Below, piece after piece: positions 1-64,000 of a stretch of 64,000 nt of DNA. How positions within the stretch are numbered: the stretch's first letter is position 1; each line of letters starts with the position of its first letter. The position numbers were made by a program, and so were the translations under genes. This stretch comes from Cyanomargarita calcarea GSE-NOS-MK-12-04C (GTDB taxonomy: Bacteria > Cyanobacteriota > Cyanobacteriia > Cyanobacteriales > Nostocaceae): contig JAHHGZ010000002.1 in the NCBI GenBank assembly GCA_019359595.1, positions 248,001 through 312,000 on the forward strand, written 5' to 3'. Below the pieces are notes generated by a model, which searched no databases, was not told the DNA's origin, and saw only the letters and a list, made by a program, of their open reading frames with translations.

Positions 1-1
1 G

Positions 2-640
2 CCCACAACTTCCCCAATTGAACCAACCACCGTACCAATAGAACCTCAAGAGACTCAGGCACCTGTACGGAAAAAAAATCGGCCAAAAATTCAAAGAACG
101 ATTGAACCTTCTCCCACACCCATAGAACCAGAAGAGGTGACACCAACCCCAACCGAAGTTCCCACTCCGGAAGTTACTAATTCTCCACCTGTTTTGATTC
201 CCACTCCCACTCTAACTCCCACTCCAACTCCAACTTTAGAAGTTCCAACCTCGACACCAATTCCTTCACTAACAACACCTCCCCCACAAGTTGATAAACC
301 ATCACCAACGCAATTTGTGCAAAATTACTACGGAAATATTAATAACCGTGACTTTGATTCTTCTTGGAACCAGCTATCTCCCAGCTTCCAAACTAATAGA
401 AAAATTCATCCATATGGTTACAATTCCTACGTCGGCTGGTGGGGGGGGCAGGTAGAACAGGTAGAAATTGACCAAGTTAACCTGCAAAAAGCAACTTCAG
501 AAACAGCCACAGTTGATGCACGGTTAAAATATGTCCTGAAATCAGGACAAGTATCACCTGCTTCTGTGCGCTTCATTCTGGTATGGAATGCTGCTGATAA
601 CAAATGGGTTGTCACTGATGCCAAACGTCTGAGGGGATAA
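2..640 (+). CDS. C-terminal part of a proline-rich protein, probably a Ser/Thr kinase tail (5' truncated)
   Basis: The reading frame is open from the window edge, so the gene starts upstream. The first 100 or so residues are a low-complexity linker of Pro/Thr/Glu with PTPTP runs. They are followed by a compact C-terminal domain of about 110 residues beginning FVQNYYGNINNRDFDSSW. This fold-sized domain, with a tyrosine and asparagine-rich start and a terminal WVVTDAKRLRG, resembles the extracytoplasmic tail found on some cyanobacterial Ser/Thr kinases and related proteins (recalled similarity, not searched). The kinase domain itself would lie outside the window. A GTG at 137 is an internal codon and not a convincing start. 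Function is therefore not assigned; the domain may be a binding or protein-interaction module. Confidence 0.6.
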   Translation, partial: PTTSPIEPTTVPIEPQETQAPVRKKNRPKIQRTIEPSPTPIEPEEVTPTPTEVPTPEVTNSPPVLIPTPTLTPTPTPTLEVPTSTPIPSLTTPPPQVDKPSPTQFVQNYYGNINNRDFDSSWNQLSPSFQTNRKIHPYGYNSYVGWWGGQVEQVEIDQVNLQKATSETATVDARLKYVLKSGQVSPASVRFILVWNAADNKWVVTDAKRLRG

Positions 641-647
641 ATTTCGG

Positions 648-1172
648 TTAGATTGCTTGTGGAACAAGACGTACCATATGCATTTCGTCATGCAGCGCTC
701 CGTCAATGAGTGCAGCAGCCGGCTCTATGCCGAATGACTTGAAGCCAAAAGCTTCGTACAGTGAAATCGCCGATATATTGGCGGTGTTAACCACGAGAGT
801 CAATTGGACAAGTCCTGGCTGAGAATCTGCGAAACTAAGGGCATGCGATAACAACTGCTTGCCAACCCCTTGGCGGCGATATTTTGGTGCGACATACATC
901 CCACGGATGATTCCTTTATGATTGACCTTTCGGCGAATTTCACGCCCAAAGCCCACGGTAGCCACGAGTTGGGAGGCATCAAAGACACCAAATATTCCGC
1001 GAGACGGACTCGGCACCAGCAAGTCCGCAAACTCCGAAATAGATCGTTGTTTTTCTTCTTCGTAGCTTGAGTTAAATGCCGTCGGACTGTCACGTAGAGC
1101 CTGTAGTCGAATGGATTGGTATGCAACTGCATGTCCTGCATCAAGTTGGTGTAACTCTAACTCCGCGTTCAT
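648..1172 (-). CDS. GNAT family N-acetyltransferase
   Basis: A 174-residue protein of normal length for a single GNAT domain. The acetyl-CoA binding motif A is clear near residues 95-125: GMYVAPKYRRQGVGKQLL, with the Q/RxxGxG/A pattern RRQGVG. A later TLVVNTANISAISLYEAFGF matches motif B. The substrate cannot be told; related proteins acetylate small amines or protein N termini. The ATG at 1172 (MNAELELHQ) is preferred to an upstream start at 1217, because that extension would run into the rplL terminator hairpin at 1201-1231. The gene lies convergent-side to the first gene (8 nt gap) and downstream of the ribosomal operon. Confidence 0.8.
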   Translation of the reverse strand: MNAELELHQLDAGHAVAYQSIRLQALRDSPTAFNSSYEEEKQRSISEFADLLVPSPSRGIFGVFDASQLVATVGFGREIRRKVNHKGIIRGMYVAPKYRRQGVGKQLLSHALSFADSQPGLVQLTLVVNTANISAISLYEAFGFKSFGIEPAAALIDGALHDEMHMVRLVPQAI

Positions 1173-1194
1173 CCGTGTCCATCCGCGATCAAAA

Positions 1195-1231
1195 ATTATT
1201 ATCCCCTCCACGTTCATAGCGGGGAGGGGAT
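1195..1231 (-). terminator. Rho-independent terminator after rplL
   Basis: Read on the minus strand, ATCCCCTCC (1231-1223) pairs with GGAGGGGAT (1209-1201) as a 9-bp perfect stem with a 13-nt loop, followed by an A/T-rich stretch ending in five T. It lies 34 nt past the rplL stop and ends the rplK-rplL cluster before the acetyltransferase gene. Confidence 0.75.
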
Positions 1232-1264
1232 ATCATTGCCTTAGCTGTAATGTAAATGTAATAA

Positions 1265-1657
1265 CTACTTAATTACGACCTTACCACCAGCTTCTTCGAT
1301 CCGCTTCTTAGCATCTTCAGCGGCATCTTTGGCGATCGCTTCTTTAACTGCCTTGGGTGCAGCTTCTACCAAGTCTTTCGCTTCTTTGAGACCCAAACCG
1401 GTCAATTCCCGTACAATTTTCAGTACGGCAATCTTCTTATCGGCTGGGACTGATTCTAGAACCACATCAAACTCAGTTTGCTCAACAGCTTCTTCAGCAG
1501 GCGCACCAGCACCAGGTCCAGCCATCATCATCATGCCACCAACTGGTGCAGCAGCACTAACGCCGAAAGCTTCTTCAATTTGCTTAACTAACTCAGATGC
1601 TTCCAACAGAGTTAGAGATTTCAATTGTTCCAAAATTTGTTCGGTTGCAGCAGACAT
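1265..1657 (-). CDS. rplL: 50S ribosomal protein L7/L12
   Basis: 130 residues, the usual length. It has the N-terminal dimerisation helix ([28 protein letters not shown]), a short Ala/Gly/Met-rich hinge (residues about 38-55) and the conserved C-terminal domain with [20 protein letters not shown] and [11 protein letters not shown]12 forms the flexible stalk that recruits GTPase translation factors. It is the last gene of the minus-strand cluster, 111 nt after rplJ, and the gap contains an STRR array. A terminator follows. Identification is secure. Confidence 0.97.
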
Positions 1658-1700
1658 TGATATAACTCCTGTAATTTTGATTATTTGTTGACTTTTGACT

Positions 1701-1769
1701 GTTATTTGTTAGTTGTTGGTTGTTGGTTGTTCACTTCTAACCACTAACCACTAACCACTAACTAATAAC
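1701..1769. repeat. STRR heptamer array between rplJ and rplL
   Basis: About four GTTGGTT/GTTAGTT units are followed, after a short spacer, by about four AACCACT units. The two halves are nearly complementary, so the transcript between rplJ and rplL can fold into a hairpin. Such heptamer arrays are typical of heterocystous cyanobacteria. Confidence 0.8.
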
Positions 1770-2335
1770 TATTCAGCAGCAGTTTCAGCAGCAGTTTCAG
1801 TTGCAGCACCACCGCCGTCCTTCTCAGCCTTAGCTTGCAAAGCACGAGCCAGCGAGCTGGGAACCTCGTTGATACCCACAGCAATCTTGGTAGCCAAAGC
1901 GTTGAGAGCTCCAGCAATTTGCGCCATGAGTTGTTCTTTGGAGGGCAGGTCTCCCAGTGCTTTGATGTCTGGCTCTTTCAGCAGCCGTCCTTCCATTACA
2001 CCACCACGAAGTTCTGTCTTCTTGGTGACTTTTTGGAACTCTTGGTAAGCCTTAATTGCAGATGAGAAATCCTCTTTCACCAACAAGAAGGCAGAGGAAC
2101 CCTTGAGCAATTCCGACATTGATTGCCATTTCTCGTCGTTTTGAATGGCAATGCCCATGAGGGTATTTTTAGCGACCTTACATACGGTGCCACTTGGTCG
2201 CAACCGCCGCCTTAAATCGCTAATTTCAGAAACAGTCAGACCCTGATATTCAATTACCAGTGCCAATGTTGACTCACTCAAGGTTTCCTTAAGATCGGCA
2301 ACAATTTCTCTTTTGTCTTCTAAAGTTCTACCCAT
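1769..2335 (-). CDS. rplJ: 50S ribosomal protein L10
   Basis: 188 residues. The N-terminal RNA-binding half ([19 protein letters not shown], then [18 protein letters not shown] and KNTLMGIAI) is typical of L10. The C-terminal helix binds L12 dimers; here it ends in an Ala/Glu/Thr-rich tail ([12 protein letters not shown]) a little longer than in many bacteria. L10 anchors the L12 stalk on 23S rRNA. The gene is preceded by an L10-type leader (2449-2600), the expected site of autogenous control by L10(L12)4, and by a consensus-like AGGTGAGG ribosome binding site just before the ATG. Confidence 0.97.
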
Positions 2336-2360
2336 GTTAACCTCACCTCCTGAAAATTTT

Positions 2361-2432
2361 TTGTTGTTGGTTGTTATTTGTTAGTTGTTAGTTGTTATTT
2401 GTTGGGTATTCCACTAACTCCTAACCATTAAC
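2361..2432. repeat. STRR heptamer array upstream of rplJ
   Basis: GTTGGTT/GTTAGTT units (2361-2407) are followed by short, partly complementary CTAACTC/CTAACCA units. The array lies between the rplJ leader terminator and the rplJ ribosome binding site. Confidence 0.65.
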
Positions 2433-2448
2433 AAATAAAAAACAACAA

Positions 2449-2600
2449 ACCCCGACTATAGGAAGCCGGGGTTTATCCAGTTATACTCTTAACGCCAAAT
2501 TATTTTCACCACTGAAGAAGTGGTTATTTAGGCATAAGTGTAAACCTCGGCAGGATATTAAGCTATTAACACCTGCTGTCTCCGGCTTTATTTAATTTCA
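2449..2600 (-). promoter_or_regulatory. L10 ribosomal protein leader with a terminator-like hairpin
   Basis: On the minus strand the 330-nt gap between rplA and rplJ contains the L10-leader features GGAGACAGCAGGTG and, about 15 nt later, ATCCTGCCGAGG, which can pair around CAGCAGG/CCTGC. Further down, AAACCCCGGC and its partner GTCGGGGTTT (2476-2449) form a GC-rich hairpin followed by a T-rich tract, in the position of an attenuator. In other bacteria such leaders bind L10(L12)4 and lower rplJL expression. The assignment rests on recalled sequence pattern and position, not on a covariance search. Confidence 0.7.
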
Positions 2601-2665
2601 AAGCTATGAGTTAAGAGTGACTAGTTAGGAATTAATTTGAAACTCTTAACTCCTAACTCAATTTA

Positions 2666-3379
2666 TCATGCTTCACTGAATTTTAAATCGCGTAGGGCGT
2701 TGACATCCACTCTAATGGATGGCCCCATAGTGGCAGACACGTACATTGTGCGCCAATAACGACCTTTTGCACCAGAAGGACGGTTGCGGTCAACTGTTTC
2801 TTGCAATGCCTTCAAGTTTACTAACAAATCTTCAGGCGTGAAGGATGCCTTACCAAACATAACATGGACAATACCGCTGCGATCGGCACGAAATTCTAAT
2901 TTACCTGCTTTGAATTCTGCGATCGCGCTGCCAATATCAAAGGTTACGGTACCACCTTTGGGTGATGGCATTAAACCACGCGGACCAAGCAATTTACCAA
3001 GCTTCGCCACTTGTGGCATCACATCTGGGGTGGCAATCAGCTTGTCGAAATCCATTCTACCTTTTTGGATTTCGTCGATTAGCTCTTCCGAACCGACAAT
3101 ATCAGCACCGGCATTAGCGGCTTCGTTGACCTTTTCACCGCGTGCAATTACTGCGACTCGGACTATTTGTCCTGTACCTTTGGGGAGTGCAACAGTTGTC
3201 CGCAATTGTTGGTCGCTATATTTTGGGTCAATTCCCAATCTAATATGCGCTTCTACTGCTTCTGAAAACTTTGCTGTCGCTGTCTCTTTAAGCAAGCTTA
3301 AAGCTTCAGCGGGAGCATAATCCCGATCTTCTACTTTCTCTAAAAGCCCTTGTAAGCGCCGTGATACTTTCTTCGTCAT
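2666..3379 (-). CDS. rplA: 50S ribosomal protein L1
   Basis: 237 residues, full length. Recognised from the L1 signature region around [19 protein letters not shown] and from AEFRADRSG-like text ([18 protein letters not shown]). L1 forms the mobile stalk at the E site and can repress its own operon. It lies 101 nt downstream of rplK and is separated from rplJ by the L10 leader, the normal bacterial order. Confidence 0.97.
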
Positions 3380-3480
3380 TTTTCTCTCCTGGGGTAGTTA
3401 ACGAGGATGATTCTCTCCCCCAAATAATTTTACATTTCGGATTTTATTCGTTGCTAGTTGTTTTAATAACTACTAACTAT

Positions 3481-3909
3481 TTACGAATCTGCAATGGTCA
3501 CGCCCATATTCTTGGCGGTACCTTCAATAATTTTCATTGCCGCGTCAATATCATTGGCGTTAAGGTCAGGCAGTTTCGTTTGAGCTATCTGCCGCAATTG
3601 CTCGGTTGTAATGGAACCAACTTTCTTTTTGTTGGGTTCATTAGAGCCTCTTTCAATCTTAGCTGCCTTGGTAATCAATACTGATGCTGGTGGAGTTTTG
3701 AGAACAAATGTAAAACTCCGGTCTTCATAAACCGAAATTTCCACTGGTATCACCGTCCCAGCTTGGTCTGCTGTTTTGGCATTATACTCTTTGCAGAACA
3801 TCATGATGTTCACGCCGTGTTGACCTAACGCAGGACCGACTGGCGGTGCGGGGTTGGCTTTACCAGCATTCAGCGCCAGCTTAATGATCGCTACTACTTT
3901 CTTCGCCAT
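3481..3909 (-). CDS. rplK: 50S ribosomal protein L11
   Basis: 142 residues. The conserved N terminus [27 protein letters not shown] and the C-terminal GTAKNMGV motif identify L11, which with 23S rRNA helices 43/44 forms the GTPase-associated centre. The start is 6 nt after the nusG stop, so it is surely cotranscribed with nusG and secE. Confidence 0.97.
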
Positions 3910-3915
3910 TTTTAA

Positions 3916-4560
3916 TTAGCTCTGTTTCTCAACCTGATTAAATTCCAATTCTACAGGTGTATCTCGTCCAAAAATCGAAAGCAAGGCTTTAAGCTTGCTG
4001 CGTTCTGGGCTGACTTCAATCACCTCGCCTTCAAAGTCCTTAAACGGACCACTAAGCACAATTATCTTATCACCAGCAGCCATGTCAATCTTTAGAACTG
4101 GTACCTGTTCGGTTGCCTGTTTAAAGATTCGTTCTACTTCGCTTGGACCCAATGGTACGGGTTTAACGTGACCCCGACCTTTGCCAGTACCGCGTTTTTG
4201 CTCTGCTCCCACAAAATTAATTACATGGGAGGTGTTTCGCACTACCTGCCAAACGTCATCATCCATCAGCATCCGCACTAAGACATAGCCAGGAAAAACC
4301 TTTTCGTCTGTCTCGTGACGGCTGCCATCCTTCCGGATTTTGAGTGCTTTGGTTTGAGGTATTTCCACTTGAATGATTTTATCAGCGACATCAAAAGTTT
4401 GGATGCGCTGCTCCAAGTTGGTCTTTACACGCTTTTCACAGCCTGAGGCTACTTGCACTGCATACCAGCGTGCTTCTCGCGAAGCATCTAGTGCTGCTTC
4501 TGTCATTTCCTCCGACTGCAACGAAGCCGAATTGCGTGGTTCGTCTGTTGCAAAAGTCAT
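3916..4560 (-). CDS. nusG: Transcription termination/antitermination protein NusG
   Basis: NusG binds RNA polymerase and affects pausing, Rho termination and coupling to ribosomes. The NGN domain is marked by WYAVQVASGCEKRVKTNLEQR and by VFPGYVLVRM; the C-terminal KOW domain by GDKIIVLSGPFKDFEGEV. The ATG at 4560 (MTFATDEPRNS) overlaps the secE stop as TGATG, a typical translationally coupled junction, so I prefer it to an in-frame ATG at 4584 inside secE. That gives 214 residues, normal for cyanobacterial NusG with its acidic N-terminal extension. rplK follows after 6 nt. Confidence 0.95.
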   Translation of the reverse strand: MTFATDEPRNSASLQSEEMTEAALDASREARWYAVQVASGCEKRVKTNLEQRIQTFDVADKIIQVEIPQTKALKIRKDGSRHETDEKVFPGYVLVRMLMDDDVWQVVRNTSHVINFVGAEQKRGTGKGRGHVKPVPLGPSEVERIFKQATEQVPVLKIDMAAGDKIIVLSGPFKDFEGEVIEVSPERSKLKALLSIFGRDTPVELEFNQVEKQS

Positions 4561-4781
4561 CAGAACACCTGTTTCGCTGCCCAAATAAATAATTTATCCA
4601 CCAGGAATATCATAGCTGCGGAGAGTGTGACCATTAACAACACTGCTGCTGATTCGCTCACCAATTGCTTGCGACTAGGCCAAACCACTTTCTCGAACTC
4701 TTCTCTAATTCCTTGATAAAAGTCCGTGATACTAAACCCGTTGGTGGTTTCTGGCATTTCTGCTTCGGTTTTCTTGGCCAC
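4560..4781 (-). CDS. secE: Preprotein translocase subunit SecE
   Basis: 73 residues with one C-terminal transmembrane helix (VLLMVTLSAAMIFLVDKLFIW) preceded by the conserved SecE amphipathic stretch GIREEFEKVVWPSRKQL. This is the short single-span form normal in cyanobacteria. SecE clamps the SecY channel. Its place directly before nusG, with overlapping stop and start codons, is the standard bacterial arrangement. Confidence 0.95.
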   Translation of the reverse strand: MAKKTEAEMPETTNGFSITDFYQGIREEFEKVVWPSRKQLVSESAAVLLMVTLSAAMIFLVDKLFIWAAKQVF

Positions 4782-4988
4782 TGTCGTTTCTCTCCCCCAT
4801 GAGTGCTTACAGCTATTAACTGTTGATTTGCATCGATTTTGACAGCCTTAACTCAAATCAGCTGATTTGAAACAAGCTGCAACTTAAATTATACTCAAAT
4901 TTCTCAACGATCTACTAAAGACGCGAATTTGCTTCACTCCTGAGAGTTTGGCTAACGCGTCTCTACGATCGTTTTATTTTTTTGAGAG

Positions 4989-5061
4989 CGCGCCCTGGAG
5001 GACTTGAACCCCCGACATCAGGTTTTGGAGACCTGCGTTCTACCAACTGAACTAAGAGCGC
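4989..5061 (-). tRNA. trnW: tRNA-Trp (CCA anticodon)
   Basis: The minus-strand sequence folds as a full cloverleaf of 73 nt. Acceptor GCGCTCT (5061-5055) pairs with AGGGCGC (4996-4990) with two G-T pairs; the D loop has AGTTCAGTTGGTAGA; the anticodon loop CTCCAAA carries CCA; the T arm contains GGTTCAAGTCC. The discriminator base is G, as expected for tRNA-Trp. CCA is not encoded. It lies between rplS and secE, the usual cyanobacterial place. Confidence 0.95.
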
Positions 5062-5142
5062 ACAAGCTGTCTTCGATTCAGTTATTGCGTAAGACTTTGT
5101 TACTATAACGCAATTTGGCAACAATGTGAACTATATTTTGAC

Positions 5143-5172
5143 TCAAAAAAAATATTAGCGGCAAATGCCGCT
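5143..5172 (-). terminator. Rho-independent terminator after rplS
   Basis: On the minus strand AGCGGC (5172-5167), a four-base loop and GCCGCT (5162-5157) are followed by AATATTTTTTTT. It lies 40 nt past the rplS stop and separates rplS from trnW. Confidence 0.85.
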
Positions 5173-5211
5173 TTATTATTTGAGTCATGAACAGTTTTAT
5201 TCGCCGCTTAA

Positions 5212-5574
5212 TTACAAAGCGCGGTCAAAGCGTTGTTTAATCCGGGTCGCTTTACCAACAAGCTTGCGGAGATAATAGAGCTTCGCACGTCTTACCTTAC
5301 CGCGACGCATGACCTTGATGGTGTCAATACGAGGAGAATTGATGAGAAATACCCGCTCAACGCCAACACCTTGAAACACTTTCCGGACGGTAATTGTTTC
5401 GTTGATACCGCCATTGCGTTTGGCAATAACAACCCCTTCATAGGGCTGGACACGGTACTTTTCGCCTTCTTTGATTTTGACTCCCACTTTTACGGTGTCA
5501 CCCACGTAGATGTCGGGCAGATCGGACTTTAATTGTTCCGCTTCAATGGAGCGGATTATTTCTTGCGCTTTCAT
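5212..5574 (-). CDS. rplS: 50S ribosomal protein L19
   Basis: 120 residues when started at the ATG at 5574 ([16 protein letters not shown]), the family's usual length; an upstream in-frame ATG at 5661 would add 29 unrelated residues. Conserved motifs are [35 protein letters not shown] and the C-terminal [15 protein letters not shown]19 lies at the 30S-50S interface. A terminator follows. Confidence 0.95.
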
Positions 5575-5866
5575 AAAAAGATTCAGATGTTTGTAAACCC
5601 AGTGTATCAACGACCTGGGAGGAAAAAACGATGTGTGAGTCCGAGTGCCAACGAAATGCACTTAGTCCAGCTTTTAAGCAATTAGAGTGGATTAGACCAC
5701 ACTACATAGCTACCGATTGCTGAAATTATAGTCAAAACTCACGATCATCAATATTAAATCGTCAATAGCCTTTGAGTCTAGTTATTTTAGATGATGATTT
5801 GGTCGGGCAAGATGGTTTTGAATGTGAATATGTATTATAGAGCGTTGTGCTAGGGGTATTGAGATT

Positions 5867-6811
5867 ATGAAATTCAGCGTCGTCATCACGACTTATAACC
5901 GCTTAGATTTGCTAGAACGAGCGATTAAATCTGTTCTCAACCAGACGATCGCCTGCGAGGTGGTTGTTGCCGATGACTATTCGTCTGATGGTACTCAAGA
6001 TTATCTCAAAAGTTTGGGATCGCACATTGTTTATCACCGCAATAGTAAAAATCTCGGTCATGCAGCAACTATCAATGCAGGTGTAGAAGCAAGTAGTGGA
6101 GATTGGATTAAGTTTTTGGATGATGATGATTACCTTGCACCTAATTGTATAGAAGAGATGGCAAGGGCAATTCAGATGCATCCAAATACGGCTCTAGTCT
6201 CTTGTGTTGCGGCTCAAGTGGACTACGAGGAGGTGGAAGTCAATCGTACCCCCCAACTGGGCCCTGGGCTAGCTTTTTATGTCCCCCAAGCTGATATCCA
6301 TTACGGGATGCTGCTTGAGCTTTTGCCTTTTGGTACACCTGTTCAGGTCGCTTGCCGTCGGGACATTTTTTTGCAAACTGGTGGTTGGGACTCAAGTCTT
6401 GATACCAATTGCGATGATATTGATTCCTGGATTCGGATTGCTCAGTTTGGCGATGCCATTTTCTTGAATCAATGTCTAGCCTATCGAACCATTTGGCCTG
6501 GTGCTTACAATTACAAATTTTCTCTGCAAAAACGCTTGATGACGAATATTCTCATGAAGGAGAAAATTTACGCTTTGATTGACAAACAGTATCACCGTAA
6601 TACTCCAGACATTCAAGATATTAGAAATTACCTGAAGCTACATTGGAGTTTAGTAGCACTGAAGCAAAAAAATATTAACGGTCTTTTCAGTATGATTGAT
6701 ATATCTGTACTATCTTGGAATGCTTGGCGGCTTTTACTAACTGCTACTTTCTCTCGTCAATCAAATCAATCTAATTACAATATTCGCAAATTTGTACTGA
6801 TTGAATCTTGA
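5867..6811 (+). CDS. Glycosyltransferase family 2
   Basis: 314 residues. The GT-A fold N terminus is clear: VVITTYNRLDLLERAIKSVL, the nucleotide-binding DDYSSDGT and the metal-binding DDDD at about residues 88-91 (DWIKFLDDDDYL). Such enzymes transfer a sugar from a nucleotide sugar to a polysaccharide, lipid or protein acceptor; the substrate cannot be read from sequence. The last 90 residues are less conserved and K/N-rich. No transmembrane helix is obvious, so it is probably cytoplasmic or peripheral. It is followed by 814 nt without a gene and then a second glycosyltransferase on the same strand, suggesting a shared role in surface polysaccharide, which is inference. Confidence 0.88.
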   Translation: MKFSVVITTYNRLDLLERAIKSVLNQTIACEVVVADDYSSDGTQDYLKSLGSHIVYHRNSKNLGHAATINAGVEASSGDWIKFLDDDDYLAPNCIEEMARAIQMHPNTALVSCVAAQVDYEEVEVNRTPQLGPGLAFYVPQADIHYGMLLELLPFGTPVQVACRRDIFLQTGGWDSSLDTNCDDIDSWIRIAQFGDAIFLNQCLAYRTIWPGAYNYKFSLQKRLMTNILMKEKIYALIDKQYHRNTPDIQDIRNYLKLHWSLVALKQKNINGLFSMIDISVLSWNAWRLLLTATFSRQSNQSNYNIRKFVLIES

Positions 6812-6848
6812 TTTTTAACCTTTCAATAAACACATTCTACAATCCATA

Positions 6849-7214
6849 TATAGCAAGGGTTACAAAAAAAATGTGTTTCTCCCATATTTTAGTCTTGCGT
6901 TTGCGGCACTCGTCGGAGGCTGATGTCTTGCACCTTCAAAAAAATGTCAAAATTAGAGATCCTATTACTCAGGTAAATCAATTAATGTCCCTACCAGCTC
7001 TTAGGCTATAAATCGCTGAATAGTTGCACAAGTTCATTTTAATGGACTAAAAATAGGGCTTTTATTTTGTTGTAATTTTCATAACTTACTAAAATCATAA
7101 ATATGTGGTTTATACGCAAGGTGCAAGATATGAGCCTCTAACTAGGGCTAAAGCGCAGCTAGCAAAGTATGACAGAAACACATTTTTCCTGAATCCCTGG
7201 AAGGTTTGCTATAC
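6849..7214. repeat. Long imperfect inverted repeat in the gap between two glycosyltransferase genes
   Basis: The gene-free stretch 6812-7625 contains two roughly 95-nt arms (about 6849-6939 and 7116-7214) that are imperfect reverse complements. Blocks that match include TTGCACCTT with AAGGTGCAA, AAATGTGTTTCT with AGAAACACATTT, and TATAGCAA with TTGCTATA at the ends. The central part is A/T rich and codes for nothing convincing. It may be a decayed MITE or insertion-sequence remnant. I see nothing else in 7215-7625. Confidence 0.6.
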
Positions 7215-7625
7215 AAGGGTTTTCAAATGTGTATCTTCCGAGTAACTAGACACTGCTCCAAGTGAAAATGTTGTTGTGGCTGTACTTCTCCCTGGGAATG
7301 AGATATCTTGAAAATAGGGAAATCGAAAGAAATATTTTCATAATTTGTTGTGTGGTTGCCTAGCAGCCATCTTGATTTTCAAATAATATAGGGTTCTAGC
7401 TGGGAAATACTGATTAAACAAACATAGATATAGATTTCGATGTAATTGTCTAACCCCTAGTCCTATTTCATCCGTTATGATGTAAGCAGTTTAGAAGTTT
7501 TACTTAAAACTAATAATTAAGATAAACCTCAACCTCAAGGAATAGTTTTTTTTTGTTAAAAAAGTCTAATCTAGATAAGTATATTTCAATAAAGATTAAT
7601 TTACTTCCCGCTCGGCAAAAGTTTT

Positions 7626-8708
7626 ATGCGAATCATACATATCTTGAACGATATTCAAGAAATCGGTAACGGTATTGTAAATGTAGCCGTGGATATCGCT
7701 TGTCAACAGGCACAGACAGGCCATCAAGTAGCGATAGTTTCTGCCGGTGGAGAATACGAAAAATTGCTAACAGTTTATGGTGTTAAACACTATCAACTGC
7801 TTCAAACCAGAAAACTACGAAATATCATCAGAGCGTCTGTAGGTTATCAAGCAATTGTCCGGGAATTTCAACCAGATATTGTTCATGCTCACATGATGAC
7901 AGGAGTGGTATTGGCATACTTGTTTCGAGGTAAAAATCGCTACTTTTTAGTATCTACAGTACACAATGAATTTCAGCGAGCCAGTGTGCTGATGGGTTTA
8001 GCTGATAGAGTAATTGCTGTTAGTCAAGTTGTGTCTGATTCGATGGTGCAACGTGGTATTTCGGAAAAAAAATTGCGGATTGTATGTAATGGAACTTTAG
8101 GTAGTCCTCGCACCCGTCCCTTGTCAGATTATTCTCCTTTACCTTTACAACATCCGGCGATCGCTACTGTTGCAGGTATGTACGAACGTAAGGGTATTGC
8201 TGAACTAATTGCTGCTTTTGAACAAATTGCTAACTTATTTCCCGATGCGCATCTTTATTTGGTAGGAAATGGGCCAGATAGAGAAAAGTTTGAAGTCCAA
8301 GCAAAAGAAACTAGTGTTAGTTCCCGCATTCATTTTGAAGGATTTGTGCGCGAACCGCAACGCTATTTCCTCTCTTGTGATATATTTGTTCTCCCTTCTC
8401 ATCGTGACCCTTGTCCTCTGGTACTTTCTGAAGCGAGAGAGGCTGGTTGTCCAATTATTGCCACTCATATAGATGGCATTCCAGAAGCACTAGACTATGG
8501 AGAAGCGGGTCTTTTAATCCCACCAAGTGACAGCAATGCTTTAGCAAAGGCATTAAGAGAATTGCTGAGTAATTCAGATACACTCAACTATTGGAAAGAG
8601 CGATCGCATCAAAATCTAGGAAGGTTAAATGTTGCCCGTGTTAATCAGGAAACTTTGGCTGTGTATGACGAGTTACTCCCGAACCATTTCCTTGCAATGC
8701 CTATGTGA
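7626..8708 (+). CDS. Glycosyltransferase family 4
   Basis: 360 residues with the GT-B layout: an N-terminal acceptor domain (MRIIHILNDIQEIGNGIVNVA, then QPDIVHAHMMTG) and a C-terminal donor domain with VAGMYERKGIAELIAAF, LYLVGNGPDREKFE and VLPSHRDPCPLVLSEAREAGCPIIATHIDGIPEAL. The last segment is the E-x7-E type donor-binding motif of the family, with a serine-rich variation around DPCPLVLSE. Members build exopolysaccharide or lipopolysaccharide. Product specificity is unknown. The ATG at 7626 follows a long A/T-rich leader with no strong ribosome binding site. Confidence 0.9.
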   Translation: MRIIHILNDIQEIGNGIVNVAVDIACQQAQTGHQVAIVSAGGEYEKLLTVYGVKHYQLLQTRKLRNIIRASVGYQAIVREFQPDIVHAHMMTGVVLAYLFRGKNRYFLVSTVHNEFQRASVLMGLADRVIAVSQVVSDSMVQRGISEKKLRIVCNGTLGSPRTRPLSDYSPLPLQHPAIATVAGMYERKGIAELIAAFEQIANLFPDAHLYLVGNGPDREKFEVQAKETSVSSRIHFEGFVREPQRYFLSCDIFVLPSHRDPCPLVLSEAREAGCPIIATHIDGIPEALDYGEAGLLIPPSDSNALAKALRELLSNSDTLNYWKERSHQNLGRLNVARVNQETLAVYDELLPNHFLAMPM

Positions 8709-8879
8709 TATCTCCTTCTCGGATAAACAATCAGCATAAGAGATTTCTCATTAAAACTTCATAGTATATTCATATCTAATTAGTATTAATTAAGACAAGG
8801 AATGAAGTTAAGATTTAAATTTAATTTGTCTTAGCTTATACCGAGTATTAAATTAATGTAACGTTTTTGGAACACAATT

Positions 8880-9488
8880 ATGGCGTTAATAATTGGTAAT
8901 GATAGTGACAACCGTTTTAGAGGAACATCGGGTTCAGATACTATTCGAGGAAGAGATGGGAATGATATTCTTGAAGGTCTTGAAGACAATGACACGCTTT
9001 TAGGTGGCAAGAATGACGATTACCTTTTTGGAGGTCTGGGTTCTGATATCTTGTCTGGTGATGGAGATACATCAGCACTTAATCAACTTGAGAAGGGAAA
9101 TGACGTCCTAGTAGGTGGAGCGGGTACTGACACGCTGATTGCTTGGGGAGATGACATTCTCGTGGGAGGAGGTTCTAACCAATATAATGACCAGCTAATC
9201 AATAACTTGCAAAATGATCCGTTCAGCACTGCCATCACAGGAGACAAGCAGATGGATACTTTCGTCGCTGTCAACAAAGATGCTATTGGCTATACTTTGA
9301 CTATTGCAGATTACGAGGTTGGTATAGACAGGATTGACCTAAGCGGCTTTGGTGTTTTTGGTATTGGTGACTTCGCCGAAATCCAGGATAAGGGAAATTT
9401 CTTTGAAGCGAAGACTTTTGAAATTAATGGTGCAGAACTTGTACTGCGAATTAATGCCGATCCATCATCTCTAAATTATATCGGTTAA
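8880..9488 (+). CDS. Small RTX/hemolysin-type calcium-binding protein
   Basis: 202 residues. The N-terminal half carries glycine- and aspartate-rich nonapeptide repeats of the GGxGxDxL type (GTSGSDTIRGRDGNDILEG, GGLGSDILSGDGD, GGAGTDTLIAWGDD), which fold into a calcium-binding beta roll. The C-terminal half (TFVAVNKDAIGYTLTIADYEVGIDRIDLSGFG) matches the region that follows the repeats in many cyanobacterial RTX proteins. There is no N-terminal signal peptide, as expected for type I secretion from a C-terminal signal. No secretion genes are next to it. Role unknown; many cyanobacterial RTX proteins are surface or exoprotein components. Confidence 0.82.
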   Translation: MALIIGNDSDNRFRGTSGSDTIRGRDGNDILEGLEDNDTLLGGKNDDYLFGGLGSDILSGDGDTSALNQLEKGNDVLVGGAGTDTLIAWGDDILVGGGSNQYNDQLINNLQNDPFSTAITGDKQMDTFVAVNKDAIGYTLTIADYEVGIDRIDLSGFGVFGIGDFAEIQDKGNFFEAKTFEINGAELVLRINADPSSLNYIG

Positions 9489-9836
9489 GAAAGTCAATAT
9501 CAAGATTTTGGGTACATCAGTTATGGGGACACGGAAATACTGTGTTCCTATGACTTTGCGAATATGTTACTGTTAAAAACTTCAAGTAGGAAGCCAACAA
9601 ATTTCATCTGTAATGTGCCATTCATTACTTCATTGGCATGAACAATTAACTAAGCACCCTGTTGTCAAGAAACAGTCAAAATCAACACTTAATAAACAAA
9701 AAGCCGCGTAATTGTTCTTAGGCTTTAGGGGTTTTACTCAGTTTTAAAAATAACTGGGCTAATTTATGATGCCTAGTTTTTGTTGGCAAATAATTTACGC
9801 AAACACTTCTTTTTTGTCCAAAGTCCAGAAGAAATC
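9489..9836. other. Gene-free stretch between the RTX gene and the RND permease
   Basis: 348 nt between two genes that converge. I see no supported coding sequence. CAGTTTTAAAAATAACTG (9739-9756) could form a weak hairpin near the shared 3' ends. Confidence 0.5.
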
Positions 9837-12800
9837 TCAAAATCCAAACTTTTTCAGTTTTAGCCAACGCCAACTAAGTAAATCGTGCAATAAAGTATAA
9901 AAACAGGGAATAATAAATAGCGTCAGTACAGTAGCGATCGCCATTCCAAAGAAAACGACAATCCCCAAAGGCTGCAAAAACTCTGAACCTTCACCAATAC
10001 CTAAAGCCAGTGGGAAGAGTCCCAGAATGGTGGTGACTGTAGTCATCAGAATTGGGCGTAAGCGTTGAGGAGCGGCTTTGAGGATGGCTATTGTGCGAGT
10101 ACAATCTTCCTCTTCGCGAATTTGGTTCGCTGATTCCACCATCAAAATCCCCGCATTGACCACAATTCCTACCAGCAGCACCACACCAACAATCACCGTT
10201 GCACCGATAGCAGTTTTGGTGATATAAAGTCCGAAAATACCACCAGCGAATGCCAAAGGAATGGTAAATAAAATTACCAACGGGTCAATCAGCGAGTTGT
10301 ATTGGACAGCCATGACGACGAAGATTAAGAACGTCGCTAAGGCTCCTAAAGTTTTCAAAGCATCCTGAAGCTGCTGATTAGTCTCTTGGGCAGAACTAGG
10401 TATAATTGATACGCCATCAGGTAACTTTACGCTTTGGAGTACTTGATTCACTTCTGCGATGGCATCACCAAGACTAGCTCCCTCGCTGAGGTTGCCTGCA
10501 ATAATAAAAGCTTGACGTTGGTTTATTCGCTGCACCTCACCAGGTGCTTGACCTTCTTCAATGCGGGCAACATCTAAAAGGCGGATTAGTTGATTGTTTT
10601 GTGTAAACAGCGGTAATCGCTCTAGCTGGGAGGGACGCTCAATAGCTTCTTGATTCAACTGCACCCGGACATCAACTAAACGGTTACCACGTTGAATTTG
10701 TGTAGGAACTGAACCTTCAATCGCTGTCTGAATGGTGTCACCAATTTGTTGAGCTGTTAGTCCCAAAGCTGAAACTCTTTCCCAATCCGGACGAATTTGG
10801 ACTTCTGGTTGCCGGGGGTCAGCATCTGGTCGGAATCTCGCTAATGTTGCTTTTTCAGTCAAAGCTTGCAGCACGTCCGCACCTGCTTGTCGTAATTTTT
10901 GTTCATCCTCACCTTGCAAAATCACGTCAACTTCTGACCCTTGAGCTGGGGTATTACTCAAAATTAAACCCCGCACCTGACCGGGATTTAAGCGCAGCAG
11001 AATTCCTGCCAAGTTGAGTTTGTTGAATTCTGAAGTGACTTTTTTGACAAACGCTTCGACATCTTCACCCTGTTTCAGATTGATAGTGCTGTTTGCACGT
11101 AAAGGGTTTTCGGAAGTGGTGTTGCCAAACAGAGAACCGCCGACAGTTGTGAAAACATATTCAGTTTCTGGTTGTTTCAACAAAATCTCATCGACAGCTT
11201 GCATTACTTTTTGTGAAGTTGCCAAAGGTGTGCCGGGAGGAAACTGCGCTCTCAAATTGGCTTGTCCGGTACTGATGCGGGGTAGAATTTCTTGGGGAAT
11301 TTCACCAACCATGAACAGGGTGCCACCGCCTAGAATTGTTAAAGCCGCGACGACTACAAGTAAGCGATAGCGTAAAATTTTGGTTAAAAAGCTGCTGTAT
11401 ACTCGTGTAGCATCTTCAAAACGGCGATTGAACTGTTTGATTGGCCAAAATTCATTTATCCCACTAGACCAGCCAATTGCCAGCAATCGAGAACTCAGCA
11501 TCGGTACTGCTGTGACAGCGACAAGCAGAGAAGCGGCTACTGCAAAGGCAATTGTGAGAACCAGTTCATTAAATAGAAGTGATATAAATCCCCCAACTAA
11601 GAGGAATGGCGCTATAGATACCAAGTTGGCGGCAGTAGCTGCAATTAACGAGGATTCTACTTCTTGGGAAGAAGAGGTGGCACTCTCAATAAAGAATTTT
11701 TGATTTTCGATTTTCGATCGTCGCGTTTTCTTTTTCTCCCCATCTTGAACATTGGAAATTATCCCTGCTTTTTCGGAAATGTTCTCCAAAATCACAACTG
11801 ATGTATCAATTGCTTGACCAATTCCTAAAGTCAAACCTGCCAGACTGAATACATTTAAACTGAATCCGAACAATTTCATCAACGCGATCGCCGCCAAAGT
11901 ACACAGCGGAATTGCCAGACTGATAATAAATGTTTGTCTTATTGAACCCAAAAACAACAGTACTGCTGCTGCTGCTAACAATGCCCCAGAAACCGCTGAA
12001 AAGATAACATCATTTAAGGAATTGCGGATGAAGCGAGATTCATCGGTGGTCGGGGTCAGAACCATATCTGCTGGAATCAAACTGGATGAGCGCAATTGTT
12101 CAATTCGCCGCTTCACCGCATCTACAACCGTAATTGTGTTGGCATCGGGTTGTTTTTGAACCGACAATTTCACAGATGGCTTACGGTTCAGGTAAACAGA
12201 TACTCGCTCGTTTTGTGTGCCATCTATTACCTCAGCAAAGTCTCGCAGATAGACCCGACCTGTCGGCAAGGGATTATTCACGCTGGTGGAGGTCGAGTTT
12301 CCCCGTGCAACTTCAAAAGAGAGGTTTTCAATTTCCTTCGCATTTTGAAATCGGCCTACAGTGCGGGTTAAAGGCTCAGAATTTTCCCCCAAAATCCGAC
12401 CCCCAGAAATATCCTGGTTGCGGGCTGTTAATTCATCAAGTATGCTGTTTAACCCAATACCTAACGCTTGCAAGCGGTTTAAATCAACAAGGACTCGTAC
12501 TTCTTCTTCAGCCGCACCAGATACATCAACTGCAGCAACTCCCGGCACAACACTCAGTTCGCGGGATAATTCTTCATCAGCAAATACTCGTAAATCTTTA
12601 CCTTGCAGGGAGTCAGATGTCAAGGCCAGCTCGTAAACTGGTAATTGGGAGGGATCGAATTTAAATAAGCGTGGCTCCTCAATAGTGTCTGGCAGTTGTC
12701 CCCGACCTCGGTTAAAGGCAGCAGTAGCATCATTGAGCGCTTGGTCAATATCGCCTCCTGGTTGGAAAAATAAATCCAAGCTCACCTGTCCCTCACGAGT

Positions 12801-13076
12801 CCGAGAAAAAACTTGCACTACATTCTCCGTAGCGGATAAAGCTTCTTCCAGGGGTCTAGTAATTTCATCTACTGCGACTTCCGGTGAAATACCAGGTGCT
12901 TCTAGCCGCACCCCAATTCGGGGATAGGTAATTGCAGGCAGAAGATCCACTTGGATAGTCGTAAGAAAAAACACGCCAACGACAATCACCGCTATCGTGA
13001 GCATCAGCGTCCCAATGTGTTGGCGAATAGCGATTGCGCTAATACTAAATCCGCTACCTTTATTAATTTGCTCCAT
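9837..13076 (-). CDS. RND family efflux transporter, inner-membrane permease (HAE1/AcrB type)
   Basis: 1079 residues, the usual length for a 12-helix RND pump. The N terminus (SAIAIRQHIGTLMLTIAVIVVGVFFLTTIQVDLLPAITYP) contains the first helix and the P-x-I-TYP motif. Helices 2-6 include SLAGLTLGIGQAIDTSVVILENI, where the aspartate is the proton-relay residue, and the C-terminal half repeats the pattern with GVVLLVGIVVNAGILMVESANQIREEE. A hydrophilic block near residues 445-462 (KKKTRRSKIENQKFF) is encoded by GATTTTC heptamers at 11702-11715 and looks like an STRR insert in a cytoplasmic loop. The adaptor gene lies 162 nt upstream on the same strand; no TolC-type gene is nearby. Substrate unknown. 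Confidence 0.93.
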   Translation of the reverse strand: MEQINKGSGFSISAIAIRQHIGTLMLTIAVIVVGVFFLTTIQVDLLPAITYPRIGVRLEAPGISPEVAVDEITRPLEEALSATENVVQVFSRTREGQVSLDLFFQPGGDIDQALNDATAAFNRGRGQLPDTIEEPRLFKFDPSQLPVYELALTSDSLQGKDLRVFADEELSRELSVVPGVAAVDVSGAAEEEVRVLVDLNRLQALGIGLNSILDELTARNQDISGGRILGENSEPLTRTVGRFQNAKEIENLSFEVARGNSTSTSVNNPLPTGRVYLRDFAEVIDGTQNERVSVYLNRKPSVKLSVQKQPDANTITVVDAVKRRIEQLRSSSLIPADMVLTPTTDESRFIRNSLNDVIFSAVSGALLAAAAVLLFLGSIRQTFIISLAIPLCTLAAIALMKLFGFSLNVFSLAGLTLGIGQAIDTSVVILENISEKAGIISNVQDGEKKKTRRSKIENQKFFIESATSSSQEVESSLIAATAANLVSIAPFLLVGGFISLLFNELVLTIAFAVAASLLVAVTAVPMLSSRLLAIGWSSGINEFWPIKQFNRRFEDATRVYSSFLTKILRYRLLVVVAALTILGGGTLFMVGEIPQEILPRISTGQANLRAQFPPGTPLATSQKVMQAVDEILLKQPETEYVFTTVGGSLFGNTTSENPLRANSTINLKQGEDVEAFVKKVTSEFNKLNLAGILLRLNPGQVRGLILSNTPAQGSEVDVILQGEDEQKLRQAGADVLQALTEKATLARFRPDADPRQPEVQIRPDWERVSALGLTAQQIGDTIQTAIEGSVPTQIQRGNRLVDVRVQLNQEAIERPSQLERLPLFTQNNQLIRLLDVARIEEGQAPGEVQRINQRQAFIIAGNLSEGASLGDAIAEVNQVLQSVKLPDGVSIIPSSAQETNQQLQDALKTLGALATFLIFVVMAVQYNSLIDPLVILFTIPLAFAGGIFGLYITKTAIGATVIVGVVLLVGIVVNAGILMVESANQIREEEDCTRTIAILKAAPQRLRPILMTTVTTILGLFPLALGIGEGSEFLQPLGIVVFFGMAIATVLTLFIIPCFYTLLHDLLSWRWLKLKKFGF
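11694..11722. repeat. Heptamer repeat inside the RND permease gene
   Basis: Two GATTTTC units and a decayed third lie in frame within the permease coding sequence and encode SKIENQK. The same peptide type arises from heptamers in the adaptor gene. Confidence 0.6.
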
Positions 13077-13238
13077 CCCCTCTGTTCCTCTGCTTTTCTG
13101 GTGCGGTTAATTAAATAGGACTTAAAGGCAAAAACTCTCTTAAACTCTTATTCCTACCGAAACTCCAGGCTTACTTGGCGGTTAATTAAATCAAAGTTTC
13201 TGGCAATTTCGGCGTAAGTCCTTACTGAATCTAAAAGC

Positions 13239-14555
13239 CTAAGTTTTCTCAGAAAGAATCGACAGCCGTACAGTTTCCCCATCTTTCAATGGCTTACCGC
13301 TTTGCACCACATAAGATTCTCCCGGTTGCAAGCCAGATAAAATTTCCACCTTGCCATCAGCACGAGAGCCAAGCCTTACCGATCTAGCAGTAACCGTCGG
13401 CTTACCCCCAACATCTCTGACTACAAATAACGTCTGATTATTTTGGATTTTGGATTTTGGATTTTGGCTTGAACTATCCCCACCTGTTCCCTGAAAAGCT
13501 GTCTGTGGAACAACTACCCGTTGTTGTACTGAACTTTGAAAATTCACTCGGGCTAAAAGTCCGCTACCAATTTTCCCACCACCGTTAGGAATAACCACTT
13601 CCACTGGTACCAACCGAGCAGTTGCATCGGCAGTCGGAGAAATCCGTGCCACTCGTCCAATTAAACTTTCATTGGGGAAGGCATCTAATCGCACTTGTAC
13701 AGATTGCCCAACAGCAATTTTTGCCAGTTCTAATTCAGAAACTTGCACCACCACTTTCACACGACTGAAGTCACCAATTTTTAAGACTTCCCCACCTGGT
13801 TGCACTAGATTTCCCGGTTCTGTAACTTTTTCTGTGACTATACCAGTGATGGGAGATTTTAACTGAGCGTAGGATCTGCGCTCCTTAGCTTGTGCCACTA
13901 CCGCTTGTTGGGCGCTGAATCTACCTTGTGCCGCAGCGACTGCCTGCTGTTCTGTACGCACTTGCTCCGTAGCAGCACGTAGGGCTTGAGTAGCTGTTCT
14001 TGCTTCGGTGCGAGCTTGTTCGGCGGATTGTAGGGCGATCGCTCCTTCTTTTAATAATTTGTCCTGTCTGGTAGCATCATTTGTGGCTTGTACTACCTCT
14101 AACCGCGCTTGTTCGACTAGAGCGCGAGCGTTACTTACCTGAGTTGTTGCCCTTGCGATTTCTGACTTCAAGGCTGCAAGTTCTGAAGTCGCTTGATTTA
14201 ATGCAGTCAACAGCAGAGCATCATCCAACTGTCCGACGATTTGCCCGATTTTGGCACTATCCCCCACATCCAGCTTTAAATCCAGCAACTTTCCTTCCAC
14301 TTGCGATCGCACTGAGACAATCCGGAATGGCGCACTAGTACCTGTATATTCTAGCTGTGCTTGCAATGAGCCTGTCCGAGCAATTGCCACATCAACGGGT
14401 GTTGCTCCTTGACGTTCTGGTTGTGCTTGGGCTGCTTCTTTTTCAGGAGAACTGCAACTAACAGTTAGTAGCCCAATACCCAGAAAAAAAGCAATAAATG
14501 ATGCTTCACTTGAGACTTTTATCAGTTTATGCGGCTTATTTACGTCCAAAATCAT
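13239..14555 (-). CDS. RND efflux periplasmic adaptor subunit (membrane fusion lipoprotein)
   Basis: 438 residues. A lipoprotein signal is seen at the N terminus: a hydrophobic stretch SFIAFFLGIGLLTVSC with Cys at about residue 34. The order is the usual one: lipoyl-half (VRSQVEGKLLDLKLDVGDSAKIGQIVGQLDD), a long alpha-helical hairpin rich in Ala/Gln/Arg, second lipoyl-half (QLKSPITGIVTEKVTEPGNLVQPGGEVLKIGD), beta-barrel and membrane-proximal domain. It bridges the permease and an outer-membrane channel. Around residues 365-372 (SQNPKSKIQNN) an array of TTTTGGA heptamers is read as protein. The permease gene follows after 162 nt, so they probably form an operon. Confidence 0.92.
   Translation of the reverse strand: MILDVNKPHKLIKVSSEASFIAFFLGIGLLTVSCSSPEKEAAQAQPERQGATPVDVAIARTGSLQAQLEYTGTSAPFRIVSVRSQVEGKLLDLKLDVGDSAKIGQIVGQLDDALLLTALNQATSELAALKSEIARATTQVSNARALVEQARLEVVQATNDATRQDKLLKEGAIALQSAEQARTEARTATQALRAATEQVRTEQQAVAAAQGRFSAQQAVVAQAKERRSYAQLKSPITGIVTEKVTEPGNLVQPGGEVLKIGDFSRVKVVVQVSELELAKIAVGQSVQVRLDAFPNESLIGRVARISPTADATARLVPVEVVIPNGGGKIGSGLLARVNFQSSVQQRVVVPQTAFQGTGGDSSSQNPKSKIQNNQTLFVVRDVGGKPTVTARSVRLGSRADGKVEILSGLQPGESYVVQSGKPLKDGETVRLSILSEKT
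13441..13468. repeat. TTTTGGA heptamer array inside the RND adaptor gene
   Basis: Three perfect TTTTGGA units and a fourth with one change lie in frame in the adaptor coding sequence and encode a QNPKSKIQN peptide. This is an intergenic-type STRR inside a gene. Confidence 0.8.
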
Positions 14556-15044
14556 TCCTAAATTCTCCTAGAAGGGCGGTTTTGGGCTAAAATAGCCGTT
14601 TATTAACAACTTTCATACACAAACTGACAGTTTGCCAAAGTAATAACTAAAGTCAGATATTTGATCCTAAAAAATATATGGTATCAAAAACTACTTTTTT
14701 TTTAACAAAATTAATGCAATTCCGCTGGCGCACAAGCCAACAATCTGGTAATGAACGATCCGAAATGTAAACTTAGTATAAATATTTTTAACTTACTTTG
14801 TGTCTGTCGCAAGGTAGAAGACTTCCTATTCCCCAAAAATTGGGCTTTTCCTCCATCAGTTAGAGGGAGCCAAAATATCAAGAGCGTTCATTTCTTTCTC
14901 AGCTAATTAATTATTCGTAGCAAAAACCCTAGCTTTTCTTTACAAAAAACTCATATTAAGAAAATTTAAGATAATTTGCCTTTTTGTAGGTTGTAACATA
15001 TATGGAATGGTTGATTACTAACGCTATAGTGAGGATGGTTAAGA
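14556..15044. other. Divergent intergenic region between RND adaptor and bilin lyase genes
   Basis: 489 nt that must hold the promoters of both flanking genes. GGCTAAAATAGCC (14585-14597) is a small palindrome next to the adaptor start, a possible operator. I could not find a convincing NtcA site. No supported coding sequence. Confidence 0.4.
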
Positions 15045-15584
15045 GTGGCATCACCAGTAAAAGTTGCACAGACAACCGAAGAATCGCAGCTTGCGGAATT
15101 TTTTCAAGAATCAGTGGGGAATTGGCGATCTGAACGACGCTATTACACCCTACCCGAGGGAGAAACGAAGGAAATGGTAAGTATTGTTACCATCCGTTAT
15201 TTAGAGTCTGGTTGCGAAGAATTGCTGCTTCTAGCACAGATGCACAATTTAGCAGATTCTTCGAGTTTGATTTGTGGTGCCCAAGTAACCTGGGAAAGTG
15301 CAGATTCAGCCACGGGAAGGAAAGAGTCGAAAGGTTCAACATTGTTTGGCGCATTGGGAAATATTTTGTATCGCGACCGTGGTTTCGCCACATCCAAACC
15401 TGTCACTGCTCAATATTATTTCCCCAATGGAAAAACTCTCTGTTTGCGGACAGAGTACAACAACTCGGTATTTGAAGAGGAGCTAAAGTTAGTTGGCAGC
15501 AAATATCGCACTCGCCAAACAATAATTTCCCGTGCTGGCGAGCAGTTGATGATTGGTCAATATCTGGAAAAAAGAATTGATTAG
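15045..15584 (+). CDS. Phycobiliprotein lyase of the CpcS/CpeS family (CpcU-like)
   Basis: 179 residues. These lipocalin-fold lyases attach phycocyanobilin or phycoerythrobilin to cysteine in phycobiliproteins. The protein has the family's short start (EFFQESVGNWRSERRYYTL), a central region with GSTLFG and the conserved end FEEELKLVGSKYRTRQTIISRAGEQ followed by MIGQYLEKRI. The tail is closer to what I recall for CpcU-type members than for CpcS itself. The only start in frame is GTG at 15045, with GAGGA about 10 nt before it. No phycobiliprotein genes are nearby, common for lyases. Family call is firm; target site is not known. Confidence 0.82.
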   Translation: MASPVKVAQTTEESQLAEFFQESVGNWRSERRYYTLPEGETKEMVSIVTIRYLESGCEELLLLAQMHNLADSSSLICGAQVTWESADSATGRKESKGSTLFGALGNILYRDRGFATSKPVTAQYYFPNGKTLCLRTEYNNSVFEEELKLVGSKYRTRQTIISRAGEQLMIGQYLEKRID

Positions 15585-15594
15585 GAGTTGCCAG

Positions 15595-15801
15595 TTAGGG
15601 ATTAGAGGAGGTTTCATATTTCTTCTTCCATGACTCTTCTAATATCTGAATTTGCTTGCGACGAACCGCAGACCGATATTTTTTATAAATACAAATACTT
15701 AAAATAATAAGTATCGGAAAACAGATGGTACTTATCGCCATTAGTGTATTTGTCTGGTGATAAGAGCTAGCAGTTTGCTGGTTAGCTTTATATATTTCCA
15801 T
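15595..15801 (-). CDS. Small single-span membrane protein, unknown
   Basis: 68 residues. One hydrophobic helix of about 20 residues (LMAISTICFPILIILSICIY) is followed at once by a strongly basic stretch (KKYRSAVRRKQIQ) and a soluble tail, giving a predicted N-out, C-in topology. AGGA lies about 10 nt before the ATG. I do not recognise the family. It converges with the lyase gene, whose stop is 11 nt away. It could be a spurious frame, but the clean membrane topology and ribosome binding site favour a real gene. Confidence 0.5.
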   Translation of the reverse strand: MEIYKANQQTASSYHQTNTLMAISTICFPILIILSICIYKKYRSAVRRKQIQILEESWKKKYETSSNP

Positions 15802-16287
15802 AATTAGAAATCCTGGTTGTACAGAAGTTAGGGTATAGCAGCCAAAAAAAAGCTTTCCAACTGATGGAAAGTTACAAAATTTTTCTCTAGCTATGGTTAC
15901 CTAACTTGTAATAGATGTGGTTGAATCTAACTTATGCAGTGTTGTCGTTAGGGTTATTTTTCAGATGACCGCCTCCTTGTCACCGCTGTAGGCGATCGCT
16001 CGTGGTTTACCTGTCTACTTAGCAATGAATGGATAAGTTTGGCAAGGTTTTTGCAGCGCTCCTTTTCTCTTGACATTCCTTCCGAGGGAATTGCGATCGC
16101 ACTGTTTGGACAACAGATGTGTAGCTTAACATCGTCAGCTCGTATGGTAATCGGAAAACTGCTTTTTATTTGGAGTCCAATATACTGCATTGACTTGGTC
16201 TGACTGTATTTGATATAAATTTTGCTCTTGAACGTGGGAAAGATAACTCTAGGAAACCACTAAAGATATCGATAAAGAGTAAAATCT
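15802..16287. other. Intergenic stretch with a hairpin, no supported gene
   Basis: 486 nt. CTTTCC/GGAAAG (about 15852-15872) form a small hairpin flanked by partly complementary AGTTAGGGTATAGC and GCTATGGTTACCTAACT (15827-15907). Two GCGATCGC-type HIP1 sites are present (about 15991 and 16094). A 78-codon frame here is not credible. Confidence 0.45.
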
Positions 16288-17985
16288 ATGAATCCAGTTA
16301 AAATTGAAGCAAACCAATATCCACTTCATAAAGTATTTGGAAACGATTTTGTCTTTACTATTCCCTTATATCAGCGTCCTTATGGTTGGGAAAAGGAACA
16401 AGCTAGCGAACTATTAGACGATTTGATTACAGCTTTGGGAGATAGTGACGAAGCAATTGAGGATATTAACCCCTATTTTTTGGGAACTGTTGTACTGATT
16501 AAGGAAGATAAACCAGATGCTCAAGTGGTAGATGGTCAACAGCGTTTGACTACACTGACAATACTTTTAGCTGCTTTACGCTCATCTTTATCTATAAAGG
16601 AACAACATAAACTATCTAAATATCTATATCAAGAAGCTGATTTTTTAGAAGTAAGTCATAGTGCCTACCGTTTAAATTTACGCGAACGAGATAGAGATTT
16701 TTTTCAAAAATATATTCAGGATGAATGTGATGTATTGAAACTAAAAGAATTAAGTGATGCCAAACTCACAGACAGTTGTTTGCATATAAAGGAAAATGCT
16801 TTATTGTTTGTAGATAAGCTTCAAGAATTATCTGAGTTTCAGCGTCTTCGTCTCGCTTCTTTCATTCTGACACGTTCTTTTATAGTTGTCGTCTCTACTC
16901 CAGATATAGAATCTTCTTACCGAATATTTTCTGTTATAAATAATCGCGGACTAGATTTATCACATGCAGATATTATCAAAGCGGAAATAATTGGCGTAAT
17001 TTCTGTAGATAAACAAGACAAATATAGTAAAAAATGGGAAGAGATAGAAGAAAAGCTAGGACAAGAAGATTTCAAAAGCTTATTTTCTCATATCCGAATG
17101 ATTCACGATAAAAATAAACCTCGTGAAGGAATACTCAAGGAATTTTATAAATGCGTTAAGCCTAGTCCTACCGAATATCCACAAGAGTTTATTGATAAAA
17201 TTCTAATTCCTTTGGCTGATGCTTTTGATGATATTAAAAATAAACAATACAAAAGTATAAAGCTAGCAGAAAAGGTAAATCAAAGTTTTAAGTGGTTAGG
17301 TATGATAGATAATTCTGACTGGATACCAGCAGCAATTTTGTATCTTTCTAAGAATTATTCTAAACCAGAATTATTAGTAAAATTTTTCACAGATTTAGAC
17401 CGACTTGCTTCTGCACTAATGATTTTGAGAGCTAATAATAATCAGCGTGTAGAACGTTATAGCTTATTGCTCAAAGCTATTGAGACAGAAGAAGATTTAT
17501 TTGTACCTGATTCACCACTACAATTAAAAGAATCGGAAAAAAGTAATATTTTGCAAGTTCTCGATGGTGACTTGTATTCAATGAAGAAAATTAGACTTTA
17601 TATTTTGCTACGCTTAGATGCATTCCTCTCAGAAGCTGAAGTTGTTTACTTTTTCCCGAATATCACTGTTGAACACGTACTTCCACAAAATCCAGCTTCT
17701 AAAAGTGAATGGTTGAAAAACTTTCCTAATCAGGAAGAACGTAATAAATATGTTCATCGTTTAGGAAATTTAGTCTTACTTTCTCGCTATAAAAATAGCT
17801 CGGCACAAAACTATGATTTTGAAGTCAAAAAAACTAAGTATTTCACAACTGAGACAGGGATTTCCCCTTTTGCACTCACAACTCAAGTGCTAACACAAAA
17901 TAAATGGACACCAGAAGTCATTGAACAACGGCAGAAACATCTCATTGATAAACTTAAGCAACTTTGGCGTTTAGACATTGGATAA
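16288..17985 (+). CDS. DUF262 and DUF1524 (HNH-like) domain protein, GmrSD-type
   Basis: 565 residues. The N-terminal DUF262 domain has the ParB-like nucleotide-binding marks IPLYQRPYGWEKEQASELLDDL (IPxYQRxYxW) and VVDGQQRLTTLTILL (DGQQR). The C-terminal DUF1524 domain has the HNH-like motif TVEHVLPQNP, followed by HRLGNLVLLSRYKNSSAQN and a Lys/Asn-rich end. This architecture is shared with GmrSD modification-dependent nucleases, BrxU and SspE-like phage-defence proteins; those cleave modified or phosphorothioate-marked phage DNA in an NTP-dependent way. The gene stands alone, with no methylase or Dnd/Ssp/BREX neighbours, so a type IV-like restriction role is an inference. It is A/T-richer than nearby housekeeping genes, consistent with transfer. 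Confidence 0.88.
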   Translation: MNPVKIEANQYPLHKVFGNDFVFTIPLYQRPYGWEKEQASELLDDLITALGDSDEAIEDINPYFLGTVVLIKEDKPDAQVVDGQQRLTTLTILLAALRSSLSIKEQHKLSKYLYQEADFLEVSHSAYRLNLRERDRDFFQKYIQDECDVLKLKELSDAKLTDSCLHIKENALLFVDKLQELSEFQRLRLASFILTRSFIVVVSTPDIESSYRIFSVINNRGLDLSHADIIKAEIIGVISVDKQDKYSKKWEEIEEKLGQEDFKSLFSHIRMIHDKNKPREGILKEFYKCVKPSPTEYPQEFIDKILIPLADAFDDIKNKQYKSIKLAEKVNQSFKWLGMIDNSDWIPAAILYLSKNYSKPELLVKFFTDLDRLASALMILRANNNQRVERYSLLLKAIETEEDLFVPDSPLQLKESEKSNILQVLDGDLYSMKKIRLYILLRLDAFLSEAEVVYFFPNITVEHVLPQNPASKSEWLKNFPNQEERNKYVHRLGNLVLLSRYKNSSAQNYDFEVKKTKYFTTETGISPFALTTQVLTQNKWTPEVIEQRQKHLIDKLKQLWRLDIG

Positions 17986-19031
17986 TTAGTTTTAATTGTC
18001 GTTGGGTTAAAGGCACAGTTGGCAATAATTTATTTTTGTAAGCTTGGACTTCCTTCCTTAACCCAACATGATATTCCTTAAGGTTATCAAAAACCTAAAT
18101 TTTATGACAAGGCATATTACTATTCTGAATTTTTGAATTAGTTCAACGCTTTGTTGATTTTCAACGAAAGCTTATCTTTTTAGCTTCGGTTAAGGGGACG
18201 AAATCCAAGATTTTATCCTTCTTACGACAAATGCCAACTACTTATAAATTTTGTTAAACAAGCACAAGTCTCATGCATATGAGATTATAACTCATTTTCT
18301 TAAGTTAAAAATGTATAAAATTTCATGCCCAAAAAATCCCGGAATTACGTTAATTTATTCGCATTAACCTTAATTATTGACATAAATGTCATGTATTAAT
18401 GACAAAAAACGCGGTTTTAGTAAAGTTAAATAAACTTGTATGTATTTGAGTGAACAAAAGTACGTATTGATAGTGATTTGAATAACTTGAGAACGTAATT
18501 ATACTTATTTGAAAATCCGAAGTAGAACATTTTTTAGACTGTTCGTGCAGTTTCAAAAATTGACTCTGCAAAAAAGAACCGCTACATTTATGAGGTATTA
18601 GGCATCTGGTAGAAATTAAATATGCGCGAAAAAGAAACCTTGTCGAACCTCCGCACTGCTAGAGTGTCTACCGAGATAATGTTAATTTATGTGAAGCATA
18701 TTGATAAAAATTTTGATATACGGTCGTTTCACCTTCAAGCCGAGTGTTTCCCCTCCAGATGAAGACATTCCCAAAAAGGTGAAGAGTTGATTTGATTCTG
18801 CAAAATTTTGAATATCAACACCGTTTTTTGGCCAGTTAGTAAATCACTAAAGCCCATAAGAAGTTTACCAATGATACGAATATCTTAAGAAAAGTTAGTG
18901 ATAGATAAGTAACTCAAACCAATCAGCTTTAACCAGAGTCGTTGTTACCATACCATCTCCAATTGAACCTAAGAAGCTAGAACCCTAATTATTACGTAGA
19001 ATATGTATTTTTATGTGGAGTTGGATAAACG
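17986..19031. other. Long gene-free stretch with hairpins and the first copy of a duplicated block
   Basis: 1046 nt. GTTGGGTTAA (18001-18010) faces TTAACCCAAC (18058-18067). GCTTTGTTG/CAACGAAAGC (18148-18171) form a hairpin. Block A of a diverged duplication occupies 18279-18514. The rest to 19031 has no intact gene; on the minus strand there are short open stretches broken by stops. Confidence 0.5.
18279..18514. repeat. Diverged intergenic duplication, copy A
   Basis: About 236 nt match 19848-20090 in order and direction, with shared blocks such as GTATTGATAGTGATTT, GAGAACG-AATTATACTTA and TATTTGAGT. Neither copy codes for protein. Copy B lies 1.3 kb downstream. Confidence 0.8.
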
Positions 19032-19319
19032 GTGAAACCCTTATTCTTTCGTAGGCGATCGCATAAATTAGAATATTATCAAATGGTAGATGATATTAGG
19101 ACTAATAAAAATGGCGTAGAACAATCAATATGGTTGAATCAACTACAACATCATAAAAATGAACGTATAGGCATTAATGGTCAATCTGAAGGGTATTATT
19201 TTGTAATCAGAGGTGTTGTAATCTGCGATTGCACACCCTACAACTTAATGTTAAAAATTACAAAATCATATGATATGTATTTTTACCCGTTTCTGGAAGT
19301 AAAATTAGTCGCTGATTAA
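19032..19319 (+). CDS. Uncertain small ORF, unknown
   Basis: 95 codons from a GTG start with GGAG about 12 nt upstream. The product is basic and aromatic-rich with no recognised domain. Its last 62 nt overlap the 3' end of the retropepsin-like gene on the other strand, which weakens the case. It may be a remnant within the accessory stretch between the two copies of the duplicated block. Confidence 0.25.
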   Translation: MKPLFFRRRSHKLEYYQMVDDIRTNKNGVEQSIWLNQLQHHKNERIGINGQSEGYYFVIRGVVICDCTPYNLMLKITKSYDMYFYPFLEVKLVAD

Positions 19320-19695
19320 TTACATCAGGCTGTAATCCTAATTCTTCCATTGGAATTACACCAAGAAGAGCATCTTGGCCTCCTGGTAATTCAGTACAGG
19401 TAAATTCGCCTTTTCTACCTTCTACTGTTAAAGTTACGCGCTTAAAAAGACGAGCTTTTACTACACCCGCAGCAGTTTTAACTTCAATTTCTCCAGAAAG
19501 TGGTAAGCCTAATCGATTAATAATATCTGCTGGCAAACACAGACGAGTTGCGCCTGTATCGACTAAAACATTATCCAAAGTAATCGAGCGAACTTGCTCG
19601 TTAGGAATAAAACCGCGTTCGGCTAAAATTTCATCGACTAAATTTGTAACTGTAATTGTAATAGTGATAATTCCCATCTGATTACTATTTGTCAT
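19258..19695 (-). CDS. Retropepsin-like aspartic protease domain protein
   Basis: 145 residues. The active-site motif LVDTGATRLCLP (residues about 44-55) is the clan AA D-T/S-G signature, followed by the flap-type region and a second hydrophobic-hydrophobic-Gly element (DALLGVIPMEELGL). One domain would need to dimerise to form an active site. Cyanobacteria carry many such single-domain proteins of unknown function; some may be toxin-antitoxin-like or housekeeping proteases. The ATG at 19695 is used because the more upstream in-frame codon is TTG. No partner gene is evident. Confidence 0.8.
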   Translation of the reverse strand: MTNSNQMGIITITITVTNLVDEILAERGFIPNEQVRSITLDNVLVDTGATRLCLPADIINRLGLPLSGEIEVKTAAGVVKARLFKRVTLTVEGRKGEFTCTELPGGQDALLGVIPMEELGLQPDVINQRLILLPETGKNTYHMIL

Positions 19696-19847
19696 TGTCT
19701 CAACTCCCAATCTACGGGATTATTACAATTCAAAATTATTTTTGAAAAACTAAATTAAATGACTTTTATAAATTTTTGGTTTTCTTCCCTCTGTAAGGGT
19801 ACACAAACTTCTTATTCCTTTAGTTTGTAAAACCTCATGTCTTACCC

Positions 19848-20090
19848 ATGTAAGATTATAATCCAGTTTTTGGAAAGTGAAAATGTATCAAATTTCGCAC
19901 CGAAAAAAACCCCAGAATTGCGTTAAATAATTCGCAGTAGCTTCGATTATTGAGAAAAATGTGATGAATTTATGACACAAAATCCTTATTTAGTAAATTT
20001 AAATGAACTTATACGTATTTGAGTTACAAAAAAGCAGTATTGATAGTGATTTAAATGACTGGAGAACGCAATTATACTTAATTGAGAATT
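19848..20090. repeat. Diverged intergenic duplication, copy B
   Basis: About 243 nt that align along their whole length with 18279-18514. It directly precedes the headless coding fragment at 20094-20282. Confidence 0.8.
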
Positions 20091-20093
20091 TAG

Positions 20094-20282
20094 GATAGAG
20101 TCAATTGCGTTCTTGCTCATCGAGAAGATGAAGAAGCCTTTCACGCTTATATAGACAAGCTACATAGTGAAGGCAATTGGATTGAAATGCCTCCGTTAGA
20201 ATCTGTACAGAATTTAGAAAATTATCCTGAGTTTACTGAGCGTTTTCGTAACGGTTCTGAGCCACGAGATAATGCAGTTTAG
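20094..20282 (+). pseudogene. Headless coding fragment, unknown
   Basis: An open frame of about 62 codons encoding an acidic tail-like peptide (VLAHREDEEAFHAYIDKL, then PPLESVQNLENYPEFTERF) ends at a TAG. There is no start codon in frame before the late MPP, and the frame is closed by TAG at 20091, at the edge of duplicated block B. It looks like the C-terminal end of a gene whose front has been replaced. I do not recognise the family. Confidence 0.45.
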
Positions 20283-20297
20283 CTTAAACGCATCGAT

Positions 20298-20861
20298 TCA
20301 CAAATTCAACTCAAACCCAGGCAAAATATCTTCTCCAGAAAGTATCGCTGGCAAAGAAATCACTTCTAATTCTTGCCCTAGTCGGTAAATTTGAACTTGG
20401 TTATCTTGAGGATTTATCAGCCAACCCAAGCGCAAACCATTATCTATATATTCCTGCATCTTTTCTTGCAGAGATTTTAGGCGATCGCTTTCTGAACGCA
20501 GTTCAATTACAAAGTCAGGTATCAGTGGGGGGAATTTTTTCCGTTGCTCAGAAGTTAATGCTTCCCACCGCTCCAATTTAACCCAAGCAGCATCAGGCGA
20601 TCGCTTTGCCCCATTCGGAAGTATAAAGGTAGTCGAGGAACTAAAAACCTTGCCTAATTTCGTTTGACGGTTCCAATTATTCAAGTCGGTAATCAAGTCT
20701 GCTTCCTGATTTCCGCTTTCTCCTCCGACTGGTGGCATAATAATCACTTCCCCAGTTGCATTCAATTCTAGGTTCAAATCCCGATTTGCCATGCACAGTT
20801 GGTAAAATTGCTCATCTGTGAGATGAAGAATTGGCTCCAGATTTAGCACAACGGTATTCAT
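20298..20861 (-). CDS. Uma2 family (DUF820) endonuclease-like protein
   Basis: 187 residues, the usual length. The PD-(D/E)XK-like core is visible: the N-terminal helix (LTDEQFYQLCMANRDLNLELNATGEVIIMPP), GGESGNQEADLITDLNNW, then RSPDAAWVKLERWEALT and PDFVIELRSESDRLKSLQEKMQEYIDNG, which supply Asp, Glu and the x-E-L-R catalytic-like residues. The family is greatly expanded in cyanobacteria and its cellular role is not established; it is often linked with mobile DNA. The gene is alone on its strand; the dispersed repeat at 20877-20949 lies just upstream. Confidence 0.9.
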   Translation of the reverse strand: MNTVVLNLEPILHLTDEQFYQLCMANRDLNLELNATGEVIIMPPVGGESGNQEADLITDLNNWNRQTKLGKVFSSSTTFILPNGAKRSPDAAWVKLERWEALTSEQRKKFPPLIPDFVIELRSESDRLKSLQEKMQEYIDNGLRLGWLINPQDNQVQIYRLGQELEVISLPAILSGEDILPGFELNL

Positions 20862-20876
20862 GAACTGCTCCCAAAA

Positions 20877-20949
20877 AATAAATAATTAACCGCAGTAGCC
20901 GCACTCGTCGCAAGCGTCCCGTTAGGGATACGGCTTCTGTGTAGGGTAG
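20877..20949 (+). repeat. Dispersed repeat, copy 1
   Basis: AATAAATAATTAACCGCA at 20877-20894 and CTTCTGTGTAGGGTAG at 20934-20949 recur in inverted orientation at 44076-44126 with a shorter spacer. It lies just upstream of the Uma2 gene. Confidence 0.75.
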
Positions 20950-21029
20950 AACAGAGATGGACGCAGATGAAATGCAAAGGGATGCGGAGTATTATTTCAA
21001 ACTCTGCGTTTATTTGTGTAAAAAACTAC

Positions 21030-22736
21030 TTAATAATGATTTCCGGACTGGCGATGATGCACTGCAGTCACAGCATCTGGATTCAAGACTTTTCCACTAT
21101 TCACACTCGCATAAACAAGCCAGTGGTCGCCAACATCCATCCGATTTTGTACTGAGCATTCTAGGTAAGCTAAAGCACCCATTAGAATCGGACTACCATT
21201 TTGTGCTTCTTCAATATCTATTCCAGCAAATCTGTCTTGTCCTGGGGCATAAGATTTGATAAAATGCTTTTGCAGTTCTTTGCCTTCCGCTAAAATGTTG
21301 AGAACGAATTCGTTTCCGGAGTGCGTTAGCGGTTCGATTGCTCTATCTTTAGCGACAGCGATCGTTAATCCAGGAGGGTTAAAGCTGGCTTGAGATACCC
21401 AAGAGGCTAACATTCCACTTGAAACTTCACCTTGTTTGGCTGTGACGACACAAAGAGAACCAACAACTCTTCCCACTGCTTGTTCTACATTACTAGCTGG
21501 TTGTTTTGGCGCACGAACCTTTGTGGCTCTTTTCAAAGCTTGCGCAAAATCGGTTCCGGCTTCAGAGCAAGTTTGCAGGGTTTTTTCGTCGGGTTTGAAT
21601 TTCACTCTGATCGTATCAAAACCCAAACGATAGCCAGCATCTTTGAGTTTACCTTCAATTAAATCAATCGCTTCTCCACTCCAGCCATAGGAACCAAAAA
21701 CACCAGCGAGTTTGTTTTTTGCTGCGTTAGCCAGAACAATACCCAAAGCTGTCTGAATTGGTGTCGGTGCATGTCCGCCAAGGGTGGGTGAGCCCATGAT
21801 AAAACCAGCAGATTTTTCCACTGCTGCTTGGATTTCAGCAGGTTCTGTAAATTCACAGTTAATTGATTCTACATTCACCCCAGCTTTGGTAATCCCGTGA
21901 GCTAGAGCACTAGCTAATGTGGCGGTATTTCCATAAGCGGAAGCATAAATCAAAGCTACCGTGGTATCAGCAGATGTTTGCTGTTGACTCCATTGGCGAT
22001 AGGCATGAGTCAGTTCAATTAAGCCGTAGCGGACTAAGGGTCCGTGCCCAGTAGCATACATCCTCACTGGCAAATCGGAAAGTTTGTCCAGCGCAGTTTC
22101 CACTTGACGAGCGTGGGGAGCCATCAGACACTCAAAATAATAGCGTCTGTCTTCAACAAGGGTTTCCCAACCTTCATCAAACACTTGATCGCCGCAAATA
22201 TGTGCCCCAAATAATTTATCTGAATAGAGAATTTCTGTTTGGGGGTCAAAGGTACAAAGTTGATCGGGATAGCGGGGGTTTGGCGTAGGAATGAATTGAA
22301 GATTATGTCCCTTGCCTAAATCGAGAGTTTCTTCCCCCCGCATAATCGTAATTGGCAAATCAGCATTTTCCAACGCACCCCGCAAATTTATTGCTCCTGG
22401 ATTAGAACAAACAAAAGTAATTTGCGGTGCAATTTCCAGTAAAGCTTTTAAAGTTGCGGCCCGGTTAGGATTGACGTGACCGATAATCACATAATCAATC
22501 GCTTTAACATCAATCCGAGAAAGTAAAGCTTTGAGATAACTTTCAGTAAAAGTTTCTCCCGGTGGGTCAATCAAAGCAACTTTATCAGCTTGGATTATAT
22601 AACAATTCGCAGTGGTACCTTTAGCAAGGGCATATTCGATTTCAAATCTGAGTCTTGCCCAACTGCGCGATCGCAATATGACACTATTTGTACCAATGGG
22701 TAGAACCTGAACGTCACGGGGCTTTGTTTCTGACAT
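21030..22736 (-). CDS. flv1: Flavodiiron protein, Flv1 type
   Basis: 568 residues in the cyanobacterial three-domain order: metallo-beta-lactamase-like domain (about 1-250), flavodoxin domain (ALIYASAYGNTATLASALAHGI, about 258-400) and C-terminal flavin reductase domain (VGSLCVVTAKQGEVSSGMLASWVSQASF). Flv1 pairs with Flv3 in NAD(P)H or ferredoxin-linked reduction of O2 to water. The diiron ligands are largely replaced: GHVNPNRA stands where canonical FDPs have HxExDH, PNPRYPD where LHWPD is found, SDKLFG where CDAFG is found; only the first His and the His in TGHGP remain. This pattern is typical of Flv1/Flv2, against canonical Flv3/Flv4. ATG at 22736 follows AAAGGAG-like bases. flv3 is 180 nt upstream. 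Confidence 0.92.
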   Translation of the reverse strand: MSETKPRDVQVLPIGTNSVILRSRSWARLRFEIEYALAKGTTANCYIIQADKVALIDPPGETFTESYLKALLSRIDVKAIDYVIIGHVNPNRAATLKALLEIAPQITFVCSNPGAINLRGALENADLPITIMRGEETLDLGKGHNLQFIPTPNPRYPDQLCTFDPQTEILYSDKLFGAHICGDQVFDEGWETLVEDRRYYFECLMAPHARQVETALDKLSDLPVRMYATGHGPLVRYGLIELTHAYRQWSQQQTSADTTVALIYASAYGNTATLASALAHGITKAGVNVESINCEFTEPAEIQAAVEKSAGFIMGSPTLGGHAPTPIQTALGIVLANAAKNKLAGVFGSYGWSGEAIDLIEGKLKDAGYRLGFDTIRVKFKPDEKTLQTCSEAGTDFAQALKRATKVRAPKQPASNVEQAVGRVVGSLCVVTAKQGEVSSGMLASWVSQASFNPPGLTIAVAKDRAIEPLTHSGNEFVLNILAEGKELQKHFIKSYAPGQDRFAGIDIEEAQNGSPILMGALAYLECSVQNRMDVGDHWLVYASVNSGKVLNPDAVTAVHHRQSGNHY

Positions 22737-22750
22737 AAGCACAGGAAAGG

Positions 22751-22912
22751 AGTTAGTTGTTGGTTGTTGGTTGTTGGTTGTTGGTTGTTGGTTGTTGGTT
22801 GTTGGTTGTTGGTTGTTGGTTGTTAGTTGTTAACTCCTAACCACTAACAACTAACCAATAACAATTAACCAATAACAACTAACCAATAACAACTAACCAA
22901 TAACCAATAACT
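22751..22912. repeat. Long STRR array between flv3 and flv1
   Basis: About nine TTGTTGG/GTTGGTT heptamers (22751-22830) are followed by a block of AACCAAT/AACAACT heptamers (22838-22912). The halves are near complements, so the whole gap can form one long hairpin in the flv3-flv1 transcript. Confidence 0.85.
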
Positions 22913-22916
22913 GAAA

Positions 22917-24641
22917 TTAATAGTGGTTTCCAACTTTCCGATGATGCACAGCCGTCAGTGCTTGCGGCTTAGATACCCGTCCAGCATCAACTGTGCTGTA
23001 AACTATCCAATGGTCACCGCCATCCATCCGACTAACGACTTCGCACTCCATGTACGCTAAAGCGTCAGCAAGAATTGGCGTCCCATTTTGTGAAGGCTGA
23101 GTTCTGACTCCTTGAAAACGGTCAGCACCAGGGGCGAAACGTTTGAGGAAGTGCTTCATCAAGCTTTGATAATTGCCTTCTTCTAATACATTTAACACAA
23201 AGCGATCGCCTACTTGCATCAGAGATTCGATTGCCCGGTCTTTAGATACTGCAATACTCACTCCCAATGGTTTGAAGCTGGCTTGAGTTACCCAAGAAGC
23301 AAGCATCGCACTGGATACATCGCCTTTTTTCGCAGTGATAATATATAAACCACCGCTAATCCTACCCAAAGCCTTATCTAAATCAGCACCCAAGGATTTC
23401 ATTGCTTTGATGCTTTTATCCCTTGTCACCCATTGCCCTAAGTCTGTGCCTGCTTCTTCACACAGCTTGTAAGTGTTTTCACTGGGTGTTTCTCTAATCT
23501 CAATTACTGGGAATGAAATATTTAAGCCTAAAGCGCGGAATTTATTGAGTAAGGGATAAGTCGGTTCATCGTCACCACCACCAGTCTCAAATATACCGAT
23601 ACCTTGTTTTTCCTTTGCCGAACCCAATACAGTACCCAGTGCGGCTTGAGTCGTGACACCAGCATTCGTTGGCGGCATACCGATCACAATTCCGGCGCAA
23701 CGGCTCACCAATTCTCGCAATTCTTGTAAATCTGTGGCTCCACGCAAATCGACCATTTCCACGGCAACCCCAGTTTTGGCAATCCCGTTAGCAATGGATT
23801 GAGCTAGGCTCACGCTATAACCGTAATCCGCAACGTAAAATATTCCAACCGCAGTTTCTGCCTTCGCTTGGGTTTGACTCCAATTTTTGTAGCGTCCGGT
23901 CAATTCGTCAACATTGTGATATAATAGTGGACCGTGACCTGTAGCGACCATGCCGATTTTGGGCAATTCACCCATCCGCTTCAATGCCGACAGTACAGAC
24001 CGAGCATTCGGACCCATCAAACAGTCGTAATAATATTGATAATCTGGTTCAATCGCAGCCAAATCTTCGTCAAAAGTGCTATCCGAGCAATAGTGCAAAC
24101 CAAAAGCATCGCAAGTGTAGAGAACTTGAGTTTTGTGGTCGAAAGTGAACATCGTATCCGGCCAATGGAGGTTTGGCGCAATAACGAATTCTAACTCATG
24201 ACCGTTACCCAAATCTAAGCGATCGCCATTTTTCACAATTCGCCGCTTAAAGGGCTGATGCACCATGTCCTCTAAGAACTGAATCGCTACCTTAGAGCCG
24301 ACAACAGTAATTTCTGGTGCAAGTTGCAAAATATCCTTCACCAAGCCACTGTGGTCAGGCTCAGTGTGGCTGATAACCAGATAATTAATTTCTGCTGGGT
24401 TGATTAATCCCTTAAGAGTATCTAAATATAACTGCCGAAACTTTTCGTGAGACGTATCAACTAATGCAGTCTGCTCGCCCCGAATCAAAAATGAATTGTA
24501 GGTAGTGCCATTTTGCAGACCGAACTCAATGTCGAAGCGATCGCGATCCCAATCCAACGATCGCATCGTGGTTGTATCAGCCGCAATCTCGGCAGTCTGC
24601 ATGGTTAGCTTTTTCTTAGTCTTTTCGGTGAGCGCTACCAT
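22917..24641 (-). CDS. flv3: Flavodiiron protein, Flv3 type
   Basis: 574 residues from ATG 24641, which has GGAGG seven bases upstream; ATGs at 24653 and 24683 are alternatives. The same three domains as Flv1 are present: beta-lactamase-like, flavodoxin (VGIFYVADYGYSVSLAQSIANGIAKTG) and flavin reductase (GGLYIITAKKGDVSSAMLASWVTQASF). Here the diiron ligands are canonical: HTEPDHSG, NLHWPD, CDAFG and TGHGP. This marks the catalytic Flv3/Flv4 class; the pairing with an Flv1-type neighbour makes Flv3 most likely. Heterocystous species carry a vegetative (A) and a heterocyst (B) pair. Adjacent flv3 then flv1 recalls flv3B-flv1B, but order alone does not settle it. Confidence 0.92.
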   Translation of the reverse strand: MVALTEKTKKKLTMQTAEIAADTTTMRSLDWDRDRFDIEFGLQNGTTYNSFLIRGEQTALVDTSHEKFRQLYLDTLKGLINPAEINYLVISHTEPDHSGLVKDILQLAPEITVVGSKVAIQFLEDMVHQPFKRRIVKNGDRLDLGNGHELEFVIAPNLHWPDTMFTFDHKTQVLYTCDAFGLHYCSDSTFDEDLAAIEPDYQYYYDCLMGPNARSVLSALKRMGELPKIGMVATGHGPLLYHNVDELTGRYKNWSQTQAKAETAVGIFYVADYGYSVSLAQSIANGIAKTGVAVEMVDLRGATDLQELRELVSRCAGIVIGMPPTNAGVTTQAALGTVLGSAKEKQGIGIFETGGGDDEPTYPLLNKFRALGLNISFPVIEIRETPSENTYKLCEEAGTDLGQWVTRDKSIKAMKSLGADLDKALGRISGGLYIITAKKGDVSSAMLASWVTQASFKPLGVSIAVSKDRAIESLMQVGDRFVLNVLEEGNYQSLMKHFLKRFAPGADRFQGVRTQPSQNGTPILADALAYMECEVVSRMDGGDHWIVYSTVDAGRVSKPQALTAVHHRKVGNHY

Positions 24642-25592
24642 AAGTGCCTCCATAACAAATGAGTATTTTTCCCCTGACTCCATTTTGACACGACTTACTT
24701 GTAAATATTTATTAAAAAACCTATGGGTTAGTTAAATAAAACTAAGAGGATTGAGAAACTCAACTAAATTTCAACCCCTTATACCATTTTTATATGAAGA
24801 TGCATACAAAAACCCCACCGCCTGCGGCACCTCCCCTAAGCATACGGGGAGGTTGGGAGGGATAAAAATTATATGCAGCTTGCCCGAAGGGCAAGCTTCG
24901 CTAACACAGCAAATTGGTATTAAGTGGGTTGAAGCTTATCCCTGTGAAATTTATAGCGTTTTGGATTTGAGTAAGAGTACTCCAAATAAAAAAGTGCCCG
25001 ATTTTCATTGCGTAGCAATGGCAGTAGCCTTAGTAAGGGAAGAAGTTTGCTCCGGGAATTCTACAATTTTATATTCAGTCTAAGTATTTTTTTTAAGTGT
25101 TATTACTGAATCATGTAAAAATAACAGTAATATTTAGAGTCATCTGATAATGCGGTATTCGCTCGTTGTTACGTCTATTTTGGCTGTTCTATTTATGAAC
25201 ACAGTAACAGTTGAAACATAGACTTAATAATTAATGCCTAAATTTATGTCCAAACAATTGCCCGAAAAACTTGACTGAATATGTATCAGAAGTGTAAATT
25301 TTGTCTGAGGATTAATAGTGGAAAATGACTCTAAAAAAATCCCTCTGTGTCAATTGTTAATTCTGTGCTGGATCAAATTTTCATTTTTTAATTTCAGCTA
25401 ATCTGAGTAAGCTGAATCACGCGTAAAAGCTTAAGCTTCCATATAAACTAGACTGTTCGTCATCTAGTTCTAGTTTTAGATTTTCTTGGGAATTGGGTGG
25501 AGAAATTAGAACTTCAATAGTGAACGTGATATTTATAATTACAAGCTAAGAGCAAAAGCTTTTTCATTGACTTAGTCCTAAACGAATCAAAA
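24642..25592. other. Long gene-free stretch with two strong hairpins
   Basis: 951 nt. CTCCCC (24831-24836) faces GGGGAG (24846-24851). AGCTTGCCC and GGGCAAGCT (24877-24897) form a perfect 9-bp stem with a GAA loop. Both are in a GC-rich block of a type that recurs in cyanobacterial intergenic DNA. The upstream control region of flv3 must lie at the left end. A 110-codon frame across the hairpins is not credible. Confidence 0.5.
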
Positions 25593-26315
25593 ATGTTCCT
25601 AGCTTTAATGATTGGCAATTCCCGGTTGCACTGGGGTCGGTTTGAAGGCAAAACCCTTTACCGAACTTGGAACAGTGACTACCTATCACTAGATGAATTG
25701 TCATCCGTAATTTCTTCCCCCCCTCCCCCTCTCCTCCTCGCTTCCGTCGTTCCCAGCCAAACTGAAATCTGGCAAACTTACCCAAATGTTCGCATTATTA
25801 CCTTAAATCAAATACCGCTTGGAGGTATGTACCCCGCTTTCGGGATCGACCGTGCGTTAGCTCTATTAGGTGCAGGAAGCAATTGGGGTTTTCCAATGCT
25901 GGTAATCGATGCAGGCACAGCACTCACTTTTACTGGTGCTAATGCTAACCATAATTTGGTTGGGGGTGCAATATTACCAGGACTTGGATTGCAAATAACA
26001 ACTCTTGCCCAAAAAACAGGACAATTACCACTTATAGACACCGTAAATTTAGGGTCTGTTTCTCTACCCTCACGTTTTGCGTTGAATACTGAAGAGGCTA
26101 TCCAAAGTGGAGTAATTTACACCCTAATAGCAGGAATTAAGGACTTTATCGAAACCTGGTGCCAGTCATTCCCTGATAGTCATATTGCCATCACAGGAGG
26201 CGATGCAAAGCTGATATTAAACTATTTGCAATCGCACTACCCAGAAATTGCAAGAAAATTAAATATAGAACCGAATTTAATTTTTTGGGGAATGAGGGAA
26301 ATAGTTGACAGTTAG
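25593..26315 (+). CDS. coaX: Type III pantothenate kinase
   Basis: 240 residues. CoaX catalyses ATP-dependent phosphorylation of pantothenate, the first step of coenzyme A synthesis. The N-terminal phosphate-binding motif is the cyanobacterial form ([15 protein letters not shown], residues 3-17); the second is [11 protein letters not shown] with the catalytic Asp; [12 protein letters not shown] is the adenosine motif. The start ATG at 25593 is the only one with a suitable N terminus. It stands alone on the plus strand, followed by an STRR array and a convergent hydrolase gene. Confidence 0.92.
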
Positions 26316-26343
26316 GAGTTATGAGTTATGCATATTTACATTA

Positions 26344-26389
26344 ACTGCTAACTCCTAACTCCTAACTCCTCACTCCAAACTCCAAACTT
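26344..26389. repeat. CTAACTC-type STRR array
   Basis: Four or more CTAACTC/CTCACTC/CCAAACT heptamers between the convergent coaX and alpha/beta hydrolase genes. Confidence 0.75.
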
Positions 26390-26390
26390 T

Positions 26391-27206
26391 TCAAACTTCA
26401 CCTTTAATAAAATCTCGAATTTCCCCTGCAGTAACCCCAGCGCAAGCAAAAGGCATATCATGTCCTGCATGGGCAATGATTTTGAACTGTGCTTGAGGAA
26501 TCAATTGAACATATGCCCGAGTCATTGCGATGGCATCGGCTGCGTCTTTTCCACCCTGCAAAATCAAAACAGGCATTTCCATTGAATACAATCGATTTTG
26601 CAGTAATTCGGCTTCAATTTCTGGTTGCTGACGTTGAAATATTAGTTCGCAAGACGTAGGAAATTGCAGCATTAACTCGTGTAACTGCCAATCTTCTTCA
26701 ACTTTGATTTCTACACCAAATATTTTAGCGACAGGACGAAGCAATTTTAATAAACTGAACATAAAAGGCGATCGCTTAACTACTTTGCGCATTTTCTGCC
26801 TGCGATGAACTTGTTCTTCTGTGTCTACACCTTCTGGGGCTATCAATACTAAAGCAGTAACTTGTTCTGGGTACTTTAAAGCATAGCTGGCAGCAATCCA
26901 CCCACCAATAGAATGCCCAACTAAATATACTTTTTCTAGCTTTAAAGCCCTAAGTAATTCACCTAAAGACTCTAGTTGCAAATCAATTGAATAGTGGACA
27001 TCAGGAAAATCTGACTCACCAAATCCTAATAAATCTGGTGCAAAACAATGGAAATCACGAGAAAGCGACTCCATCACTGATACCCATTGACTACCATCAG
27101 TCCAAGCACCATGCAAAAAGACTATCGGGGTTCCAACACCAGCTTCACGCCAGAATAATAGCCCTTGAGAAAGCTTGATACGCGAGTTTAGGAATAAACT
27201 TTCCAT
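26391..27206 (-). CDS. Alpha/beta hydrolase
   Basis: 271 residues with the full alpha/beta-hydrolase fold: oxyanion motif FLHGAWTDGSQW, nucleophile elbow VGHSIGGW with Ser at about residue 97, the acid near LQGGKDAADA, and the catalytic His in AHAGHDMPF. These residues form a complete catalytic triad. The substrate is not predictable; related proteins include esterases, haloperoxidase-like and C-C bond hydrolases. It lacks a signal peptide and is probably cytoplasmic. The neighbouring NUDIX gene is on the same strand 129 nt away, without evidence of joint function. Confidence 0.88.
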   Translation of the reverse strand: MESLFLNSRIKLSQGLLFWREAGVGTPIVFLHGAWTDGSQWVSVMESLSRDFHCFAPDLLGFGESDFPDVHYSIDLQLESLGELLRALKLEKVYLVGHSIGGWIAASYALKYPEQVTALVLIAPEGVDTEEQVHRRQKMRKVVKRSPFMFSLLKLLRPVAKIFGVEIKVEEDWQLHELMLQFPTSCELIFQRQQPEIEAELLQNRLYSMEMPVLILQGGKDAADAIAMTRAYVQLIPQAQFKIIAHAGHDMPFACAGVTAGEIRDFIKGEV

Positions 27207-27334
27207 ACTTCTTTAATTTAGAATTTAAATCTTGGCTATTTTAGATTGAATCCAAAATCCGTCTTGGAAAATATGTATGGGCACCAAACCGATTAAGCTA
27301 CACTTCCCGCAAAATCTAAAATCCAAAAAGCGTT

Positions 27335-27880
27335 TTATGCCAATGTTGTCAAGCCCTTTAAGTAATCTTCTAACTGCCGACTGTGGTCATGGGACATTCG
27401 CCCCGGAGGTAATGAATCCGGGGAAAATGCTTGGATCTCTATTACTTCCAAAGGATCTGTAACATCCATTGTTCCCTGCACTTCTGCTTCAACCACAATA
27501 CAAATCGAATGGATTCTAGGATCTCTGTCTGGCTTCGAGTAAACTCCTACCAAACGCCGAATTCTCACTAACTCAAGTCCGGTTTCCTCCATCAATTCCC
27601 GCTGCACCGTATTCGGAATATCCTCTCCCCAATCCACCATGCCTCCGGGGAGTCCCCACAGACCATTGTCAGCCCTCCGAATTAGTACAATCCGACCATC
27701 GGGCAGAATCGGAATGATACTGGTGCCAGTAATCGGATGGCGGAAGATTAGACCAAGTACAGTTTGTCCAAAGCGCCATAAGCCTTTTGTAAACTGGACT
27801 GCTACACCAAAAAAAGCAAGAATGTTCAACCTTCCAATGTTTGTGTTGTAAAGAATTTTGAACCACTCACATTCACTCAA
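27335..27880 (-). CDS. NUDIX hydrolase
   Basis: About 181 residues. The complete Nudix box G-x5-E-x7-REUxEExGU is present as GMVDWGEDIPNTVQ then RELMEETGL, preceded by IIPILPDGRIVLIRRADNGLWGLPG. Such enzymes hydrolyse nucleoside diphosphates linked to another group; the substrate is unknown. There is no ATG in the N-terminal region: the frame can start with TTG at 27880 or with a later GTG (VAVQFTKG). The start is therefore uncertain, but the domain is intact. Confidence 0.88.
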   Translation of the reverse strand: MSECEWFKILYNTNIGRLNILAFFGVAVQFTKGLWRFGQTVLGLIFRHPITGTSIIPILPDGRIVLIRRADNGLWGLPGGMVDWGEDIPNTVQRELMEETGLELVRIRRLVGVYSKPDRDPRIHSICIVVEAEVQGTMDVTDPLEVIEIQAFSPDSLPPGRMSHDHSRQLEDYLKGLTTLA

Positions 27881-28568
27881 GCACTAAAAATCTTGAGTTT
27901 TGCACTATACAAGAACGCTTGTGGCTTGGGGTTTATTCTAACGGTAATCGTAGAATAAATTAATTTTACCATCTACTGAAAATAATTATAGTGTATAGAT
28001 GTATACATAATTGTTTTTATGAATCATGAAACTTTTTTACTTGTAATCCTAATTACACTTATTTAAATATGAGTGTTTTAGAAACCGGACTTCTCAAAGA
28101 AGTGGGGTTTGTGGACACCAAGAATTTTTCTAAGTGATATAAGATTCTTATATATGGATAATTGGCAAATATTAATCCATATTGTTGCTCAAGTTTAACT
28201 AATAATGACTTATAGAAAAATTTATTCTCAAATAGAATTTAACTTAAAATAAGTACCTAGTACAACAAGGCACTCATCAAGGAAGAATATTTTATGGGTT
28301 TTTCAGCCATTTAAGATGGCAGGTTTATTTACGCCGTTGTGTACTAGTTATTACTGTTGGCTACCCTACTCATCGTGTTTTTTAACAGTACTGAATGAGC
28401 AAAATTCGGAATTTACTTTGACAAATAGAAACAAATGCGGTAAAGTTATAATTTGTTTAAAATCTGTTGTTTGTTAGACTGGGCAAAAAGTATATCAATA
28501 GCACTGGTAGCTGATATTGCCTATGTAATGCCTAAACACAGCTTTGTTGTTTATTTAATGAGGTGAAC
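27881..28568. other. Gene-free stretch with an imperfect inverted-repeat element
   Basis: 688 nt between two genes that diverge. CTAGTACAACAAGGC (28257-28271) faces GCCGTTGTGTACTAG (28333-28347), 12 of 15 positions complementary, and between them GCCAT/ATGGC (28306-28320) form a hairpin. No clear flanking direct repeat. The promoter of the small basic protein lies at the right end. No supported coding sequence. Confidence 0.5.
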
Positions 28569-28736
28569 ATGGCCAAGCGCCGCAATCCGAAAAAAGAAAA
28601 GGCGCTACGGAACCAGGCGTATGCCCGAAAGTTTCGTAAACGGACTACTACTGGGCGTATGCAGAGAAGATTCCAACAAAGACCGCCGAAGAGTGAAGAA
28701 GATGAGGGCGCAGCAACAATGGATGCTGCTGAATAA
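28569..28736 (+). CDS. Small, highly basic conserved protein, unknown
   Basis: 55 residues: MAKRRNPKKEKALRNQAYAR, then a further Lys/Arg-rich stretch (KFRKRTTTGRMQRRFQQR) and an acidic tail ending DAAE. AGGTG is 5 nt before the ATG. The composition, with a basic body and acidic tail and no hydrophobic core, suggests an RNA- or ribosome-binding role; I recall similar short proteins across cyanobacteria but do not know a function. It ends 85 nt before a strong hairpin that may end its transcript. Confidence 0.72.
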   Translation: MAKRRNPKKEKALRNQAYARKFRKRTTTGRMQRRFQQRPPKSEEDEGAATMDAAE

Positions 28737-28820
28737 ATTACCCACAGCAATGTCTCTATTTTAACTCTTTCAAATTTAAGGGCGCACATCTGTAGGCCCT
28801 TAATTGTTGGTTGTTATTTC

Positions 28821-28867
28821 TTTCTTGACTGTTGACGGTTAACAGTTAGCAGTCAACAGTCAAGAAA
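28821..28867. terminator. Perfect 16-bp stem-loop between convergent genes
   Basis: TTTCTTGACTGTTGAC (28821-28836) is the exact reverse complement of GTCAACAGTCAAGAAA (28852-28867), with a 15-nt loop. It lies between the small basic protein and argH, which converge, so a bidirectional terminator role is likely. The arms are related to STRR-type GTTGAC/CTGTTGA sequence. Confidence 0.65.
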
Positions 28868-28875
28868 TTACTTCA

Positions 28876-28977
28876 TCCTCGAATAAACTTTTTAATACCC
28901 CGACTTATTCAGGTCGCTCGTTTTGAGTTAGCGTCCCAATCCACATAATATAAACCTGCTCCTTCTTCCTTCATTCA
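28876..28977 (-). repeat. Stop-codon-associated composite repeat, copy after argH
   Basis: On the minus strand it starts at the argH stop itself (TGAATGAAGGAAGAAGG), then AGGTTTATATTATGTGGATT, a hairpin region (GACCTGAATAAGTCGGGGT) and TTAAAAAGTTTATTCGAGGAT. The same order is found at 31940, 40786, 47762, 49270 and 60794. Confidence 0.8.
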
Positions 28978-30360
28978 AAAAGCAATTTCCGTGCGAGCGG
29001 CAAGGAGTGCTTTTTCTATTTGCGCGAAACCTGTACCACCGTAACTGTTACGGGCTGCAACGACTTGACGAGGTGCGATCGCCTCATAAATATCTTCCTG
29101 AAACGCGGGATGGATTTGTTGCCATTCAAGCAATGTCAAATCTTTCAACAATTTGTCAGCAGCTATGCTAGTTTTTACTACTTTGCCCACAAGGTTGTAA
29201 GCTTCCCGGAAAGGCACACCCTTCGCGGCTAAATAATCTGCGACATCGGTAGCGTTGGAAAAATCAGATGCGACTGCGGATGCCAAGCGTTGGGGACGGA
29301 ATTCCAAACCTTCTTTCAGCAAAATTGTCATCGCTTCCAAACACCCTTTGACTGTGTTTACGCTATCAAATAGACATTCTTTGTCTTCTTGCAAATCTTT
29401 GTTATACGCCAAGGGTAGCCCTTTCATAATTACCAGCATCGCTTGTAGATGACCAAAGACACGCCCAGTTTTCCCCCGTACGAGTTCTGGCACATCAGGG
29501 TTTTTCTTTTGAGGCATGATGCTCGAACCGGTGGCACAGCTATCTTTGAGGGTGACAAAGCGGAATTCTTCAGATGCCCACAAAATCACCTCTTCGCTAA
29601 GACGGCTGAGGTGAACCATGATTAAACTAGCAGCACACAAAAACTCAATTGCAAAGTCGCGATCGCTCACTCCATCAAGGCTATTTGCATAAACTTTGTC
29701 AAATTTTAATAGTTCGGCTGTGTAATGGCGATCGATGGGAAAAGTGGTTCCCGCCAAAGCACCGCAACCTAAAGGCGAAATATTCACACGTCTTGACACA
29801 TCTCCTAGACGCTCCCAGTCGCGTTGCAACATCTGATAGTACGCCAAGAGGTGATGAGCCAAACTCACAGGTTGTGCCCGTTGTAGGTGCGTATAACCGG
29901 GAATCAGGGTTTCAACGTTATTGTCGGCTATATCCAGTAAGGCAGTTTGAAATTCTCGTAGTTGGCTGCGAATTTGTTGAATTTGGTCACGGAGGTAAAG
30001 TCTAGTATCCGTACCAACTTGGTCATTGCGGGAGCGGGCTGTGTGCAGCTTTTTACCAGCGTCACCGACAATTTCCGTGAGTCGCCGTTCAACTGCAAAA
30101 TGGACATCTTCGGCATCAATACCAGGATTAAATTTCCCTTCGCGATATTCCTGACGAATTTGTTCTAAGCCTGCGACTAATTGCTCTGCTTCTGCTGGGG
30201 GAATAATATCACACTTACCCAGCATTTTGGCATGAGCGATTGAGCCAGTCAGGTCATACTCAATTAATTCAATATCAAAATTAATACTGGCATTGAAGCG
30301 AGCGATCGCAGGATGTAGCGCTGATTCAAATCGCTCGCTCCAATTTGGCTGTTGAGTCAT
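28975..30360 (-). CDS. argH: Argininosuccinate lyase
   Basis: 461 residues from ATG 30360 ([11 protein letters not shown]); an upstream in-frame ATG at 30420 would read a TGATGAG repeat as protein and is rejected. ArgH splits argininosuccinate into arginine and fumarate, the last step of arginine synthesis. The fumarase/aspartase superfamily signature [12 protein letters not shown] is intact, and [17 protein letters not shown] and [13 protein letters not shown] are the other conserved regions. The product feeds cyanophycin synthesis (cphA, 37.4 kb). The stop codon TGA is the first triplet of the composite repeat at 28876-28977. Confidence 0.96.
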
Positions 30361-30540
30361 ATACCTAGGGAGTGATGAGTGATGAGTGATGAGTGATGAG
30401 TTAGGAGTTAGGAATGGCAAGAGTTAGGAGTTGTCAGTGAGAGGAGGAACTAAGGTTAAAGGTTCAAGGGAAAAGTAATTAATTTTTCTCCTAACTCTTA
30501 TCCCCCAACTCCTAACTCCTAACTCTTAATTCCTAACTCT
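30361..30540. repeat. GAGTTAG/GAGTGAT STRR arrays flanking the argH start
   Basis: Four GAGTGAT units (30370-30397) are followed by GAGTTAG units, and after a spacer the complementary CTAACTC units (30478-30540). They fill the gap between the 68-residue membrane protein and argH. Confidence 0.75.
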
Positions 30541-30545
30541 TTACT

Positions 30546-30752
30546 TTAACCGTAGGTGGTAAGATTGCGAAATACATAGCCAATAACTAATCCAATCAAC
30601 ATTGCCCAAACTTGGCCTGTTTTCACAAAGTGGTTAAAGGCCTGTTGCATCTGACCGACGATGTTTGGATCGGTGATGTTTTGGGCTACAACTGTCCAGT
30701 TTACAGGGAAGTGCCAGACTAATTGAGATATTAAATCTGTGTAATAGTTCAT
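30546..30752 (-). CDS. Small conserved membrane protein, unknown
   Basis: 68 residues: a polar amphipathic front (MNYYTDLISQLVWHFPVNWTVVAQ), a middle QMQQAFNHFVKTGQ, and a C-terminal transmembrane helix (VWAMLIGLVIGYVFRNLTTYG). The even composition and clean topology suggest a real gene; I recall similar small proteins in cyanobacteria without assigned function. It lies upstream of argH on the same strand, separated by STRR arrays. Confidence 0.6.
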   Translation of the reverse strand: MNYYTDLISQLVWHFPVNWTVVAQNITDPNIVGQMQQAFNHFVKTGQVWAMLIGLVIGYVFRNLTTYG

Positions 30753-30968
30753 ATTTTCTCAAATGAGCTTTATTTTAGTAAATAGTCAATAGCCAATATT
30801 CCATAAATTACGGAATGTTAACTATCAACTATGAGCTATGGGCGTGTCATTCCTCGACTAAATTACTAGGGATGACTTTCAAGTGATAACCTCTAATTTT
30901 GGCGATCGCAACCCCTAATTCTGAAGTAAGTGCTAAATATTACCTATAACTAATAGTCCACACATACA

Positions 30969-31000
30969 AGATCCCCGATTCTTAAAGAAGTCGGGGATCT
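30969..31000 (-). terminator. Hairpin downstream of larB
   Basis: AGATCCCCGA (30969-30978) is the reverse complement of TCGGGGATCT (30991-31000), loop 12 nt. The arms are the same as in the hairpin after the dps gene at 46201-46235, so this is a dispersed palindrome used near 3' ends. Confidence 0.6.
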
Positions 31001-31029
31001 GACTCTTAACCTCAAGTTCCAGCTAATAC

Positions 31030-31800
31030 CTACCGCAATTTCTCGGCTGTCCGCAAAATTTGCCCTGCTAAAACAGCAGCACCAAAACCATTATCTATAT
31101 TCACCACGCCCACACCAGCAGCACAAGAGTTTAACATTGTCAAGAGCGGTGCTAAACCATTAAAACTTGCACCATAGCCGATGCTGGTAGGAACGGCAAT
31201 TACCGGACAATCAGCCAAACCCGCAACAACGCTAGGTAATGCCCCTTCCATTCCCGCAACGACAATTAAAACTGAGGCTGAATCAATGACGTGGCGGTTA
31301 CTTAGCAAGCGATGAATGCCAGCAACACCCACATCCCAGAGACGTTGGACGCAGAAACCAGAAAGTTCAGCGGTGACGGCAGCTTCCTCAGCGACGGGTA
31401 AATCAGCGGTTCCAGCCGAAAGAATGCCAATAGTACCTTTGGAACGCGGTTCAATGGTATCAGGAGTAATGGCACAAATTTTTGCTGCTTCGTAGTACTG
31501 CAAATCGCTGACTTTAGGTTGCAGTGCAGTGTAAACTTCCGGTTCGATGCGGGTAGCCATTACTACCGGGTTACGCAGGCGCATCACCTCCATAATTTTG
31601 GCGATTTGGTCAGGACTTTTACCAGGGCCCCAAATTACCTCTGGGAAACCAGTTCTCAATCCCCGGTTGTGGTCAATTTTGGCAAATTCCCCGACTGATT
31701 CATACGCCAAATCTTTGAGTTTGTCTACTGCCACATCGGGGGTAACCTTACCATTAGCAACCGCAATCAGGAGCGATCGCAAACCTTGTTCATCAGTCAT
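31030..31800 (-). CDS. larB: Nickel pincer cofactor biosynthesis protein LarB (PurE-like)
   Basis: 256 residues. LarB carboxylates and hydrolyses nicotinic acid adenine dinucleotide in synthesis of the nickel-pincer cofactor. The C-terminal half has the PurE (AIR carboxylase)-like fold: GILSAGTADLPVAEEAAVTAELSG, VAGMEGALPSVVAGLADCPVIAVPTSIGYG and AGVGVVNIDNGFGAA. The N-terminal part (GFPEVIWGPGKSPDQIAKIM) is the LarB-specific domain. Neither larC nor larE is nearby, so the cofactor pathway cannot be judged from this window. It is alone on its strand with a terminator-like hairpin after it. Confidence 0.88.
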   Translation of the reverse strand: MTDEQGLRSLLIAVANGKVTPDVAVDKLKDLAYESVGEFAKIDHNRGLRTGFPEVIWGPGKSPDQIAKIMEVMRLRNPVVMATRIEPEVYTALQPKVSDLQYYEAAKICAITPDTIEPRSKGTIGILSAGTADLPVAEEAAVTAELSGFCVQRLWDVGVAGIHRLLSNRHVIDSASVLIVVAGMEGALPSVVAGLADCPVIAVPTSIGYGASFNGLAPLLTMLNSCAAGVGVVNIDNGFGAAVLAGQILRTAEKLR

Positions 31801-31810
31801 TTTTATATTG

Positions 31811-31895
31811 AGTTATTGGTTGTTGGTTGTTAGTTGTTATTTGTTGGTTGTTGGTCGCAAACCACTAACCACCAACCACTAACCACTAACAACTA
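31811..31895. repeat. STRR array upstream of larB
   Basis: GTTGGTT/GTTAGTT units (31814-31853) followed by complementary AACCACT/AACCACC units (31858-31893): another near-palindromic heptamer pair. Confidence 0.75.
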
Positions 31896-31939
31896 GCCAT
31901 TATCCGCTTCCTTGTGGGTGGTTTGATACCCGGATAAGA

Positions 31940-32078
31940 AACAGGTCGCTCGTTTTAAGTTGCGGCTTCCGGGTGAGCGTTCAGCGTTCGACTGACTTGT
32001 ACTGAGCCTTGTCGAAGTAGCCGAAGTCCGAAAAGTCTCAATCCCCATATATAAACCTTCTTCCTTCTTCCTTCTTCA
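31940..32078 (-). repeat. Composite repeat, copy after the ABC binding protein, with nested insert
   Basis: On the minus strand the heptamers (AAGGAAG) abut the stop codon at 32078-32076, followed by AGGTTTATATATGGGGATT, then about 85 nt of unrelated sequence (including CTACTTCGACAAGGCTCAGT), then the rest of the element (CAACTTAAAACGAGCGACC). The extra part looks like a second repeat inserted in the first. Confidence 0.65.
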
Positions 32079-33848
32079 ATCTGTGATTTTAATTTCGTGA
32101 ATATTCCAGAATGCACCGCCGATAGCAGAAAACTGGATACCTTCAAACCGATTGCGGACTGCAGATAGGGCCAAGGGATTAACCAGGTAAATAAAAGGTA
32201 AGTTTTCCTGAGTTATTCGCTGAGTTTGACCATAAAGTGCTTTGACTTTGGCTTCATCAAATTCCTGAGTCGCTTGAATATAAAGTTTAGCAATTTCTGC
32301 TTCCCAAGGATATACCTGTTGACCTTCAATTGGCTTTTGTCCTGCTTGGGGTTTTTGATTAAACATATGCAATCCGCCTTCAGGTGCCCAAACGTTTGCA
32401 CCATCATTCGGTTCTAAACCACCAGTCAGTCCCATCAAAATAGCTTCAAAGTCTAAGGAATTAGAAACTTTATCTGTCAAAGCACTCCAAGCGATGGGAT
32501 TGAAATCAACTTGGATGCCGATTTTCCCCAAGTCTCGTTTAACTTGCGCTCCCATTGCTTCCCGGATTTTGTTCCCAGAATTAGTAATCAAATTGAAACG
32601 GATGCGGTTGCCTTCACTATCTAATAGCTGACTTTTTTCGTTATACTTAAACCCAGCTTTTGTGAGCAGTTGCTTTGCTTTCTCGGTATTATAATCGTAT
32701 ACCTTTAGTCCTTCTTTAGGGGAAAGGTAATAGGGGCTTTGTAGAGAAATTGGTGAATCCTGAGGTACGCCTATGCCACGAAAAGTATTGTTAATCATTG
32801 TTTGGCGGTCAATGGCATAAGCTACTGCTTGTCTGAATTCAACACTATTAAACCAACGGGACTTAATGGGATCGATTAACGGCTTGCCGTTTCTTTTACC
32901 TTGATTCAAATTAAAAAATACAAAGGAGGTGCTGGTTGTGGGACCACCGTTGTAAATTTTGAAATTGCCCTGCTTTTCTTGCACCTTTAGCAAAGAAAAA
33001 TAATCAGGTGACACCCCTAGAGAATCTAAACCACCAGAGCGAAATTGTAACAAAGAAGTATCTGTTGATTCTACAATTTGCATTACAATTCGTTCGATAT
33101 AAGGCAGAGTTTCACCTTTAGTACCTTTGCGCCAATAGTAAGGGTTCCGTCGCAATATTAGCCGCTCGCTAGTGACATAACGTTCCAATTTATAAGGCCC
33201 ATTAACAATAATTTGGTCAACAGGTGTGTCAATACCCCACTTCTTTATAAATAATGGGTTGCCCTCTGAGTCTTTTGTTTTTACCGATTCTCGCAAAATA
33301 TGAGCGGGTAAAATTGGAACGCTGTTATTGAGCAGAAAAGGTCTAAAGGGTTCTGGTAAAGTAAATTCTATACGGCGCTCATCGACTTTTCGTAAAGTGG
33401 GCAACTTGCGACTTTCACCAATTCTAAATCCATCTCTAATATCTGTGGGAATCGCTTCATTGAAGTAAATATCATTGTAAGTAAACAGAACATCATCTAC
33501 GGTTAAAGGCTGTCCATCAGACCATTTTAATCCTTGCCGTAAGGTAAAAGTAAACTTTAATTTGTCATCAGAAATTTGCCACGATTCGGCTAAGATAGGT
33601 TCAAGTTTGGCAGTTAGCGGGTTTTGGCTGATTAATCCCTCATAAGCCAATCCTAGAATTCTGCTTGAATCTGCATCTTGACTAAGAGGATAGTTAAAAG
33701 TTTTCGGATCGCTGAGAAGACCTTGTACCAATTGTGGTACTTGTGCAGCCTTGGATTTATATTCCAACGGGTTGCAGGCAACAACTGTCAGTGCTGTTAC
33801 CATAGTTAAAATTATTGGTAACCAAAAACGTTTAATAATATTCATCAT
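32076..33848 (-). CDS. ABC transporter substrate-binding protein, family 5 (peptide/nickel type), lipoprotein
   Basis: 590 residues from ATG 33848 (or 33845). The signal peptide LPIILTMVTALTVVAC has a lipobox ending in Cys, so it is a lipoprotein. The SBP_bac_5 signature is clear: LTAKLEPILAESWQISDDKLKFTFTLRQGLKWSDGQPLTVDDVLFTYN, and later VEFRQAVAYAIDRQTMINN. Such proteins bind oligopeptides or similar solutes for an Opp/Dpp permease. No permease gene is adjacent. An upstream start at 33893 would overlap a decayed PIN gene whose stop is at 33871, so the shorter form is preferred. A stop-associated composite repeat follows. Confidence 0.92.
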   Translation of the reverse strand: MMNIIKRFWLPIILTMVTALTVVACNPLEYKSKAAQVPQLVQGLLSDPKTFNYPLSQDADSSRILGLAYEGLISQNPLTAKLEPILAESWQISDDKLKFTFTLRQGLKWSDGQPLTVDDVLFTYNDIYFNEAIPTDIRDGFRIGESRKLPTLRKVDERRIEFTLPEPFRPFLLNNSVPILPAHILRESVKTKDSEGNPLFIKKWGIDTPVDQIIVNGPYKLERYVTSERLILRRNPYYWRKGTKGETLPYIERIVMQIVESTDTSLLQFRSGGLDSLGVSPDYFSLLKVQEKQGNFKIYNGGPTTSTSFVFFNLNQGKRNGKPLIDPIKSRWFNSVEFRQAVAYAIDRQTMINNTFRGIGVPQDSPISLQSPYYLSPKEGLKVYDYNTEKAKQLLTKAGFKYNEKSQLLDSEGNRIRFNLITNSGNKIREAMGAQVKRDLGKIGIQVDFNPIAWSALTDKVSNSLDFEAILMGLTGGLEPNDGANVWAPEGGLHMFNQKPQAGQKPIEGQQVYPWEAEIAKLYIQATQEFDEAKVKALYGQTQRITQENLPFIYLVNPLALSAVRNRFEGIQFSAIGGAFWNIHEIKITD

Positions 33849-33868
33849 TTCAATACTTGATTTCCTTG

Positions 33869-34139
33869 CTAAATTGATTGAGATTGTAGCCAACCGATGA
33901 GGTTTTCCGTTTTGTTGAAGTACTGGATGCCAGTATTGCGTAAAATTTCTGTAACTTCTGGTTTTCCAAATTCCTTAGAATTGTTACTTAAAAATATCTT
34001 TACTTCATTTGAATGCGAGCTAGCATGAGAAATAATGGAGTGATGTCGGTGTATTTAGCAGCAAATTTTCTGCTAGTTCATCCTGCCCTTTAGCAATGCT
34101 CATTAAAAAGTTTGTTTCGACGTAAAGTAATACTGTCAA
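33869..34139 (-). pseudogene. Decayed PIN-domain gene
   Basis: A TTG at 34139, overlapping the upstream stop as TTGA, opens VLLYVETNFLMSIAKGQDEL, which is the N terminus of a PIN-domain ribonuclease with its first Asp/Glu-type acidic residue. That frame stops after FSC. In another frame the C-terminal part appears (VKIFLSNNSKEFGKPEVTEI, then YFNKTENLIGWL) and ends at TAG 33871-33869. The total of about 90 codons against the usual 130-160, and the frame change, show loss of the middle. The gene once overlapped its upstream neighbour, a toxin-like pair. Confidence 0.75.
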
Positions 34140-34597
34140 GGCTGAGTAAGTCCACCTTCTAGTAACTGCGATAAACCTATTTCTGCCATCTCATTTAAAG
34201 CTGGCGGTATTTCTAACTTCCAGCGATAACACAAATCACCGATCCAGGCTTCTATTAGACCTGTGAGATAAGCATTAAAGATTTGTTTGTCCCTAAATTT
34301 TGGCTCATAATAACTCAAGACATCGACCGTATTAAGACTCAGAATTACTTCTGAAAGTTTTGAACCATCCCATCGGAAAACCAAAATTTTTTCCAAATCA
34401 ACAAACATCCCAAATGGAATCGAAGTTTTTGACTCTTGTAAATAATCGATAAGTTGCAAGATACCATATTCTCTTGTTTTTTCTCTGTTTGAATCAAATG
34501 GATAACCTGTGACTTCCACTATCAAAACAACTTTATCTTCTTTGTCTACTGCAATGACACCCGGACGGTGTACATCTTCCAAGTTTTTTGCGAACAT
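34136..34597 (-). CDS. Hypothetical protein, possibly PD-(D/E)XK-like
   Basis: 153 residues from ATG 34597; a longer start at 34672 would overlap ispF by 37 nt and is less likely. The region RPGVIAVDKEDKVVLIVEVTG resembles the D-x(n)-E-x-K core strand pair of restriction-like nucleases, but the last position is T rather than K in VEVTG, so activity is doubtful. The rest (GMFVDLEKILVFRWDG) fits the same fold class. Its stop overlaps the start of a PIN-domain gene that is now broken. Function unknown. Confidence 0.65.
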   Translation of the reverse strand: MFAKNLEDVHRPGVIAVDKEDKVVLIVEVTGYPFDSNREKTREYGILQLIDYLQESKTSIPFGMFVDLEKILVFRWDGSKLSEVILSLNTVDVLSYYEPKFRDKQIFNAYLTGLIEAWIGDLCYRWKLEIPPALNEMAEIGLSQLLEGGLTQP

Positions 34598-34635
34598 TTC
34601 TTTAAACCTCTTAATTCGCGATCGCTTCCCATTAT

Positions 34636-35115
34636 CTATTCCCGACTTAGCAATACAACCGCATAAGCGCAAATACCTTCCTCACGTCCAACAGGGCCTA
34701 ATTTCTCATTAGTAGTAGCTTTCACACCAACTTGATTGGGTTCCAATTGCAAGACATGAGCAATTTTCGAGCGCATATTGTCAATGTGCGGTTTGAGTTT
34801 GGGACGTTCTGCGACAACTACAGAATCAATATTACCAACCCGCCAACCGAGTGAGCGTACCAGATCGTGTACCTTACCCAATAACACCAAACTATCAGCC
34901 CCCGCCCATTCTGCTTCAGTTGGTGGAAAATAATGTCCAATATCTCCCAACGATAAAGCCCCCAACATCGCATCCATAATCGCGTGGGTGAGGACATCAG
35001 CATCACTGTGTCCCAACAAACCCAAACTGTGAGGAATATTTACACCACCCAGAATTAAAGGGCGATCGCCTACTAATCGGTGTATGTCGTAGCCGTTACC
35101 AATACGAATGTTCAT
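34636..35115 (-). CDS. ispF: 2-C-methyl-D-erythritol 2,4-cyclodiphosphate synthase
   Basis: 159 residues, full length. IspF makes the cyclodiphosphate intermediate of the MEP isoprenoid pathway, which supplies carotenoids, phytol and quinones. The signature GYDIHRL (zinc-binding Asp and His), [18 protein letters not shown] and the C-terminal [21 protein letters not shown] are all intact. It lies 82 nt downstream of trmD on the same strand. Confidence 0.96.
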
Positions 35116-35197
35116 GTTCTCAATTTTAGATTTTAGATTGGCACAAAGGAGAAAAGTTTTGAGTTTGTAAGTTTTTTAACTCCGCTCCTCCTAACTC

Positions 35198-35887
35198 CTA
35201 CTTCTCCTCTTCCCATTCTTGAAGCAAGTCAGGACGACGCAAGCGTGTTCTTTTGAGTTGTTGTGCAAAACGCCACTTGGCAATTTCAGCGTGATTCCCA
35301 CTCAGAAGAACATTCGGGACTTTCCAGCCGCGAAAATCTGCAGGACGGGTATACTGCGGATAATCCAGCAACCCAGACTCAAAACTCTCTGCTTTTAAAG
35401 ACTCCACCTTGCCCACGGTTCCTGGAAGCAAGCGCATCACGCCATTAATTAAAGCCATTGCCGGGATTTCGCCACCGGTAAGAACAAAATCACCCAAAGA
35501 AACCTCACGGGTCACTAAATACGACACCCGTTCATCGACTCCTTCATAATGACCACAGATAACAATTAACTGGTCATAATTTTCCGCCAATTCTCGAAAC
35601 AGAGGTTGATTTATAGTTTGTCCTTGAGGACTCATCAAAATCACCTCTCTTCGAGGTAAAATCGGCAGTGACTCAACAGCAGCAAAGATGGGTTCGGGCT
35701 TCATTAGCATCCCCACGCCGCCGCCATAGGGTTCATCATCAACTTTTCGGTGCTTATCGGTGGTAAAGTCCCTTGGGTTAACCAGATGCACTTGGGCAAT
35801 CTGTTTGGCTAGGGCTTTACCCAGCAGTCCAGAGCTTAGAACTGAGTTAAAACAATCAGGAAACAGCGTAACTATATCAAAGCGCAC
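35198..35887 (-). CDS. trmD: tRNA (guanine-N1-)-methyltransferase
   Basis: 229 residues. TrmD methylates G37 next to the anticodon of some tRNAs and prevents frameshifting. It has the SPOUT trefoil-knot features VICGHYEGVDERV, EVSLGDFVLTGGE and the N-terminal MRFDIVTLFPDCF. The C-terminal DNA/RNA-binding part ends RPDLLQEWEEEK. ATG at 35887 has no close upstream gene. Confidence 0.96.
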   Translation of the reverse strand: MRFDIVTLFPDCFNSVLSSGLLGKALAKQIAQVHLVNPRDFTTDKHRKVDDEPYGGGVGMLMKPEPIFAAVESLPILPRREVILMSPQGQTINQPLFRELAENYDQLIVICGHYEGVDERVSYLVTREVSLGDFVLTGGEIPAMALINGVMRLLPGTVGKVESLKAESFESGLLDYPQYTRPADFRGWKVPNVLLSGNHAEIAKWRFAQQLKRTRLRRPDLLQEWEEEK

Positions 35888-36388
35888 AGTATTTCGTATT
35901 CGAGGACACTATTCTTAAGAGTGAATGTTTTACAAAAATAAACAAATGTGGTCTAAAACAGAGACAAAGTGAATCAATAGTATCTAAAAGTACCAGAAAA
36001 CTTGGATTCCATGAGGGATCAAAAGTTTTTCTAATTACTTAATTTATGTTTAAATATTGTCACATCTAAATTGAAATTAATAATCTGACCAGGTTAACAA
36101 CTTCGGTGGCTGCATCGATCCAGCATGAAGAAAACAGCGTGTTAAAGCCTGCTCTCCTGCCAGGAACCACGAGAAACACAAGCCCCCACATCATAATATT
36201 TTGCCAGTCTAGAGAAATTGGACAGGTAAAAATCAAAGTGCAGGCTAATATAATCGACAACGGACAAATGAAAAACTCTGCGGCGTTTGCCGTGTTCAGC
36301 AGTGTCCTCAAGAGCGGGGCGAAGCGCGAAAATAATTAGGCGAACAACCTTGTTTAACTCACCTGAAGTTGTTGACAGGAGGAACACA
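35888..36388. other. Divergent region between trmD and cphB
   Basis: 501 nt carrying the promoters of both flanking genes. I see no credible gene; short frames on both strands lack ribosome binding sites and conserved features. Only the AGGAGG before cphB (36377-36382) is clear. I could not confirm an NtcA box. Confidence 0.4.
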
Positions 36389-37252
36389 ATGCCGCAATTA
36401 GAAGCTAAAACGCTAGAAATGAGGACACCCCAAGCAACTAAAACCGCCGTTCTGGTTATCGGAGGCGCAGAAGATAAGGTTCACGGACGCGAAATTCTGC
36501 GGACTTTTTTTGGTCGTGCTGGTGCAAGCAAGGCTCATATTACAATCATCCCCTCCGCTTCCCGCGAACCAGCCATTATCGGCGGTCGTTACATTCGTAT
36601 TTTTGAAGAAATGGGTGCAAAGAAGGTTGAGCTTTTAGATATTCGCGAACGGGAACAGTGTGAAGGCTCCCAAGTTCAAGCATCTCTAGAAGCCTGTAGT
36701 GGGGTATTTTTGACCGGGGGTGACCAATTGCGCCTCTGTGGCGTTTTGTCAGACACACCCGCGATGGAAATTATCCGTTCTCGGGTGAGAGCAGGGCAAC
36801 TAACCTTGGCAGGTACCAGTGCCGGAGCAGCAGTTATGGGGCACCACATGATTGCTGGGGGTGGTAGTGGCGAATCGCCAAATCGCTCCTTGGTTGATAT
36901 GGCAACAGGCCTAGGCTTAATACCAGAGGTGATTGTCGATCAACACTTTAACAATCGCAATCGGATGGGGCGCTTAGTCAGCGCGATCGCCGGACATCCG
37001 GATCGCTTGGGTATTGGCATTGATGAGGACACCTGCGCTATGTTTGAACGTGATGGCTGGCTACAAGTGATGGGCAAAGGCAGCGTCACTATAGTAGACC
37101 CAACAGAAGTCACTCATACCAACGAACCCCACGTTGGCGCTAGTGAACCTCTAACCATCCATAATCTCCGGTTACATATCCTCAGCCACGGCGACTGCTT
37201 CCACCTTTACCAGCGCACCGTATTGCCTGCTGTGTACCGCATCTCCAGCTGA
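36389..37252 (+). CDS. cphB: Cyanophycinase
   Basis: 287 residues from ATG 36389 with AGGAGG 7 nt before it; an upstream in-frame ATG at 36287 lacks such a site. CphB is a serine-type exopeptidase that cuts cyanophycin into beta-Asp-Arg dipeptides. The family features are KTAVLVIGGAEDKVHGREIL at the start, the nucleophile region LAGTSAGAAVMGHHMI, with Ser in GTSAGA, and VIVDQHFNNRNRMGRL and GIGIDEDTCAMF further on. It is 172 nt upstream of cphA, forming the usual cphB-cphA unit; heterocysts and vegetative cells use it to mobilise nitrogen. Confidence 0.95.
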   Translation: MPQLEAKTLEMRTPQATKTAVLVIGGAEDKVHGREILRTFFGRAGASKAHITIIPSASREPAIIGGRYIRIFEEMGAKKVELLDIREREQCEGSQVQASLEACSGVFLTGGDQLRLCGVLSDTPAMEIIRSRVRAGQLTLAGTSAGAAVMGHHMIAGGGSGESPNRSLVDMATGLGLIPEVIVDQHFNNRNRMGRLVSAIAGHPDRLGIGIDEDTCAMFERDGWLQVMGKGSVTIVDPTEVTHTNEPHVGASEPLTIHNLRLHILSHGDCFHLYQRTVLPAVYRISS

Positions 37253-37281
37253 CGGAGTAGAGTATCTGGAGTTACACTGGG

Positions 37282-37373
37282 TTGACCGCTTATTTCTACG
37301 TTGCGATAGGAAAAGTGAGAATAATACGATGTAAGAAGAAAAAACTGTTTGCTATGAACAGTTAAGCGGTCAA
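37282..37373 (+). promoter_or_regulatory. Inverted repeats in the cphB-cphA gap
   Basis: TTGACCGCTTA (37282-37292) is repeated as its exact complement TAAGCGGTCAA (37363-37373). Inside, AACTGTT (37343-37349) pairs with AACAGTT (37357-37363). The gap transcript could switch between a small and a long-range fold 50 nt before cphA. TTGACC could also be part of a -35 box for a separate cphA promoter. Confidence 0.5.
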
Positions 37374-37424
37374 TTCCAGTAAGAAACTAGAATATTGGTT
37401 CCGAATCTCCATCTACCTATTCCC

Positions 37425-40121
37425 ATGAGAATCCTCAAGATCCAGACGTTACGCGGCCCCAACTACTGGAGCATTCGACGCCACAAACTGATAGTCATGC
37501 GCCTCGATTTAGAAAACCTTGCTCTTACGCCCTCTAATGAAATCCCTAGTTTTTATGAAGGATTAGTTGAGGCGCTGCCAAGTCTGGAGGGTCACTATTG
37601 CTCCCCTGGCTGTCGTGGTGGTTTCTTAATGCGAGTACGCGAAGGCACCATGATGGGGCATATCGTGGAACACGTAGCCCTAGAATTACAAGCCCTAGCT
37701 GGAATGAACATCGGCTTTGGTCGCACCCGCGAAACGGCCACTCCGGGGGTTTACCAAGTCGTATTTGAGTACCTAAATGAGGAAGCAGGTCGCTACGCAG
37801 GTAGAGCAGCAGTGCGGCTATGCCAAAGTATTCTCGACCGGGGTCGTTACCCCAAAGCAGAATTAGAGCAAGACCTGCAAGACTTGAAAGACTTCTGGCG
37901 CGATTCTTCTTTGGGCCCTTCTACAGAAGCAATTGTCAAAGAAGCGACAAAAAGAGGGATTCCCTGGATGTCTCTTGGCGCAAGGTTTTTGATTCAATTG
38001 GGCTACGGCGCTAACCAAAGGCGAATGCAAGCTACTATGACCGACAGGACTGGTATACTGGGAGTCGAATTAGCTTGTGATAAAGAAGCCACTAAACGCA
38101 TCCTGGCTGTTGCAGGAGTACCAGTACCCAGAGGTACTACGATAAACTTCTTGGATGACCTAGAAGAAGCGATTGAACAAGTTGGTGGCTATCCGATTGT
38201 AATTAAACCTTTAGATGGCAACCACGGGCGGGGCATCACTATTGATATCAGAAGCTGGGAAGAAGCTGAAGCGGCATACGACATCGCCAGACTTGTTTCC
38301 CGGTCAGTTATTATTGAAAGATTTTACGTCGGGCGCGACCACCGCGTATTGGTGATCGACGGCAAAGTTGTCGCAGTTGCCGAGCGCGTCCCAGCACATG
38401 TCATCGGTGATGGCAGAACCACGATCGCCGACTTGATTGAAGAAACCAACAAAGACCCAAATCGCGGTGAGGGGCATGATAACGTCCTGACGCGGATTGA
38501 ATTAGACCGTACCAGCTACCAATTGATGGAAAGACAAGGTTACACCATGTATAGCGTGTTACCCAAGGATGCAATTTGTTACTTGAAGGCAACAGCAAAT
38601 TTAAGTACAGGTGGGATCGCTGTAGACCGCACAGACGAAATCCACCCGGAAAACGTTTGGCTGGCAGAACGAGTAGTAAAAAATATCGGTTTGGATATTG
38701 CTGGACTTGATATTGTCACCCCAGATATTAGTCGCCCCCTGCGAGAAGTCGATGGCGTAATTGTGGAAGTCAACGCTGCACCCGGATTTCGGATGCACGT
38801 CGCCCCCAGCCGAGGTATTCCCCGCAACGTTGCCGGGGCGGTGATGGATATGCTCTTCCCTAACGAACAATCCAGCCGTATCCCCATCCTCAGCGTCACG
38901 GGTACCAATGGCAAAACCACTACTACCCGACTGCTAGCACATATTTTCAAACAAACAAATAAAGTAGTAGGTTTTACAACTACAGACGGAACTTATATCG
39001 GTGATTACTTAGTAGAAGCGGGAGATAATACAGGTCCCCAAAGCGCTCAAGTAATCCTGCAAGACCCGACTGTGGAAGTAGCAGTGCTAGAAACAGCGCG
39101 GGGCGGTATTCTCCGTTCTGGGTTGGCGTTTGAATCTTCTAACGTAGGTGTGGTATTGAATGTGGCCGCTGACCACTTAGGTTTGGGTGATATTGAGACG
39201 ATTGAACAGTTGGCGCATTTGAAGAGCATAATTGTGGAAGCTGTTTACCCAGACGGCTATGCAGTACTCAACGCAGACGATCGCCGAGTTGCGGCAATGG
39301 CAGAAAAAACCAAAGCGAATGTTGCTTACTTCACCATGAACCCAGATTCAGAGTTGGTTAGGCAGCACATCCAAAAAGGTGGAGTCGCGGCAGTATATGA
39401 AAATGGTTTTCTGTCAATATTAAAAGGCGACTGGACACATCGAATTGAACGAGCAGAAAATATTCCCTTAACAATGGGTGCCCGTGCGCCGTTTATGATT
39501 GCCAATGCATTAGCCGCTTCTTTGGCAGCATTCGTCCAAAATGTTGCTATCGAGCAGATTCGTTCTGGATTGAACACCTTTCGGGCTTCGGTGAGTCAAA
39601 CCCCAGGAAGAATGAATTTGTTTAATTTGGGTAACTACCATGCTTTGATTGACTATGCTCACAACCCGGCTAGCTACGAAGCATTGGGTTCTTTTGTCCG
39701 CAACTGGACTGCAGGCGAACGCATCGGCGTAATTGGTGGACCAGGCGATCGCCGAGACGAAGATTTTGAAACTTTAGGTAAACTATCGGCAAATATTTTC
39801 GACCACATCATCGTCAAAGAAGATGATGACACCAGGGGACGTGCAAGGGGATCGGGGGCTGACTTAATTGCTCAAGGTCTTTCCCAAGTGGAAAGTAATT
39901 GTACTTATGAGACAATTCTAGACGAAACAGCAGCAATTAATAAAGCCTTGGATGTTGCCCCAGACAATAGTTTGGTTGTGATTCTACCAGAAAGCGTCAG
40001 CCGCGCTATCAAGTTAATCAAAGCGCGTGGTGTAGTTAAAGAAGAGATTCAGCAGCTAAATCCAACTCATATTGACTCCCCAAATGGAATCAGTTCTTCT
40101 GTGGTAAAAAGTTTAATGTGA
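37425..40121 (+). CDS. cphA: Cyanophycin synthetase
   Basis: 898 residues from ATG 37425 (MRILKIQTLRGPNYWSIRRH), the conserved N terminus; an in-frame ATG-like start 10 codons earlier is not used by the family. CphA adds Asp then Arg, with ATP, to build multi-L-arginyl-poly-L-aspartate. The order is N-terminal domain, ATP-grasp domain (GGYPIVIKPLDGNHGRGITI, then EVNAAPGFRMHVAPSRG) for arginine-like steps, and a Mur ligase-like domain (ILSVTGTNGKTTTTRLLAHI, then VLETARGGILRSGL and DYAHNPASYEALG) for aspartate. All key loops are intact, so the enzyme is expected to be active. Confidence 0.97.
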   Translation: MRILKIQTLRGPNYWSIRRHKLIVMRLDLENLALTPSNEIPSFYEGLVEALPSLEGHYCSPGCRGGFLMRVREGTMMGHIVEHVALELQALAGMNIGFGRTRETATPGVYQVVFEYLNEEAGRYAGRAAVRLCQSILDRGRYPKAELEQDLQDLKDFWRDSSLGPSTEAIVKEATKRGIPWMSLGARFLIQLGYGANQRRMQATMTDRTGILGVELACDKEATKRILAVAGVPVPRGTTINFLDDLEEAIEQVGGYPIVIKPLDGNHGRGITIDIRSWEEAEAAYDIARLVSRSVIIERFYVGRDHRVLVIDGKVVAVAERVPAHVIGDGRTTIADLIEETNKDPNRGEGHDNVLTRIELDRTSYQLMERQGYTMYSVLPKDAICYLKATANLSTGGIAVDRTDEIHPENVWLAERVVKNIGLDIAGLDIVTPDISRPLREVDGVIVEVNAAPGFRMHVAPSRGIPRNVAGAVMDMLFPNEQSSRIPILSVTGTNGKTTTTRLLAHIFKQTNKVVGFTTTDGTYIGDYLVEAGDNTGPQSAQVILQDPTVEVAVLETARGGILRSGLAFESSNVGVVLNVAADHLGLGDIETIEQLAHLKSIIVEAVYPDGYAVLNADDRRVAAMAEKTKANVAYFTMNPDSELVRQHIQKGGVAAVYENGFLSILKGDWTHRIERAENIPLTMGARAPFMIANALAASLAAFVQNVAIEQIRSGLNTFRASVSQTPGRMNLFNLGNYHALIDYAHNPASYEALGSFVRNWTAGERIGVIGGPGDRRDEDFETLGKLSANIFDHIIVKEDDDTRGRARGSGADLIAQGLSQVESNCTYETILDETAAINKALDVAPDNSLVVILPESVSRAIKLIKARGVVKEEIQQLNPTHIDSPNGISSSVVKSLM

Positions 40122-40257
40122 GTTAAGTAGGTATGAATGTAAATAATTATCGTTGGGATAATGCACTCTAGCACTCTAGCAGGGGGAAAAAGGGTTTAAG
40201 CCTTCTTTACTTTTCTTCACACAGTTTGGTTTTATTGTGCCGACTTACTTAAGAGCA

Positions 40258-40300
40258 ACAAATAACTCCTAACTCCTAACTCCTAACTCCTCACTCCTCA
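40258..40300. repeat. CTAACTC STRR array at the TatA gene end
   Basis: Units of CTAACTC and CTCACTC. The array runs into the last codons of the TatA/E gene and supplies its stop codon (TCA on the plus strand). Confidence 0.7.
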
Positions 40301-40470
40301 CTCTTTTTTTCTTCTGGACTGTTGTTGTCACTGGGATTTTGTAATTCTTCCTTAAAACCCCGTAAGGTTTTACCCAGTGAAGCACCTAGTTCCGGAATTT
40401 TTTTTGGCCCAAAAATTAGAATCGCGACGACCGCGATTATACCCAGTTCCGGCAATCCCAGTCCAAACAT
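40291..40470 (-). CDS. tatA: Twin-arginine translocase TatA/TatE family protein
   Basis: 59 residues. The N-terminal transmembrane helix (LPELGIIAVVAILIFGPKKI) with the FGPKKIPELG hinge, and the following amphipathic helix (ASLGKTLRGFKEEL), are the family's standard pattern. TatA oligomers form the passage for folded proteins in thylakoid and plasma membranes. The tail (NPSDNNSPEEKKSEE) is short and acidic, as usual. The last codons and stop are read from an STRR array. It is convergent with cphA, 169 nt away. Confidence 0.93.
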   Translation of the reverse strand: MFGLGLPELGIIAVVAILIFGPKKIPELGASLGKTLRGFKEELQNPSDNNSPEEKKSEE

Positions 40471-40785
40471 TGGAGTTTCCTCGAAAGTATCTTTAAATTA
40501 ACTATAAGACATAGCGAATATTCCAGGTTTCTATTACAACATCTTGCAACTATACGTATAAATGACTAAATAAATATTATTAAGTAACTTATTTGACCTT
40601 AAAGCCTAAATTTATTAACAGTCCTGTAAAGAGGACTTGGGCTATGAGACAGGGACTTAGAGGAGAATGGCGGACGAGAACACAGTCGAAAAATCCCTAA
40701 ATACTTAGTTATTTTTGTCTTTTAGGTTCTAGCGGGTGTAAGGTGTCAGTTCCCCAACTTAAGTTGTAGGATGTATTATTTATCC
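40471..40785. other. Gene-free stretch upstream of TatA and downstream of the kinase
   Basis: About 315 nt holding the TatA promoter. AGTCCT/AGGACT (40620-40637) form a 6-bp hairpin. No supported coding sequence. Confidence 0.4.
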
Positions 40786-40909
40786 TCACTGTTCTTGTTA
40801 ATACCCCGACCGTTCTCAGGGTCTTTCGTTTTGAGTTGAGGTCTGAATCCACATATATAAACCTCCTTCTTCCTTCTTCCTTCTTCCTTCTTCCTTCTTC
40901 CTTCATTCA
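40786..40909 (-). repeat. Composite repeat, copy after the Ser/Thr kinase
   Basis: On the minus strand it starts 12 nt after the kinase stop with TTGAATGAAGG and six GGAAGAA units, then GGAGGTTTATATATGTGGATT, CAACTCAAAACG and a hairpin with GACC/GGTC and GGGGT, ending near CAGTGAGGATAA. Confidence 0.85.
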
Positions 40910-40921
40910 AGCCCAAACTAT

Positions 40922-42313
40922 CTAAGTTCGCGTAATTGGGATACCCAACCAATCGCTCAACTCCTGAGCCAGCCATTCGATTTCCGGTTCAGATTTAATC
41001 GAGTTGCCTCCACCTAGCTGATATTTCTCTACACCAGCCCAAATGATTAACTCAGCGGGAATACTAATTCTATTGCCCTCTACATCCCTCTGAAAATGTC
41101 TCGGAATGTAAACCAATTTTGTGATACTTTCTCTTGGGTACGGACGGTGCCTGTTAAATTTGAAACCAAATAATTCATTCTTGAAATATATTTGCTCCCT
41201 ATCCACACGCAAGCGCATACTAGCAAATAAATTAAATATTATTCCAGACAACATCGACCAACCAGCAAACCAGAAGGGAAGGGAAAATAAGACAAAAGGG
41301 ATGCTTGCTGGAAAACCCGCAGATAGAACACCGACTGTCCAGAACAAGATAAAAGAATTCCAGGCGATCGCAAATAAACCAGAGAATAGCATTGACCGCT
41401 TAAATCCGGGTGGTGGCACAATAATCTCAAAATAATCCCAATTCTTGTTGAGTTGAATTTTGCTCCCAACGGGTTTGCCTTTCTGTAGGGCAATGGTGTT
41501 CAAAGGCTGGGGTTGTTCTAAAGCTTGTAGGGCATATGAGGCAGAACTCAAACGCTTCTCTAAACTAGGTTCAGTAATCGATCTCAAATAACGAGTGAAA
41601 CTAGGACTGTTGTTTGCAACTTGCTCAAATTCAATCCGCAAATCTTTTTGGGGTAAATCCGCAGGGTGTGTACCTGTCACCAAATAAATCAGAGTTGCCC
41701 CTAAACTATAAAGGTCAGAAGCAGGAGTTGTTCGTCCGCCAAATTGTTCTGGTGGCATATAGCCATAGGTTCCTACCACAGTCCTAGTTCCACCTTCTCG
41801 AACAGCAATAGTTTGGACTGAGCCAAAATCTACGAGGTAAACTTGACCAATACTATTTCCTGAGCGATCGCCTAATAAAATATTGCTAGGCTTAATATCG
41901 CGGTGAATTACAGGTGGATTCAGTCCATGCAGGTAAACTAATATTTCTAAAACCTGCTTGGCTATTTGTTTGACTTCATCTTCTGTAAAACTACGACCTG
42001 CATTTAAGTATTGCTCTAGAGTCTGGGCTGGGATATAAGTTTGTACTAGAGCAAACCCTTTTATATTGGTTGAATTTACCTCAAAATAGTCTAGATAGCG
42101 GGGAATAGAGGGATGTGATAACGCTTTTAAGGTTTCGGCTTCTCGTTCAAACAGCTTCAGATCGTCCCACTCAAAATCATTAGTAAAAGATAGCAACTTG
42201 ACAACTACCAATTCACCAGTTGAAACTTGACGGGCTAGGAGGGTTTTTCGTCCAGCCTTTTTTCCCAGTTGCTGTTGAACTTCGTAGCGTTCCCCTAAAA
42301 TTTCCAAAGCCAT
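40922..42313 (-). CDS. Serine/threonine protein kinase with C-terminal membrane anchor
   Basis: 463 residues. The kinase domain (about 10-270) has a glycine-loop variant (LGKKAGRKTLLARQ), VAIK-type lysine in VVVKLL, the catalytic loop HRDIKPSNILL, DFGSVQ, and an APE-like MPPEQFGG. The Gly-rich loop is atypical (GKKAGRKT instead of GxGxxG). Two hydrophobic segments (about 305-360: MLFSGLFAIAWNSFILFW and PFVLFSLPFWFAGWSML) anchor a small cytoplasmic tail (SEPEIEWLAQELSDWLGIP). Hanks-type kinases like this are numerous in filamentous cyanobacteria; targets are unknown. A composite repeat follows its stop. Confidence 0.9.
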   Translation of the reverse strand: MALEILGERYEVQQQLGKKAGRKTLLARQVSTGELVVVKLLSFTNDFEWDDLKLFEREAETLKALSHPSIPRYLDYFEVNSTNIKGFALVQTYIPAQTLEQYLNAGRSFTEDEVKQIAKQVLEILVYLHGLNPPVIHRDIKPSNILLGDRSGNSIGQVYLVDFGSVQTIAVREGGTRTVVGTYGYMPPEQFGGRTTPASDLYSLGATLIYLVTGTHPADLPQKDLRIEFEQVANNSPSFTRYLRSITEPSLEKRLSSASYALQALEQPQPLNTIALQKGKPVGSKIQLNKNWDYFEIIVPPPGFKRSMLFSGLFAIAWNSFILFWTVGVLSAGFPASIPFVLFSLPFWFAGWSMLSGIIFNLFASMRLRVDREQIYFKNELFGFKFNRHRPYPRESITKLVYIPRHFQRDVEGNRISIPAELIIWAGVEKYQLGGGNSIKSEPEIEWLAQELSDWLGIPITRT

Positions 42314-42402
42314 GATAATTGCTTATAGCGATTAGTTAAAAAAACTTTATTACTTATGACTGTCCGACTTGACCGATATATCTAGTATAGAATCGCGTGT
42401 TT

Positions 42403-43005
42403 ATGCCTTCCCAACTTTGGCCTTATATTACTCCTGGTATCCCAGATCAATTGTTTGAGCGCTTGCCAGGAATTCCCCTTACCAAGCGGGAAAATCGCCT
42501 GTTATTGATTGCTCAACTGCGTTTAACACCCGATTCCGTACTGTGGGACATTGGGGCCGGTACAGGGACAATTCCCGTGGAAGTTGGGTTGCTGTGTCCT
42601 GGTGGACAGATTATCGCAGTGGAAAGGGATGAAGAAGTCGCCAACCTAATCCGTCGCAACTGCGATCGCTTTGAGGTAAAGAATGTTGAAGTCATTGAAG
42701 GTAGTGCTCCAGATTGTTTGTATGAACTCAAGCAAGCACCCCACCGCGTCTGCATTGAAGGAGGGCGACCAATTAAAGAAATTTTACAAGCTGTGTGGTC
42801 TTATTTGCCGCAATCCGGTCGAGTTGTAGCCACAGCTGCTAATCTAGAAAGTCTGTATGCGATTTCCCAAAGTTTTGCCCAGTTGCAAGCTCGGAATATC
42901 GAAGTTGTCCAATCGGCTGTCAACCGATTGGAAACACGCGGATTTTCTCAAACCTTTGCCGCCGTAGATCCCATATTTATACTTAGTGGTGAGAAACTAG
43001 ATTAA
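42403..43005 (+). CDS. cbiT: Precorrin-6B C15-methyltransferase (decarboxylating), CbiT type
   Basis: 200 residues from ATG 42403 (MPSQLWPYITPGIPDQLFERL); a GTG two codons earlier is possible. CbiT methylates and decarboxylates precorrin in cobalamin synthesis. The SAM-binding motif LWDIGAGTGTIPVEVGLL and the CbiT-type start (PGIPLTKRENRLLLIAQLRL) are clear; CobL-like C5 methylase sequence is absent, so this is the separate CbiT protein. It lies divergent from the kinase, with 89 nt between start codons, and 124 nt before cdsA on the same strand. Confidence 0.9.
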   Translation: MPSQLWPYITPGIPDQLFERLPGIPLTKRENRLLLIAQLRLTPDSVLWDIGAGTGTIPVEVGLLCPGGQIIAVERDEEVANLIRRNCDRFEVKNVEVIEGSAPDCLYELKQAPHRVCIEGGRPIKEILQAVWSYLPQSGRVVATAANLESLYAISQSFAQLQARNIEVVQSAVNRLETRGFSQTFAAVDPIFILSGEKLD

Positions 43006-43035
43006 ATCATTGGGTTTTAGATTGGTATTCTTAGT

Positions 43036-43090
43036 GGTTGTTGGTTAGTAGGAGCGTGGGACTTTTTAACAACCAACTACTAACAATCCC
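43036..43090. repeat. STRR pair between cbiT and cdsA
   Basis: GTTGTTGGTTAGTAG faces AACAACCAACTACTAAC across a 20-nt loop: a strong hairpin built from heptamer-like units. Confidence 0.65.
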
Positions 43091-43129
43091 TAATCCAAAA
43101 TCCTTGGCTCAAAAATCGAAAATATATCT

Positions 43130-44014
43130 ATGCCTTGGTCTCGGATAATTAGTGGAATTGTGGCGATCGCCCTCGCTTTGACTGCAACCCTTTTGGGGGG
43201 TTGGTATTTTACCATGATTTTTGCAGTGGGCGTCTTTTTAGGTCAAAAAGAATATTTTAATTTGGTGCGAGCCAAAGGCATAGCTCCTACTGTGAAGACC
43301 ACAATGGTTGTCAGCCAAATCTTATTGGTAATTTGCACCTTAGATGGTAATTTAGCTGATGCGGTCATGCCACTAGCTGGCACGTTCATTTGCTTTTACC
43401 TAGTGTTTCAGCCGAAGATGGCATCAATCGCTGATATCGCCGCTTCTATTTTAGGATTATTTTATACTGGTTATTTGCCTAGTTATTGGGTGCGGTTACG
43501 AGCTATCGATACTGCCACTATTAGCAATCTACCTTTAGGCGGTTACTTGCCTTTCCGTTGGGAAGATATTCTAGAAGAAAGGAATTTCGCTTCATTACCT
43601 CAAGGTTTGACAGCCACCTTGCTGACTTTTTTGTGCATTTGGGCTGCTGACATTGGTGCTTACATAGTTGGTAAGTTTTTTGGGAAAACCCCTCTTTCTA
43701 GCATCAGTCCTAGAAAAACTGTTGAAGGTGCAGTTTTTGGCATTACAGCTTGCATTGTAGTCGCCGTCGCTGGTGCTTATTACCTAAATTGGCCCAAATA
43801 CGCATTAACAGGTATGGCATTGGGTTTACTAATTGGTATTTCCAGTCTTTTAGGTGACCTTACTGAATCTATGCTCAAGCGTGATGCCGGAGTTAAAGAT
43901 TCTGGACAGTTAATCCCCGGTCATGGGGGAGTATTAGACCGTACCGACAGTTATATTTTCACCGCTCCCTTGGTTTACTATTTCGTGACGCTTTTGTTGC
44001 CGTTGTTAACGTAA
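43130..44014 (+). CDS. cdsA: Phosphatidate cytidylyltransferase
   Basis: 294 residues. CdsA makes CDP-diacylglycerol from phosphatidate and CTP for phosphatidylglycerol synthesis, which thylakoids need. Multiple hydrophobic segments fit an integral membrane enzyme. The signature region is intact near the C terminus: SPRKTVEGAVFGI and LLGDLTESMLKRDAGVKDSGQLIPGHGGVLDRTDS, where the last is the CDS family hallmark. The ATG at 43130 follows an A/T-rich leader. Confidence 0.95.
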   Translation: MPWSRIISGIVAIALALTATLLGGWYFTMIFAVGVFLGQKEYFNLVRAKGIAPTVKTTMVVSQILLVICTLDGNLADAVMPLAGTFICFYLVFQPKMASIADIAASILGLFYTGYLPSYWVRLRAIDTATISNLPLGGYLPFRWEDILEERNFASLPQGLTATLLTFLCIWAADIGAYIVGKFFGKTPLSSISPRKTVEGAVFGITACIVVAVAGAYYLNWPKYALTGMALGLLIGISSLLGDLTESMLKRDAGVKDSGQLIPGHGGVLDRTDSYIFTAPLVYYFVTLLLPLLT

Positions 44015-44075
44015 TTAAACAAAGTCCACCCAGCGATCGGTAAACAAGATTGCAAAAATCTTTTTTATTTGCGTC

Positions 44076-44126
44076 CTACCCTACACAGAAGGCTTACAGC
44101 GCTCATCGTGCGGTTAATTATTTATT
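44076..44126 (-). repeat. Dispersed repeat, copy 2 (inverted)
   Basis: CTACCCTACACAGAAG (44076-44091) and TGCGGTTAATTATTTATT (44109-44126) are the reverse complements of the end blocks of 20877-20949. The rest of 44015-44431 has no supported gene and must hold the AraC regulator promoter. Confidence 0.75.
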
Positions 44127-44431
44127 TCTTCGCAATGAGCCAAAAACTCTAGTATCCTTCGCTGAATGTAGGTGCAAAAAGCTGGTTTCTCAAAAACAAC
44201 CCATGAAGAATACTCACTATTAAATATTTTGATGGCCATCTTAATATTTCCTTAACTTTTTTTGGTACTAGTGAATATAGCTACTGGAACACCTTCCCTG
44301 TTCGCTGTATTGTTTTGAGGACTGGGTATATGTAATGTGAACTTTCCTTGCTTCAAATTGATACCTGCGTCAAGCACGTTTCTAAGGGCAGTGGCTGCAA
44401 AAGCCCTAACGGCAAAGCAAAAGTGAAATCG

Positions 44432-45322
44432 ATGTTAGAAAATAAACCCTTATTTATAGAAGTGACTGCAAATAATCCGCAGCATATTCTCCCTAAACAA
44501 CCTTTATTGTCAAGTTACAAAGCTAACTGGGAGAACTTGGCTCTCGAATATCACCTGCAACCAGCTTATGAAAGTCCCGGACATTACGCAAAACATTACA
44601 CACTTGTAATTCGTTTGCGAAGCCAACTGGGACTAGAGCGATGGCTAGGCGAGTGCTATAAAAAGGAAAACACCATTACAGGCGATGTTGTGGTAATTCC
44701 TCCCTATGTAATCCACAAAGCAGCTACCACTCAACAATCGCAATTTATCGCTCTGACTTTGGAATCTGAGCTTGTTTCAAACATTGCTTATGAATCTTTA
44801 GACCCAGGTAAGGTGGATATTATACCACACTTTTCAAAGCCAGATCCGCTAATTTATCAAATTGCGCTGGCACTCAAAGCAACACTTCAATCAGATGGGA
44901 TGTGCTGTAACCTTTATGCAGATTCAATGGCAACCGCACTATCAGCCCATTTGTTGCAGCACTATTCTGCACTAAAACACGCGATTCAAGATTGTGAGCC
45001 AGGTTTACCCAAATTTAAGTTACAACGAGTAATAGAATTTATCATGGATCATTTGGCTGAAGATTTATTGCTGGCAGCGATCGCTCAGGAAGTTGGCATG
45101 AGCCAGTATCACTTTTCTCGCTTATTTAAGCAGTCTACGGGGCTTTCTCCCTATCAATATGTAATTCAATGCCGTATTGAGCATGGGAAGCTTTTGCTTT
45201 TACAAGGTAGAATGAAAATTTCCGAAGTAGCCTCAACTGTAGGTTTTGCAGACCAAAGCCAATTTACGCGGCACTTTAAGCGTTATTTTGGGGTGACACC
45301 GAAAGAAATCCGCACAAAATAG
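44432..45322 (+). CDS. AraC family transcriptional regulator
   Basis: 296 residues from ATG 44432; an upstream TTG at 44348 is in frame but not needed. The N-terminal cupin-like sensor region (ENLALEYHLQPAYESPGHYAKHYTLVIRL) includes a short His-rich stretch. The C-terminal double helix-turn-helix is typical: LLLAAIAQEVGMSQYHFSRLFKQSTGLSPYQYV and MKISEVASTVGFADQSQFTRHFKRYFGVTPKEIRTK. The effector is unknown. The next gene, a Dps protein on the same strand 307 nt away, is a possible target. Confidence 0.9.
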   Translation: MLENKPLFIEVTANNPQHILPKQPLLSSYKANWENLALEYHLQPAYESPGHYAKHYTLVIRLRSQLGLERWLGECYKKENTITGDVVVIPPYVIHKAATTQQSQFIALTLESELVSNIAYESLDPGKVDIIPHFSKPDPLIYQIALALKATLQSDGMCCNLYADSMATALSAHLLQHYSALKHAIQDCEPGLPKFKLQRVIEFIMDHLAEDLLLAAIAQEVGMSQYHFSRLFKQSTGLSPYQYVIQCRIEHGKLLLLQGRMKISEVASTVGFADQSQFTRHFKRYFGVTPKEIRTK

Positions 45323-45523
45323 CAAGAAGATTTCAAATTAGCAACATTATTCTATACACCACTTATTTAAAGTCGTATATCTAAAGATAGAAGTTGAAAA
45401 TCCCTATTGTCTCGGCTAGTGGTGTTCAGCCCAAAGAAAATCCCTCTATTACTCCTTTGAAAAACAAGGAGATGTTTTAATATCCCCCGCTCGGGGAGTA
45501 AGGAAGGATTAAAAGTTCAAAAG

Positions 45524-45563
45524 AAAGTATAAAGGTGTATTTTAATAGACAGCTTTATACTTT
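45524..45563. promoter_or_regulatory. Inverted repeat upstream of the dps gene
   Basis: AAAGTATAAAG (45524-45534) and its exact complement CTTTATACTTT (45553-45563) with an 18-nt spacer, centred about 85 nt before the Dps start. It could be a regulator site or a leader hairpin. The rest of the 45323-45629 gap shows nothing else. Confidence 0.45.
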
Positions 45564-45629
45564 TCGCTGGCTTACTGGGCTTTCTACCACTATTTTTTTA
45601 TCTGCTATCTCAATATTATGGAGATGTGT

Positions 45630-46142
45630 ATGAACGGTAGTAGAAAGCTTTGCCCATACCCCACTCGCATTGATATACCTGTAGAAGTGCGAGCGGATAT
45701 GATTGACGTCCTCAACTGGACACTTGCAACGGCTGTAGATTTAAAGACTCAGGTCAAGCAGGCACACTGGAATCTTAAAGGTATAAACTTTTACCAGCCA
45801 TCTGAATTGTTTAATAATATCGCAGCAAAAATAGAACAACACATCGATTTGATTGCTCAACGAATCACAATCCTTGGAGGTAGAGCGATGGGAACCTCTA
45901 GGACTGCAGCAAGACATTCAACTTTGCCTGAATACCCCTTGGATATTACTGATGATAAAGAGCATATGGCTGCTCTTGCGGAGCGTCTGGCTATTTATGC
46001 TAAATACCTGCGGGAAAATATCGATCTTTGCTTCACATTGGGGGACGCAAATACAGCAAACCTCTACACAGAAATTTCTAGACGGATCGATAAGTATTTA
46101 TGGTTCTTAGAGTCACAGCTTGCAACTTTAGAACTGAAATAA
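45630..46142 (+). CDS. dps: Dps family ferritin-like protein
   Basis: 170 residues from ATG 45630 (MNGSRKLCPYPTRIDIP), which has GGAG 6 nt upstream; ATG 45618 is also possible. Dps forms 12-mers that oxidise Fe(II) with H2O2, store iron and protect DNA. The four-helix ferritin fold and the intersubunit ferroxidase residues are visible: QVKQAHWNLKG (His), KIEQHIDLIAQRITILGG (His, Asp) with the expected Glu region. A terminator hairpin follows. Cyanobacteria carry several Dps paralogues; this one's regulation is unknown. Confidence 0.93.
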   Translation: MNGSRKLCPYPTRIDIPVEVRADMIDVLNWTLATAVDLKTQVKQAHWNLKGINFYQPSELFNNIAAKIEQHIDLIAQRITILGGRAMGTSRTAARHSTLPEYPLDITDDKEHMAALAERLAIYAKYLRENIDLCFTLGDANTANLYTEISRRIDKYLWFLESQLATLELK

Positions 46143-46200
46143 GTCTTGAAAGACGTTCTAGCACTCCGCCACATTAATTTTGACCCTTTCGCTCTTGCCC

Positions 46201-46235
46201 AGATCCCCGACTTAGGAGTGCGAAGTCGGGGATCT
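46201..46235 (+). terminator. Hairpin after dps
   Basis: AGATCCCCGACTT (46201-46213) is the exact complement of AAGTCGGGGATCT (46223-46235), loop 9 nt. The inner 10 bp are identical to the hairpin after larB (30969-31000). Confidence 0.65.
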
Positions 46236-46263
46236 AGTAACCCATCAGAACTAATGACACGGG

Positions 46264-46425
46264 CTACGAGTACCTTGTCACACGAACTTTGATGGGTAAG
46301 AGATTGAACCGCGTTCGCCCTTGGCGTTGCCGAAGGCTAGACGCAAAGGACGCGAAGAAAGAGGCTAAGAAGAGAAATTCCAAGAAGTTTCACCCATCAA
46401 AGTTGATGTGACAGTCTACGAGTAC
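46264..46425. mobile_element. Candidate MITE with 10-bp target duplication (1)
   Basis: CTACGAGTAC occurs as a perfect direct repeat at 46264-46273 and 46416-46425. Between them lies 142 nt whose 24-nt ends (46274-46297 and 46392-46415) are inverted repeats matching at 20 positions, with a perfect inner core ACTTTGATGGGT/ACCCATCAAAGT. No coding capacity. The TIR plus direct repeat pattern is that of a non-autonomous transposon. Confidence 0.75.
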
Positions 46426-46523
46426 TCCACCACACTGAATATGAGGGGGAAGCTGTACGCCTTCCTTAAGGTAGTGCAACTAGGAGCGATTCCATAAATT
46501 TTTCATTTTGATTTCGCTTATCT

Positions 46524-46685
46524 ACATATAATCCAATACGGTTGGTGTTAGCGCAAAAAACCTGGTATCGCTGCTCCCGGTTGGGTTGAGGAACGAAACC
46601 CAACATTTGGGCGGGTTGTTGGGTTTAGCAAAGCCTCAACCCAACCTACGATTCTCCTTAACACCAAGCGTATTGACATATAATC
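46524..46685. mobile_element. Candidate MITE with 10-bp target duplication (2)
   Basis: ACATATAATC is a perfect direct repeat at 46524-46533 and 46676-46685. It encloses 142 nt with 17-nt terminal inverted repeats (46534-46550 and 46659-46675) matching at 16 positions. Inside are GGTTGGGTTGAG and CTCAACCCAACC, an inner palindrome. No coding capacity. Its sequence is unrelated to the element at 46264. Confidence 0.78.
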
Positions 46686-46850
46686 AATTGACAAATTCTT
46701 AACATTTGTTTAATAAAATTTCAACTCACTTACTAATTTAAGTATAAAATTGATAGTATCAGTTATATTTAGCTGATTTGAATTTACTAATTGAAAAAAG
46801 ATTTTAATTTATTGTCAGCAGCATTAAGGATATTTACGAAATATAAAAAT

Positions 46851-47759
46851 ATGTTAAAAAACTTGCAATTACAACATAAATTCACCATTTTCTTAGTCTT
46901 AATTCTTGCATTTGGTTTGAGTTGGAGTGGATTGGCATTATCTTCTTTACTGAGGCAAAATGCTAGACAGGAAATTACCTCAACAGCCCTGATGCTGATG
47001 GAAAGCATGAGTTCTGTTCGCGACTACACTAGCGCTCAAATTAATCCAGAATTGGCGGATAAATTAGATACTGAATTCTTACCGCAAACTGTACCAGGTT
47101 ACTCTGCACGGGAAGTCTTTGAAATTATGCGAAAAAAATCAGACTACCGTGATTTTTTCTATAAAGAAGCTACGATAAATCCTACTAATATGCGGGATAA
47201 ATCTGACAATTTTGAGACAAATATTATTGAAAATTTTAGAGATAAAAAAAAATTGAAAGAATTGAGCGGATTTCGTTCCATTCCTAGCGGTGATATTTTC
47301 TACATAGCTCGTCCGTTGGCAGTTTCTCAAGAAAGCTGCCTAAAGTGTCACAGTACACCAAATGTTGCACCTAAAAGCATGATTGAGCGTTATGGACCGG
47401 TTAATGGATTTGGATGGCAGATCAATGAGATTATTGGCGCTCAATTTATCTCAGTGCCAGCAAGTAAAGTCATTCAAAAAGCCAATAAGTCTTCTTTCTT
47501 GATTATTCTAATTGTATCTACTGTTTTTGGGGCAATTATACTTTTAGTTAATATGTTCTTAAATCGGGAAGTTGTTGCTCCTCTGAAACGCATAACTAAA
47601 ATTGCAGAGGAAATTAGTACGGGGCGTATGGACGTTGATTTTGATCGGTTATCTAATGATGAAATTGGCAATCTCGCCAAAGCTTTTCAACGGATGAAGT
47701 TTAGTTTAGATATGGCAATGAAAAGAATTAAACGCTCTCAGGGTAGTACAGGAAATTAA
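46851..47759 (+). CDS. DUF3365 heme-binding sensor with HAMP domain
   Basis: 302 residues from ATG 46851; a TTG at 46791 would add 20. Topology: one N-terminal transmembrane helix (FTIFLVLILAFGLSWSGLALS), a periplasmic DUF3365 domain (about 30-215) that contains a c-type heme motif CLKCH at residues 163-167, a second helix (FLIILIVSTVFGAIILLVNMFL) and a HAMP domain (PLKRITKIAEEISTGRMDVDF). The protein ends after HAMP with no kinase or cyclase domain, so its signal must go to another protein. The related Tll0287 domain binds c-type heme. The C-terminal stop is 2 nt before a composite repeat. Confidence 0.88.
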   Translation: MLKNLQLQHKFTIFLVLILAFGLSWSGLALSSLLRQNARQEITSTALMLMESMSSVRDYTSAQINPELADKLDTEFLPQTVPGYSAREVFEIMRKKSDYRDFFYKEATINPTNMRDKSDNFETNIIENFRDKKKLKELSGFRSIPSGDIFYIARPLAVSQESCLKCHSTPNVAPKSMIERYGPVNGFGWQINEIIGAQFISVPASKVIQKANKSSFLIILIVSTVFGAIILLVNMFLNREVVAPLKRITKIAEEISTGRMDVDFDRLSNDEIGNLAKAFQRMKFSLDMAMKRIKRSQGSTGN

Positions 47760-47761
47760 TC

Positions 47762-47907
47762 GAATGAATGAAGGAAGAAGGAAGAAGGAAGAAGGAAGAA
47801 GGAAGAAGGAAGAAGGAAGAAGCTTTATATACGTGGATTGGATCCCAACTCAAAACGAAAGACCCCAATCAGACCTGGGGTATTAAAAAGTTTATTCGAG
47901 GATAATA
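47762..47907 (+). repeat. Composite repeat, copy after the DUF3365 gene
   Basis: In plus orientation: GAATGAATGAAGG, seven GGAAGAA units, GCTTTATATACGTGGATTGG, CAACTCAAAACGAAAG, a hairpin with ACCCC/GGGGT around AATCAGACCT, then TATTAAAAAGTTTATTCGAGGATAAT. It starts 2 nt after the stop of the upstream gene. Confidence 0.85.
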
Positions 47908-47997
47908 TAAAATATCTGTGAAAGCTCCTTCTTGTAGTGGACATCATATTAAATCTATCTTCAAAAATTCAAAACTTTGAATTGATAAACAGATTTT

Positions 47998-49191
47998 TTA
48001 TGAAAAGAGATGCTCCTTAAATTCAATCGATGCGGATAAATCCCCAATTTCTCTTCCTAAAAGTTCCACAAATTCATAAGGAGAAGCATGAGGATTTCGT
48101 TCTAGTACTTCTTCTACAATTAAGCTTGCCATTGGTCCAATATAGTAAGCTAGTTCTTGCTGACAACGTTCTATAAATTCAATTGCAAGAGATGTCTGGC
48201 TAACAGGTAAGCTCAAAGTTTTTTCTTGCGGTTCATTGCTGGGTTGTGCTGTTGTATAACTATTAGCTGCTGGATAGGCAAGAATTGTTGGAGGTGGCAC
48301 TATTGGAACTTGTTGATATTGCCCAAAACTCTCTAAATCGGTCTTGACTTGTTTCGTTGTTTGGTAGCGTTTTTCTGGTGTATCTGCCAACATTTTATGA
48401 AGTACTTGAGCAAAAGTATCGCTGATATTTGTGTAAAGATGCCATTCCCATTCAAGGGAAGATTGGTTCATCAGCATACATGGATCGCGACCTGTTAGCA
48501 ACACAACTGCAGTTACTCCTAAAGCATAAAGGTCACTGCTGGGAGAACACAAACCCAAGCTAATTTGTTCCCTAGGGGCATATCCCACTTTTCCCACAAG
48601 GGACATTTTGCCGACAAAGCTAGCTTGGTTAGAGTTTCTAGTTTCGTTAAGACCGGTGATTTGCTTGCCAACGCCAAAATCGATCAAGAGGGGTAAATCT
48701 TTGCCGTTAGGCAGCATGATATTATCAGGCGAAATATCTCGATGGATGATATTGTGTTGGTGAATATATTCCAAAATGGGCAGCAATTTTTTGAGCCACT
48801 CTATAACCTCATTTTCAGAAAAAGTTTGTCCTTGGCTTTGACGTTCTCCCAATAGTCTCGAATATGTTTTCCCATCTACAAATTCTTGTACCAAGAACAG
48901 CCGTCCATCATCTTCAAAGCAAGCCAAAAATCTGGGAATTTGTGGATGTTCCAACTGATGGAGAATTTTTGCTTCTCTTTTAAACAAATCCCGGCATTTT
49001 TCTAGCCCACTTTCCCCCGTTCCAATGGGTGCAAATTCTTTGAGAACACAAGGTTCGTTAAAGCGACGAGTATCAAAAGCTAAGTAAGTTCGTCCTAGTC
49101 CACCCTGTCCTAAAAGCTTTTGAATAATATAGCGGTTATCTATGAGCGTTCCAGAGGCTATTTCCGGTTTTGCCAAAGGGGGCTGATGCAT
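47998..49191 (-). CDS. Serine/threonine protein kinase
   Basis: 397 residues. The kinase domain spans about 18-275: YIIQKLLGQGGLGRTYLAFD, the lysine in CVLKEFAP, HRDISPDNIMLP, with HRDISPDN in place of the usual HRDIKPxN, DFGVGKQ and APREQISLG. Replacement of the catalytic-loop Lys by Ser is seen in part of the cyanobacterial kinase family. The C-terminal part (about 320-397: QQELAYYIGPMASLIVEEVLE, then PYEFVELLGREIGDL) is a small helical domain also found on other cyanobacterial signalling proteins; its role is unknown to me. No transmembrane helix. The DUF3365 sensor gene converges on it and a PhnD-like gene lies upstream. Confidence 0.9.
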   Translation of the reverse strand: MHQPPLAKPEIASGTLIDNRYIIQKLLGQGGLGRTYLAFDTRRFNEPCVLKEFAPIGTGESGLEKCRDLFKREAKILHQLEHPQIPRFLACFEDDGRLFLVQEFVDGKTYSRLLGERQSQGQTFSENEVIEWLKKLLPILEYIHQHNIIHRDISPDNIMLPNGKDLPLLIDFGVGKQITGLNETRNSNQASFVGKMSLVGKVGYAPREQISLGLCSPSSDLYALGVTAVVLLTGRDPCMLMNQSSLEWEWHLYTNISDTFAQVLHKMLADTPEKRYQTTKQVKTDLESFGQYQQVPIVPPPTILAYPAANSYTTAQPSNEPQEKTLSLPVSQTSLAIEFIERCQQELAYYIGPMASLIVEEVLERNPHASPYEFVELLGREIGDLSASIEFKEHLFS

Positions 49192-49269
49192 ATAATCATA
49201 TTCCTAACAATTCGCTGATTCAACAAGTAAACTATTTGACCAACAAATACATTTTTTCTCAAAACTAAA

Positions 49270-49397
49270 TTTATCCTCGAATAAACTTTTTAAGACCCCG
49301 ACCGTTCTCAGAGTCGTCCGTTTTAATTTGGGGTCTAAATCCCATCTAAAAACCTCCTTCCTTCCTTCCTTCCTTCTTCCTTCATTCATTCATTCCA
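49270..49397 (-). repeat. Composite repeat, copy after the PhnD-like gene
   Basis: On the minus strand: GGAATGAATGAATGAAGG, heptamers and GGAA tetramers, GGAGGTTTTTAGATGGGATTT, then AGACCCC (49299-49293 region) and GGGGTCT as a 7-bp long-range stem (plus-strand positions 49293-49299 and 49330-49336), then TTAAAAAGTTTATTCGAGGATAAAT. It begins about 110 nt after the stop, the one copy not tight against a stop. Confidence 0.82.
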
Positions 49398-49506
49398 GAG
49401 ATTATTTATTTATGATTTAAAATTGCAAAAAATATGCAAACAAATTCTCAAATTTTCTATATGAAATTTTATTCACTAGCATTAATAGAGTGTTTAACTA
49501 GCAACT

Positions 49507-50400
49507 TTATCTTTCTGTTGTGGATTCTTGAGAGCCGAGGACTGCAGGTCTTTGTTTAACCTGTTCTTCAAGAGGTCTAACTTTTTCAACTAATTTAATC
49601 AACTCCCTGTAGTTAGGCACTGGAGCCCCAGGTACATAACCGGCATCCCATGCAATATCTGGAGGTGCTTCGCTCATAACCTTTTGGATTTGTTGCTGGA
49701 GATTGCGATCTACTTTTGGTCCGAGTACAACAACTCCAGAAGGAATCCACCGACTAGTTTGCAAAGTTCTAAACTTAGTTGTACTAAATTCTTGGTGATA
49801 AGTATCGAAGTCCTTTTCAGATAAAGCAATTGCGTCAGTGCTTCCTTCATTAAGCCATTGTAGGGCAGTTTTGGGAGTAGGGGCGAAACGAATTTGAGCC
49901 AGGGTTAAACCATAAAGGTCATACAACGGAACATAGTAACCTGCGGCGGAACCTACTTCTCCTAAGGTAACGGTTTTATTAGTTAAGTCTACTATTTTTT
50001 TTATTGGTGCCTCATCCCGAACTATGAGTAAAGAACGCTGTCTGCGGCTGAATTCTTCCATTGAAAACAGAGGAATATACAGTTCTTGACCAATAGCGAT
50101 CGCTGCTAGTCCAGGGGGAGCAAAGACAATATCCCAATTTTTACGCTTAATCTGTGCTACGGCCTGCAATTCGTTGTAAGCGGGTTCAAGTTCTACAATT
50201 AACTTAGTTTGTACTGCTATATAGTCTTTAAAGCGCTCGTACTTGTCTTGTGAAAACTTTTGTTCGCCATAACTCACAACACCGATGGTTAGTTTATCGG
50301 GAATTGTGGTCGTTTTTTCAGAACCGCATCCTACTGCTGTTAGCCCAACGATCATTAAAATTTGAAACAGCATAAAACGCGGTAAAATAATTATTTTCAT
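49507..50400 (-). CDS. PhnD/SsuA-type phosphate/phosphonate substrate-binding lipoprotein
   Basis: 297 residues. The N terminus (FMLFQILMIVGLTAVGCGSE) is a lipoprotein signal with Cys at about residue 25. The domain has the features of the phosphate/phosphite/phosphonate binding family: LTIGVVSYGEQKFSQDKYERFKDYI, DIVFAPPGLAA, LLIVRDEAPIKKIVDL and VTLGEVGSAAGYYVPLYDLYG. No permease or ATPase gene is adjacent, so it may be a sensor or an orphan binding protein; in this neighbourhood (kinase and heme sensor) a sensing role is possible. Confidence 0.85.
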   Translation of the reverse strand: MKIIILPRFMLFQILMIVGLTAVGCGSEKTTTIPDKLTIGVVSYGEQKFSQDKYERFKDYIAVQTKLIVELEPAYNELQAVAQIKRKNWDIVFAPPGLAAIAIGQELYIPLFSMEEFSRRQRSLLIVRDEAPIKKIVDLTNKTVTLGEVGSAAGYYVPLYDLYGLTLAQIRFAPTPKTALQWLNEGSTDAIALSEKDFDTYHQEFSTTKFRTLQTSRWIPSGVVVLGPKVDRNLQQQIQKVMSEAPPDIAWDAGYVPGAPVPNYRELIKLVEKVRPLEEQVKQRPAVLGSQESTTER

Positions 50401-50468
50401 GCCGGAATCAATTTAGTAGGCTAGATTAGTTTCGATTATCCTATTTCCAGCCTCACAAGAAGCGATCG

Positions 50469-50535
50469 TGCGAAAAAATTAATCTTTTCATCCGAGTTTC
50501 AAAATTTTCAATAACTCTATAAGAATTTTAAGACA
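50469..50535. repeat. Direct repeat flanking the DUF4926 gene, copy 1
   Basis: Shares CGAAAAAATTAATCTTTTCAT, CGAGTTTCAAAATT, AATAACTCT and ATAAGAATTTTAAGACA with 50771-50850 in the same orientation; copy 1 lacks 14 nt in the middle. It contains the DUF4926 stop codon. Confidence 0.85.
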
Positions 50536-50746
50536 CTAATGTTCTTTCACCAATTGGTTGATGATATAAAACCATTAGCTGGCTAGCATTTAAAGTTTCT
50601 ACTCCATAAGCTTTTCCTGCTAAGTCGCTGAATTCTACTTCAAAAACTCCAGGCTCATATTCATCCACAATTGTTCCTACTTGACCGCGATATAATCTTA
50701 ATTGTGGTAAGTTTTCGGTCAGGGCAACAATATCTAATAATTTCAT
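50528..50746 (-). CDS. DUF4926 domain protein
   Basis: 72 residues from ATG 50746 (MKLLDIVALTENLPQLRLYR). The short beta-rich domain has the DUF4926 pattern: GQVGTIVDEYEPGVFEVEFSD, then AYGVETLNASQLMVL. Proteins of this family are small and often found near toxin-antitoxin or mobile genes; biochemical function is not known. The gene sits between two direct repeats of about 70-80 nt that look like duplicated 3' regions. Confidence 0.85.
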   Translation of the reverse strand: MKLLDIVALTENLPQLRLYRGQVGTIVDEYEPGVFEVEFSDLAGKAYGVETLNASQLMVLYHQPIGERTLVS

Positions 50747-50770
50747 TGCTATTACCTCACTGCTTGAGCG

Positions 50771-50850
50771 CACGAAAAAATTAATCTTTTCATGCGAGTT
50801 TCAAAATTATAAATAACTCTTTGAGTAGCTCTCAATAAGAATTTTAAGAC
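50771..50850. repeat. Direct repeat flanking the DUF4926 gene, copy 2
   Basis: The longer copy of the pair. On the minus strand it starts about 10 nt after the stop of the DUF3291 gene and ends about 25 nt before the DUF4926 ATG. Confidence 0.85.
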
Positions 50851-50858
50851 AAAACTTT

Positions 50859-51368
50859 CTAGTTATAGTCTACACCTGCGGTAACAAAACGCGATGAGAT
50901 GTCTTCTGGGCTAGAAAATGGTTTGCTAAACGAGAAAGCATAAGGAGTTGAACCATGACTGCGTAAATGTTCCAGCCTTTCCTTCGCTTCTGCAATTGTC
51001 GGTGTATGTCCCACAGGAATCCACCATAACGCCAAAATCGGTTGGTCTGCTTTTTCAAACCAACGTCGGCGATCGCGCATCACACTAGCATGGGCACTAC
51101 GATAAACATAACTCGACAGAGCTTCCACTGACTTCCAAACAGTCAGAGTAATCAAAATCCGCTCGTCTTCAAAAGCTCGGATACTGGTAGCATCTTCTGC
51201 ACCCTCGCTTCGCAATCGCCAGATAAATCCAGGATCTGCGTCAGCTACCGCATTGACATCTCGGATTTGAGCGACAAAATCAGCCATCTCGGGATCGTCT
51301 AATGAACCTCGTAAGGTTGCGGTATTCACTTGGGCTAGATGATACTCTTCTTGTTTAGTAGATTGCAT
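50859..51368 (-). CDS. DUF3291 domain protein
   Basis: 169 residues from ATG 51368 (MQSTKQEEYHLAQVNTATLRG); in-frame ATGs at 51395 and 51410 are alternatives. The dimeric alpha/beta ferredoxin-like fold of the antibiotic-monooxygenase-like superfamily is suggested by HLAQVNTATLRGSLDDPEMADFVAQI and VWKSVEALSSYVYRSAHASVMRDRRRWFEK. The family has no known function; its conserved W, H and R residues suggest small-molecule binding. It is upstream of the DUF4926 cassette on the same strand. Confidence 0.82.
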   Translation of the reverse strand: MQSTKQEEYHLAQVNTATLRGSLDDPEMADFVAQIRDVNAVADADPGFIWRLRSEGAEDATSIRAFEDERILITLTVWKSVEALSSYVYRSAHASVMRDRRRWFEKADQPILALWWIPVGHTPTIAEAKERLEHLRSHGSTPYAFSFSKPFSSPEDISSRFVTAGVDYN

Positions 51369-51622
51369 CGTCAGGATGATGGAATGTTGTTGCATACAGA
51401 ACATTCGCATAATTCATCTATCTTAAGAAGTATTTGTTTAAAGAAATTAATATTGTTAGAACTTATATGATGTCAGCCTAAATGACGATCTCATATATGG
51501 TTTTCCTGTAATCTCCTCCAGCCCTCCTGCTCGGTTCCTTTCAAAGTATCGCCCGCCCTGGCCCTGCTCCCCGCTCCCCCTTCCCCGCAACTATGTTGAG
51601 TTTACAAGCGTGCCATTGGATT

Positions 51623-53170
51623 CTACTCCTCCTCCTCCTCGTCAGGCATCATCAAATCTTCTTCACTCAGTGTTTGCGGTGGAATCGCGGCAATAATCGC
51701 ATCAATCACCTTCGCCACAGCGATAATCTCTATATCGAGTTCCGGAAATTTTTGCCCCTTTGGGACGATCGCGCGTTTAAATCCCAGTTTTGCCGCTTCT
51801 TTTAGCCGCAGTTCCATTTGTGACACGGATCTGACTTGCCCACCTAAGCCAACTTCACCAATTAATACTGTACCTGGGTCAACCACACGATCGCGGAAAC
51901 TAGCAACAACGGCGATCGCTATTCCCAAATCGACTGCAGGTTCTTCGACGTTTAACCCACCAGCAGAAGCGACGTAAGAATCTAATTTCGATAGGGGAAT
52001 TCCCACCCGTTTCTCCAAAACTGCGAGAATTTGCTGCAATCGGCCATAATCTACCCCAGTTGTGGAACGACGGGGTGAAGCGTAGCTAGTAGGACTTACC
52101 AATGCTTGCAACTCCACAACAATTGGACGAGTTCCTTCGCAAGCCACGACAATAGCTGTACCGGGAGATGGATCGTCGCGATTGCCTAAAAATAACTCGC
52201 TGGGGTTGGGGACTTCTCGCAACCCTTTGTCTATCATTTCAAAAATGCCGATTTCATGAGTAGCACCAAAGCGGTTTTTGACTGTCCGTAATAACCGATG
52301 GGAGGCAAAACGATCGCCTTCAAAATACAACACTGTATCGACCAAATGTTCTAATACTTTCGGACCGGCGATCGCTCCTTCTTTGGTGACGTGTCCGACA
52401 ATTAACATGGTGATATCTTCGTGTTTCGCCACTTTCATCAACCCGGCTGTGCATTCCCGAACCTGAGCTACTGAACCGGGTGCAGAAGTCAGAGCAGGAA
52501 AATATACAGTTTGGATACTATCAATCACCACTACATTTGGTCGCAGCGATTCGACCTCACGCAAAATTTCTTCCAAATCTGTTTCTGGCAAGATATACAA
52601 ATCTGCACTGACACCATCAGCGTCTTTAGGTTTTAGGATCTTTTCTACTACTTTGCCATTCCCATTACTATTCTCATTTTCCTCACCCACCACATTCAGG
52701 TACTCCCCCACCCCCAAGCGCAAAGCTCTTAATTTTACCTGTTGTGCAGATTCTTCTCCAGATACGTACAGAATGCGATATCTTTGTGCCAATTCATTGG
52801 ATACTTGCAACAGCAGAGTCGATTTCCCAATTCCCGGATCGCCACCAATCAATACCATAGAACCTGGAACAATTCCACCACCAAGCACCCGATCCAATTC
52901 GCCATAACCAGACTCCCAACGTGTGAGTTGGCGATCGCTAATCTGGTCAAATGTTAGAGATGCTCGCGGTTTCGCTGGTTTAGCTTTCTCTTTTGCGCTC
53001 CCCTGCTGAGTTCGCCAATTACCAGCACGACTTGGTAAATCTGTCGATAATTGTGGGGCAATCTGCTCTTCTAGAGAATTGTAGGTGCCACAAGCAGGAC
53101 ACTTCCCGAACCACTGGGGAGATTCTCCTCCACATTCGTTACAAATGAAAATGGTTTTAGACTTTGCCAT
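51623..53170 (-). CDS. radA: DNA repair protein RadA
   Basis: 515 residues. RadA (Sms) is a RecA-like ATPase that promotes branch migration in recombinational repair. In order: N-terminal C4 zinc finger CNECGGESPQWFGKCPACG, Walker A GGDPGIGKSTLL, Walker B VVVIDSIQTVY, the RadA-specific KNRFGATHEIGIFEM, and a C-terminal Lon-like domain with SPTSYASPRRSTTGVDYGRL. The C terminus ends in a run of Glu. A short insert (GEENENSNGNGKVVEKILK) before the Walker B region is absent from many bacterial RadA. It diverges from rpaB. Confidence 0.95.
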   Translation of the reverse strand: MAKSKTIFICNECGGESPQWFGKCPACGTYNSLEEQIAPQLSTDLPSRAGNWRTQQGSAKEKAKPAKPRASLTFDQISDRQLTRWESGYGELDRVLGGGIVPGSMVLIGGDPGIGKSTLLLQVSNELAQRYRILYVSGEESAQQVKLRALRLGVGEYLNVVGEENENSNGNGKVVEKILKPKDADGVSADLYILPETDLEEILREVESLRPNVVVIDSIQTVYFPALTSAPGSVAQVRECTAGLMKVAKHEDITMLIVGHVTKEGAIAGPKVLEHLVDTVLYFEGDRFASHRLLRTVKNRFGATHEIGIFEMIDKGLREVPNPSELFLGNRDDPSPGTAIVVACEGTRPIVVELQALVSPTSYASPRRSTTGVDYGRLQQILAVLEKRVGIPLSKLDSYVASAGGLNVEEPAVDLGIAIAVVASFRDRVVDPGTVLIGEVGLGGQVRSVSQMELRLKEAAKLGFKRAIVPKGQKFPELDIEIIAVAKVIDAIIAAIPPQTLSEEDLMMPDEEEEE

Positions 53171-53340
53171 TCTTAAATCTTATTAAATATTCTTAATTTT
53201 TGCTTACCGATCGGTTCCGACGAAAATCCAATAATAGTAGTATTTGTAGCCTTTTCCAATTCAATGAATAGAATGATATCTTAATAATATGGTATTAAAA
53301 ATTAATCATGAAAAATTTTAGTTAAGGAGCGTTCAAAAAC

Positions 53341-54069
53341 TTGGAAAGTCATAAAGAAAAAATCTTGGTGGTAGACGACGAAGCCAGCATCCGGCGGATT
53401 TTGGAAACTCGCCTTTCGATGATTGGTTACGATGTAGTAACGGCTGGTGATGGCGAAGAAGCTTTGGAAACTTTTCGCAAATCCGAACCAGATTTGGTTG
53501 TTTTGGATGTAATGATGCCAAAGCTTGATGGCTATGGCGTGTGTCAAGAATTACGCAAAGAATCAGATGTCCCAATTATTATGTTAACAGCCTTGGGAGA
53601 TGTGGCAGACCGCATTACCGGGTTGGAATTGGGTGCTGATGACTACGTAGTTAAACCATTTTCACCCAAAGAATTAGAAGCCCGAATTCGCTCAGTACTG
53701 AGACGTGTAGACAAAAACGGTGCTTCTGGTATTCCCAGCTCTGGTGTCATTCATGTTAGTAATATCAAAATTGATACCAATAAGCGCCAAGTATACAAAG
53801 GCGACGAGCGCATTCGGTTGACCGGCATGGAGTTTAGTTTACTAGAGTTGTTGGTCAGCCGCTCTGGTGAAGCTTTTTCCCGCTCCGAAATTTTGCAGGA
53901 AGTCTGGGGATACACACCAGAACGTCATGTAGATACCCGCGTAGTAGATGTGCATATTTCCCGTTTGCGGGCAAAATTGGAAGACGATCCGAGCAACCCA
54001 GAGCTAATTCTCACTGCAAGAGGTACTGGCTATCTGTTTCAGCGGATAATTGAACCCGGAGAAGAGTAA
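53341..54069 (+). CDS. rpaB: OmpR-family response regulator RpaB
   Basis: 242 residues. RpaB binds HLR1 sites and controls high-light and photosystem genes with the kinase Hik33. The receiver domain has the acidic pair (VVDDEASIRRIL), phospho-acceptor Asp in VVLDVMMPKLDGYG and the Lys in VVKPFSPKELEARI; the winged-helix effector domain has RLTGMEFSLLELLVSRSGEAFSRSEIL and HISRLRAKLEDDPSNP. The sequence is that of RpaB throughout. The start is TTG (LESHKEK), which I recall as usual for this gene, with AAGGAG about 13 nt upstream. An STRR region follows its stop. Confidence 0.93.
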   Translation: MESHKEKILVVDDEASIRRILETRLSMIGYDVVTAGDGEEALETFRKSEPDLVVLDVMMPKLDGYGVCQELRKESDVPIIMLTALGDVADRITGLELGADDYVVKPFSPKELEARIRSVLRRVDKNGASGIPSSGVIHVSNIKIDTNKRQVYKGDERIRLTGMEFSLLELLVSRSGEAFSRSEILQEVWGYTPERHVDTRVVDVHISRLRAKLEDDPSNPELILTARGTGYLFQRIIEPGEE

Positions 54070-54070
54070 G

Positions 54071-54232
54071 GAAAAGGGGAGATGGGGAGATGGGGAGATG
54101 GCGGACAAGGAGGAGATGGGGACATAGGGAGATGGGGAGCAGGGGAGGCAGGGGAGAAAGAAAACTCCGCTCTTCCTAACTCATAACTCATAACTCCTAA
54201 ATCCTAACTCATAACTCCTAACTCAAAAAAAG
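54071..54232. repeat. GGAGATG and CTAACTC repeat region between rpaB and the CCB gene
   Basis: GGGGAGATG heptamer/octamer-like units (54076-54155) followed by CTAACTC and CATAACT heptamers (54175-54227). Confidence 0.75.
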
Positions 54233-54234
54233 GC

Positions 54235-54885
54235 ATGGCTAAATCCGATCCTAATAAAGTTTTACGGCGTCTCCCCATCATTGTGGGTGGGTTGGGCGCT
54301 ATACTTTTGTTTGTTAACCGCGTCTTAACACCAGAACTAAGTTCATCCCAAGCGCGAGCTGATGTCCTAGGTGTGATTTTGAGTGCTGTGTTGATTTTAA
54401 CTGGTTTAATTTGGCAGCAAGTACAACCCAGAACACCTGATGCAGTAGAACTAATTGGTGAAGAAGGTTTTGTACTCGCATCTGATTTGCCGCAACTGGT
54501 GAAAACAGAACTAGCTTGGGCAAGCCATATTTTATTAACTAATACAGTCACGCGATCGCTCGTAGTTTACTATCAAGGTAAAGTTTTATTGCGACGCGGT
54601 ATTCTGGCTACTAAATCGGAAGTGACGCCAGGCCCAATATTAAAACGAGTATTGGAAACACACAAGCCAGTTTATCTAGTTGCTTTAAAAGTGTATCCAG
54701 GAAGAATTGAATTTGATTACTTACCAGACAATACTCAAGGTGTAATTTGTCAACCTATTGGTAAAGAAGGTGTCTTGATTTTGGCAGCGAATGCCCCTCG
54801 CAGTTACACCAAGCAAGATGAAAACTGGATTGCCGGAATCACCGATAAGTTGGCTGTTACCCTGAATGAAGGAGTTAGGAGTTAG
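54235..54885 (+). CDS. Cofactor assembly of complex C subunit B (CCB2/CCB4-like)
   Basis: 216 residues. This family (CCB2_CCB4 domain) works in attaching the covalent heme c(i) to cytochrome b6 of the b6f complex. Two N-terminal transmembrane helices (RLPIIVGGLGAILLFVNRVL and ADVLGVILSAVLILTGLIW) precede a globular stroma/cytoplasm-side part (GEEGFVLASDLPQLVKTELAWASHILLTNT, RGILATKSEVTPGPILKRVL). The length is normal for cyanobacterial members. ATG at 54235 is just after an STRR array. DUF456 follows on the same strand. Confidence 0.85.
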   Translation: MAKSDPNKVLRRLPIIVGGLGAILLFVNRVLTPELSSSQARADVLGVILSAVLILTGLIWQQVQPRTPDAVELIGEEGFVLASDLPQLVKTELAWASHILLTNTVTRSLVVYYQGKVLLRRGILATKSEVTPGPILKRVLETHKPVYLVALKVYPGRIEFDYLPDNTQGVICQPIGKEGVLILAANAPRSYTKQDENWIAGITDKLAVTLNEGVRS

Positions 54886-54960
54886 GAAGAGCGGAGTTTT
54901 CTTTCTCCCCTTCCCCCCATCTTTCCATCTCCCCTTCCCGCCATCCCCCCATTTCCTATT
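54870..54960. repeat. STRR region between CCB and DUF456 genes
   Basis: GAGTTAG units at the end of the CCB coding sequence are followed by CCCTTCC/CCATCTT/CCATCTC heptamer-like units, complementary to the GGAGATG repeats upstream of the CCB gene. Confidence 0.65.
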
Positions 54961-54967
54961 CAAATTT

Positions 54968-55486
54968 ATGCAAATTACCTATTGGTTACTTATCGCTCTA
55001 ATGATTTTGGGTGTTATCGGTGCTGTAGTTCCTGCCCTTCCAGGAGCTAGTTTAATTTTAATTGCGATTATTATTTGGGGATTTGTTAAAGGTTCTTTTG
55101 CAGCTATCAGCGTACCATTGATTGTCACGGCCTTCGTTTTACTCCTGAGCATCGGAGTTGATTTTTTTGCTGGTTATATTGGAGCAAAACAAGCAGGTGC
55201 TAGCAAATGGGGGCAAATTGGTGCGGTTGTCGGTTTGCTGCTGGGATTTTTTGGATTATTACCGGCTTTGCCTTTTGGAGGGCCATTAGTAGGGCTTTTA
55301 TTTGGACCCCTATTGGGAGCAATTATTGGTGAGTTTATTTTCCGTCGAGACTTGTGGGTTTCGGTGAAAGCTGGTATCGGAATTATTGCCGGGACTTTGA
55401 TCGGAAATTTAATTCAAGGTGTCTTGGCGATCGCTGCAGTTGTAGTTTTCCTAGTCACAACATGGTCGCAGGTATTTCCGACATAG
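54968..55486 (+). CDS. DUF456 family membrane protein
   Basis: 172 residues from ATG 54968; an upstream in-frame start would read the STRR array as a P/F-rich peptide and is rejected. Glycine-rich hydrophobic segments make up most of the protein: LLIALMILGVIGAVVPALPG, LIVTAFVLLLSIGVDFFAGYIG, then GAVVGLLLGFFGLLPALPFGGPLVGLLFGPLLGAIIGE, with the internal PALPG repeat typical of DUF456. Function is unknown; some authors link the family to membrane or transport roles. A strong hairpin follows. Confidence 0.85.
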   Translation: MQITYWLLIALMILGVIGAVVPALPGASLILIAIIIWGFVKGSFAAISVPLIVTAFVLLLSIGVDFFAGYIGAKQAGASKWGQIGAVVGLLLGFFGLLPALPFGGPLVGLLFGPLLGAIIGEFIFRRDLWVSVKAGIGIIAGTLIGNLIQGVLAIAAVVVFLVTTWSQVFPT

Positions 55487-55510
55487 AAGAAAGCCAACTT
55501 ATCATGGGAA

Positions 55511-55539
55511 AAACCCGGTTTCTCGAATAAACCGGGTTT
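55511..55539. terminator. Bidirectional terminator between DUF456 and PEP-CTERM genes
   Basis: AAACCCGGTTT (55511-55521) is the exact complement of AAACCGGGTTT (55529-55539), loop 7 nt, between convergent genes 25 nt after the DUF456 stop. Confidence 0.8.
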
Positions 55540-55622
55540 CGCATTATTAAGTTAGATTCAACAGATATTAGCAGTAGTCTCTGACTTTTTCGTGTAATCA
55601 GCGATCGGCTAAAACTGGAAAT

Positions 55623-56390
55623 CTATGAAGCTAATTTTGAAACTTTTTTACGTTGGCGCAAACCAAACATAGCTACCATTCCTAAAGCACCTAAACCAAC
55701 TATACTACCCGGTTCGGGAACAGTTTTCGCACCACTCAAGTATACACCATCACCAGTTTTTTCACCCCAGATACTATCAGCACCGCGATAACCGATTTGG
55801 ACTACAAAAGAACTTACATCTTTCAAGGTGAGGAATTTCGTTGAACCGTCATCAGGTGTTCCTGCGGAAGTCAGCAATTCCTTGATTGACTTACCATTAA
55901 TTTCTAAGATGCCGGTTCTAAGGGTATCTTCCACATCAAAAAGACTTAATTGCACTTGGGAGAATACTTTACCGAAGTCAAACTTGAAGCGACCAACTTC
56001 TAAACGACCATCTTCAACTGCGTTACCCTGTTCATCGACAGCTACAGGACGCAACCAAAAGTTAGTAGTTTTGCTATTGGTTCCTTCATCTACCATTTTG
56101 AAATTAATTTCAGATCCATAGGTGTTTGCAGTTGTTCTATTATCACTAAATAATCGACTTGCTTTATACTTAGTTTGACCTGTGCTATCAGTATAATCCA
56201 AGCTGGTAACTGTGTAGCCTAGTTCTTGTTGCGTGTCGATACAGGAGCTAGTAAGACATCCAAGATTTGTCTTGATTTCCCCTTCGCTTTGAGGAATTAG
56301 GTTCGCAGCGTGAGCAGATGACATACCACCAACCAAATACGATCCAATTGTTCCCAGAATTGCTACAGCTACGAAGTTGAAGTTACGCAT
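55623..56390 (-). CDS. PEP-CTERM sorting-domain protein
   Basis: 255 residues from ATG 56390. A signal peptide (MRNFNFVAVAILGTIGSYLV, cut near SSAHA) and a C-terminal PEP-CTERM signal (VPEPGSIVGLGALGMVAMFG, then RQRKK) show export and anchoring by an exosortase-type system. The body contains GRLEVGRFKFDFGKVFSQV, a motif that names a subgroup of cyanobacterial PEP-CTERM proteins as I recall. The exported domain's role is unknown; such proteins belong to sheath or exopolysaccharide. Confidence 0.88.
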   Translation of the reverse strand: MRNFNFVAVAILGTIGSYLVGGMSSAHAANLIPQSEGEIKTNLGCLTSSCIDTQQELGYTVTSLDYTDSTGQTKYKASRLFSDNRTTANTYGSEINFKMVDEGTNSKTTNFWLRPVAVDEQGNAVEDGRLEVGRFKFDFGKVFSQVQLSLFDVEDTLRTGILEINGKSIKELLTSAGTPDDGSTKFLTLKDVSSFVVQIGYRGADSIWGEKTGDGVYLSGAKTVPEPGSIVGLGALGMVAMFGLRQRKKVSKLAS

Positions 56391-56838
56391 GATTAGCCTT
56401 GTAATAATTGTCGGATGTTTTAGGGAGAAGTAACGATTTATTTCTGCCCGATTAATCACCAAGCTAATCGATGATTAACTAATTCTGGTAGTACTAAAAA
56501 GCAGAATTTATCCAAAATTTATGTTGAAGCAAAAAGGCAATTTCTCTCCGAAATAACACGATACTGATGCGTAATATTGATGATTAAAATTAGTAGAATA
56601 AAGGTTCTATTTAATAAATAGACTTAACCCTGTTAATATTCCAATTGTCTTCAGTAAATTTACTTGTTTTGGAAAATTTATCCCTTTTTTACTGATTTCT
56701 AAGTAATATGGGGGTTTTGAAAAGTTAAGCTGCTCGACAAATAAACATTGCACGGGTTCGGAAGGGCAAGAAAGAAGCTCTCTCCCCACAAGAGTTACAT
56801 GAATTTTAAATATGCAAACTAGATGTGGTGAGTGCTTA
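56391..56838. other. Gene-free stretch upstream of the PEP-CTERM gene
   Basis: About 450 nt, A/T rich, holding the PEP-CTERM promoter. A 60-codon frame on the minus strand (56607-56789) has no features. Nothing else seen. Confidence 0.4.
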
Positions 56839-56957
56839 CTATTTTTGGCGTTGCTGAATTGAGGTATGAATTACCTTAGCCCTCTCCCTTGGCACAGAGG
56901 GCTAGGGCTAGGGTAAATTTAGCAATTCATACCCGGATTCAGCAACGCCCTATTTTT
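56839..56957. mobile_element. Candidate MITE with 8-bp target duplication
   Basis: CTATTTTT is a perfect direct repeat at 56839-56846 and 56950-56957. It encloses 103 nt with 26-nt terminal inverted repeats (56847-56872 and 56924-56949) beginning GGCGTTGCTGAATT; 22 or so positions match. The centre has AGCCCTCT/AGAGGGCT as a small hairpin. No coding capacity. Confidence 0.8.
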
Positions 56958-57002
56958 TCTTCTTCCTTCTTCCTTCTTCCTTCTTCCTTCTTCCTTCATT
57001 CA
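56958..57002 (-). repeat. GGAAGAA STRR array at the stop of the HEAT-repeat gene
   Basis: On the minus strand the array begins with TGAATGAAGG, whose TGA is the stop codon of the upstream gene, and continues as about five GGAAGAA units. The rest of the composite repeat is absent; the MITE at 56839-56957 abuts it. Confidence 0.85.
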
Positions 57003-57665
57003 AAGGAGATTTAAAGATTTTTTAGCTTCACTAGAAACTGCATCGACTTCATCATTTGCTAGAGTTTCTAATACAGATTTGGCATCTTCACCACCCAAAT
57101 TAGTGAGAGATTGCACAAGTCGGTAGCGAATTTGCCAGTCTGGGTTAGTAGCATAGGGAGCTAAGATCGGAATTGCTTGTATATCTCCCAATTCACCGAA
57201 GGAACTAATAGCTGCAGTTATTACCAAGTCATTCTCTGAAGAGAGTGCTTCCTTAAGTAATTCAAACGATCGCGGATCGCCTAATTCTCCCAATGTAGCG
57301 ATAATACTGAATTTGAGAATCCACTCGTTAGTTGTTTGATAAACTTGTCGTAAATCTTCAAAAGCATCGCGGAGTTTCAGAGCCCCCAAACAGTCTGCCG
57401 ATGCTGCCTGTACATCAGGTTCTGGATCGTTGAGCAAGCGATCGCGCAATATATCCAAGGATAACTGTAAATCCTGCCCTCCAAGTGTATCCATTTGACT
57501 CACTGCTGAGTATCGCACACGGGCATTGCGATCGCCGATAGCGCTTTGAATCAACTCAAAGCCGATAGTTGGTTCTAGTTCGCGGATTTGATTCACAGCC
57601 CGCAAGCGATCGCCCAAATCTTCTGAACTCAGCAATTGCTTTACAGATTCAGGAGTAATACTCAT
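57000..57665 (-). CDS. HEAT-repeat protein, NblB-like
   Basis: 221 residues made of about six HEAT repeats of 30-31 residues (for example SSEDLGDRLRAVNQIRELEP, DRNARVRYSAVSQMDTLGG, then DRLLNDPEPDVQAASADCLGALKL). The N-terminal MSITPESVKQLLSSEDLGDR agrees with what I recall of cyanobacterial NblB, a protein needed for phycobilisome breakdown in starvation. PBS-lyase-type HEAT proteins are a close alternative. There is no lyase partner nearby. The stop codon TGA is the first triplet of an STRR array. Confidence 0.72.
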   Translation of the reverse strand: MSITPESVKQLLSSEDLGDRLRAVNQIRELEPTIGFELIQSAIGDRNARVRYSAVSQMDTLGGQDLQLSLDILRDRLLNDPEPDVQAASADCLGALKLRDAFEDLRQVYQTTNEWILKFSIIATLGELGDPRSFELLKEALSSENDLVITAAISSFGELGDIQAIPILAPYATNPDWQIRYRLVQSLTNLGGEDAKSVLETLANDEVDAVSSEAKKSLNLL

Positions 57666-57853
57666 TTTTTTAAATTGTTAATTATTGGTTATTGAACACC
57701 AAGTGCCCCAAGTCGGGGAAACCCGCCCACGACACTGCCTCCTCTGATCTAGTAAACAGTGGAGCAAATAAAACTACCACCAAAAATGGTTGGAAAGCCT
57801 ATAAAAATCATCTTTCTTTTGCCTTTTTACTTTTTACTTTTGCGCGATTTGTA

Positions 57854-58315
57854 CTACTCTTGTGCAGCCATTGCCCGAATAATATCCCCACGAGTCAGGA
57901 TGCCAATGACTTGATTGTCACCGGACAGTACTGGCAAACGATGGATTTTGCGATCGTGCATAATTTTGGCAGCTTCTTTTAAAGATTTATCGGGGGAAAT
58001 CGTGATCGGGTTTTTGCTCATGACTTCCCCAACGGTTTGCCCTAGTGCTTTATGTAAATCTCGTTCGTATGTAGCCGGATTTTGTAAATAAATCACGCTA
58101 TCAAGAATCATGATGTATGCAGGTGGAGTTACATCTGTTTCTCGCCACATCAAGTCAGTTTCTGAAATAATTCCCAACAAATTCCCAGCATCATCTACAA
58201 CAGGTAGTCCGCTGATGCGTTTTTCCGCCAAAATTTTAATGGCTTCGTTTAAAGGAGTTTCAGCCTTGACAACAATTGGGTCATGGCTCATCACATCGGC
58301 AACGGTTTTAGACAT
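57854..58315 (-). CDS. CBS-domain pair protein
   Basis: 153 residues consisting of two CBS domains. Each has the VxDVMSxxPIxV start (VADVMSHDPIVVKAETPLNEAIKILAEKRISGLPVVD; VGEVMSKNPITISPDKSLKEAAKIMHDRKIHRLPVLS) and ends with GIISETDL or GILTRGDI. CBS pairs bind adenine nucleotides such as AMP and act as energy sensors. The insert between them (WRETDVTPPAYIMILDSVIYLQNPATYERDLHK) is the one found in a plant and cyanobacterial subgroup. The partner enzyme is unknown. The ATG is at 58315. Confidence 0.92.
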   Translation of the reverse strand: MSKTVADVMSHDPIVVKAETPLNEAIKILAEKRISGLPVVDDAGNLLGIISETDLMWRETDVTPPAYIMILDSVIYLQNPATYERDLHKALGQTVGEVMSKNPITISPDKSLKEAAKIMHDRKIHRLPVLSGDNQVIGILTRGDIIRAMAAQE

Positions 58316-58472
58316 TTGCTCGGCTTAACCTTTTTATCAAGCTTGATAGCAATTATTGTAGGGAATTGCTGGTATCAACTCTCCGGCAGTGCAATAGATT
58401 GTTACTTGCGTTGGATTTTAAACGCAAAGTATAACCTCTGTGTTAAAAATTTATTATCATTCAAACTCAGTT

Positions 58473-58809
58473 TCACAAGAAACTTGTAATAAATCGATAC
58501 AGTTTGCTGCCTTTCAACTCGACATTATCACCAATTTCATCTTTGTGGGCAGCGATAAGCGTTCGCAATCGCACTTTTCTGAATTTTTCCTCTGATTTTG
58601 GCGATAATATTATCAGGATCGTCACAGTAAACTTCCACACCCAAAGTTGTAAATTTTTGTATCAGGTATTGGTTTATTTCTGTCTCTGCACTATTAGGAG
58701 AATGGTGCATTACCAATTCCTCACTTTTTATAAATAATTGGTCAAATAACTGGTGGCGATCGCACGTCGTATAGATAAAGTTGAAAAAGAATAGAAGCTT
58801 TTTTCTCAC
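58473..58809 (-). pseudogene. Broken N-terminal fragment of an M42-type aminopeptidase
   Basis: One frame encodes EELVMHHSPNSAETEINQYL, then FTTLGVEVYCDDPDNIIAKI, the start of M42 (glutamyl/leucyl) aminopeptidases. It ends NAYRCPQR and a stop. In the neighbouring frame, at the matching place, IAAHKDEIGDNVELKGS continues the family sequence (His/Asp zinc site HxDEIG-like, here AHKDEIG) and ends at TGA 58475-58473. A frameshift and the loss of about 250 residues show that the gene is dead. Confidence 0.7.
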
Positions 58810-58834
58810 ACAATCATAATATTAGGCCGTCAAA

Positions 58835-59611
58835 ATGCAAACTATACGTATCTCTAGACCAAACCTTCCCCAACCACCAAAATTTACTTCAGTCACAGAT
58901 GAACGTCTGCACCGCAAGCAGCGACTAGCGGCAGCATTGCGCTTGTTTTCTCGTAACGGTTTCGATCAAGATGCCGCAGGTCAGATTACAGCCCGCGATC
59001 CAGAATACCCGGAATATTTTTGGGTCAATCCTCAGGGGATGCGCTTTAGTACGATTCGGGTGAGTGACCTGATTTTAGTTAACCATAAAGGTGAGGTGAT
59101 AGAGGGCGATCGCTCAGTCAATGAAGCCGCTTTTGCGATTCATTCCCAAGTTCACACAGCGCGTCCTGATGTCGTCGCAGCAGCCCACGCTCATTCAACT
59201 TACGGCAAAAGCTGGTCTAACCTCGGTCGTCTGCTCGATCCTCTCACCCAAGACGCTTGTAGCTTTTATCAAGACCACACCCTGTTTAATGACTATACAG
59301 GCGTAGTTCTGAAGCTGGAAGAAGGCAAGCGCATCGCCCAAACTTTAGGCAATAATAAAGCCGCGATTGTCAGAAACCACGGCTTGTTGACAGTTGGTCA
59401 TTCAGTTGATGAGGCTGCATGGTGGTTTATCACAATGGAGCGCACTTGTCAAGCTCAAATGCTTGCAGAAGCAGCAGGAAAACCTGAACTCATCAAACCT
59501 GAATGTGCGAATTTGGCACGGACTCAGGTAGGGTCGAATTATATGGGTTGGTTTAGCTTTCAACCCCTGTATGAGATGATTGCAAGGCAACAGCCCGACC
59601 TGCTGGAATAA
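58835..59611 (+). CDS. Class II aldolase/adducin domain protein
   Basis: 258 residues with the class II aldolase fold. The zinc-binding His cluster is visible: HTARPDVVAAAHAHSTYGKSW, with AHAHS, and AAIVRNHGLLTVGHSVDEA, with NHGLL. The N-terminal SRNGFDQDAAGQITARDPEYP is the typical front of cyanobacterial and plant-like members. The substrate (for example a sugar phosphate) is unknown. The last 59 nt overlap the 3' end of the GDSL gene on the other strand. Confidence 0.9.
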   Translation: MQTIRISRPNLPQPPKFTSVTDERLHRKQRLAAALRLFSRNGFDQDAAGQITARDPEYPEYFWVNPQGMRFSTIRVSDLILVNHKGEVIEGDRSVNEAAFAIHSQVHTARPDVVAAAHAHSTYGKSWSNLGRLLDPLTQDACSFYQDHTLFNDYTGVVLKLEEGKRIAQTLGNNKAAIVRNHGLLTVGHSVDEAAWWFITMERTCQAQMLAEAAGKPELIKPECANLARTQVGSNYMGWFSFQPLYEMIARQQPDLLE

Positions 59612-60662
59612 GCTCTGATTTTTTCTGTTTGCGCTTGAGTACTCCTAGACCCAAAGCACCAAGCGCCAATATTCCCAATGCAGCCGAAGGTTCGGGAATA
59701 GATTGACCCCTAACCGAAGCAAGTGCTGCGTCTGCGAGTAGGCGATTAGCTCGTGAAGACAGATGAACGTTATCAAAGAACACAAAGTCATCTGGGTTAT
59801 CGCAGATACTTAATACTTGTTGAAAATTACCTGTTATACAAGAATTAGTAGCATCTTTGAAACCAAATTTAACCGGGTCGAATTCAACTGTTTTAAAAAG
59901 GGCATTAGTGTCAACAGAAAAGATATTTATGTCTGGTCTAATAGTGCGAAGATTATCCAGGGATAATGCCAATAGTTTGTTATGCTCTTTTGTCAATTCA
60001 TTTAATTGTTGAGGAAAACCCAAGGCACGACCAAAAGGACTTTCACCCAAATCTGGCTGATTAAACACCAAGAAATTTTTGGCATTTCCTTGAGCAAGTG
60101 AACTTATAGAATTTGATAAGTTCTGGACTACTTGATTAACGTCTGTTTGCCCAGAAAAATAATCATTTCCGCCACCGAAAATTGTGTAGAGAGCATTTGG
60201 ATCGGCGGGGAAAGTCTGGTTAAATGAACTAAATAAACCAACTTGCCCCAACACTCCTGGTATGTTATTTTGCAAACCAGGGAAATCACTACTTTTACCT
60301 GTTTGAGCGCCACCCAAGGCGAAGTTAACACCTTGTTGAGAAGCAATCCTAGGATTGGGATTAACTAATAGAGGAACTAAAGGTATAGGTGTTAATCCTT
60401 GCTTACCTATCTGCGAACCGAAATAATCCACCCAATTTGAACCATTAGAAAAGCGTCCGGGAAAATAGGCCAGACGGTCTGAACCACTGACTGTAGGGGC
60501 GGGTATTTGTCCTCCTGTAAACGTGAAAGTATTACCCGTATCGGAGAGACTATCACCAAAAACAAATAATTGGCTAAAAGAACTCAAATCCGCAGCCATT
60601 GCTTTTAAAGGTGATATCACAGAAAAGAGAATGCATCCAGCCGCTAGCAATTGTTTTTTCAT
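59553..60662 (-). CDS. SGNH/GDSL hydrolase with PEP-CTERM signal
   Basis: 369 residues from ATG 60662. The signal peptide (KKQLLAAGCILFSVISPLKAMAA) is followed by the GDSL block QLFVFGDSLSDTGN with the catalytic Ser, GGGNDYFSGQ (block III) and FDNVHLSSRANRLLA (block V, Asp and His). A PEP-CTERM tail (IPEPSAALGILALGALGLGV, LKRKQKK) ends normally, but the frame goes on for about 20 more residues (ELIPAGRAVALQSS...) into the neighbouring gene. Such proteins are lipases or esterases of the cell surface. The extension may be recent stop-codon loss. Confidence 0.9.
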   Translation of the reverse strand: MKKQLLAAGCILFSVISPLKAMAADLSSFSQLFVFGDSLSDTGNTFTFTGGQIPAPTVSGSDRLAYFPGRFSNGSNWVDYFGSQIGKQGLTPIPLVPLLVNPNPRIASQQGVNFALGGAQTGKSSDFPGLQNNIPGVLGQVGLFSSFNQTFPADPNALYTIFGGGNDYFSGQTDVNQVVQNLSNSISSLAQGNAKNFLVFNQPDLGESPFGRALGFPQQLNELTKEHNKLLALSLDNLRTIRPDINIFSVDTNALFKTVEFDPVKFGFKDATNSCITGNFQQVLSICDNPDDFVFFDNVHLSSRANRLLADAALASVRGQSIPEPSAALGILALGALGLGVLKRKQKKSELIPAGRAVALQSSHTGVES

Positions 60663-60736
60663 CCTAATTTTATCCTTGCAATTGTTTTTGCTATTTCTCA
60701 AAATTGCCAAATACCAAGAGGTAAAAACTTTATCAA

Positions 60737-60771
60737 TGAAGGAAGAAGGAAGAAGGAAGAAGGAAGAAGTT
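60737..60771 (+). repeat. GGAAGAA STRR array upstream of the GDSL gene
   Basis: Four GGAAGAA units after TCAATGAAGG, in plus orientation, facing the composite repeat at 60794-60893, so the two heptamer arrays are inverted to each other. Confidence 0.8.
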
Positions 60772-60793
60772 TTCTACCTTCAAACTTCTTCCA

Positions 60794-60893
60794 TTCCGGA
60801 GTTTAAAACCCCAACACCTATGCGTTGTCAGTTTTAAGTTGGGGTCAGAATCCACCTATATAAACCCCCTTCTTCCTTCTTCCTTCTTACGAG
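60794..60893 (-). repeat. Composite repeat, copy after the SLH gene
   Basis: On the minus strand: GGAAGAA units start about 9 nt after the SLH stop, then GGGGGTTTATATAGGTGGATT, and a perfect 8-bp stem ACCCCAAC/GTTGGGGT (plus 60808-60815 and 60838-60845) with an inner CAAC/GTTG pair. Confidence 0.85.
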
Positions 60894-60895
60894 CG

Positions 60896-62278
60896 TCATT
60901 GCTTCAACTTCAATGCATCAACAGCCGATACACCATCACCCTGAGTGCCAAAATACCACAAAGCTGCCGCCCCTTCAGCACGAGTTACTGGTTTCTTGGG
61001 CTGAAAAAGCGTAGTATAACCAAATACCCGACGAATATTTGATTGTTCGCCATTTTGGAAGTCTGCCAAAACTGCCCGTAAAGCCTTGGGTTCAATTTTC
61101 CCTGCATCTTGAAAACCCCAAGTTTGTTTGACCGCATCTAAGTTTGCAGTGGGTAAAGCTTGACGGGTATCTAAAGGTAACTTCCACAAAATCAACTGTT
61201 CCCGTGTTAAGGGTGCATCTGGACGAAATAAGACTTCTGTAGAATCTCCGGACAAAGAACTGGGAATTAAACCAGCTTCGGCTAATCCCTGAATTACACC
61301 GAAATCTGGATGTGTTTTAGGTACATCGCTAAAAGCTGCTTGAGTTTCCGAGGCCAAACGAATCTGCTTGGCTGGATTGTTAGTATACATGGCATTATTC
61401 GCTGCAACCAACCAACGAGCGTATTCCCGACGGGTAATATTTTTGCTGGGTTCAAACTGATTTGAATCTGTATTACTCTTGACAGGATTTGCTTGTAGAG
61501 GTAGTACACCCAATTGTGTTAAATCTTTGATGTATTGCTGTAGTTGTTGCGGTGCTTTGTTTAAATCGTTGAATTCCTGGGTTCCTATTGCCGTTGTAGA
61601 GGCTTGAGAAACAGGAGGATTTGTTGGTTGTCCAGCGGTCTGTGGTAGAGGTCCAATAAATTCCGGATTGCCCGGTTGCAATGCCGTCTCACTTGTACCC
61701 CCAGTAGTGGAAGTTTGGGGACTCACAGTTGGGTTCGGACTAGCCTGTGTGCCGTTTAGTGTATAATCGATCGTCAGTTCTGTAGCTGTTAGGGATTGGT
61801 TGGGAGAGGTTTTGGCGTCACCTGTGACTGATTTGGGCTGAATGGAAATCTTTAATAGCAAATTATTGCGACGTGCTTGTAAAGTCGCAGAAGCTTCATC
61901 TGTTGGTCGTTGTAAAATCTCCCAATTGTTTTTTTGGAATTGGTTCAGATAAAAGCTAGAAATAAAATTACTGGGGTCCGAACTTAGCCAGCGAGTTGAT
62001 GAGGGCGTAACTTCCTGTAGTATGGCGTTGGGATATTGGGGAATCTCTGTGGGAAAATTCGCTGGTAACTGAACTGTTGATTGAGGAGTTGGCTGGGGTT
62101 GGGGGTTTGTGTTATTAGCAGCATTACTACCAAAAGCACCTGGATTGTCTTTCAGTCTAGAATCTGCCGCCAAAGATTGCTCCAAGTTTTTGCCAACAGG
62201 ACTGTTAGCACAACCGGTTAATGAAGTGAGCAATACTGCCAAAAAAATAAAAACAGCAGGATATTTACAGCGCAGCAC
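60896..62278 (-). CDS. SLH-domain lipoprotein
   Basis: 460 residues. The N-terminal signal YPAVFIFLAVLLTSLTGCANS has a lipobox Cys at about residue 23. After a Pro/Gln-rich linker there is an unrelated middle domain (LPANFPTEIPQYPNAILQEV ...), a second Thr/Pro linker, and a C-terminal part with S-layer homology motifs: ITRREYARWLVAANNAMY, AFSDVPKTHPDFGVIQGLAEAGLIP, and AEGAAALWYFG. SLH repeats bind cell-wall polysaccharide. Role as a wall-associated lipoprotein is likely; substrate or partner unknown. Its stop is 9 nt before a composite repeat. Confidence 0.85.
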   Translation of the reverse strand: MLRCKYPAVFIFLAVLLTSLTGCANSPVGKNLEQSLAADSRLKDNPGAFGSNAANNTNPQPQPTPQSTVQLPANFPTEIPQYPNAILQEVTPSSTRWLSSDPSNFISSFYLNQFQKNNWEILQRPTDEASATLQARRNNLLLKISIQPKSVTGDAKTSPNQSLTATELTIDYTLNGTQASPNPTVSPQTSTTGGTSETALQPGNPEFIGPLPQTAGQPTNPPVSQASTTAIGTQEFNDLNKAPQQLQQYIKDLTQLGVLPLQANPVKSNTDSNQFEPSKNITRREYARWLVAANNAMYTNNPAKQIRLASETQAAFSDVPKTHPDFGVIQGLAEAGLIPSSLSGDSTEVLFRPDAPLTREQLILWKLPLDTRQALPTANLDAVKQTWGFQDAGKIEPKALRAVLADFQNGEQSNIRRVFGYTTLFQPKKPVTRAEGAAALWYFGTQGDGVSAVDALKLKQ

Positions 62279-62360
62279 AGGAAATTATAACAATATATAG
62301 CGTCAACATTACCCTAACGCATCTAGGTGCAACACAAATGATGAAGCGGTAAAGGTAAGC

Positions 62361-62427
62361 CCCCTAAATCCCCCAATTCAAAGGGGGCTTTAGATTTTCT
62401 TTTCCCCTTTGAATTGGGGGTAGGGGA
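62361..62427. repeat. Palindromic intergenic repeat
   Basis: CCCCCAATTCAAAGGGG (62370-62386) is the exact complement of CCCCTTTGAATTGGGGG (62404-62420), extended outwards by CCCCTA/TAGGGG. It is just past the stop of the 513-residue gene on the minus strand and may end its transcript. The pattern is common in cyanobacterial genomes. Confidence 0.75.
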
Positions 62428-62432
62428 ACTCT

Positions 62433-63935
62433 TTAATACTTGATATAAGCTTCTAAATCTTCAATTTGAGGATTGGGAAACTGATTTAAAACTCTCCAAA
62501 GAACAGTATAGCTGCCATCAGAACGACGCCGAACTGGTCGAAATGCCAGAATCATATCACTGCTTTGCATTTGTAGCAGTTGGTCTATTTGGGCGCGATC
62601 GCTTCGAGAAATTGGCTTTTGAGTGGTAATTATCTCCGGCAGTTGGAATTGAAGACTCCGCACTAGATAAGTATGATTTAACTCTGCTTTTGCACCAGCC
62701 AATATTAACGATTGGGTCTGGTCTTTACCAGTCAAAAAGCGCCGTCTTTCTTCTTGCAATGCCTCTAACTGTTTGGGAGCCTGGTAGTTAAAGAAAAATT
62801 CTCGTGTTTTCTCGGAAACATTTCCCAGATTAGCATCCAACTTTTCTATCGCTACATTCCCCAAATCCATCATAAAGCTATAATCCACGCCGGATGGTAC
62901 AACCTGGAAACTTTCACCAACGATTTGAAGTGGTAAACTAGGAGTAAATCCGCCCCTAGCCACACCCAATCTGGGAAAAGGATAGCGTTCGCTCACAGAC
63001 TTTTGTAGGCGATTTTGTTGAGTATTTAGCGGACGATGGTAAGCTGAATATGGCAACACCCTAAAAATGCCAGTATTAGGAACCTCCAGAAACTTGAGAT
63101 AAGTTTGTTCTTCTTGGGGATCGATGTTGTAGGCAAACCGATCGAGCGCAATAGTTGTCTCACTAGGGTTTTTAAATTTAGACCCTGTGGGAAATTTAGA
63201 TATTGCTTGTGCCAAAAGTTCCTTAGCCCTTTGGATAATTGCTAGGGCTTCTGTCGGTGGTACGATCGCTGGTTGGTTTGGCGGTACATAATCAGCCAAA
63301 AGTTTCTTTGCAGTTCTACCAATGATTGGGTAGTTAACGAGTGGTAAATTAGGTTCTTGTGTAGCAAAAGGTGTCGCTGATTTCCCGAGATTTGGATGCT
63401 CCACAGCCGCAATTGAAAGCACTGGATGTGACTGTCGCTCGCCACTGACAAGCGGTAAATCTCTCACCAATGCCGATTCCCCACGTCGTGATAACAGCCG
63501 ATCTAAGACTGAAGCAAGTTTTGAAAGTTCCCGGTTAGAGGCATATAGAGAACAGTAAATTTGTGCCTGTGGTTCGCTCAATGGCGATGCAGGAAGAACG
63601 CCAACAGAAGAATTTGATGAGGCATTGCACGCAGCCAGCTGGTTTCTGTTGTAGTCCTTGAAAGAACTTTCTATGGCTACTTGCTGCACAATTAATTGCC
63701 CCCGGACGGCTCGCAGTTGATTGGCATCAGGTTGAGCGATCGCTTTCTCAATACGAGCAATCAAATTGATTTGCTCCTGTACCAAGGAAGCAATATTGGT
63801 ATAAAATTTTTCAGTTGGTCTTGACGAAAAATTTTGATTTGGAGAAGATGGCGACTTATATTCGGCAGCTATCACAGAAGCTGGCAATTGAGCTAGGAAA
63901 AAAGGCATAGTTAAGCTGAAAATTATGTATCGCAT
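62433..63935 (-). CDS. Large exported protein, unknown
   Basis: About 500 residues from ATG 63935; an in-frame ATG at 63974 is less likely. A signal peptide (IIFSLTMPFFLAQLPASVIAA) precedes a Ser/Asn-rich segment. The body shows no domain I know: an N-terminal helical part (KFYTNIASLVQEQINLIARIEKAI) with two Cys (AACNASSN, IYCSLYA) that may form a disulfide, and a C-terminal part (RAQIDQLLQMQSSDMILAFRPVRRRSDGSYTVLWRVLNQF). It looks like a periplasmic protein. The SLH lipoprotein gene is downstream on the same strand, and the pair may belong to the cell envelope. Confidence 0.6.
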   Translation of the reverse strand: MRYIIFSLTMPFFLAQLPASVIAAEYKSPSSPNQNFSSRPTEKFYTNIASLVQEQINLIARIEKAIAQPDANQLRAVRGQLIVQQVAIESSFKDYNRNQLAACNASSNSSVGVLPASPLSEPQAQIYCSLYASNRELSKLASVLDRLLSRRGESALVRDLPLVSGERQSHPVLSIAAVEHPNLGKSATPFATQEPNLPLVNYPIIGRTAKKLLADYVPPNQPAIVPPTEALAIIQRAKELLAQAISKFPTGSKFKNPSETTIALDRFAYNIDPQEEQTYLKFLEVPNTGIFRVLPYSAYHRPLNTQQNRLQKSVSERYPFPRLGVARGGFTPSLPLQIVGESFQVVPSGVDYSFMMDLGNVAIEKLDANLGNVSEKTREFFFNYQAPKQLEALQEERRRFLTGKDQTQSLILAGAKAELNHTYLVRSLQFQLPEIITTQKPISRSDRAQIDQLLQMQSSDMILAFRPVRRRSDGSYTVLWRVLNQFPNPQIEDLEAYIKY

Positions 63936-64000
63936 ATCAAAAGGTATGTTGGATAGGAGTATCAAAAATCTCAAATAGATACTAAATTGAGAAAAACACA

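Follow-up and report, generated by a model that had tools for sequence, protein, structure and literature searches.

The window, a stretch of 64,000 nucleotides from Cyanomargarita calcarea GSE-NOS-MK-12-04C, contains two elements of 142 nt each in the intergenic space between the open reading frames at 45618-46142 and 46791-47759. The second of these, on which we focus here, extends from 46534 to 46675 (forward strand) and encodes no open reading frame of 60 or more amino acids. A preliminary description of this DNA had reported a direct repeat on both sides of this unit and inverted repeats of 17 nt at its ends, and both statements proved correct. The 10-mer ACATATAATC at 46524-46533 is repeated exactly at 46676-46685 (neither copy is assigned to a strand), and a comparison of both ends shows that the left terminal inverted repeat CAATACGGTTGGTGTTA (46534-46550, forward strand), which also gave the pattern hits described below, agrees at 16 of 17 positions with the right one (46659-46675, reverse strand; reverse complement CAATACGCTTGGTGTTA, then AGG). 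The inner palindrome that had been noted in the unit is present as well, its length having been given one base too short: the arms GGTTGGGTTGAGG (46579-46591) and CCTCAACCCAACC (46634-46646), both written on the forward strand, are complementary at 13 of 13 positions. Folding predictions nest a second stem of 10 bp within this palindrome, formed by AAACCCAACA (46596-46605) and TGTTGGGTTT (46617-46626; both forward strand), and the single-stranded element folds far better than its shuffled counterparts (z of -6.0 as DNA and -5.6 as RNA).

The first element occupies positions 46274-46415, or 46264-46425 together with its flanking 10-mers. Since its right repeat ends at 46425, the distance of 98 nt previously given between the two elements is accurate (46426-46523). 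To gauge how often such arrangements occur by chance, we scanned the window for exact 10-bp direct repeats that are 60-600 nt apart and enclose inverted ends matching at 12 or more of 17 positions. Exactly two places were found, and these correspond to the two 142-nt elements, the one at 46524-46685 scoring 16/17 and the first element 13/17. One hundred windows generated with a first-order Markov model yielded a single place at 12/17 and none at 16/17.

The genome search for the ends and their flanking 10-mers proposed in the preliminary description revealed locus-specific duplications at further copies, with one exception. In the assembly of the organism (7.9 Mb in 82 contigs), the 17-nt end occurs 16 times free of mismatches, while the reversed pattern used as a control does not occur at all. 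Ten of these ends pair into five elements, located on contigs C24 (the window), C25, C27, C52 and C72, and six are single. The flanking duplications are exact in three of the five pairs, each with a 10-mer of its own: ACATATAATC on C24, CGATATATCT on C25 and CATTTTAATG on C72. In the C52 copy the two flanking 10-mers are out of step by one base owing to an indel in a run of A, and the C27 copy, the exception, is the only one of the five without a 10-bp duplication. The interiors of these copies vary. Part of the hairpin is deleted in the C25 copy, and in the C27 copy (L003, 1506-1647) some 11 nt of the interior, enclosed by the hairpin's short inverted repeats, have the opposite orientation to their counterpart in the window copy; such alterations would be expected of an unstable palindrome. 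Fragments or truncated copies reside on C28, C32, C46 and C55. On C38 the same kind of inner hairpin lies between different ends (CAATACTG... or CAATACTGTTCGG...), and this element is flanked on both sides by a 10-mer of its own, GGGTGTGGTG. We considered an independent spread of the inner palindrome and rejected it: all six exact copies of TAGGTTGGGTTGAGG in this genome fall on C24, C25, C28, C55 and C72, and elements or fragments of this kind of miniature inverted-repeat transposable element (MITE) were seen on all of these contigs.

For the analysis of the duplication length, we collected 153 distinct ends with sufficient flanking DNA from the exact-end loci of this genome, of its relatives and of the named genomes. 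An inverted partner motif was present within 2.5 kb for 81 of them, 72 being without a partner, and the paired ends collapsed to 70 distinct elements; a pass in which partner ends were chosen by the duplication itself was excluded from these counts. A 10-bp duplication with no more than one mismatch flanks 54 of the 70 elements (40 exactly), and 16 are without it. Duplications of 6-9 or 11-14 bp were found at none of the 70, and one of 5 bp, with a mismatch, was found at a single element, so that 10 bp stands as the sole duplication length of the family; at 10 bp, shuffled end pairings averaged 0.04. The duplicated elements measure 82-418 nt, with the addition of one of 1490 nt. Their target sites favor T, A, T and A at positions 4-7 with frequencies of 0.66-0.72 per position, a center whose symmetry is built in because both strands were pooled.

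Insertion of such an element can be traced at a relative of the window copy. The element at locus L070 (genome G004) is flanked by the two parts of a dispersed repeat that is about 180 nt long and, in most of its copies, bounded by GTGTACAC-like tips. Ten uninterrupted copies of this repeat (L292-L301, from G004 and G202), taken from many more matches listed, all lack the element and contain the target 10-mer once and in the same register; eight of them differ at no more than one position from the target 10-mer of L070. Among relatives, no empty site was found for the copy in the window itself, all matches lying within the downstream gene or close to it. The downstream 625 nt are matched by 149 of 217 genomes of the family, and the insertion point is left uncovered because no listed match from outside the organism begins before query position 126. 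As a separate observation, a palindrome, AGATCCCCGACTT, lies at 46201-46235 in the window, and the element at L069 in genome G006 sits in a palindrome of the same kind, which again hints at an empty site.

A source of transposase for these elements is indicated by insertion sequences (ISs) with matching or related ends. Plectonema radiosum NIES-515 harbors a 1490-bp IS (L199) flanked by the 10-bp duplication ACCTATAAAG. Its left end, CAATACGCTTGGTGTTAAGG, is identical to the right terminal repeat at 46659-46675, and the match continues through about 20 nt; its right end, CAATACGGTTCAGTTAAG, represents the CAGTTAAG variant, so that the left end alone is shared. The transposase gene of this IS is split into open reading frames of 330 and 100 amino acids in different frames, the second of which holds the last part of the protein. 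The 330-residue product scores 138 bits against an NCBIfam IS4 cut-off of 115 and matches the Pfam families Nterm_IS4 and DDE_Tnp_1. Of 167 loci scanned, L199 alone combines the end with a transposase gene. By searching with variant ends, we also found an 898-bp element on contig C29 of C. calcarea itself (L082; G000:C29:119300-121200). This IS4-type element is internally deleted; both of its ends read CAATACGGTTCAGTTAAGGCT, the 10-bp duplication AGATATAGCT flanks it, and its gene, which is broken, contains the Nterm_IS4 domain. Further ISs of the family possess 10-bp duplications (L103, 1486 bp; L106, 1513 bp; L108, 1541 bp; L123, 1501 bp; L125, 2194 bp), as does L114 (2190 bp) with one mismatch. 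The 398-residue transposase of L106 reaches 186.7 bits with model NF033592 (IS4 cut-off, 115 bits) and carries the residues Y-2-R-3-E-6-K at position 304, a spacing that we take to be that of the YREK signature of IS4. For members of the IS4 family, PMC2266710 describes DDE transposases with a YREK signature and duplications of about 10 bp, as opposed to about 5 bp for families that were split from IS4. The 10-bp duplications observed here agree with this description.

In the assembly of C. calcarea, the single match to a transposase gene of this IS4 type is the deleted C29 copy, and no intact gene was found. Contigs C35, C57 and C63 each begin inside an IS4-type element, 127 nt from its end (loci L083, L084 and L085), which suggests that copies were collapsed at assembly gaps. 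Since contigs start inside such ISs, intact copies may be hidden in these gaps. An interval of 1282 nt between two ends at L081 was also considered as an IS and was dismissed; it contains no transposase open reading frame, and one of the two ends forms a 214-nt element together with another end that lies closer.

Beyond the organism itself, the exact end is confined to members of its family among the 60 genomes searched. It is present in 9 of 60 genomes, C. calcarea included, all nine of which belong to its own family, and it was found in none of 24 genomes from other families of the same order. A scan of named genomes returned at least 116 stretches with the end. Seven of the 80 matches listed derive from non-cyanobacterial bacteria, and for none of these seven was a partner end found; the remaining matches listed include Nostoc, Calothrix, Fischerella, Tolypothrix and others, names which suggest that the family in question is that of the heterocystous cyanobacteria. 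Twelve stretches of viral contigs each contain one exact end and none has an exact partner end; we took these as chance matches. Partial likeness to the interior of the element was detected in 2 of 72,556 plasmid records. A search of the literature for these ends retrieved no description among the matches listed. In genome G006, the general end pattern was matched 349 times (131 forward and 218 reverse, some matches being doubled by the variable gap of the pattern), versus 58 times in the genome of C. calcarea.

The ends are combined with each other and with interiors in various ways. When typed with a loose pattern that allows two substitutions, the partner ends of the 54 duplicated elements are GGTGTTA-like in 16 cases, CAGTTA- or CGGTTA-like in 36 and neither in two. 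Their interiors fall into eight single-linkage groups of 23, 12, 9, 4, 3, 1, 1 and 1 members, the window element belonging to the group of 12; because the linkage can run through short repeats that are shared, dissimilar interiors may have been grouped together. Unlike hairpins are enclosed by the same ends, and the same hairpin also occurs between different ends. A transposase acting on these elements would presumably need the ends only. We tentatively raise the possibility, doubtful as it still appears, that IS4-type transposases of Nostocales accept any pairing of two rather different end types, which are offset by one base, and thereby serve to disperse palindromic repeats in general. Such a mechanism, if true, would account for the spread of many palindromic repeats of Nostocales.

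The same data bear on other ways of accounting for the unit. According to the preliminary description, the two elements of the window could be moved by a single transposase family, a view for which their proximity of 98 nt, their common length of 142 nt and the exact 10-mer repeats around each would speak. We regard this as highly improbable. The ends of the two elements differ, as had been stated at the outset, and show no likeness when compared. Equal length is not a family trait, given that the duplicated relatives of the second element span 82-1490 nt. Moreover, no locus-specific 10-bp duplication was found at the first element, copies of which are present elsewhere in the genome. The 10-mer that flanks it, CTACGAGTAC, closely resembles CTACTAGTAG, a palindrome present at the termini of further copies; among nine ends at other loci, seven are within three mismatches of CTACTAGTAG and two differ from it at five positions. 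Since this 10-mer recurs at other loci, it is probably part of the first element, and a tip that is palindromic gives the appearance of flanking direct repeats. A search covering the copies of the first element in its own genome found no IS with its ends.

The stability of the fold relative to shuffles and its intergenic position could also reflect a hairpin kept as a regulatory or RNA structure between the neighboring genes, for instance a terminator or a processing site, with mobility being incidental. This appears very unlikely to us: the interval 46130-46830 contains no terminator-like site, its promoter-like sites do not rise above shuffles, and no Rfam family exceeded its gathering score, the best hit being a plant miRNA model at chance level (20.4 versus 48 bits). 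In addition, the interior is altered in other copies, as the deletion on C25 and the inverted segment on C27 attest. Somewhat less improbable, albeit still unlikely, is a derivation of the element from an IS by internal deletion (a type I MITE) rather than from a pair of ends around foreign DNA. The deleted 898-bp IS4-type copy in the same genome and the match of the ends to an IS through about 20 nt are in keeping with such a history. By eye, however, the interior past these 20 nt is unlike that of the ISs at L199 and L082, and the same ends are used by at least five multi-member groups of interiors. This question concerns the origin of the element and not its mover, and a type I MITE would be a variant of the explanation that we favor.

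We therefore interpret 46534-46675 as a gene-less MITE moved by IS4-family transposases, with a probability of roughly 0.93. It is considered a non-autonomous passenger of the IS4 family because computation revealed its copies and their ends, the uniform 10-bp duplications, the empty sites of a relative and, at L199, an IS that combines the same end with an IS4 gene; these locus-specific duplications, empty sites and the shared IS end likewise bear out the initial reading of the unit as a MITE with a 10-bp target duplication. Since its ends match those of IS4-family members, an enzyme of that family very probably moved it. An IS4-family DDE transposase made elsewhere would bind both ends (CAATACGSTTGGTGTTA, with CAATACGGTTCAGTTAAGG and CAATACGGTTCGGWTAAGG as related variants) and presumably move the unit in trans through the chemical steps expected of such an enzyme. 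It would insert the unit into AT-rich sites with a TATA-like center, leaving a 10-bp duplication around a gene-less interior that is predicted to form a nested hairpin and varies between elements. These results connect a set of short cyanobacterial repeats, marked by a clean 10-bp signature, with a family of transposases. They also set the second element apart from its neighbor, in which the apparent duplication probably belongs to the repeat itself.

As an IS4-family MITE, the element is an ordinary cyanobacterial mobile repeat, a new member of a kind already known. With the IS4-family ISs that contain an Nterm_IS4 domain it shares terminal repeats, a duplication of about 10 bp and, in the case of one IS, its end; unlike these ISs, it lacks a transposase gene and has a tenth of their length. 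Nezha is likewise a cyanobacterial MITE with terminal repeats, and it differs in its 8-bp duplication and its ends from the element studied here, which duplicates 10 bp. The MITEs of Anabaena sp. 90 (PMC3542288) measure 77-541 bp and resemble our element in being short, gene-less, multicopy, hairpin-forming and mostly intergenic, with inverted ends. According to that report, no IS of their genome has ends evidently similar to theirs, whereas an IS4-type IS with a matching end was found for the element described here.
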